Shown here one piece after another: positions 1 to 34,395 of a DNA stretch of 34,395 bases. This DNA is from Candidatus Nomurabacteria bacterium. GTDB lineage: Bacteria > Patescibacteriota > Minisyncoccia > Phycocordibacterales > UBA5272. Position numbers and translations under genes: made by a program. How positions within the stretch are numbered: the stretch's first letter is position 1; each line of letters begins with the position of its first letter. Where the stretch lies: the NCBI GenBank assembly GCA_943354975.1, contig CALRDS010000003.1, positions 1-34,395 on the forward strand, in the 5' to 3' direction. The notes under the pieces were generated by a model. It was not told the DNA's origin. It saw only the letters and a list, made by a program, of their open reading frames with translations, and ran no database searches.

Positions 1-4
1 CCCC

Positions 5-754
5 ATGCCTTCTCCCGAACTCTGCACACAACTCCAAGAAAAACTAGCATCTCTTCGCACCATTGAGAAAGAAATGCAAGATCTTCAGAAAAGACTCCTA
101 ACTGAAGGCTCTTCTTCGGTTGGTGAAGTAAAAAAGGCTTTTCTTGCAAAAAATACGAAAGCAAAATCCCTAAAAATAGACTTAGAAAAACTCCTTAGAG
201 AAGCGTCCCCGGATGTACGTAAAGACACACCTGAATCCATTAAGAAACTCCTAAAGGAAATTGGTACTCCTGCTACCTTGGATGAATCGTTTGAGGGAGG
301 CATAATTGCTCTTGAAATAGATAAAAAGACTCTAGAAGCATTAAAGACGTGGGATAAGGCAAAGGATGCATATAAGAAGGCAGATAATGCCTCTCCATCA
401 TGGATATGGGACGAATTAGACAATATTCCATACACTGCCCCAACCTCTTCATCATACGGTGTTCTCGTACTCAATCATGGAGAAACCACACCTGCACAAA
501 GAGATAAGCTAGTGGCAGATTTAGACAAAAAAGGATTCCGTCCACTTGAATTCTCTGAATTGGTAGCACTCGGTATCATGAAGCCTGAATATAACAAAAG
601 AAACGAAATACTAAATACATATAAGAAATACTCTCTGGGCGGTGATTCTCAGTCTCCGTGTCTCGGCTGGCCTGGCGTCGAGCGTAGCTTGGACGCGAGT
701 GTTGTGTCGATTGTCTGGGGTGGGCGTAGTCGGTTCGTGTTTGTCCGCAAGTAG
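5..754 (+). CDS. DGR-type target (variable) protein: coiled-coil/helical N-terminus, C-terminal variable region ending SRFVFVRK
   Basis: ORF; C-terminal 95 nt (629-723) is an adenine-mutagenised copy of 1074-1168; ending resembles C-type-lectin-fold DGR targets. The true start may lie upstream of the window. Confidence 0.8.
   Translation: MPSPELCTQLQEKLASLRTIEKEMQDLQKRLLTEGSSSVGEVKKAFLAKNTKAKSLKIDLEKLLREASPDVRKDTPESIKKLLKEIGTPATLDESFEGGIIALEIDKKTLEALKTWDKAKDAYKKADNASPSWIWDELDNIPYTAPTSSSYGVLVLNHGETTPAQRDKLVADLDKKGFRPLEFSELVALGIMKPEYNKRNEILNTYKKYSLGGDSQSPCLGWPGVERSLDASVVSIVWGGRSRFVFVRK
629..723 (+). repeat. DGR variable region (VR)
   Basis: Hand alignment to 1074-1168 (offset 445, same reading frame): 21 differences, all at TR adenines. 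Confidence 0.9.
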
Positions 755-848
755 AACTTAGATTTTAGACACTTTGCTTAGGCTTTAGGCCTTTTGACTT
801 TTCGAATTGAAAATAAGACTGGGAATATAAGAATAAGAAAGGGAGAGG

Positions 849-1257
849 TATACTGGGGAGCGAGAGTAGATAATGTATACAAGGGTACTCCTTTGTATCA
901 TCGAAATCAGTAGGCTGTAGGCGAGAATTTTTGCGCACATGTTGTACAAAAAGAGTGTCTACGGTGTTTCAAAAAAGAAATCTACTTGGCGCATATATAT
1001 TGGGCATTATGATGCCGACTTAAATACAATACATGGTTGTGACTATGTATGGTGGGAAGCACGTATATATGCGAAATCTCTGGACGGTAATTCTCAGTCT
1101 CCATATCTCAACTGGAATGGCGACAAGCGTAACTTGAACGCGAATGATGTGTCGAATGACTGGAATGACTCTATGAATAAAGTCCTTATTTAGCAACAAA
1201 AAGTGACATAGAGCTGTAATGTTATAGGTCTTGTTTGTGTCACTTTTGTCACTTTTT
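849..1257 (+). ncRNA. Predicted TR-containing transcript
   Basis: TATACT at 849-854 and an 11-bp inverted repeat AAAAAGTGACA (1198-1208)/TGTCACTTTTT (1247-1257) ending in T-tract; TR lies between. ORF 939-1193 overlaps and may not be translated. Confidence 0.45.
1074..1168 (+). repeat. DGR template region (TR)
   Basis: Rich in AAY codons (AAC/AAT), 29 adenines, 21 of them substituted in VR; non-A positions identical. Confidence 0.88.
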
Positions 1258-1390
1258 ACTAGTGCTCGAGACGCGTCGTTTCAAGTTCTCTTAAATATAG
1301 TAAAATGTCCTTACAGGGGTTGACCGACTACGGTTCTAACTCGAGACGCTCCGCCAAAATTGATAGTTTGCTATACTTAAGTAATAATAT

Positions 1391-2158
1391 ATGCCCCCAA
1401 TAGAAAAACTTGAGCCGATGAGCAAAATGGAAAAGTGGAGTATAAAGACAAAGAATTTTTTAAAGATTAAAGCTATTTCTTATGGTGTGAGTGCTGCTGT
1501 TGGTGCGGGTGTTGGATATAAAGTTCAAGAAATGGAAAGAGCTGTGACTGGATATAGTCCTGACAAACATGAAAAGGTTATAAAAGATATTGCTGCAACA
1601 AAAGAAAAAGTAGATTCTTTTGAGGAATTCAAAAAACAACAAACAGAAAAAAGAAAAAATAGCATTAAAGAAATGGCGCTTGGGTTTTTGTCTGATATAA
1701 AAGAGAAGATTAAACAAAATGGTGTAGACCCTAAAAAATATTTGGAAAACACAGAGATGTACAGAAATTTGCTTTCAAAATATTATGATACTTTAAAATT
1801 TATAGATGATGTCTCATTACTTGCTCCAGCATTATTAATGTTTATTATGTTGGGTGGATTTTTGAGTAGAAAATTAACCGAAATGAAAGGAGATGCAGTT
1901 CAAAAAGAGCAGATTACTAGAATAATTGCAAAGATAAATGAGTTAGCTGATAATATTAACGCAATTTATGGACAAATTCAAAAAAATGGTCCAGAGTCTT
2001 TAACTGAAGCTGTAGCTGCAGACGTTAGACGAGTATTAATTGCTAGTAAAGAGGCATTTCCAGAAGCAGAATCTCTAATTGAAGATAAAGTTTCTCAAGA
2101 GCGAAGTAGTCTAGAAGAAAATAATAAAAAACCTCCAGAAGGTTCAGAATTATCTTAA
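1391..2158 (+). CDS. Hypothetical membrane protein (two predicted hydrophobic segments, coiled-coil)
   Basis: ORF, hydrophobic stretches SYGVSAAVGAGVG and LLAPALLMFIMLGGF; TATACT at 1372-1377. Confidence 0.7.
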   Translation: MPPIEKLEPMSKMEKWSIKTKNFLKIKAISYGVSAAVGAGVGYKVQEMERAVTGYSPDKHEKVIKDIAATKEKVDSFEEFKKQQTEKRKNSIKEMALGFLSDIKEKIKQNGVDPKKYLENTEMYRNLLSKYYDTLKFIDDVSLLAPALLMFIMLGGFLSRKLTEMKGDAVQKEQITRIIAKINELADNINAIYGQIQKNGPESLTEAVAADVRRVLIASKEAFPEAESLIEDKVSQERSSLEENNKKPPEGSELS

Positions 2159-2206
2159 TTTGTTATCAACTAGTTTCTATTCGTTAGTGAAGATATACTT
2201 AACGAT

Positions 2207-3262
2207 ATGGATAAGAAACTTCGTGTAGCGATAAATGGTTTTGGGCGTATTGGACGTGCATTTTTTAAAGTTGCATATGATAACCCTGAAATTGAAATAG
2301 TCGCGGTGAATGATTTAGGAAATGTGCACAATCTAGCTTATCTTCTTCAATACGATACAGTCTACAGAGTCTCACCTTTTGATGTACATGCAGAAATACA
2401 TGAGGATTCTAATGAACAATATTTAGTAATAGAAGGGGAGAACGATGTACGAGTAAAAGTCGTTCAAGAAAAAGATCCATTAGCTCTTCCATGGAAGGAT
2501 ATGGATATAGATGTGGTAGTGGAATCAACTGGACTTTTTACATCTTATGACAAGGCACAGGCTCATATAACGGCAGGCGCAAAGCATGTGGTTATTTCTG
2601 CTCCGGCAAAAGATGGAGCAGATGGAACAATATCTGGAGAAACTATTTTGCTTGGTATAAATGAAGAGAAGTTTGGAACAACAGAGATTACATCTAACGC
2701 ATCTTGTACTACCAACTCCGCATCTCCACTTATCGCAATATTAGACGAAGCTCTCGGTATTGAAAAAGCATTACTCAATACTGTACATGCCTACACTGCC
2801 TCTCAAGCGATTGTGGATGGTCCTAGTAAAAAAGATTTTCGTGAAGGACGTGCTGCCGCTCAGAACATAGTACCGTCTTCAACTGGTGCTGCGATTGCTG
2901 TTACAAAAGCTTTTCCAAAGTTAACAGGATTATTTGATGGAATATCTATGCGTGTGCCAGTTCCTGCGGGTTCTATCGTAGATGTTACATTTATTGCTGG
3001 CCGTGATACTACCGCGGAGGAAGTAAATAAAATATTAACTGATGCATCACGCGAAGAAAGATGGAAAGATATATTTACAGTCACAGAAGAAGAATTAGTT
3101 TCCAGTGATATTTTGGGACTACCTTATGCATCAATTGCCGATCTTAAAATGACACGGGTGGTGGGTAATCTCGTAAAAGTTTTAGCTTGGTATGACAATG
3201 AAATGGGGTATACACATACACTAGTCTCTCACGTAATAAAAGCTGGTAAGTCAATAAAATAG
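2207..3262 (+). CDS. gap: Glyceraldehyde-3-phosphate dehydrogenase
   Basis: INGFGRIGR, SNASCTTN, WYDNEMGY motifs. Confidence 0.97.
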   Translation: MDKKLRVAINGFGRIGRAFFKVAYDNPEIEIVAVNDLGNVHNLAYLLQYDTVYRVSPFDVHAEIHEDSNEQYLVIEGENDVRVKVVQEKDPLALPWKDMDIDVVVESTGLFTSYDKAQAHITAGAKHVVISAPAKDGADGTISGETILLGINEEKFGTTEITSNASCTTNSASPLIAILDEALGIEKALLNTVHAYTASQAIVDGPSKKDFREGRAAAQNIVPSSTGAAIAVTKAFPKLTGLFDGISMRVPVPAGSIVDVTFIAGRDTTAEEVNKILTDASREERWKDIFTVTEEELVSSDILGLPYASIADLKMTRVVGNLVKVLAWYDNEMGYTHTLVSHVIKAGKSIK

Positions 3263-3362
3263 ACCATCTTCTTCGTTACGGAGCCTCTTTCGCTCGTCAA
3301 CGTACTATTTAATACGTCTCCTCGCTCATTTCTCCGTGCCTTGAATATGGAACTATTTTATT
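3253..3362. repeat. Structured repeat, copy A
   Basis: 10-bp inverted ends AATAAAATAG/CTATTTTATT; inner ACGGAG/CTCCGT and CGTA/TACG; aligns with copy B near 23.4 kb with compensatory changes. Confidence 0.75.
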
Positions 3363-3407
3363 TACTTATAATATATCTAGTTTTTCATCAAATGATATAC
3401 TTTAAAT

Positions 3408-3866
3408 ATGAAGATTTATACAGCCACAGATCATGCGGGATTTGAACTAAAAGAAAAAATAAAAGAATACCTTGAAGAAAAAGGTCATGAAGTTTATGAT
3501 TGTGGGGCTCTTACTTTTGAATCAGGGGATGACTATCCAGAATATATGGCTCGTGCAGCGGAGGATGTGCAAAAAGATTCTATGCATGCACCATCTGTCG
3601 CAATTTTGTTCGGTGGGTCTGGAGTTGGGGAAGCAATAGTAGCAAATAGATTCGCCCATGTGCGTGCAGTAGTGTACTCAGGTGGACCGCTTGATGTTAT
3701 AAAAATCTCTCGTGAACATAACGATACAAATGTTTTATCAATAGGGGCGAGATTCGTTACAGAAAATGAGGCGATACAGGCCGTGGACTTATTTTTGGAA
3801 ACAGAGTTTTCCCATGCAGAGAGACATGCGGAACGCATTATACAAATAGAAGAACTTACTAAATAA
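3408..3866 (+). CDS. rpiB: Ribose-5-phosphate isomerase B (RpiB/LacAB family)
   Basis: ATDHAGFELKEKIKEYL, GGSGVGEAIVANR. Confidence 0.9.
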   Translation: MKIYTATDHAGFELKEKIKEYLEEKGHEVYDCGALTFESGDDYPEYMARAAEDVQKDSMHAPSVAILFGGSGVGEAIVANRFAHVRAVVYSGGPLDVIKISREHNDTNVLSIGARFVTENEAIQAVDLFLETEFSHAERHAERIIQIEELTK

Positions 3867-3871
3867 TTTTT

Positions 3872-4525
3872 ATGAACATAAAACCAGCGATTTTGCCACA
3901 TAGTTTCGAGGAAATACAAGAAAAACTTTCTCGTCTTGATGGAGTGTCGGCACGTATACAGATAGATTTGTGTGATGGAGTGGTTGGTCGTGAGAAAACA
4001 TGGATGCCAGATGGAACTGAATCTATGCCAGCAGGATTCTCGTATGAATTCGATTTGATGTTAAACGATTGGGGCGTGGCGACCATGAATTGTGTAAAGC
4101 TTGGTGCTAAATCAATTGTGGTGCACATGGATTCTTTCACAGATGAAGACATAAAGACACTAGTTGGATTCGTAGGACCGCATGGTGTGGCAATAGGCGT
4201 CGCAGTTTTAAATGATAAGTCTGTGGACTTTCATGCAGACATGATAAGAAAAACTCAGGCACTTTATCAAAATATTTTTATTCAAGTTGTTGGAATAAAA
4301 ACTATAGGTGAACAGGGGCTTCCATTTGATGAAGAAACAACTGAACGTGTGAAATTACTGAAGCAACAGTTTGAAGGAATTGAATTACAAGTAGATGGCA
4401 GTATGAAGCCAGAAACAGGTAAGCTTGTAAAATCTGCTGGCGCTGCCACCTTGGTAGTAGGCACGTACATATTTGGTTCTGGTGATGCTATGCACGCTTA
4501 TCAGGAAATGTCTGATATTGAATAA
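3872..4525 (+). CDS. rpe: Ribulose-phosphate 3-epimerase-like TIM-barrel protein
   Basis: DLCDGVVG, DLMLNDWG, LQVDGSMKPETG..GTYIFGSGD motifs; divergent. Confidence 0.7.
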   Translation: MNIKPAILPHSFEEIQEKLSRLDGVSARIQIDLCDGVVGREKTWMPDGTESMPAGFSYEFDLMLNDWGVATMNCVKLGAKSIVVHMDSFTDEDIKTLVGFVGPHGVAIGVAVLNDKSVDFHADMIRKTQALYQNIFIQVVGIKTIGEQGLPFDEETTERVKLLKQQFEGIELQVDGSMKPETGKLVKSAGAATLVVGTYIFGSGDAMHAYQEMSDIE

Positions 4526-4586
4526 AAGTATTTTTTCTGTGCATTAAAAGCTATCAGCTATCGACTATTAGCTATATACTGGGTGC

Positions 4587-5453
4587 ATGCATTCTCTTAC
4601 CGATGTAGAAGTACAGGCGCTCACTTTACGTGCTGAGGATATCCGAGAAAGTATTATAAAAATGCTGGTAGAAGCAGGTAGTGGTCATACTGCAGGGCCC
4701 CTTGGTATGGCGGACGTTTTTACTGCTTTATACTTTAGAATTTTAAATCATAATCCCCGCCACCCGACTTGGGCTCAGCGAGATAGACTTATTCTTTCAA
4801 ATGGACACATTGCTCCGGTTCTTTATGCGACGATGGCCCACGCTGGATATTTTTCTGTTTCAGAATTAAAGACTTTAAGAAAGTTTGGTTCAAGGTTACA
4901 GGGTCATCCACACAGAGAATCTTTACCAGGACTAGAAACTTCATCTGGTCCTCTTGGGTGTGGATTATCTCAAGCAATTGGTATGGCCCTTATGGATAAG
5001 CTAGAGAATCATAAACCGGATAGATATTTCTATTGTTGTATGGGAGACGGGGAATTAGATGAGGGGCAAAATTGGGAATCATTTTTACTTTTGAATAAAT
5101 ATAATTTAACTAAAGTAATTCCGATAATAGATCGCAACACTATTCAAATAGATGGTTATACAGAAGAGATTCTTCCGCTTGAATCATTAAAAGATAAATT
5201 TGAAAGTTTTAATTTTCATGTGATAGAAATAGATGGACATAATTTTCGCGATATAGTTCGTGCAACTGGTGCAGCAAAGAGTAGTATGGATAAACCCACA
5301 GTAATAATAGCCCACACTATTCCAGGTAAAGGAGTGACTTCATTTGAGGGTGATTATAGATGGCATGGAAAAGTTCCGAGTACAGAAGAGGGGAGAAAGG
5401 CGCTTAAGCAATTACGTAGTATGAATGGAAAAATAAATCTAGGCGAACTGTAA
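4587..5453 (+). CDS. tkt: Transketolase, N-terminal (TPP-binding) subunit
   Basis: AGSGHTAGPLGMADV, GDGELDEGQNWES; ends where the Pyr domain ORF begins. Confidence 0.93.
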   Translation: MHSLTDVEVQALTLRAEDIRESIIKMLVEAGSGHTAGPLGMADVFTALYFRILNHNPRHPTWAQRDRLILSNGHIAPVLYATMAHAGYFSVSELKTLRKFGSRLQGHPHRESLPGLETSSGPLGCGLSQAIGMALMDKLENHKPDRYFYCCMGDGELDEGQNWESFLLLNKYNLTKVIPIIDRNTIQIDGYTEEILPLESLKDKFESFNFHVIEIDGHNFRDIVRATGAAKSSMDKPTVIIAHTIPGKGVTSFEGDYRWHGKVPSTEEGRKALKQLRSMNGKINLGEL

Positions 5454-5457
5454 ATCT

Positions 5458-6444
5458 ATGCTAAGAACAACTTTATTTACACCTAAAGAAGAAGAAAAAA
5501 CTACTCGTGAAGGATTCGGCGAGGGTCTTGTAAATGCGGGGCTTAATGATTCACGTGTTGTAGCGCTGTGTGCTGATTTAACTGAGAGTGTGAAGATGGA
5601 TGGTTTTCGTAGAGAATTTCCACTTAGATTTTTTGAAGTAGGTGTTACAGAACAAGCGATGTCAGGGCTCGCTTCAGGAATGGCAGCTATGGGGTACATT
5701 CCATTTATGGCGAGCTACGCTATGTTTTCACCGGGGAGAAATTGGGAACAGATTCGTACGACTATTGTTTATAATAATCAACCAGTAAAAATAGTTGGAG
5801 CTCATTCAGGTGTTTCTGTTGGACCAGATGGCGCGACTCATCAAGCACTTGAAGATATGGCTTTGATGCGTTTGATTCCAAATATGCATGTGTTTGTACC
5901 TTGTGATGCGGTAGAGGCTCGTGTTATCACAGAACATATCGCAACTACAAAACACCCATCTTATTTAAGACTAACTCGTGAAAAAACTCCGATTATGTTG
6001 TCGGATGATTATGCATGGGGAAATGGTAAAGCTTATGTGATGCATATAGCTCAACATAAGCATGGAGGAAACTACGCACACAATGTCGGGATAATCGCAT
6101 GCGGTCCGATTATTTATGAAGCATTAAAGGCAGCAAGAGAACTTGAGAAAGAGGGAATCGGTGCGACAGTTATAAATATGCCACAAGTAAAACCACTCGA
6201 CACTGCATTTTTACTTCGCTTTGTAAAAGATATGAAAGCTATAGTTACAGTAGAGGAACATCAAGTATCTGGCGGACTTGGAAGTGCTATTGCAGAATTT
6301 TTAAGCGAACATCACCCTATACGTATAGCTCGTGTCGGTGTCGAAGACAGATTCGGTCAAAGTGGAAAAATGCAAGAATTGTATGAAGAGTATAAGTTAT
6401 CCGCAAAACATATTGCAGATAAAGTTAGAAGTGTGACGAGATAG
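5458..6444 (+). CDS. tkt: Transketolase, C-terminal (pyrimidine-binding) subunit
   Basis: ALCADLTESVKMDGF, RFFEVGVTEQAMSGLASGMA. Confidence 0.93.
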   Translation: MLRTTLFTPKEEEKTTREGFGEGLVNAGLNDSRVVALCADLTESVKMDGFRREFPLRFFEVGVTEQAMSGLASGMAAMGYIPFMASYAMFSPGRNWEQIRTTIVYNNQPVKIVGAHSGVSVGPDGATHQALEDMALMRLIPNMHVFVPCDAVEARVITEHIATTKHPSYLRLTREKTPIMLSDDYAWGNGKAYVMHIAQHKHGGNYAHNVGIIACGPIIYEALKAARELEKEGIGATVINMPQVKPLDTAFLLRFVKDMKAIVTVEEHQVSGGLGSAIAEFLSEHHPIRIARVGVEDRFGQSGKMQELYEEYKLSAKHIADKVRSVTR

Positions 6445-7437
6445 TTATTTCAAAATTGCGAGTTTAAAATTCGCGGGAGCTTTTTTCAGCAGTTCTTCGA
6501 TTTTTTCTTGAGTTAGTAGTCCTTCTTGTGCACCAATATGTTGTTCTACATTCATACTGTTTATTGGGGCACGTAGTATCGCTTCTTCTGGAGTTTTACT
6601 AAGAGCTAAATATGACACGAAAGTACTACAGAATGCGTCACCGGAACCAGTGCGCTCAAGTGGGGGGACAGTATCAGGATAAATCGGCTCATAGTATTCT
6701 TCTGTAGTCTTCATATACGCACCATGTGGCCCATCTGTTACCAAAACTATTTTTGGACCAAGTCCTGCAATTCCACCTAATAAGACTTTGAAATCATCCG
6801 TAGTAATTCCTAATATTTCTTCCGCCTCTTCTTTATTTACACAAAAGACTTCAGTGCGAGCATATATTCTTTTTAGTTTTTCTTTTCCAATTTTTATTTG
6901 ATAGCTACCAGGCTGGAATGCTAATTTTACTTCAGGATTAGCATCTAAATAATTTGCCAAGTCTTCATGTATAGTAAGTGAATTTTCTCCAAGAGATGAT
7001 AAGTAAATCCATTTCGGTTTTCCAATATCTGGAAATGCGCACATAAAATCAGTGTGTTTTATTAAAATAGTTCTGTCGCTTCCATACCAAAGGACATAAT
7101 GATAGTTCGTTTTCTTTCCCGCTTCAGTTCTGATAAATTTCGTTGAAACTTTCTCTTCTTCTAATCTTTTTATACATTCTTTTCCGTTTTCATCATCACC
7201 CACACAACTAACTAGAGCAGTTTTCAGTCCAAGACGTGAAGCTGACACCATAGCATTAGCACTGTTTCCTACAGCAGGAACTACGGTAACTGAGTCAAAA
7301 GGTATTTTCGCCCCATATGGAATACAGAGTTCTGCTCCTACGGCGGATTCTTGCACATGGCCAACAGAGAGCTTTATAAAAGCATCTATTACAGTGTCGC
7401 CAATACCAACAATATCAAAGGATTCCTCGGGATTCAT
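6445..7437 (-). CDS. PfkB-family carbohydrate kinase
   Basis: GDTVIDAFI, GNSANAMVSASRLGL, ERTGSGDAFCSTFV. Confidence 0.9.
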   Translation of the reverse strand: MNPEESFDIVGIGDTVIDAFIKLSVGHVQESAVGAELCIPYGAKIPFDSVTVVPAVGNSANAMVSASRLGLKTALVSCVGDDENGKECIKRLEEEKVSTKFIRTEAGKKTNYHYVLWYGSDRTILIKHTDFMCAFPDIGKPKWIYLSSLGENSLTIHEDLANYLDANPEVKLAFQPGSYQIKIGKEKLKRIYARTEVFCVNKEEAEEILGITTDDFKVLLGGIAGLGPKIVLVTDGPHGAYMKTTEEYYEPIYPDTVPPLERTGSGDAFCSTFVSYLALSKTPEEAILRAPINSMNVEQHIGAQEGLLTQEKIEELLKKAPANFKLAILK

Positions 7438-7479
7438 ACATTTTATTGTATCACCGGTAGGATGTTATACTCTGTTGAT

Positions 7480-8370
7480 ATGAAGTCTCTTATTCCTCAG
7501 TCCGAACAATATTTAGAAACCATTAATTCATATAAACAGCAGGGAAAAGCGATAGCACATTTTAATATTTCTAATTTGGATCAAGCACGCGCCATATGTG
7601 ATGTGGCGGGAGAACTTAATCAACCAGTCATCATCGGAGTTAGTGAAGGGGAGAGAGGCTATATCGGAGTTGAGATGACGAGAAAAGTGGTGGATGAATT
7701 GAACCAAGAATATGATATAGCAATTTTTTTAAATGCGGATCATACATATTCATTTGAAAAAGTACAAGAAGCGGTAGAGGCTGGTTATGACAGTGTGATA
7801 ATCGATGGAGCGAAACTTCCTTATGAAGAAAATGTAGAACTTGTAAAAAAATGTGTAGATTATGTAAAGGGTTATGAGAGAAGGACTGGTAAGCGTGTTT
7901 TGGTAGAAGCAGAGCTTGGATATATCGGTCAGTCGTCATCACTTAATGCAACCTTGCCTGAAGGTGTAACAGAGTCTAACTTAACGACCAAAGAACAAGC
8001 AAAGGATTTCGTCATCAGAACTGGTATAGATATGTTCGCACCGGCGATTGGAAATGTGCATGGCATGTTGGTGAACGCTCCAGAGCCTCGTCTTCATATT
8101 GATAGACTAAAAGAAATAGTTAGTATGGTAGACGTTCCACTAGTGCTTCACGGGGCGAGTGGAAATACAGATGAGGATTTAAAAAATTCTATTGATGCTG
8201 GTATTGCAATAGTTCATATAAATACAGAAATACGTAAAGCGTTCCGCGACGGTGAGATGGAATATTTAAAAGAGAATCCAAATGAAATAGCAGGCTATAA
8301 GTTTGGCAAAGAAGGGCAGGAAGAGATGAAAAAAGTTGTTCGCGCAAAAATGCAGCTATACGTAAAATAA
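7480..8370 (+). CDS. fba: Fructose-bisphosphate aldolase, class II (start re-assigned from 7351 to 7480)
   Basis: AHFNISNLDQARAI, LNADHTYSFEKVQEAVEAGYDSVIIDGA, VLHGASG; TATACT 8 nt upstream of ATG 7480. Confidence 0.93.
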   Translation: MKSLIPQSEQYLETINSYKQQGKAIAHFNISNLDQARAICDVAGELNQPVIIGVSEGERGYIGVEMTRKVVDELNQEYDIAIFLNADHTYSFEKVQEAVEAGYDSVIIDGAKLPYEENVELVKKCVDYVKGYERRTGKRVLVEAELGYIGQSSSLNATLPEGVTESNLTTKEQAKDFVIRTGIDMFAPAIGNVHGMLVNAPEPRLHIDRLKEIVSMVDVPLVLHGASGNTDEDLKNSIDAGIAIVHINTEIRKAFRDGEMEYLKENPNEIAGYKFGKEGQEEMKKVVRAKMQLYVK

Positions 8371-8407
8371 AATGTATAGTTAGGGTTATCGATAATGGAA
8401 ACTTTGA

Positions 8408-8920
8408 TTATTGTATGATGCTCGCAATATATTCTCCGATATAGAATGCGATAAACGCAGAAATAGAACATATTATTATGGATTGTATTACTGTGCGGTA
8501 GATATTTCTTTTCAAGATTTTGCCACGTAGATATCCTATATAAGTGAATCCAATAAGTGTCAGAATTGTAGAGAGTATGAACATGGATAATGGTAACGTG
8601 GCATTCGCTGGTAGCGTATAGTATGCATACAGCGATGGTGCAAGTGGAAAGCATCCTATGAGTACAAAGGAGATAAATGTAACAAGGGCGCTCATTTCTT
8701 CTTCTTTAGGTGTAACATTTATACGTGAATCTTCTGACAGATAGTCAGCGGTTGCCATAGAAAATCCATCTGCTACTACGTTGGATACGCCAATGGCTAT
8801 AAGCATGTTTATAGGAAGTCCTGCACCGTAGGCTCCGGCCATGAGGGTGAAATAAGACACTGCTCCATCTGACCCTCCGTACACAAGACTCGGTAGATAT
8901 TTCTTGAGAATGTTCTTCAT
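8408..8920 (-). CDS. VIT1/CCC1-family transporter (start re-assigned to 8920)
   Basis: YGGSDGAVSYFTLMAGAYGAGLPINMLIAIGVSNVVADGFSMATADYLS motif; multiple TM. Confidence 0.85.
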   Translation of the reverse strand: MKNILKKYLPSLVYGGSDGAVSYFTLMAGAYGAGLPINMLIAIGVSNVVADGFSMATADYLSEDSRINVTPKEEEMSALVTFISFVLIGCFPLAPSLYAYYTLPANATLPLSMFILSTILTLIGFTYIGYLRGKILKRNIYRTVIQSIIICSISAFIAFYIGEYIASIIQ

Positions 8921-8978
8921 ATAACTATAGTATATATGACAGTTCAGCAATAAGTATATTTTGTGATAGAGTAGGGAC

Positions 8979-10217
8979 ATGTCATTTTCGTTTGATATAG
9001 AAAAAAAATCTACTGAAGTTAATCTTGCTCGTGCAGGAGTTATTCATACACCACATGGAGATATACAAACCCCTGCATTTATTACTGTGGGGACTAAGGC
9101 AACTGTGAAGTCTTTAACACCTGAAGATGTCTCTAAATATGTAGGTTCACAGGCAGTTTTGGCAAACACGTATCATCTTTATCTTCAGCCAGGGGATGAA
9201 ATAGTTTCTAAGCATGGAGGATTCGCCAAAATGATGAATTGGCAAAAAGATAATAAACCGCTTCCAACTTTTACAGATAGTGGTGGTTTCCAAGTATTTT
9301 CACTAGGGCAAGCACTCGGTCATGGTGTTAGTAAAATAGCTACTAGTGAAGAAATTTCAAAACGTGAAACTATAGAAGAAACTAGTAACCATGAAAAGTT
9401 AGCACACATAGATGATGATGGAGTGACTTTTAATTCTGTGGTTGATGGGAGTAAACATAGATTCACTCCAGAAATTAGTATGCAAATACAACACAATCTC
9501 GGTGCTGATATATTTTTCGCATTTGATGAATGTACTTCGCCACTTGCCCCAAAAGATTATCAACGTAAAGCTATTTCACGTACGTATGAGTGGGCTAAGC
9601 GTTCATTAGCGGAGCACAAGAAGTTGGGTGTCTCAAAAGCAACAGGTGAGGTACAAGCATTATTTGGAATAGTACAAGGTGGAGCATATGAAGATTTACG
9701 AAAAGAATCAGCTCATCATATGGCAGAGTTAGATTTCGATGGATATGGAATAGGCGGAAGTTTTACAAAAGAAGATATGGGAAATGCAGTTAGGTGGGTA
9801 AATGAAATATTACCAGAGAATAAGCCGCGACACTTACTTGGAATAGGGGAACCGATTGATATTTTACTTGGGATAGAAAACGGAATAGATACTTTTGATT
9901 GTGTTTCACCTACTAGGATTGCACGCAACGGCGCTATCTATACATATGATGGTCGTATTAATCTTCATAATGCAAAATTTAGAGAAGATATGTCACCACT
10001 ATCGGACGATGCATCTTGGTACACACATAAGTATACAAAAAGTTATGTGGCACATTTATTTAAAGCAGATGAAATGTTAGCTTCCACTCTTGCATCGATT
10101 CATAATCTGAAATTTTTAACTACACTTTGTGAAGATGCACGTAAACATATTATTTCGGGAACATTTTTAAAATTCAAAGAAGATTTTATAAAAAGATATT
10201 ACAAAACAGGGGAGTAG
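8979..10217 (+). CDS. tgt: tRNA-guanine transglycosylase
   Basis: LANTYHLYLQPGDE, TDSGGFQVFSLG, LLGIGEPIDILLGIENGIDTFDCVSPTRIARNG. Confidence 0.95.
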   Translation: MSFSFDIEKKSTEVNLARAGVIHTPHGDIQTPAFITVGTKATVKSLTPEDVSKYVGSQAVLANTYHLYLQPGDEIVSKHGGFAKMMNWQKDNKPLPTFTDSGGFQVFSLGQALGHGVSKIATSEEISKRETIEETSNHEKLAHIDDDGVTFNSVVDGSKHRFTPEISMQIQHNLGADIFFAFDECTSPLAPKDYQRKAISRTYEWAKRSLAEHKKLGVSKATGEVQALFGIVQGGAYEDLRKESAHHMAELDFDGYGIGGSFTKEDMGNAVRWVNEILPENKPRHLLGIGEPIDILLGIENGIDTFDCVSPTRIARNGAIYTYDGRINLHNAKFREDMSPLSDDASWYTHKYTKSYVAHLFKADEMLASTLASIHNLKFLTTLCEDARKHIISGTFLKFKEDFIKRYYKTGE

Positions 10218-10231
10218 AATTTTTACTAGCC

Positions 10232-10262
10232 AAAATAAAAAACGGGGCTGCTTTCGCAGCCC
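10232..10262 (-). terminator. Rho-independent terminator
   Basis: minus strand GGGCTGCGAAAGCAGCCC followed by CGTTTTTTATTTT. Confidence 0.9.
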
Positions 10263-10275
10263 ACGTTGTATTTCA

Positions 10276-10671
10276 TCATTCTCCGGCCAATCTAGAACCG
10301 GTTTCGCCAATCTTGTACAAGATGATGGTTATAGTGACGATTGTCACGAGGACGATGGGGATCATCCAGAATCCGATCCAGCTGTACCCGAGGTCAATCA
10401 GGATGAGGTAGGCGATTATCCTCGCCCATTTTTTCGCCCAGTCGTAGAAATCTACGATAAAAGGGAAAAATGGGTCAGTATTGGGATTCAAAAATTCCAC
10501 CAACCACTCTTCATCTGAGACTTTTCTCACGATTGGCCAGAGCATCACGATTTGGGAGATGAACATCATGATGGTTGTCCATGACTTGTGGTCATGGATG
10601 AAAAGTATCGCCGCAGATGGCACTCCGATGAGTGAGACGAGTGCGAACGCAAAACTCATTTGCCAGTTCAT
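10276..10671 (-). CDS. Hypothetical multi-TM membrane protein
   Basis: ORF with SD AAGGAG 6 nt before ATG, UGA stop, followed by terminator. Confidence 0.75.
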   Translation of the reverse strand: MNWQMSFAFALVSLIGVPSAAILFIHDHKSWTTIMMFISQIVMLWPIVRKVSDEEWLVEFLNPNTDPFFPFIVDFYDWAKKWARIIAYLILIDLGYSWIGFWMIPIVLVTIVTITIILYKIGETGSRLAGE

Positions 10672-10706
10672 TTAGCTTCTCCTTGGGGGGTGATGTTTGA
10701 TGGTTT

Positions 10707-10907
10707 TTAACCCATCACCATCGCGCCGTTTTGTTGAATGAAGTTGCTGATTGGCCCGATGTACTCGTAGGCAAGAAACAGAAACGCCATAAGCAGCATT
10801 AATCCGATGCTGGCTTTCCAGAGTGATGACAGAAAGGTGCTTGCCAGTTGTTCGATTCCATCGTTGGATTCTGGTGATTCTGATTCGTAAGCTTTGTACG
10901 GGTCCAT
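10707..10907 (-). CDS. Hypothetical small single-TM protein
   Basis: SD-like GGAG before ATG; TM segment ASIGLMLLMAFLFLAYEYIG. Confidence 0.75.
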   Translation of the reverse strand: MDPYKAYESESPESNDGIEQLASTFLSSLWKASIGLMLLMAFLFLAYEYIGPISNFIQQNGAMVMG

Positions 10908-10958
10908 GTTTTTCTCCGTGGACGTGGGGGTTATATTTTCAAGGACTACTTAATTTTT

Positions 10959-10987
10959 ATACTACAATTATAATTATATTTTGTCAA
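10959..10987 (-). promoter_or_regulatory. Sigma70-like promoter
   Basis: minus TTGACA-N17-TAGTAT upstream of 10907 gene. Confidence 0.7.
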
Positions 10988-10999
10988 AGCGTTTGATAA

Positions 11000-11075
11000 C
11001 AGGGTAGTAGAAGTTGGTATTATTTCGATAATAATCGAAACGCACAAAGTGCAATACCAACTTTCACTAACCCTG
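11000..11075. repeat. 76-bp palindromic element, copy 1
   Basis: CAGGGTAGTAGAAGTTGGTATT...AATACCAACTTTCACTAACCCTG with internal hairpins TTTCGATAATAATCGAAA and GCACAAAGTGC; reverse complement about 79% identical to 24774-24848. Confidence 0.85.
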
Positions 11076-11077
11076 CA

Positions 11078-11109
11078 AATAAAAAAGCTCGGATGTTTCC
11101 ATCACGAGC
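11078..11109 (-). terminator. Rho-independent terminator
   Basis: minus GCTCGTGATGGAAACATCCGAGC + TTTTTTATTT. Confidence 0.85.
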
Positions 11110-11111
11110 GT

Positions 11112-11522
11112 TCACCGATTTCTTTTGAGTGGTGGTTTTCGGTAACCACTTTTTTCTGCACCTAGTGCCTCTTCGTAATCGCGCAACCATTCTTCATTGC
11201 TTTGCAGACGAGGATCCTTTTCTGAATACTGTGGTGGAGTAGGCGGTTTATATACAGCTTTACTGCCATCGGTTTGTTTCCAGTAATCAGAACGATAACG
11301 TGCTTTTTTCACCTTCCAATTCCAATCCGTGCCTTCCCATTCTTCATCCGTGAGTTCGGTCCTGTCGAACATGTCGTTGAAGAATCTGGGGCTGTCGAAA
11401 TTCACACCGCTGAGATATTCTTCAACCCCACAATTGGCCTCGTCAGGTTCCTCGTAGGATTGTTCCTTGTCCCATTTGGTGGCGAGCTGGAGCTCCTCAT
11501 TTATCCACGAGTAGTCCATCAT
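11112..11522 (-). CDS. Hypothetical acidic soluble protein
   Basis: ORF, start ATG overlaps the upstream gene's TGA stop (ATGA), followed by terminator. Confidence 0.65.
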   Translation of the reverse strand: MMDYSWINEELQLATKWDKEQSYEEPDEANCGVEEYLSGVNFDSPRFFNDMFDRTELTDEEWEGTDWNWKVKKARYRSDYWKQTDGSKAVYKPPTPPQYSEKDPRLQSNEEWLRDYEEALGAEKSGYRKPPLKRNR

Positions 11523-11701
11523 GCTTTTCCGCGCATTCTCGGAACATCGATGATGTGCGAATCTTTTGCACCCACTTTGCTGAAGTCACTCCTGTCAGGA
11601 GCAGGAAGTCCTTTGCATACCGTGTCCTTCGAATCCCCAGGCTGGGGATTTGCAGGTTGGAGTCTGCATGTTTTCTTGCAAGCGCAGGGATTGTTTTTCA
11701 A
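11519..11701 (-). CDS. Hypothetical small Cys-containing protein (TTG start)
   Basis: AAGGAG SD upstream of TTG; CACKKTCRLQ; coupled to 11112-11522. Confidence 0.55.
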   Translation of the reverse strand: MKNNPCACKKTCRLQPANPQPGDSKDTVCKGLPAPDRSDFSKVGAKDSHIIDVPRMRGKA

Positions 11702-11752
11702 GGGCCTTCTCCTTTTTTGTGAACAGTTTTATGCTATAATTGTGAGTCAACT

Positions 11753-13825
11753 ATGTCAAGCGAGTCTAATACAGAAAGAAAGCGAAAAAGAAATGAAGGG
11801 ACCTTTAATCTGAAGGGGTTTGTTCCGGCTGGTGATCAACCAAAAGCCATCAAGGAACTCGTAGAAGGGTTATCAAAACGCATGAAAAGACAAACACTTC
11901 TTGGTGCAACAGGTACTGGGAAAACTTTTACTATTGCAAATGTAATACAGCAAATTCAAAAACCAACACTTGTTATTGCTCACAATAAAACTCTCGCCGC
12001 CCAACTCGCACAAGAATTTCGTACATTTTTCCCAGATTCCGCCGTCCACTACTTCGTTTCTTATTATGATTATTATCAACCAGAAGCGTACATGCCCGTG
12101 ACTGATACATATATTGAAAAAGACGCACAGATAAATGAAGAGATAGATAGATTGCGTCACGCTTCTACTCAAGCATTACTCACAAGGAAAGATACAATAA
12201 TAGTTGCATCAGTATCATGTATTTATGGTCTTGGTTCACCGGTTGACTATGAAAGAGAAAATATTAGATTATCAGTGGGGGATTCTGCTACAAAGGTGGG
12301 GCTTATGCAAAAATTTGTAGGTATTTATTATGAACGCACAAATGCTGATCTTTCACCTGGTACATTTCGTGCACTTGGAAACAGAATAGATATCATGCCT
12401 ATTTCAGAAACTGTAATGCTTCAGATAGAAATCGCGGGAGGGAAAATTTCTCACATGCATACAGTGGATCCAGTTTCTATGAAATTAATAGAAGTAGTTC
12501 AAGATTACTTTATTTTTCCAGCGAAGCACTTTATATCAGACATCCCAACACGTGAGCGCGCTGTACAGACTATAGAAAAAGAATTAAAAGAACAACTCGC
12601 ATATTTTGATAAAGAGGGGAAAATTCTCGAAGCGGAAAGATTAAAACGTCGTACGCGTTATGATGTGGCGATGATAAAAGAAGTTGGATTTTGCCAAGGT
12701 ATTGAAAACTATTCACGACATTTATCAGGAAAAGACCCAGGGGTTGCACCAGACACATTGCTTGAATATTTTCCGCACGATGAAAAAGGAAATCCACTAT
12801 TTTTAACAGTTATAGATGAGTCACATGTGACACTTCCGCAATTACACGGCATGTACGCGGGTGATCAATCACGAAAGAACACTCTCGTTGAGTATGGATT
12901 TCGACTTCCTTCTGCAAAAGATAATAGACCTCTGCAATATGAAGAATTTGAAGGACGTGTCGGGGATGTGATTTATGTAAGTGCGACACCAGGGAATTAT
13001 GAACGCGAAATATCTTCTCAAGTGGTAGAACAAATTATTCGCCCAACAGGATTACTCGACCCAGTACTTGATGTTAGAAAAGTAGAAGAAATAGGAAAAT
13101 ACCCAGGGCAAGTTCATGATTTTATAACAGAAGCGGTGAAGGATATAAAATCAAGTGGAAGAGTTTTAGCTACAACGCTCACTAAAAAGATGGCAGAGAA
13201 TTTGTCAGAGTATTTGAAAGAACAAGGTGTGAAGGCAGAATATTTACATAGTGATATAAAAACAATGGAACGTATTTCAATACTTACAAGTTTCCGTAGA
13301 GGAGAATTCGATTGTTTAGTTGGAGTGAATTTACTTCGTGAGGGATTAGACTTGCCTGAGGTAACTCTCATTGGAATACTTGATGCTGACAAAGAAGGCT
13401 TCTTGCGTAGTGAGACATCACTCATTCAAACAATAGGTCGCGCAGCGCGCAACGTAAATGGTAGAGTTATTTTGTATGCTGATCGCATGACTGGTTCGCT
13501 CGAACGCGCAATAGGGGAAACAAATCGTCGCAGAAAAATACAAGAAGATTATAATATTAAACATAAAATCACTCCGACTACGATAAAGAAAAATATAAAA
13601 GATATTACGGAAGAGTTACAAAGTACTCATGAAAAAGCTGTGAATGAAGAGCTTCGTGTGGATCAAAAGCTTTTTGCGAAAAATCCAAACAAGTTAATTA
13701 CACTTAAAGAAAAGCAAATGAAGGAAGCTGTAAAAATATTAGACTTTGAAACTGCAGCAATTCTTCGTGATGAGGTAGTTTTCCTAAAAGAAAAATTGTT
13801 AAAGGAAAGTACAAAAATAAAGTAG
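11753..13825 (+). CDS. uvrB: Excinuclease ABC subunit UvrB
   Basis: GATGTGKTFT, YYDYYQPEAY, helicase motifs, C-terminal UVR motif. Confidence 0.98.
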   Translation: MSSESNTERKRKRNEGTFNLKGFVPAGDQPKAIKELVEGLSKRMKRQTLLGATGTGKTFTIANVIQQIQKPTLVIAHNKTLAAQLAQEFRTFFPDSAVHYFVSYYDYYQPEAYMPVTDTYIEKDAQINEEIDRLRHASTQALLTRKDTIIVASVSCIYGLGSPVDYERENIRLSVGDSATKVGLMQKFVGIYYERTNADLSPGTFRALGNRIDIMPISETVMLQIEIAGGKISHMHTVDPVSMKLIEVVQDYFIFPAKHFISDIPTRERAVQTIEKELKEQLAYFDKEGKILEAERLKRRTRYDVAMIKEVGFCQGIENYSRHLSGKDPGVAPDTLLEYFPHDEKGNPLFLTVIDESHVTLPQLHGMYAGDQSRKNTLVEYGFRLPSAKDNRPLQYEEFEGRVGDVIYVSATPGNYEREISSQVVEQIIRPTGLLDPVLDVRKVEEIGKYPGQVHDFITEAVKDIKSSGRVLATTLTKKMAENLSEYLKEQGVKAEYLHSDIKTMERISILTSFRRGEFDCLVGVNLLREGLDLPEVTLIGILDADKEGFLRSETSLIQTIGRAARNVNGRVILYADRMTGSLERAIGETNRRRKIQEDYNIKHKITPTTIKKNIKDITEELQSTHEKAVNEELRVDQKLFAKNPNKLITLKEKQMKEAVKILDFETAAILRDEVVFLKEKLLKESTKIK

Positions 13826-13829
13826 TAGA

Positions 13830-13953
13830 AATAAAAAACCGCAGTAGCTTGAGTATTAAAGACTACGCGGTAGGGGCCGCCCCGGACATCCAACCCTCAA
13901 GTCACTAGGGAAGAGCGCAACCTTTCGGGTACTAATCGGGGCCGGGGCGGATA
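13830..13953 (-). ncRNA. Candidate structured ncRNA 1 (about 120 nt)
   Basis: Own promoter on minus strand (TTGACA 13983-13988, N17, TATACT 13960-13965); perfect 9-bp closing stem CCGCCCCGG/CCGGGGCGG (13942-13950/13877-13885); ends in terminator ACCGCGTAGTC..GCTACTGCGGTTTTTT. Confidence 0.75.
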
Positions 13954-14030
13954 ATTACCAGTATAGCAGACCAAATTATATATGTCAAGTATTTTGCAAG
14001 CTGATTTTTAGAAGTGTATACTGGTCCCAT

Positions 14031-14564
14031 ATGAAAACATATACATACATTTTGATAGTAGTCGCGGTATTGGCAGTAGTGGTTTTAGGAGGATATGCAT
14101 TTAGAAAAAATAGTAATACAGTTGTTTTGAAAGAAGAGAAAAAAGAATTCGTTAATATGAAAACATTTGAGGGACAAGTAACTAGAATATTTGAAGGAGA
14201 AAATAAAATCGTTTATAGTTTCGATATATCAGAAAATGGAACTACATCAATCAGTATGGACGGAGCTCTTATCAAAGTTACAGATCCAGCAGGTCTCTAC
14301 GCTAGTCTTTATATGAGTTATGAAGGTGGAAGGGGGCTAACTCCTGCTCAGTACATTAATCAAGTTATATCTCCACATGTCGCTGTGATAAGTATGAAAG
14401 GTACTTCAACTATAGGATTATTTGATTGGCAAATAGCGGAATCTCCAGCTAGTGAATGGCATGTAACATCTGTACTAAATGGTCAGTGGTTGATAATTGT
14501 AGAGAATAAAAAGTCTTTGCATGATGACGTTCAGGAAACTCTTAAAAGTCTAAGGGCGAACTAA
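14031..14564 (+). CDS. Hypothetical membrane-anchored protein (N-terminal TM)
   Basis: ORF, YILIVVAVLAVVVLGGYAF; TATACT 8 nt before ATG. Confidence 0.75.
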   Translation: MKTYTYILIVVAVLAVVVLGGYAFRKNSNTVVLKEEKKEFVNMKTFEGQVTRIFEGENKIVYSFDISENGTTSISMDGALIKVTDPAGLYASLYMSYEGGRGLTPAQYINQVISPHVAVISMKGTSTIGLFDWQIAESPASEWHVTSVLNGQWLIIVENKKSLHDDVQETLKSLRAN

Positions 14565-14577
14565 AATAGCGTTATAG

Positions 14578-14606
14578 AAAAAGCGACGCCGTAGGCGTCG
14601 CTTTTT
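14578..14606. terminator. Bidirectional terminator
   Basis: AAAAAGCGACGCC-GTA-GGCGTCGCTTTTT. Confidence 0.9.
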
Positions 14607-14659
14607 GGTCCAATTTATGTTATAATCCCCTAGTTAAACCAATCTTTTATAATTTTATT

Positions 14660-17284
14660 ATGTCTCCAAAGAAATCAGAGCGTGCCAACAGTCACTTAGA
14701 TACTATTATCGTAAAAGGCGCACGTACTCACAATTTAAAAAATATTACCGTAGAGATGCCGAGACACAAGATGATTGTGTTTACCGGCCTTTCTGGTTCA
14801 GGAAAGTCATCACTTGCGTTTGATACTATTTTCGCCGAAGGACAACGCAGATATGTGGAGTCTCTTTCTGCATACGCACGACAGTTTTTAAACCAAATGC
14901 AAAAGCCAGATGTAGATGAAATAGTCGGACTTTCTCCTGCGATTTCTATTGATCAAAAATCTGCTGGACGTAACCCTCGCTCAACGGTCGCGACGATTAC
15001 AGAAATATATGATTATCTGCGTGTTTTATATGCGCGTGTTGGAAAGCCATATTGTATAGAGTGTGGGTCTAAGATTCAAAAACTTTCAAACGAAGAGATT
15101 ATTCATTTCATAATGGATAAAGTTAAGTCCGTTGATTATAAGAAAATAAAAAAGGATGTCATGGGCGTAGAGTTTTCTCATGCAGAATTACACATTATGT
15201 CTCCACTTGTGCGCGGTAGAAAAGGGGAACACTATCAAATGCTCTATGACATGCTTGGCAAAGGTTATACAGAAGCAGTGATTGATGGTGAACGTAAAAG
15301 TCTTCGCCAACAAATCGTTTTGACCAAAACTAAAAAACACGAAATATCTATTGTCGTTGACTCTATCGCGCTTGATGATTTTAAAAATAAACAAACAGAA
15401 AAGGACGTTCGTATACGACTTGCTGAAGCAATAGAAAGAGCACTACACGAATCAAATGGTTTACTTGAAGTGGAAATATTAGGGGAGAAAACTATTATGA
15501 GTAATAAGTTTTCTTGTGCGAACTGTGGATTTTCATTTCCAGAGATAGAACCTAGATTGTTTTCTTTCAACTCACCATATGGAGCATGTCAGACATGTAA
15601 TGGTCTAGGTACGAAATATTTTGGTGGATTGGATGCTTGCGAAGTATGTGAGGGAAAGCGTCTGCGGCCTGAAGCGTTACATGTATATCTGGACGATAAA
15701 GAAAAAATAAACATAGTAGATATAACTGCGCTTTCTATAAAAGATGCCGAGGCTTATTTCGCGCGGTTACCACTTAGTAAAAAAGATCAAGAAATCGCAT
15801 CTGTTGTTATAAAAGAAATACAATCACGATTAATATTTATGTTAGATGTGGGATTGGATTATTTAGCGCTTAATAGAAAAGCAGACACACTCTCCGGAGG
15901 TGAGGCTCAGCGTATACGACTAGCATCACAACTTGGTTCGAAGTTAGTTGGTGCGTTATATGTGCTTGATGAACCAACTATTGGTCTTCATCAGCGTGAT
16001 AATGACAGACTTATAAAAACACTTTTACATTTACGTGACATTGGAAACACTATTATAATCGTTGAACATGATGAAGATACTATTTATGCCTCCGACTATA
16101 TAGTAGACATCGGTCCTTTAGCTGGAGTACACGGTGGGGAAGTTGTTGTCTCTGGATACTTAGAAGAATTATTAACTGCTCCGAGAAATAAATCCGGTTC
16201 AGTGACGCTGTCATACCTACGTGGTGAAAAAGAAATCGCAATTCCTGTGAGACGTCAGCAGGATAAGGGAACGATCAGGGTAACAGGCGGAAATATTTAC
16301 AATATTAAAGATATGAATGTTTCTTTACCGCTTGGAAAGATGACAGCTATCACTGGAGTTTCAGGTTCAGGTAAAAGTTCTTTTATGTATGAAATACTTT
16401 ATCGTAACTTACTCGCTAGACTAGAAAGGAAACACAGAAGCGCGCAGGTTCACAACGTGGCTACATTTACTGGAACAGAATATGTTTCGCGTGTTGTACT
16501 TATTGATCAGTCTGCCATCGGACGTACTCCACGAAGTAATCCTGCAACATACACTGGTGCGTGGACTCATATCAGAGATTTATTTGCAGAAACTGAAGAG
16601 GCAAGAATTCGCGGGTGGAAGCCATCACGTTTTTCTTTTAACGTTAAAGGAGGTAGATGTGAAGCATGTCAGGGGAATGGTGAGATAGCAGTGGAGATGC
16701 ACTTTTTGCCAACTGTGTATGTACAGTGTGATGTATGTTTGGGTAAAAGATTTATGAAGGAGACGTTAGAAGTGAAATGGAAAGGAAAAAGTATTTATGA
16801 TGTACTTCACATGACAGTAGAAGAAGCACTAACTTTTTTTTATGATATTCCAGCCGTGTATGACAGAGTGAAAACATTAGCAGATGTCGGCCTTACATAT
16901 TTAGAGCTTGGACAATCAGCGACGACACTATCTGGCGGGGAGGCTCAACGTGTAAAAATTTCTTCAGAACTCTATCGTCCACATGTAGAAAAAACTATTT
17001 ATCTATTAGATGAACCATCCATTGGACTTCACTATGAAGATATCGTGAAACTAATCGAAATATTAAATAAATTGGTTGATAAAGGAAATACTATAGTACT
17101 TATTGAACACAATCTTGATATTGTAAAATCTGCAGATTATATTATAGATATTGGGCCAGATGGTGGAGTCGGAGGTGGTAAAGTTATTGCAACGGGTTCG
17201 CCTGAACAAGTGGCGTCAAATATAAAATCGTATACAGGGCAGTATCTCAAGAAGGTTTTAAAAAGAAGTAAAGATAGAAAATAA
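14660..17284 (+). CDS. uvrA: Excinuclease ABC subunit UvrA
   Basis: Two ABC ATPase cassettes ([26 protein letters not shown]), Zn-finger CXXC motifs. Confidence 0.98.
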
Positions 17285-17310
17285 TTTTAATTTCCAATTT
17301 TCGAAAATAC

Positions 17311-17340
17311 AAATAAAAAAGCGGGCGCCGAAGCGTCCGC
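17311..17340 (-). terminator. Rho-independent terminator
   Basis: minus GCGGACGCTTCGGCGCCCGC + TTTTTTATTT. Confidence 0.85.
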
Positions 17341-17375
17341 TGTGTCGCGCACTCCTTATGCACATGATAGTTGTT

Positions 17376-17786
17376 TCAGCGTCTCCGTACGGTTGCGCGA
17401 TTGCGCGCGCCCCGCTGGGACACTTCTTCTTTTGCCATGTCCGCTGCGATTAGCTTAGCGCATGCGTTACGGAACACGGTTTTATTGAACATCAGAGTCG
17501 TTTTTATTTCACGACCCTTTGGCCCTTCCTTATGCTCGATCGATATGACCGAGCTGTTCACAGATAGCAATCTCTCGAACTCGCTTATAGGGTAACGTAC
17601 TGTCCCATCGCAAGTATCGTAGCAGAATACTCCTTTTGCATCTCCAGAACACAGAATGAACACATCCTTTTCGAATTTCATTAGGACTTGTCCATTACCA
17701 GCGTGCCTATCGACGAGTTCAGTCGTCGATAGGACTTTTCCACCCCTAAGCTTGTCTAGGACTTGGGGTAGTAGGCTTTTCGCCAT
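17376..17786 (-). CDS. Hypothetical protein (start MAKSLLPQ; longer ORF extends to 17864)
   Basis: ORF with UGA stop and downstream terminator. Confidence 0.6.
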   Translation of the reverse strand: MAKSLLPQVLDKLRGGKVLSTTELVDRHAGNGQVLMKFEKDVFILCSGDAKGVFCYDTCDGTVRYPISEFERLLSVNSSVISIEHKEGPKGREIKTTLMFNKTVFRNACAKLIAADMAKEEVSQRGARNRATVRRR

Positions 17787-17898
17787 TTTTTTTAACAAAG
17801 TATTTCTCCCACTTCTGTAGATTGTTAACCTAACTAAGAGAGGTGCGCGCGCCCGCCCGCACATGCATAAGTTAGTCTTTTATAGTACAATACAAATC

Positions 17899-19113
17899 AT
17901 GAAAAAGCAAGTGCTACCCACACTCAAACTCCCTGATAATCCGGGGGTATATTTTTTTCGTGGTAAGGAGGGTAAGATTTTATATATAGGAAAAGCTACA
18001 TCATTACGTGATAGAGTGCGAAGCTACTTTAATCCGGACCTGATGAAAGTTCGTGGTCTACGTCTAGTTACTATGGTTACTATTTCAGATACTGTTACGT
18101 ATCAAGAAACAGGCAGTGTACTAGAGGCATTATTACTTGAAAGTAAGTTAATAAAAGAAAATGACCCTATATATAATGCAAAAGAAAAAGATGATAAAAG
18201 TTTTACTTGTGTGGTTATCACTAAAGAAAAGTTCCCAAGAGTTTTAACTATGCGAATAAGAGATTTTGAAAAGAGATTCGAGAAGAACCAAGTCTCTGTG
18301 GTGTATGGTCCATTTGCATCATTATCACAATTACGTGACGCGATGAAAATAATTCGTAAGATGTTTCCATATAGAGATATTTGTGAACTAAATCAATCTA
18401 GACCGTGCTTTAATGCACAATTGAAACTTTGTCCAGGGGTATGTGTGGGGGCGATAACGGAGGCTGATTATAAAAGACACATTTCACATATTAGGAAACT
18501 GTTTGACGGCAAAAAGACAGAAATAAAAAAATCTCTGGAAAAGGAAATGAAAGAATATGCTAAAAAGTCTATGTTTGAAAAGGCTGGATTGGTTCGCAAC
18601 ACTATTTTTGCACTTGATCATATAAAAGACATAAGTTTAATTAAAGAAGATGAAGTATTGTCTTTTAAAAATAACGATTTTAGAATCGAAGCATATGACG
18701 TGGCGCATATATCTGGCACATCAAGAGTTGGTGTTATGACAGTGATGATTGGAAAAGAAAAAGAAACAAATGAATACAGAAAATTTAAATTGCCAGAGAA
18801 AATAAATGATGATTATGAAGGACTACGAGAAATTTTATTGCGAAGACTTGCGCATAAAGAATGGAGATACCCAGATCTTATAGTTATAGACGGTGGAACA
18901 GGTCATAAACAAACAGCTGAAAAAATTCTCGCAGGTCTCGGACTTAGTATTCCATGTGTTTCTGTAGTAAAAGATGAACGTCATAAACCAAAAAATATTC
19001 TAGGAAATAAAGTACATGTGGATTACCATAAAAGAGAGATACTTCTTGTTAATTCTGAAGCACATAGATTTGCAATTGGTTACCACAAAACCTTACGAAA
19101 TAAGGTCTCATAA
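17899..19113 (+). CDS. uvrC: UvrC-like excinuclease subunit, short (no C-terminal HhH region)
   Basis: GVYFFRGKEGKILYIGKATSLRDRVRSYF (GIY-YIG), UVR motif, VIDGGTGHKQTAEKIL; ends at AHRFAIGYHKTLRNKVS. Confidence 0.92.
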   Translation: MKKQVLPTLKLPDNPGVYFFRGKEGKILYIGKATSLRDRVRSYFNPDLMKVRGLRLVTMVTISDTVTYQETGSVLEALLLESKLIKENDPIYNAKEKDDKSFTCVVITKEKFPRVLTMRIRDFEKRFEKNQVSVVYGPFASLSQLRDAMKIIRKMFPYRDICELNQSRPCFNAQLKLCPGVCVGAITEADYKRHISHIRKLFDGKKTEIKKSLEKEMKEYAKKSMFEKAGLVRNTIFALDHIKDISLIKEDEVLSFKNNDFRIEAYDVAHISGTSRVGVMTVMIGKEKETNEYRKFKLPEKINDDYEGLREILLRRLAHKEWRYPDLIVIDGGTGHKQTAEKILAGLGLSIPCVSVVKDERHKPKNILGNKVHVDYHKREILLVNSEAHRFAIGYHKTLRNKVS

Positions 19114-19238
19114 TCGCATGCAAAATCTCATGTCAAGGTTTACTCTTGACATGACATTGAAAGACAAAAAGAGTGGCTTTTAGAATGTAAATGTGTAAAC
19201 TGGATACATTAACAAATATGTAATTTTTAGCGTGTATT

Positions 19239-22190
19239 ATGCCTATTCTACAAATAATTAAGAAGCGAAATGGGGAGATTGTGCAATTTGAACCAGGGAA
19301 AATCGAGTTAGCAGTTAGTAAGGCATTTTTGGCAGTAACACGGGATGAAAAGCTTGCAGTCTCTAAACATATCGCAGAACTTGTAGCTAAGGAGCTCGAG
19401 CTAGAAGCGCTTACTCGTGAAGGCTATGTTCCATCTGTAGAACACACTCAAGATTTAGTTGAGAAAAACATAATGAGTGCAGGCTTTTTTGATGTCGCTA
19501 AACATTACATCATTTATCGTTTTGAACACGCAAAGATTCGTGAAGTGAAAAAGCTTGAGACACTAGAAAAAGTAGAAGAGGGAGGGCTATTCATAACAAA
19601 GAAAAATGGGACTAAGCAAAGATTTGATATAAGTAAAATCGAAAGTGCAGTGAAGTATGTTATCTCAGGTTATGAAAAAGAAATAAATGTAGATCAAATC
19701 ATAAATCAAGTAAAACTAGAAATTTATGAAGGGATGCCTACAAAAGAAATCAGTCGTGCACTTATCATGACGATACGTTCTTTAATAGAACAGGATACTG
19801 CATATTCATATGTCGCCTCGCGCATGATACTCGCACAAATAAATGAAGATGTTATTGGAACTGAGGTAATGGATTATTCAAAGATAGATGAACAGTACAA
19901 GGGGGCATTTGTTAAAGGAATACACCGCGGAGTTGAAAAAGGAATATTAGATACGAGGATGAATAACTTCGACTTGAATCGTTTGGCCGCAGCGCTTGTG
20001 CGCTCACGTGATGAACTATTAATGTATCTTGGTTCACAAACATTGTACGAAAGATATTTAACACGAGATATAGAAGGAGATGGAAAAATAATGGAACATA
20101 TACAAGGGTTCTGGATGAGAGTCGCTATGGGAGTAGCGCTTGCTGAAAGAGAAATTGATCGTACCACTCGGGCCATAGAATTTTATGAAGCAGTTTCTAC
20201 ACTACGATTCGTACCGTCTTCTCCTACACTTTTCCACGCAGGTACAAAGCATGCACAGCTATCTAGTTGTTACCTAAACATAGTGGGGGATTCCCTAGAG
20301 AGTATTTTCAAAGTTTATGGTGACAACGCTCAGCTATCAAAATGGGCAGGAGGAATAGGAACGTCCTGGACTTCTGTGCGAGCGTCTGGCTCACTGGTGA
20401 AAAAGTCTGGCATGAAATCAAACGGTCTAGTTCCATTTCTTAAGATTGCAAATGATGTAACTGTGGCTATTAACCGTTCAGGACGACGTCGTGGAGCCAC
20501 ATGTGTATATATAGAGAATTGGCATTATGATGTAGAAGAATTCCTAGAACTTCGCAAAAATACAGGAGATGATAGACGCCGAACGCATGATATGGACACA
20601 GCACTTTGGATATCAGATTTGTTTATGAAGAGAGCACAAGATGATGGAGATTGGACACTTTTTTCACCGAATGAAGTACCAGAACTTCCAGAGACATACG
20701 GTTCAACCTTTGAAAAACATTACATGCGTTATGAAGAGTTAGCAAAGGAAGGAAAGATTAAAATCTTTAAGCAAATAAAAGCCCGCGAACTTTGGCGCAA
20801 GATGATTACTATGCTTTATGAAACAGGACATCCATGGATTACATGGAAAGATCCATCAAATGTGCGTTCACCACAAGATCACGCTGGAGTCGTTCACAAT
20901 TCAAATCTCTGCACTGAAATCACGCTTAACAATTCTGTAGATGAAACAGCAGTGTGTAATTTGGGCTCATTGAATTATCAGCGTCTGATGCGTGATGGCA
21001 AGTTCGATGTGGACATGGTAGCAGCTACTACTCGCACAGCGGTGCGTATGCTAGATAATGTGATTGATGTTAACTATTATCCAACAGTAGAAGCAGAGAG
21101 AAGTAATTTCCGTCATAGACCGATTGGCCTTGGACTTATGGGATTCCACGATGCACTTTATATGATGAATATAAATTTCGATTCTGATGAGGCTGTGAAG
21201 TTCGCAGATGAATCTATGGAGCTCATTTCATACCACGCGATTTTGACGTCCGCAGAACTCGCTCGTGAAAGAGGGACTTATGCAAGTTATAAGGGAAGTA
21301 AGTGGGACCGCGGAATATTCCCAGTGGACACTCTCGCACTTCTTGAAAGAGAACGTGGACTAGAAATTCCAATTTCAAAAGAAGGACGCCTCGATTGGAC
21401 CCCAGTGCGTGAAGCAGTACGTCAATATGGAATGAGAAATTCAAATACTATGGCTATGGCTCCAACTGCAACTATTTCAAACATCGCTGGTTCTGTTCCA
21501 TGTATTGAGCCGACTTACAAAAATATTTATGTTAAGTCAAACATGAATGGAGAATTTATCGTTCTTAATCAATATCTAGTATCTGATTTGAAAGCTCTCG
21601 GGCTTTGGGATTTTGAAATGATTGGACAATTGAAATACAATGACGGCTCGCTAAAAGATATTCCTTCAATACCGCCACATATAAAAGATAAGTACAAAGA
21701 AGTATTCCAAATCGAACCATCATGGTTGCTAAAGTCAGCAGCAGCACGTGGTAAGTGGGTAGATCAGTCACAATCACTAAATATTTATTTCGCTGGTTCA
21801 TCAGGAAGAGAGCTTGCAGGAATATACGAATACGCATGGTCTTTAGGACTAAAGACTACATATTATCTGCGCTCTCTCGGCGCTTCTCAAGTAGAAAAGA
21901 GTACAGTCAATGCTGCAGAATTCGGCTCTACTCATACACGTACAACCGGTGGAAAAACAACAGATGCAGTATCACAAACTTCAGTTCCTAGTCCAGTCTC
22001 TGTAGCGCCAGCCATGGCCTCCGCGGTTGCTTCATCAATAGTTTCGCCAGTTGCTCCGATTATGTCTATGGTACAAAATGTAACACAAGAAGAAAAAGTT
22101 CCAGTGCTCGCACAAGCTCTTCAGCAAAATAATCAGATGAAATACAAAATCACTGTTATGCCTGATGCCACCTGCGATGGATGCCAATAA
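19239..22190 (+). CDS. nrdA: Ribonucleoside-diphosphate reductase alpha subunit with tandem ATP-cones
   Basis: Two ATP-cone-like segments at N-terminus, SSCYLNIVGDSLESI, NLCTEITLN, MAPTATISNIAGSVPCIEP. Confidence 0.95.
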   Translation: MPILQIIKKRNGEIVQFEPGKIELAVSKAFLAVTRDEKLAVSKHIAELVAKELELEALTREGYVPSVEHTQDLVEKNIMSAGFFDVAKHYIIYRFEHAKIREVKKLETLEKVEEGGLFITKKNGTKQRFDISKIESAVKYVISGYEKEINVDQIINQVKLEIYEGMPTKEISRALIMTIRSLIEQDTAYSYVASRMILAQINEDVIGTEVMDYSKIDEQYKGAFVKGIHRGVEKGILDTRMNNFDLNRLAAALVRSRDELLMYLGSQTLYERYLTRDIEGDGKIMEHIQGFWMRVAMGVALAEREIDRTTRAIEFYEAVSTLRFVPSSPTLFHAGTKHAQLSSCYLNIVGDSLESIFKVYGDNAQLSKWAGGIGTSWTSVRASGSLVKKSGMKSNGLVPFLKIANDVTVAINRSGRRRGATCVYIENWHYDVEEFLELRKNTGDDRRRTHDMDTALWISDLFMKRAQDDGDWTLFSPNEVPELPETYGSTFEKHYMRYEELAKEGKIKIFKQIKARELWRKMITMLYETGHPWITWKDPSNVRSPQDHAGVVHNSNLCTEITLNNSVDETAVCNLGSLNYQRLMRDGKFDVDMVAATTRTAVRMLDNVIDVNYYPTVEAERSNFRHRPIGLGLMGFHDALYMMNINFDSDEAVKFADESMELISYHAILTSAELARERGTYASYKGSKWDRGIFPVDTLALLERERGLEIPISKEGRLDWTPVREAVRQYGMRNSNTMAMAPTATISNIAGSVPCIEPTYKNIYVKSNMNGEFIVLNQYLVSDLKALGLWDFEMIGQLKYNDGSLKDIPSIPPHIKDKYKEVFQIEPSWLLKSAAARGKWVDQSQSLNIYFAGSSGRELAGIYEYAWSLGLKTTYYLRSLGASQVEKSTVNAAEFGSTHTRTTGGKTTDAVSQTSVPSPVSVAPAMASAVASSIVSPVAPIMSMVQNVTQEEKVPVLAQALQQNNQMKYKITVMPDATCDGCQ

Positions 22191-22265
22191 ATAGTCGAAA
22201 GTCTATAAAGTTCATAAAGTTAAAAGTGAATTCAATACAAAATTATCAACTAAAAATAAATCACC

Positions 22266-23354
22266 ATGAACCCAACACCACAACCTCAATCAGGAACAGT
22301 TACACCCACAACACACAAGTCAGTTATTGATCGCGGTGCAGGACGAGTGGATATAAATAAACGCAAGATAATAAATGGTGAAGGGGCAGACGTGGTACAG
22401 CTTTGGCCGATAAAGCATAAGTTCGCATGGGAAGCATATAACGTCGGTAATGCGAATCACTGGCTTCCTACAGAGATCAGTATGCAACTAGACATCGAAC
22501 AGTGGCGTGCACAGAATGTTTTAACAGCAGATGAGCGTCATGCATTTCGTACAGTGCTCGGATTCTTTACTACAGCGGATTCAATCGCAGCGAATAATTT
22601 GGTCCTAGCATTTTATAAACACATCACATCTCCTGAGGCACGATTGTATTTACTCCGTCAAGCATATGAAGAGGCAGTACATACTCATGCGTATCAATAC
22701 ATGGTGGAGTCTTTAGGACTTGATGGTACAGAGATATTTAACATGTATCGTGAGGTGGATGCAATTTATGATAAAGATGAATTTATCTTGTCATTCAATC
22801 AAGGAATCTTTGACCCACATTTCAAAACAGGAACTTTTGAAAATGATCAAAAGTTTTTAGAAAACATGTGTGTATTCTCACTAATTCTTGAAGGAATATT
22901 TTTCTATTCATCATTTGCAGTTATGTTTGGATTTCAGCGACAGGGGAAGTTGGTAGGTTCAGCTGAGCAGATTCAATACATCATGCGTGATGAGAGTAAT
23001 CATATGAACTTCGGTATTGATATGATAAATACTATAAAGCAAGAACAGCCAGAACTCTGGACTCTAGCTTTTGTGGAGAGAATTACAGCGCTTGTGAAGA
23101 AAGCGGTGGAGTTGGAATATAAATTCGCAGTTGAAGTTTTCCCAAAGGGAATATTTGGATTAAATGCAGATGGTTTCAAACAGTACATTGAACACATTGC
23201 AGACAGGAGACTTGCGCGTGTGGGAATAGATCAGGTGTATGGTTCAGCCAATCCATTCCCATGGATGAGTGAGGCGGTGGATTTGAGTAAGGAGAAGAAT
23301 TTTTTTGAAACGAGGGTTACCGAATACAAAACTGGGGGCACTCTCGACTGGTAG
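22266..23354 (+). CDS. nrdB: Ribonucleoside-diphosphate reductase beta subunit
   Basis: FFTTADSIAANNL, EEAVHTHAYQYMVESL, RDESNHMNFGIDM. Confidence 0.95.
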   Translation: MNPTPQPQSGTVTPTTHKSVIDRGAGRVDINKRKIINGEGADVVQLWPIKHKFAWEAYNVGNANHWLPTEISMQLDIEQWRAQNVLTADERHAFRTVLGFFTTADSIAANNLVLAFYKHITSPEARLYLLRQAYEEAVHTHAYQYMVESLGLDGTEIFNMYREVDAIYDKDEFILSFNQGIFDPHFKTGTFENDQKFLENMCVFSLILEGIFFYSSFAVMFGFQRQGKLVGSAEQIQYIMRDESNHMNFGIDMINTIKQEQPELWTLAFVERITALVKKAVELEYKFAVEVFPKGIFGLNADGFKQYIEHIADRRLARVGIDQVYGSANPFPWMSEAVDLSKEKNFFETRVTEYKTGGTLDW

Positions 23355-23481
23355 TTATTTCGCCAGAAATTACTTCATCTACTTCGTTGTGGAGCCTCGT
23401 TTGCTCCTCAATGTAGTGGTACCTACATCTCGTCACAAACTTCTCCACGCCTTGTATCTAAAGCAATTTCTTACGAAATAA
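23355..23481. repeat. Structured repeat, copy B
   Basis: TTATTTCG..AGAAATT.CTT / AAG.AATTTCT..CGAAATAA arms; inner GTGGAG/CTCCAC and TGTAG/CTACA; homologous to copy A. Confidence 0.75.
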
Positions 23482-23483
23482 AA

Positions 23484-23503
23484 AAGCCCCAAATAAATGG
23501 GGA
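23484..23503 (-). terminator. Rho-independent terminator (second of a tandem pair)
   Basis: minus CCCCATTTATTTGGGGCTTTTTT. Confidence 0.7.
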
Positions 23504-23504
23504 A

Positions 23505-23666
23505 ATAAAAAAGGGGACGCGCTTGCTGTTGCTTTGCGTCCCCCGCCGACTTAAGTATTTAAGACCATTACCGTGTTGTCTTACACCTCGGAATGCTTTA
23601 GGAGCTTTCTCGTCCCTTAGCACGCCAGACACGGGAGGAAGCGCGATTGTTACCTAGGCTTCACAC
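23505..23666 (-). ncRNA. Candidate structured ncRNA 2 (about 160 nt)
   Basis: minus promoter TTGACA (23695-23700) N16 TATAAT (23673-23678); terminator GGGGACGCAAAGCAACAGCAAGCGCGTCCCCTTTTTT; internal CCGTGT/ACACGG and TGCT..AGCA hairpins; no ORF. Confidence 0.7.
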
Positions 23667-23716
23667 CCTTTAATTATACACCCTGTGAATCTTTTGTCAA
23701 CCCTATAAGATTTGAA

Positions 23717-23900
23717 TATAAAAAGAAAAAACCGGGGGTGAGCCGGTTGCAGGTGTGCATCCAAACTAGGGATTTGGATATGGGATCGCACGCCTTAGAT
23801 TTACTACTCGCACCAAACAAGTTGTGTGCGCCTATGGAAGTAGCCCTAGATTTTCACCTCCCGAGAAACGGGTATGGGCCTCACTACCTGCACCACGACG
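23717..23900 (-). ncRNA. Candidate structured ncRNA 3 (about 180 nt)
   Basis: 7-bp closing stem TGCAGGT/ACCTGCA, three internal hairpins (CCCG/CGGG, GCAC/GTGTGC with CTAC..GTAG, TCCAAA/TTTGGA), terminator AACCGG..CCGGTTTTTTC on minus strand; promoter weak. Confidence 0.55.
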
Positions 23901-23930
23901 ACCGGAAAGGCGTATTAATATATTAACATA

Positions 23931-23967
23931 AAAATAAAAACCGGGGAGGAGATGAGTCCTGCCCGGA
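23931..23967 (-). terminator. Rho-independent terminator of GNAT gene
   Basis: minus CCGGGCAGGACTCATCTCCTCCCCGG + TTTTTATTTT. Confidence 0.85.
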
Positions 23968-23973
23968 ATAAAT

Positions 23974-24534
23974 TTATTGTTTCTTTGAAGCTTTCTTCCA
24001 GTTGTCGTAGAAGCATGCAAGAGTTGCTACGTCTACCCAGCCACCTTCACGGAATAACTGTTCTTTCAATATTCCTTCGACTACGTATCCGCAACGTTTG
24101 CTATAGGCGAGGCTTGCTTTGTTTCGCACATCGACGTGTGAAATGATTTTATGCATTCCGAGAGTTTCGAATGCATACTGGAGCATCACCATCTTCGCGT
24201 CAGTGGCGTAGCCTTTTCCGCGAAGATTTTTCTCGCCGATGATCGTTCCAGTTAACGTATGACGATTCACCCAGTCGATACCGTGCAATCCCATCACGCC
24301 GATGGTGCGACGATTTCTTTTAGTCTCTATCATCATCACTATGTCGTTTGGGTTTTTCGACAGGTTGCCTATCTTTTTAACCCAGTCCTCTTCTTCCATT
24401 TCCGTCATCGGAAATGTACGTGCCAGATAGACCCTCGTTTCTGGATCATTTATCCAGCGTGTGAAAAGCGGGATATCTGACATCGAGACGGGACGGAGAA
24501 TGGTTTTCTTTCCGGAGAGGAATACGTTTGTCAT
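23974..24534 (-). CDS. GNAT-family acetyltransferase (RimJ/RimL type)
   Basis: LRPVSMSDIPLFTRWINDPETRVYL, GEKNLRGKGYATDAKMVMLQYAFETLGMHKI; SD AGGAG. Confidence 0.92.
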   Translation of the reverse strand: MTNVFLSGKKTILRPVSMSDIPLFTRWINDPETRVYLARTFPMTEMEEEDWVKKIGNLSKNPNDIVMMIETKRNRRTIGVMGLHGIDWVNRHTLTGTIIGEKNLRGKGYATDAKMVMLQYAFETLGMHKIISHVDVRNKASLAYSKRCGYVVEGILKEQLFREGGWVDVATLACFYDNWKKASKKQ

Positions 24535-24559
24535 GGTTGACTCCTGGTGGTTTAAAAGA

Positions 24560-24588
24560 ACAGAGCATCACATTATGTGATGCTCTGT
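24560..24588 (-). terminator. Attenuator-like hairpin upstream of GNAT
   Basis: Perfect ACAGAGCATCACA/TGTGATGCTCTGT 13-bp stem, followed on minus strand by TTCTTTT. Confidence 0.7.
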
Positions 24589-24617
24589 AGGCCTTTATTA
24601 TTTATATATAGATTTCG

Positions 24618-24722
24618 TTATAAAGATTCACCCAGCATCACACAATTAAAATACGCCACAGGATTAATACCTGAGAGGTTCGCAAAACGCATATTTGTAT
24701 GTGATGACTGTGTCTTTGCCAT
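24618..24722 (-). CDS. Putative 34-aa leader peptide MAKTQSSHTNMRFANLSGINPVAYFNCVMLGESL
   Basis: ATG 6 nt after TAGAAA (-10) with TTGACA at N17; lies before attenuator hairpin; no SD. Confidence 0.45.
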   Translation of the reverse strand: MAKTQSSHTNMRFANLSGINPVAYFNCVMLGESL

Positions 24723-24728
24723 AATTTA

Positions 24729-24757
24729 TTTCTACTATATATAAGTTTTTGTGTCAA
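24729..24757 (-). promoter_or_regulatory. Sigma70-like promoter for leader/GNAT
   Basis: minus TTGACA-N17-TAGAAA. Confidence 0.55.
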
Positions 24758-24773
24758 GAAAGATTTTTTGGAA

Positions 24774-24848
24774 CAGGGTAGTGTAAGTTGGCCTCGCACT
24801 TTGTACGTTTCGACATCAGACGAAACAATGACAACTTCTACTACCCTG
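24774..24848. repeat. 75-bp palindromic element, copy 2
   Basis: CAGGGTAGTGTAAGTTG...CAACTTCTACTACCCTG; matches reverse complement of 11000-11075. Confidence 0.85.
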
Positions 24849-24849
24849 A

Positions 24850-24879
24850 ATAAAAAAGCCCCGCACGAATGTGCGGGGG
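24850..24879 (-). terminator. Rho-independent terminator
   Basis: minus CCCCGCACATTCGTGCGGGGCTTTTTTATT. Confidence 0.9.
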
Positions 24880-24941
24880 GTGTCCCAAGTGGGAGGGGAG
24901 GGACAAAGGAGCTGCGGCAAAATCGGGGTAGTGTGCGCTTG

Positions 24942-25088
24942 TTATTCGAGGAAAAGCGCAACGAAGATCTTCATCATCGTATTTTCCGGGTTGACTGTGA
25001 GCACAAAGTACGCGGTGAGCAGTATTGCGAATGCAACTGCAACCACGAAGCTCAGCACCGGCTTCTGAGGCGGGTAATCGTTTTTCAT
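24942..25088 (-). CDS. Small single-TM protein (48 aa) MKNDYPPQKPVLSFVVAVAFAILLTAYFVLTVNPENTMMKIFVALFLE
   Basis: SD AAGGGAG, upstream TTGACA-N17-TATATT, downstream terminator; too short for the supplied ORF track. Confidence 0.75.
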   Translation of the reverse strand: MKNDYPPQKPVLSFVVAVAFAILLTAYFVLTVNPENTMMKIFVALFLE

Positions 25089-25192
25089 GGGGTGTCTCCC
25101 TTATTTTTAATGCCGGATTTACCGGCGAACTGTACTCTTATAATATAGCATATTTGTGATGTTTTGTCAATATAAGTTTTATTATTTTCAAA

Positions 25193-25657
25193 TTGACTTT
25201 AGATGAAAATACAAGTAGATTTACTAATGAATTCTTGATCGATTTTTTGGGGGGGATGCACTTGAAAACGAAATTGATAGATTTGATTCACGAGTACCCG
25301 AAGCCGATAGCTATCTCAGGGTGTCTCAGGGAAACTCTCAGCTCCTTGGGTTATCTGCGTGATGAAGCACCGCTTATGGTTTCTGAAGAGGGGGACGTAA
25401 GAATCTGGTTTAGAATCTTCGAAGGTAGAAAGTTCGTAGATGTTCATTTGGATGAGCCAGACTTTTCTTGAGAAGAGCTACAAAATTTTTGGAGTTCTCT
25501 TACCGAGGAATGGAGTAAGGCTAGCCCTGAAGAAATTCTCGCAGTCATGAATATGTTCAAAGATGAAAAGGTGATTGCTGACCTAAAAAGGGTTCTTTAC
25601 GAAAAGGGGATGACTAGGTGGCATGCAAACTTTGCCCCCGCAACGTCCTTTCACTGA
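25193..25657 (+). pseudogene. Hypothetical protein ORF interrupted by in-frame TGA at 25469-25471 (possible pseudogene or readthrough)
   Basis: Same frame stays open for 61 codons after TGA with protein-like sequence EELQNFWSSLTEEWSKASPEEILAVMNMFKDEKVIADLKRVLYEKGMTRWHANF; no good start codon (TTG). Confidence 0.5.
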
Positions 25658-25680
25658 TTCCTCTACGGTTTACATTAGAT

Positions 25681-25703
25681 CCGCTACGGCGGGTTTTCTT
25701 TTT
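25681..25703 (+). terminator. Short terminator
   Basis: CCGCTACGGCGGGTTTTCTTTTT. Confidence 0.55.
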
Positions 25704-25718
25704 GCTATACTATTAAGT

Positions 25719-26657
25719 ATGATAAATGTTTCGAAAAGTTTGCCAGATATCGCAGTCTTGCGAGGTGGAACAAAAGAATTTAAGAAGTCTCTCACAGATG
25801 GAGGAGAGGTGCTCTCTTCACTTTCTAAAATAGGATATCAACCACTCGATGTTTTGATTACTGATAATGGTCAGTGGACTGTGCGCGGAAGACCGACTGA
25901 TGCACATGAAATATTTTCTAGGTCACATACAATAATAGACACAACAAGAGAAATAAATAAAGATTATCATGACCTAGCACGTCGCATGGGAATACCACTT
26001 ATGCTATCGAAAGATCACAACATGACTTTAAGTCGTGAAGACATGTATAGAATATTACGCCAACAAGGAATACGAGTACCAGACACTATTACAATACGTG
26101 CGAGTGAACCACTTTTAGATACTGACCTTCGTGATATTTGGTCCACGTATCATACACCACTTATCGTACGATCTCTTCATAGAAATGAAACTGCACCATC
26201 TAAACTTGTTCGAATGTTTCAAGATTTGGAAAACGCCGTGCGTGATTATCATGGAAGAGGAATAGATGTGCATGTGATGACATACAGACGTGTTCCGACA
26301 TCATCTGTCGCAGTATTACCAAACTTTCACGGTCAGGAACTCTACACACCACTATGGGTAGATACTTTCGCGGGTATTAATGAGATACCAAATAGTTCTG
26401 CAAATATGAGTGCACATCACCAAGCTCCACAATTTAGAAAAGATCAGATTAGAGAATTTGTTACAAAAACATATGACGCATTAGGATTAACTGGGCCTGC
26501 ATGTATAGACGTTATTCAGCATAATAATGGATATATAGTAGTAAATGTAGATCCAGCACCTTCTTTTAGAAAAGATAGTAGATTTACTAAGTCTCTTGAA
26601 TCAACTGGTTCAAGTATTGGTCAATATATTCACTCACACATCGTATCGTCATTATAA
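25719..26657 (+). CDS. ATP-grasp protein, D-alanine-D-alanine ligase-like (start re-assigned from 25623)
   Basis: LARRMGIPLMLSKDHNMTLSREDMYRILRQQGIRVPDT, TGPACIDVIQHNNGYIVVNVDPAPSF; TATACT 7 nt before ATG 25719. Confidence 0.75.
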   Translation: MINVSKSLPDIAVLRGGTKEFKKSLTDGGEVLSSLSKIGYQPLDVLITDNGQWTVRGRPTDAHEIFSRSHTIIDTTREINKDYHDLARRMGIPLMLSKDHNMTLSREDMYRILRQQGIRVPDTITIRASEPLLDTDLRDIWSTYHTPLIVRSLHRNETAPSKLVRMFQDLENAVRDYHGRGIDVHVMTYRRVPTSSVAVLPNFHGQELYTPLWVDTFAGINEIPNSSANMSAHHQAPQFRKDQIREFVTKTYDALGLTGPACIDVIQHNNGYIVVNVDPAPSFRKDSRFTKSLESTGSSIGQYIHSHIVSSL

Positions 26658-26714
26658 TAATGTGTATTATATCTAGGCAAGGCTTTAATTCAGATATTGA
26701 GTCAGATACGAGTT

Positions 26715-26776
26715 ATGCAAAATTTTTAAAACTAAGGCGTCCATAGACGTACGACGCAGGAATAAAAATTTTGCAT
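26715..26776. repeat. Inverted repeat element, possible relative of structured repeats A/B
   Basis: Perfect 14-bp arms ATGCAAAATTTTTA/TAAAAATTTTGCAT with inner GCGTC/GACGC; flanked by GCGAAGTAGATGG. Confidence 0.65.
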
Positions 26777-26811
26777 AGCGAAGTAGATGGCACAATATAT
26801 GGATTAAACAA

Positions 26812-26844
26812 AACAAAAAACGCGCCTCTGGTAAGTGTCGCGTT
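26812..26844 (-). terminator. Rho-independent terminator
   Basis: minus AACGCGACACTTACCAGAGGCGCGTTTTTTG. Confidence 0.8.
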
Positions 26845-26890
26845 TCTTGTTTGTTACTTTATATTCAAAGTGACGTCTTTGTTTGATGCG

Positions 26891-27010
26891 TTACGGTTGC
26901 TTCTTCGGGCTTCCGTTTTTGTTAGCAATTGTTTTACGAATTACTTCCAGTTGTTTTGAAGCCGCATCTGCTTTTTTATCGGCATTGATATGATTGTCTT
27001 TATAATACAT
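26891..27010 (-). CDS. Putative small basic protein (39 aa) MYYKDNHINADKKADAASKQLEVIRKTIANKNGSPKKQP
   Basis: Open frame upstream of the minus-strand terminator; lysine-rich; start uncertain. Confidence 0.4.
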   Translation of the reverse strand: MYYKDNHINADKKADAASKQLEVIRKTIANKNGSPKKQP

Positions 27011-27169
27011 TCATATCTTTATAGACTTCAAGAACCTAATGTTCTTTTCTCTAGTACTAAAAGCTGATAATGAAACAACTGTCTACCACTAGTGTATCAA
27101 GCCCGTGACCTATACTCAAGGGTAGCAAGTAAAGTTATTCACATGTCCACTATTGGCTATTTGGGAATC

Positions 27170-27859
27170 CTAGACGATATCACAATCTTTAAGTAGGGTG
27201 GTGACTTGTCGTGGGTTGAGGATATGTACAATGCCTGATTTTAGTCCATGAATAGTAAATGACAAGATACGCACCCTACGAAGGGATAAAACTGTTAAGT
27301 TAAGGGCATTTAACATTCTTCGGATCTCATGTTTCTTTCCTTCAGTTAAAATAATTTTTATCGAGTACCCTTCATTATAAATCGCAACTGATTTCACCGG
27401 AGCAAATGTTCCTTCTTGAGTGTATATTCCTTTTTTCAAAAGTGTCACTACACGAGGTGTCGCTTTTTCTCTGATTGTTACGTCGTATTCTTTTTCACGA
27501 GCATGTTTAGGATTTAGTAGTGCATCTACTACACGATAGTCATTTGTGTAAAGCAAAAGTCCGTCAGATTCTTTATCTAATCGACCAACTGGCTCACACT
27601 TTGTAAGTTCTGCGATTCTGCCAGTTATTTCTCCACGAGGTTTATTATAAAGTGCGTAAACTAGATTTTTAGTAGGGGAGGATATTACGACAGTGTCTCC
27701 CTTTTTTAATTTGCTACCTAAAGTAGCAACTTTTCCATTTATGGTTATGTATTTTTTAGTTATGTATTCATCAATGTTACGACGAGAACCAATCCCTTCA
27801 TCTCGAAGAAATACATTTATTCTGGCTGGAGTGATTTTGTTATATTTAATTGTTTTCAT
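27170..27859 (-). CDS. 16S/23S rRNA pseudouridine synthase (RsuA/RluB family)
   Basis: S4-like N-terminus, YNKPRGEITGRI, GRLDKESDGLLLYTND, EGKKHEIRRML. Confidence 0.92.
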   Translation of the reverse strand: MKTIKYNKITPARINVFLRDEGIGSRRNIDEYITKKYITINGKVATLGSKLKKGDTVVISSPTKNLVYALYNKPRGEITGRIAELTKCEPVGRLDKESDGLLLYTNDYRVVDALLNPKHAREKEYDVTIREKATPRVVTLLKKGIYTQEGTFAPVKSVAIYNEGYSIKIILTEGKKHEIRRMLNALNLTVLSLRRVRILSFTIHGLKSGIVHILNPRQVTTLLKDCDIV

Positions 27860-27902
27860 ATAGTTTGGATTTGTGTTTATTTAAAAATTAAAAATTGAAA
27901 AT

Positions 27903-29072
27903 TTACCTGGTATCTTTAAGTGGCATAACATAAGATACAGTCCAAAGTAGTACGGCTCCTAAAACTATAAACATTATTTGAGGCCTATCTATTAAAAATG
28001 GTGCGATGGCTACCCCAGTTGCTCCCACTAGAACCGTGGCTACACTTTTTGTGTTTGTGAAAAGTGCTGTTAGCGAAGCATCTTCTGGGCCTACTTTTTT
28101 GAAATAATAGGTGAACGCCATAGTTTCTACACACGCTGCACCGATTCTTGATATTAGTAGTAAAAATACCCAAATGCGTGGGTCAGGCGATGTGACTAAG
28201 ACACACAGGAAAGTAGTGACGGCTAAAATAAGTAATCCCCCAATAAGCAGTTCTTTCTCTCCGAATTTTTTATCTGCGAGTAGTCCAAGTTCATATGGTA
28301 ATACTACAAGGGGGGCAATTACAATTGGTAATATATAAGACAGATAAACGGCTAGGGGTATACCAAGCGTTGAGAGATATATCGGAGAATATATAATCAT
28401 AACAGCATAAAAACACTCAAGCACTAAAGCAGCTACTAATATTTCGCGCAGATTTTTGTTTCTCCAAGCTTTCTTTAAGGCCTCTAACATATTTATACTG
28501 TGATATGCAGGCTCTTGGATATGATTGAAGTACTTCTTTAAGAAAAATAGAAATGGAATTAAGATAAGAGCAGATATGGTGTAAAGAGTTTCAAACGAAG
28601 TTCTACCTAAGATTGTTCCCCCAATAAGTGGGGATATAAGTATTCCAAGATTAAGAAGTACAAGAAATAACCCTCGAATACTTCCTGTTTCAGCGTGTTT
28701 ACTAAAGCTCTCTATAAATACATTTAGACATATGTATAGAAGCATTTGGAGAACGAAATGTACTATAAAGAATAATCCTAGAAAATAGGGATGTTCTGTG
28801 ACTCCAAAAAGATAAGTAAAAATAATTTCCAATATAACTAAGGCAAAAGTAAAAGAATAGGTGTGATACTTTTTTATGTATTTAGCTACAGAAATTGATG
28901 CCCACAGAGACCCAAGACTTCCAAGCATATAAAGCAGACTCACCATCGAAGAATTGAAGTACTGGTGAAGGTATGATGAAGTAGCATAAAGTGGGATTCC
29001 GTAATGTAGTGCGTACAGTATAGTCAGCATGTACGTAACGACCAGGAGTTTATTTCGGACTATGTCGTGCAT
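27903..29072 (-). CDS. MFS transporter
   Basis: About 12 hydrophobic segments, MFS-like. Confidence 0.8.
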   Translation of the reverse strand: MHDIVRNKLLVVTYMLTILYALHYGIPLYATSSYLHQYFNSSMVSLLYMLGSLGSLWASISVAKYIKKYHTYSFTFALVILEIIFTYLFGVTEHPYFLGLFFIVHFVLQMLLYICLNVFIESFSKHAETGSIRGLFLVLLNLGILISPLIGGTILGRTSFETLYTISALILIPFLFFLKKYFNHIQEPAYHSINMLEALKKAWRNKNLREILVAALVLECFYAVMIIYSPIYLSTLGIPLAVYLSYILPIVIAPLVVLPYELGLLADKKFGEKELLIGGLLILAVTTFLCVLVTSPDPRIWVFLLLISRIGAACVETMAFTYYFKKVGPEDASLTALFTNTKSVATVLVGATGVAIAPFLIDRPQIMFIVLGAVLLWTVSYVMPLKDTR

Positions 29073-29076
29073 TAGG

Positions 29077-29177
29077 ATAGTTTACAGTTTTTGGCTGTTA
29101 GTTTCCAGTGAAAAACTTAAGCGCCGCCCTTAGGGCGGCGCTTAACTAAAAACTGACAACTGTAAACTGAAAACTAT
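29077..29177. repeat. Long imperfect inverted repeat enclosing a strong terminator hairpin
   Basis: Arms ATAGTTTACAGTTTTTGGCTGTTAG.. / ..CTGACAACTGTAAACTGAAAACTAT around AAGCGCCGCC..GGCGGCGCTT. Confidence 0.65.
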
Positions 29178-31072
29178 ACTGATATAATTACTGGTATTAT
29201 CACAGGGCGTTTAGCAGTCTTTTGGAGTAAGAATTTTGTCGTAGCTTCTGCCACGTCTTGCTTCATTTGGTCTAGATTCATAAATCCACCCCGCGCAAGT
29301 GCATCATTGATAACTTTCTTAGTTAGCAGACGCGTCTGATAAAGCAGATCTTGAGATTCTTTTAGATAAACGAATCCACGAGAAATCAAGTCAGGGGATT
29401 TCTTAAGTGTATGTGTATGACTATCGATAACGCCGATGACCACAAACATACCATCTTCTGCAAGAGTCTGACGGTCACGCATAACCACATCTTGGATTTT
29501 ACCGACAGATGTTCCATCAACCACAATCATTTCCCCAGGAGCCTTTTCTTTTAGGGTTGTAATCTTATTTCCACCGTCTTGTATTTCAATAATCATTCCA
29601 TTATCCGCAATCACAATGTTTTCTTCAGGCATTCCTAACTTTCTTTCCAAATCAGCGTGCACTCGGTGCATGTAGTGGTATCCGTGAACAGGGATGAAGA
29701 ATTTCGGATGAATCTTTCGGTGAATCCAAATTAGCTCTTCAGCATTAGCATGACCTGAGGAGTGTACGTCAGATGTCCTGTAGTGAATAAGGTGAGCTCC
29801 TTGTCGAGAAAGTTTATCTTTCAAGTTCTGAACATTACGTTCATTTCCTGGAACAATAGAAGAAGACATGAGAATAGTATCACGCATACTTAAACGGATG
29901 AACTTATGAGTTTTGTTCCCAATGCGACCAAGAGCAGCAAATTCTTCGCCTTGTGCGCCAGTTGCTAGAATAACAATTTTGTTCTCCGGATAGCGTTGCA
30001 TATCATCTAATGTGATAAGAGACTCTGGGCGAATCTTCAACATGTTCGCAAGTTTTGTAACTTCAATATTTGTCTTCATACTACGACCTTCCACTACAAT
30101 TTTCTTTCCATGTTTTTCTGCAGTTTCTAGCATATAAAGCATTCTTTCTACTTGGCTGGCAAAAGTACTGACTATAAGTCTTCCCGGAGTGTCTCTGATT
30201 ACATTTTCAATGTTTTTGAATACGACACGATCAGATATAGAGAATCCTGGGTTTTCACAGTTTGTAGAATCTGTCATCAAGAGAAGCGTATTTCGATTTT
30301 CGAAAACTTTATAGCGCTCTTCCTCTTCTTCTGTTGGTACTCCATCATCATGATCAAGTCGCAGGTCTCCCGTGTGTACGACATCACCAAGAGGGGTTTC
30401 TACAATTATTCCCATAGAGTCTGGGATAGCATGAGAAACTCCGAAGAAACGAACCTTTAAATCTCCAAAGGTTATTGTGTCTCCTTTCTCTACTACATTT
30501 ATTGTAATCGGTGGTAGGTGAGGGAATTCTTCCTGACGCTTCTTTATCATAAGAGATGTGAATAGTCGGGCATAGAGCTGAGGGTTTCCAATGCGAGGCA
30601 TAATATAAGGAATGCCCCCGATGTGGTCTAAGTGACCATGGGTTACGACTACACCTTTTATTTTGTGTTTATGCTCTTCTAGGTATTTTGTATTCGGTAA
30701 GATGAAATCGATACCCGGGGTGTGAGACTCGGTAAATTGAACCCCGCAATCAATTATCACGATTGAGTTTTTGTATTCAACCATACTCATGTTTCGACCG
30801 ATTTCCTCTACACCTCCAAAGTGAATAATACGTATGTCTCCATCTTTTAGTGGTGGAATGTGATCGGTTTCTCTTTTAGATGATACAGTGGTATCGAATT
30901 TTGGTCCTACCATAGATCTCGGGGGACGATTATTTCGTCCGCGGGAACTGCCACCTGTGCGAGCAGGACCTGATGGTCTTCGATAAGGAGTTGTCTGTGG
31001 GGCAGGAGATATGACGCTTCCTTGTGCTCCTGTAGTTTCAGTAATTTCTGTTGTTGTGTTTTCTGGGTTCAT
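29174..31072 (-). CDS. rnj: Ribonuclease J with disordered N-terminus
   Basis: GGVEEIGRNM, THGHLDHIGGIPY, SGHANAEEL. Confidence 0.95.
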   Translation of the reverse strand: MNPENTTTEITETTGAQGSVISPAPQTTPYRRPSGPARTGGSSRGRNNRPPRSMVGPKFDTTVSSKRETDHIPPLKDGDIRIIHFGGVEEIGRNMSMVEYKNSIVIIDCGVQFTESHTPGIDFILPNTKYLEEHKHKIKGVVVTHGHLDHIGGIPYIMPRIGNPQLYARLFTSLMIKKRQEEFPHLPPITINVVEKGDTITFGDLKVRFFGVSHAIPDSMGIIVETPLGDVVHTGDLRLDHDDGVPTEEEEERYKVFENRNTLLLMTDSTNCENPGFSISDRVVFKNIENVIRDTPGRLIVSTFASQVERMLYMLETAEKHGKKIVVEGRSMKTNIEVTKLANMLKIRPESLITLDDMQRYPENKIVILATGAQGEEFAALGRIGNKTHKFIRLSMRDTILMSSSIVPGNERNVQNLKDKLSRQGAHLIHYRTSDVHSSGHANAEELIWIHRKIHPKFFIPVHGYHYMHRVHADLERKLGMPEENIVIADNGMIIEIQDGGNKITTLKEKAPGEMIVVDGTSVGKIQDVVMRDRQTLAEDGMFVVIGVIDSHTHTLKKSPDLISRGFVYLKESQDLLYQTRLLTKKVINDALARGGFMNLDQMKQDVAEATTKFLLQKTAKRPVIIPVIISV

Positions 31073-31089
31073 ATATTTATTGTTAATTG

Positions 31090-32805
31090 TTAATGAATAA
31101 TATTCTCAAATTTTTCTAATATTTTTTTGTAATAAGTTTTTGGCCACACACTCTCTGTATATCTATACCAACTATGGATGAGTGCGAATCGGCTGGAACT
31201 ATCAAAACTGTAAATAGGTAATATTGTATTTACTTTATCATTTGCTATATAAATAAGTGATGGTGCGAATAAAAATATTCCTGGTACTTCATCGGCAAAT
31301 TCTTTTTTTACTGCTTCATAGGCTCTGATTCTCGCGAGTTCGTCTTCGCTACTTCGTAGTGTTTCTAGATTCACATCTAAATTTTTGCTGACATAATTTG
31401 AAATGTTTAGTCCAGGGTAACTACGTTGAGATGAATGCCAGAAAGCATAAAGATCGCCAGGGTTCTGAATAATAGAGCCAAAAAGTAGTGCTTGGAAATC
31501 TCGTTCCTTTATAACGGCTTGGTTTAAGTCAGCTACTTCGTATATAGCAATAGTGGTTTTTACACCTATCGCTTCCCAATTTTCTTTTATCATGTTTGCA
31601 GTGTGTTTCATTTCCTCTGTATTTGCTGTCGTAAGTGTTATTTCTAAAGTACTAGAAGCCTTCTTCATAACTTTGCTCTTCTTTAGAAGGGTGCGAGCTT
31701 TTTCTACATCATATGTTGGGTAGGATTCTTCATCGTCAAATGGATAAGGATTATTTATTACTTTTCCATAGTTTAGTAGTACATCACGGACTATTGCTTC
31801 TTTGTCTATTGCAAGAGCCAGCGCCATTCGTACTTGCTTATTTGAGAGTGCTGTTGATTTATTTGGATTAAAGAATACTCTGAAACTTCTTGGGAGAAGA
31901 GTCGTATGTATACTACTTGAAGCGATATCAAGTCGGGCTATTTTTTCAGGAAGTATTCCACTGATTCTGTTCACGTTTCCATTTGTAAATGCGGATATGG
32001 CCATTTTTTCATTCTGGTAGGTTTCGATAGTTATTTTGTCTATATATGGACGTCCTAAAGTGTAGCTGGGATTAGACACAAGTGTGATGGTAGCCGGGAT
32101 GCCAGAGTTAGTTTTTATGTCACTAATAGCATACGGCCCAGATCCAATGGCATGTATATTGTAATCACTTAAACTAAACTGCTCGTCAGTTAGATTTTTC
32201 CAGGTTGATTTTGGAAGTATTCCAATACTTAGAACATTCATGAATAAGGGAAATGGTTTCTTTAAAGAAAGAGTAAACTCAAGATCATTTTTCTTTTCTA
32301 CGCTTACTCCTTCCCACTCTACACGGTGAGGGCTTTTTATATTTGGATTTTGTATGAGAGAAATAGTATAAATTATGTCATCAGTAGTTACGTGGCTTCC
32401 ATCATGGAAACGGGCTGTATTTTTTAAGACAACATCGTAGTGAAGATGGTCTTCGCTTTCATTTATTGATTCTGCCATATCGAGAATAGCTTGGCCGGAG
32501 GCATCTTTTTTCGTAAGGCCTGCGTAAACTAATGCGACTAGATTCTCATCTTGGTCACTTGTTGCAAGTACCGGATTTATAAAGCGTGGAGTGCCGATTA
32601 TGCCTTCGCGGATACTTCCTCCATATGTTGGTACGTGTATTAGAAATTTAGAATTAAATACAACTAAAGCAGAAAATATAAGCATTATAGAAAGAGAGCA
32701 GAGCAGAGCAAAAATCATAACCTTCTCTGGTGTAAGGGTTCTATATATTCTTAGAGCGTTTGATGCCCAACTATTTATGATTTTTTTATAATTTGAGATG
32801 TCCAT
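31090..32805 (-). CDS. Peptide/oligopeptide-type ABC transporter substrate-binding protein, membrane-anchored (SBP family 5)
   Basis: FINPVLATSDQDENLVALVYAGLTKKD, HDGSHVTTDDIIYTI, KQVRMALALAIDKEAIV. Confidence 0.9.
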   Translation of the reverse strand: MDISNYKKIINSWASNALRIYRTLTPEKVMIFALLCSLSIMLIFSALVVFNSKFLIHVPTYGGSIREGIIGTPRFINPVLATSDQDENLVALVYAGLTKKDASGQAILDMAESINESEDHLHYDVVLKNTARFHDGSHVTTDDIIYTISLIQNPNIKSPHRVEWEGVSVEKKNDLEFTLSLKKPFPLFMNVLSIGILPKSTWKNLTDEQFSLSDYNIHAIGSGPYAISDIKTNSGIPATITLVSNPSYTLGRPYIDKITIETYQNEKMAISAFTNGNVNRISGILPEKIARLDIASSSIHTTLLPRSFRVFFNPNKSTALSNKQVRMALALAIDKEAIVRDVLLNYGKVINNPYPFDDEESYPTYDVEKARTLLKKSKVMKKASSTLEITLTTANTEEMKHTANMIKENWEAIGVKTTIAIYEVADLNQAVIKERDFQALLFGSIIQNPGDLYAFWHSSQRSYPGLNISNYVSKNLDVNLETLRSSEDELARIRAYEAVKKEFADEVPGIFLFAPSLIYIANDKVNTILPIYSFDSSSRFALIHSWYRYTESVWPKTYYKKILEKFENIIH

Positions 32806-32814
32806 AACAATTTA

Positions 32815-32848
32815 GTTTATAAAGTTTGAAAGTTTATAAAGTTTGAAA
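32815..32848 (+). repeat. 17-bp perfect tandem duplication GTTTATAAAGTTTGAAA x2
   Basis: Direct reading. Confidence 0.9.
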
Positions 32849-32915
32849 GTAAACCCAACATTGAATTTCACTTTATGGACTTTATAACTTGTAACTTTAC
32901 GGACTCTTTAACTAT

Positions 32916-33140
32916 CTAAGCTGCTACGAGGGGATAAGCAAGAGTTACAGTAAACAATACTGCCACGATAACCGTAAGACGGTGGATTGATTTTTCTGCT
33001 CCACGCTTAACAAGTGCTGCCCCTGTTCCTCCATCCGCACCGAAAGCGCCTGATGCGTCAGTGTTTGCTCGTTGTACCAATACGAGAGCAATGAGGAGAA
33101 TAGCTAGTACTAATTGCACAATAGATAGCAAGTGAACCAT
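32916..33140 (-). CDS. secG: Preprotein translocase subunit SecG
   Basis: LVQRANTDASGAFGADGGTGAALVKRGAEKSIHRLTVI. Confidence 0.93.
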   Translation of the reverse strand: MVHLLSIVQLVLAILLIALVLVQRANTDASGAFGADGGTGAALVKRGAEKSIHRLTVIVAVLFTVTLAYPLVAA

Positions 33141-33286
33141 AAATCTATTATATCACAAATGGATAAACCTATGCAATATAGGGGTATTTGGGGGGAATGG
33201 GGCGATAAATGTATGAAAATTTCTAAGGTCTAATTCCCAATGAAATTCGAGATTGTATTTTTATTAGGTTAATTAGAAATTAGGCT

Positions 33287-34395
33287 TTAGACATTTTTTT
33301 CAAGACTTTTAACTTCATCAACTATTATCGTCTTGTCTCCATTTCTGGTGTTTACCTTTCCGCGGATTATAAGGGGAGCATCTATTAATAGAAGGCTTTT
33401 GTATCTTTTGTATGTTTCTGGAAATACTGCCACTTCTATTACTCCACGGTAGTCACGTAATGTGAGTAGTGCCATAGCATCACCTTTTTTTGTATTCATT
33501 ATTTTCATACGTTCTATTAATACCGCGACAGATACTTCTTTGCCGTCCGCGGTGTCGTGGTGTATTTTCTCTATGTTTATTCCACGAGACTCAATCTTTT
33601 CTTTCCATGGATCAAGCGGGAATCCCGAAACGAAAAGACCAAGCAGTTCTTTTTCCCAAGCGAGTTTCTGACTTGCTTCTACTGGTGGTGCTTTTTTCAT
33701 AACAAAAGAAGTAGTATCTGAACTTGAAAACAAACTGTCTTGCATAACATTATCTTTTACTACGCTTTTATGGAAGCTTAAAATGCTGTCCATATTAGAA
33801 AGTATTTCCCCACGCTCTCCTAAATCGTCCAATGCTCCACACATAGTTAAAGCTTCAAGAGACTTTTTGTTCAAATTTTTGTGAGTGACACGCCTAATGA
33901 AATTTTCAAAAGAAGCGTACTTCCCATTTTCTTCTCGTTCTTTTATTATGGCATCCGATATGTCTATTCCTAGATTCTTAATAGTGTAAAGTCCGAATCT
34001 AATTTCTTCTTTTTTATTTTTATCTTCAACGATATTAAATCCACCTTGACTCATATTGATATCTGGTGGAAGTACATAGATATTCATGCGTTTACATTCA
34101 GAAACAATTTCTGCAATTTTTTCTATATCGCCGGATTCATTCGTCATAATTGCTGTCATATATGCAACAGGGAAGTTAGCTTTCATATATGCAGTTTGGT
34201 AGGCGAGTCTTCCATAACTTGCGGCATGAGCTTTGTTGAATCCATAAGCAGCAAATGGTTCAATGAGTGACCAAAGTAGCTGACTTTTTTTTACAGATAG
34301 ACCGTGCTCGACGAATCCACTTAACAGGTTTTCTTTTTGTGCTTGCATTTCCGCGGGGATTTTTTTACCCATAGCTTTACGTAACTTATCAGCTT
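33287..34395 (-). CDS. dnaE: DNA polymerase III alpha subunit, C-terminal part (gene continues beyond window)
   Basis: ADKLRKAMGKK, FNKAHAASYGRLAYQTAYMKANFPVAYM; frame open to window end. Confidence 0.95.
   Translation of the reverse strand, partial: ADKLRKAMGKKIPAEMQAQKENLLSGFVEHGLSVKKSQLLWSLIEPFAAYGFNKAHAASYGRLAYQTAYMKANFPVAYMTAIMTNESGDIEKIAEIVSECKRMNIYVLPPDINMSQGGFNIVEDKNKKEEIRFGLYTIKNLGIDISDAIIKEREENGKYASFENFIRRVTHKNLNKKSLEALTMCGALDDLGERGEILSNMDSILSFHKSVVKDNVMQDSLFSSSDTTSFVMKKAPPVEASQKLAWEKELLGLFVSGFPLDPWKEKIESRGINIEKIHHDTADGKEVSVAVLIERMKIMNTKKGDAMALLTLRDYRGVIEVAVFPETYKRYKSLLLIDAPLIIRGKVNTRNGDKTIIVDEVKSLEKNV

Follow-up and report, generated by a model that had tools for sequence, protein, structure and literature searches.

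The left end of the window, the whole 34,395-nucleotide stretch analysed here, bears a real footprint of a diversity-generating retroelement (DGR). The footprint probably belongs to a vWA/MoxR sensor cassette, and the assembly contains no mutator. As assembled, the locus is a DGR footprint or degenerate DGR and not a complete one. We read it, with a probability of roughly 0.6, as the remnant of a DGR that served a vWA/MoxR-AAA+ cassette. DGRs are common in candidate-phyla bacteria; to our knowledge, the functions of their targets there are mostly unknown. The window is contig C3 of the host genome (G000), which comprises 579,640 bases in 41 contigs and is 91% complete; a second contig, C22, is central to the argument. 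Judged by this small genome and by its RT-rich relatives, the host is probably a member of the Patescibacteria. Features are collected in Table 1.

Table 1. Features of the DGR-like locus and its chromosomal flank in the window
Feature	Coordinates	Strand	Remarks
Target gene, 249 aa	5..754	+	Predicted coiled-coil N-terminus; C-terminal domain with VR1; homologues adjoin DGR RTs in genomes G004 and G012
VR1 as re-bounded	632..728	+	Changes all at TR adenines where the TR exists; VR1 and VR2 disagree at 726 and 728
Constant 3' end of VR/target, TCGGTTCGTGTTTGTCCGCAAG + stop	729..754	+	Intact TR/VR pairs keep identical 3' ends here; absent from the TR copy
3' flank	755..859	+	Identical to the second target copy on C22; identity stops sharply at 859
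Leader upstream of TR	860..1073	+	Can be aligned to the leader that precedes the TR in G004's intact DGR
Template repeat (TR), 3'-truncated	1074..1168	+	DGR-like sequence ends at 1168/1169
Flanking chromosomal ORF, 255 aa, no family	1391..2158	+	54% homologue in genome G007 between tRNA-Trp and gap; no DGR there
gap (glyceraldehyde-3-phosphate dehydrogenase), flanking marker	2207..3262	+	Close to glyS in same-genus genomes

Adenine-specific rewriting. The original prediction was a gapless match of 629-723 (VR1) to 1074-1168 (TR; sequence tag AACTGGAATGGCGACAAGCGTAACTTGAAC) with mismatches at adenines only, and realignment reproduced it. Over 95 ungapped columns there are 21 mismatches (13 A>G, 5 A>T and 3 A>C), every one at a TR A and none at a non-A position. 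Eight of the 29 TR adenines are retained in VR1, and non-adenine identity is 66/66. The chance that 21 mismatches would all fall on 29 adenines among 95 positions is 7e-15. Among direct 95-mer pairs across the window, TR/VR1 has 74 identities and the next best pair has 67. The window also holds a dispersed intergenic direct repeat (3252-3346 and 23363-23457; 67/95 identical).

The prediction had bounded the VR at 629-723. As an alignment this is exact, but 629 and 631 probably lie outside the mutated tract, and the VR continues 3' of 723. In the first codon of the tract, to which 629 and 631 belong, the TR reads AAA and VR1 reads TAC; because VR1, VR2 and a related contig (L121) all have TAC, these two differences most likely represent fixed coding sequence, leaving 19 VR1 changes that are safe. 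Codon positions 1 or 2 take 18 of these 19. Placement of the VR at the C-terminus of its ORF also held up: about 26 bases separate the end of VR1 from the stop codon at 754, and C22 shows the same placement. The phrase 'exon-like segment' was a misnomer, as there are no exons; the ORF has an open 5' end since the contig begins there, on the first bases (CCCCATG) of the target unit that is repeated. A suggested C-type-lectin domain could not be confirmed. The target has no match in Pfam, in the PDB by profile search, or in PADLOC, NCBIfam or PHROGs, and its fold prediction has low confidence (mean pLDDT 48.8 from a two-sequence alignment).

A second VR lies on C22. The first 360 bases of that contig match window positions 500-859 and encode this target C-terminus again, but carrying another VR (VR2). 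VR2 differs from the TR at 13 positions, 13/13 at adenines, and all 19 differences between VR1 and VR2 inside the TR span are likewise at TR adenines. Comparing the two copies, 21 of 97 sites differ in the VR and 0 of 270 in the flanks (Fisher p 1.3e-13). Nothing speaks more strongly for DGR action than these two distinct rewritings from a single template. A search of the whole genome for further TR/VR copies or VR 3' ends found none beyond C3 and C22.

Truncated TR and missing mutator genes in the assembly. As assembled, the TR stops at 1168, about 30 nt short of the 3' end common to both VRs and to intact relatives. The TRs of two same-genus genomes, G004 and G012, run on past that point with a VR-like 3' end. 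In the window, similarity is lost at 1169 and the shared constant end is not kept in the TR; genome-wide, it is found only at the two VRs. Beyond 723, positions 726 and 728 are two more sites of difference between VR1 and VR2, after which both read CGGTTCGTGTTTGTCCGCAAG; as these two sites are past the end of the TR, a longer TR must have written both VRs. The sequence 3' of 1168 is not DGR-like and runs unbroken into chromosomal genes that are found at the same place in G007. One candidate origin for the truncation, in which a circle opened inside the TR would have integrated, was rejected: the left end of the insertion is the target 3' flank, not the 3' half of the TR. Searches of phage records, and of viral contigs with the target protein and the TR core, returned nothing and so lend no support to a viral origin.

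No Pfam RVT_1 match was found anywhere in the 91%-complete assembly, and the same search detects RTs in 49 of 99 genomes. An Avd-type accessory protein was sought in the window and C22, with no match. Absence of the RT is weak evidence for its loss because the genome is in 41 contigs at 91% completeness and because the vWA and MoxR genes expected in an unassembled stretch are missing too. Any loss must be recent, since the truncated TR still agrees with both VRs at each of the 66 non-adenine positions.

Intact relatives. G004 and G012 have a target, TR, Avd and RT together, with a TR homologous to that of the window; G004 arranges them as target, TR, Avd (on the opposite strand) and RT. Adenine-specific rewriting by a DGR, backed by VR1, the second VR and these intact homologous DGRs, is strongly supported. 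This part of the original DGR reading stands, but the window itself has no RT, no Avd and no 3' end to its TR, none of which the original prediction pointed out.

In four other genomes of the order (loci L143-L146), vWA is linked to a TR and an RT. In L144 (genome G340), an AAA_5-target fusion, TR, Avd, RT and vWA follow one another, and the TR resembles that of the window. L145 and L146 have the same components (AAA_5-target, TR, Avd, RT and vWA). In L143, one TR is matched by two targets, with the RT and vWA between them. In a fifth locus, L141:5037-11991 in genome G173, MoxR and vWA sit among four target-like paralogues; no TR was found nearby and no RT in the G173 assembly. L141 and L143-L146 thus show that the vWA-target association recurs and that RT-less members exist.

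A probable vWA/MoxR cassette. A view of the arrangement comes from contig L121 (SSFP01000121.1), whose target is 84% identical to that of the window. L121 is filed under a Polynucleobacter MAG and has genes of this lineage, presumably a binning error. Its layout is a target 5' end (reversed), vWA (reversed), a MoxR-type AAA_5 ATPase (forward), a target with VR (forward), a hairpin and a putative tRNA-Ser. Over the 185 visible bases its two target copies do not differ, and the identity begins beside the ATG, as the window does. L121 would explain both contig ends in the window's genome as two targets facing outwards from vWA and MoxR-type AAA+ genes. There is no RT between or beside its two targets, and Pfam, NCBIfam and PADLOC scans of the main ORFs recognised no VMAP or effector gene beside the cassette. 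The host assembly itself has no vWA and no MoxR; their expected place is the unassembled stretch. We infer that this genome has the same cassette, with vWA and MoxR in the missing middle.

The chromosomal site is consistent with this arrangement. glyS, on C22, and gap, in the window, are close neighbours in at least 7 same-genus genomes, and G007, which is DGR-free there, has the order conserved ORF, tRNA-Trp, homologue of window ORF 1391-2158, gap. Given these neighbours and the G007 order, C22 and the window have their left ends turned towards each other, with an unassembled stretch between them, and the DGR cassette looks inserted next to tRNA-Trp. Spacer lengths total 332 bases, against 335 in G007, and gene order agrees; the intergenic DNA is too diverged to place the insertion points. 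On C22, a 223-aa ORF with no Pfam match (L033:535-1206, minus strand) overlaps the 5' end of tRNA-Trp, and a 69.5%-identical ORF occupies the same place in G007. Further along the window, at 4587-6444, adjacent ORFs of 288 and 328 aa resemble, by eye, a transketolase split into an N-terminal and a C-terminal half.

A near-identical long hairpin (AGCTAGCACGAGACGTGT...) occurs at L033:423-465 (C22) and L121:5391-5433. In both places it lies past the CCA end of a tRNA (tRNA-Trp on C22, the putative tRNA-Ser on L121), after the same CGCCATTAAC, with a target copy adjoining it. No further copy was found in the window's genome, where the C22 hairpin is unique. The hairpin may act as a terminator or mark a boundary at which the cassette integrated.

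Under the reading we prefer, two targets would point outwards from central vWA and MoxR-type ATPase genes, each with a terminal VR; the pair is visible in L121, and in the window's own genome the ends are visible and the middle is presumed. Error-prone reverse transcription of one TR RNA would have produced adenine-randomised cDNAs that replaced the VRs of both targets, on the supposition that an RT acted and its products homed. Recent duplication or gene conversion would have held the target bodies identical while the VRs diverged. In the assembled variant, the TR 3' end and Avd-RT would have been deleted beyond 1168, and diversification in cis should then have stopped. The VRs would have been written before the loss, or an intact DGR, in sister cells or at another place in the genome, might still be supplying them. 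By analogy, the likely use would be a binding surface that can be changed and that signals by way of MoxR/vWA.

The alternative that survives best, which we consider possible but on the unlikely side, is that the living population has a complete and active DGR, with the TR 3' end, Avd, RT, vWA and MoxR left unassembled (because of near-identical TR, VR and target copies) or unbinned. The contig ends fit this: the left edge of the window coincides exactly with the start of the repeated target unit, and C22 opens 139 bases ahead of the first VR difference, which is what happens when repeats break an assembly graph. The joint absence of vWA and MoxR, and zero drift at the non-adenine sites of the TR and VRs, point the same way. 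However, the sequence after 1168, not DGR-like and continuous into chromosomal genes placed as in G007, argues against a complete element, as does L121 with no RT between or beside its targets.

Improbable, in our view, is diversification of the targets in trans by an intact DGR elsewhere in the genome, with the window TR a non-functional fragment. VR1 and VR2 do need a longer TR than the window's, and trans activity has been considered for degenerate loci of Thiohalocapsa PB-PSB1 (PMC10907252), but the 91%-complete genome has no second TR, VR 3' end or RT. Chance, or ordinary duplication and drift without any DGR, is hardly credible: duplication can yield neighbouring repeats, but drift would not spare 66/66 non-adenine sites in two copies while changing adenines only, and RT-linked relatives show the same adenine pattern in homologous sequence.

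Returning to the remnant of a cassette-serving DGR, a broader picture can be sketched, which we hold tentatively and regard as doubtful in its entirety. There may be a patescibacterial vWA-MoxR sensing system with mirror-image sensor genes, whose bodies would be kept identical by gene conversion and whose binding tips would be kept different by one TR acting on both genes. The hairpin-ended cassette would settle at tRNA 3' ends and could shed its mutator, freezing the sensor pair.

The recurrence of a vWA, MoxR and DGR-target module in the order ties variable proteins to a signalling ATPase system, and counterparts of the vWA/MoxR module in multicellular bacteria have been proposed as antigen sensors. 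Two VRs from one TR, together with a TR that has no working end, make the history of the locus (duplicate, diversify, freeze) testable.

DGRs are well known in CPR bacteria (Roux et al. 2021, PMC8144416; Patescibacteria/CPR are clade 2). The locus resembles these in its adenine-specific TR/VR at the target C-terminus and in the target-TR-Avd-RT order of same-genus relatives. It differs in a TR that has no 3' end, in the absence of RT and Avd from the assembly, and in two targets with different VRs. In Thiohalocapsa PB-PSB1, VRs stand beside DGR loci that have lost RT or TR, and intact variants are reported from the same population (PMC10907252). VRs beside DGR loci missing RT or TR are a feature shared with our locus, but MITE-like repeats replace the lost parts in Thiohalocapsa, whereas here the TR runs straight into chromosomal sequence.

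A CLec domain fused to an AAA ATPase is described for CPR DGR targets (Paul et al. 2017, as cited in PMC10907252). L144-L146 are similar in that the target protein itself has an AAA_5 domain, whereas L121, and presumably the window's genome too, encodes MoxR and target separately.

Sensors diversified by DGRs have been described in MoxR-vWA (VMAP) ternary conflict systems, mainly for multicellular bacteria (Kaur et al. 2020, PMC7159879; PMC10907252, 2024). Unlike those systems, the present one has no recognised VMAP or effector gene, and its targets form a mirror-image pair; we do not class it as one of them. The ternary systems fuse the target to vWA; here it is a separate small protein (L121) or an AAA+ fusion (L144-L146). 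What they share is the company of vWA, a MoxR-type AAA+ ATPase and a DGR target, found together in L121, and with an RT in L144-L146.
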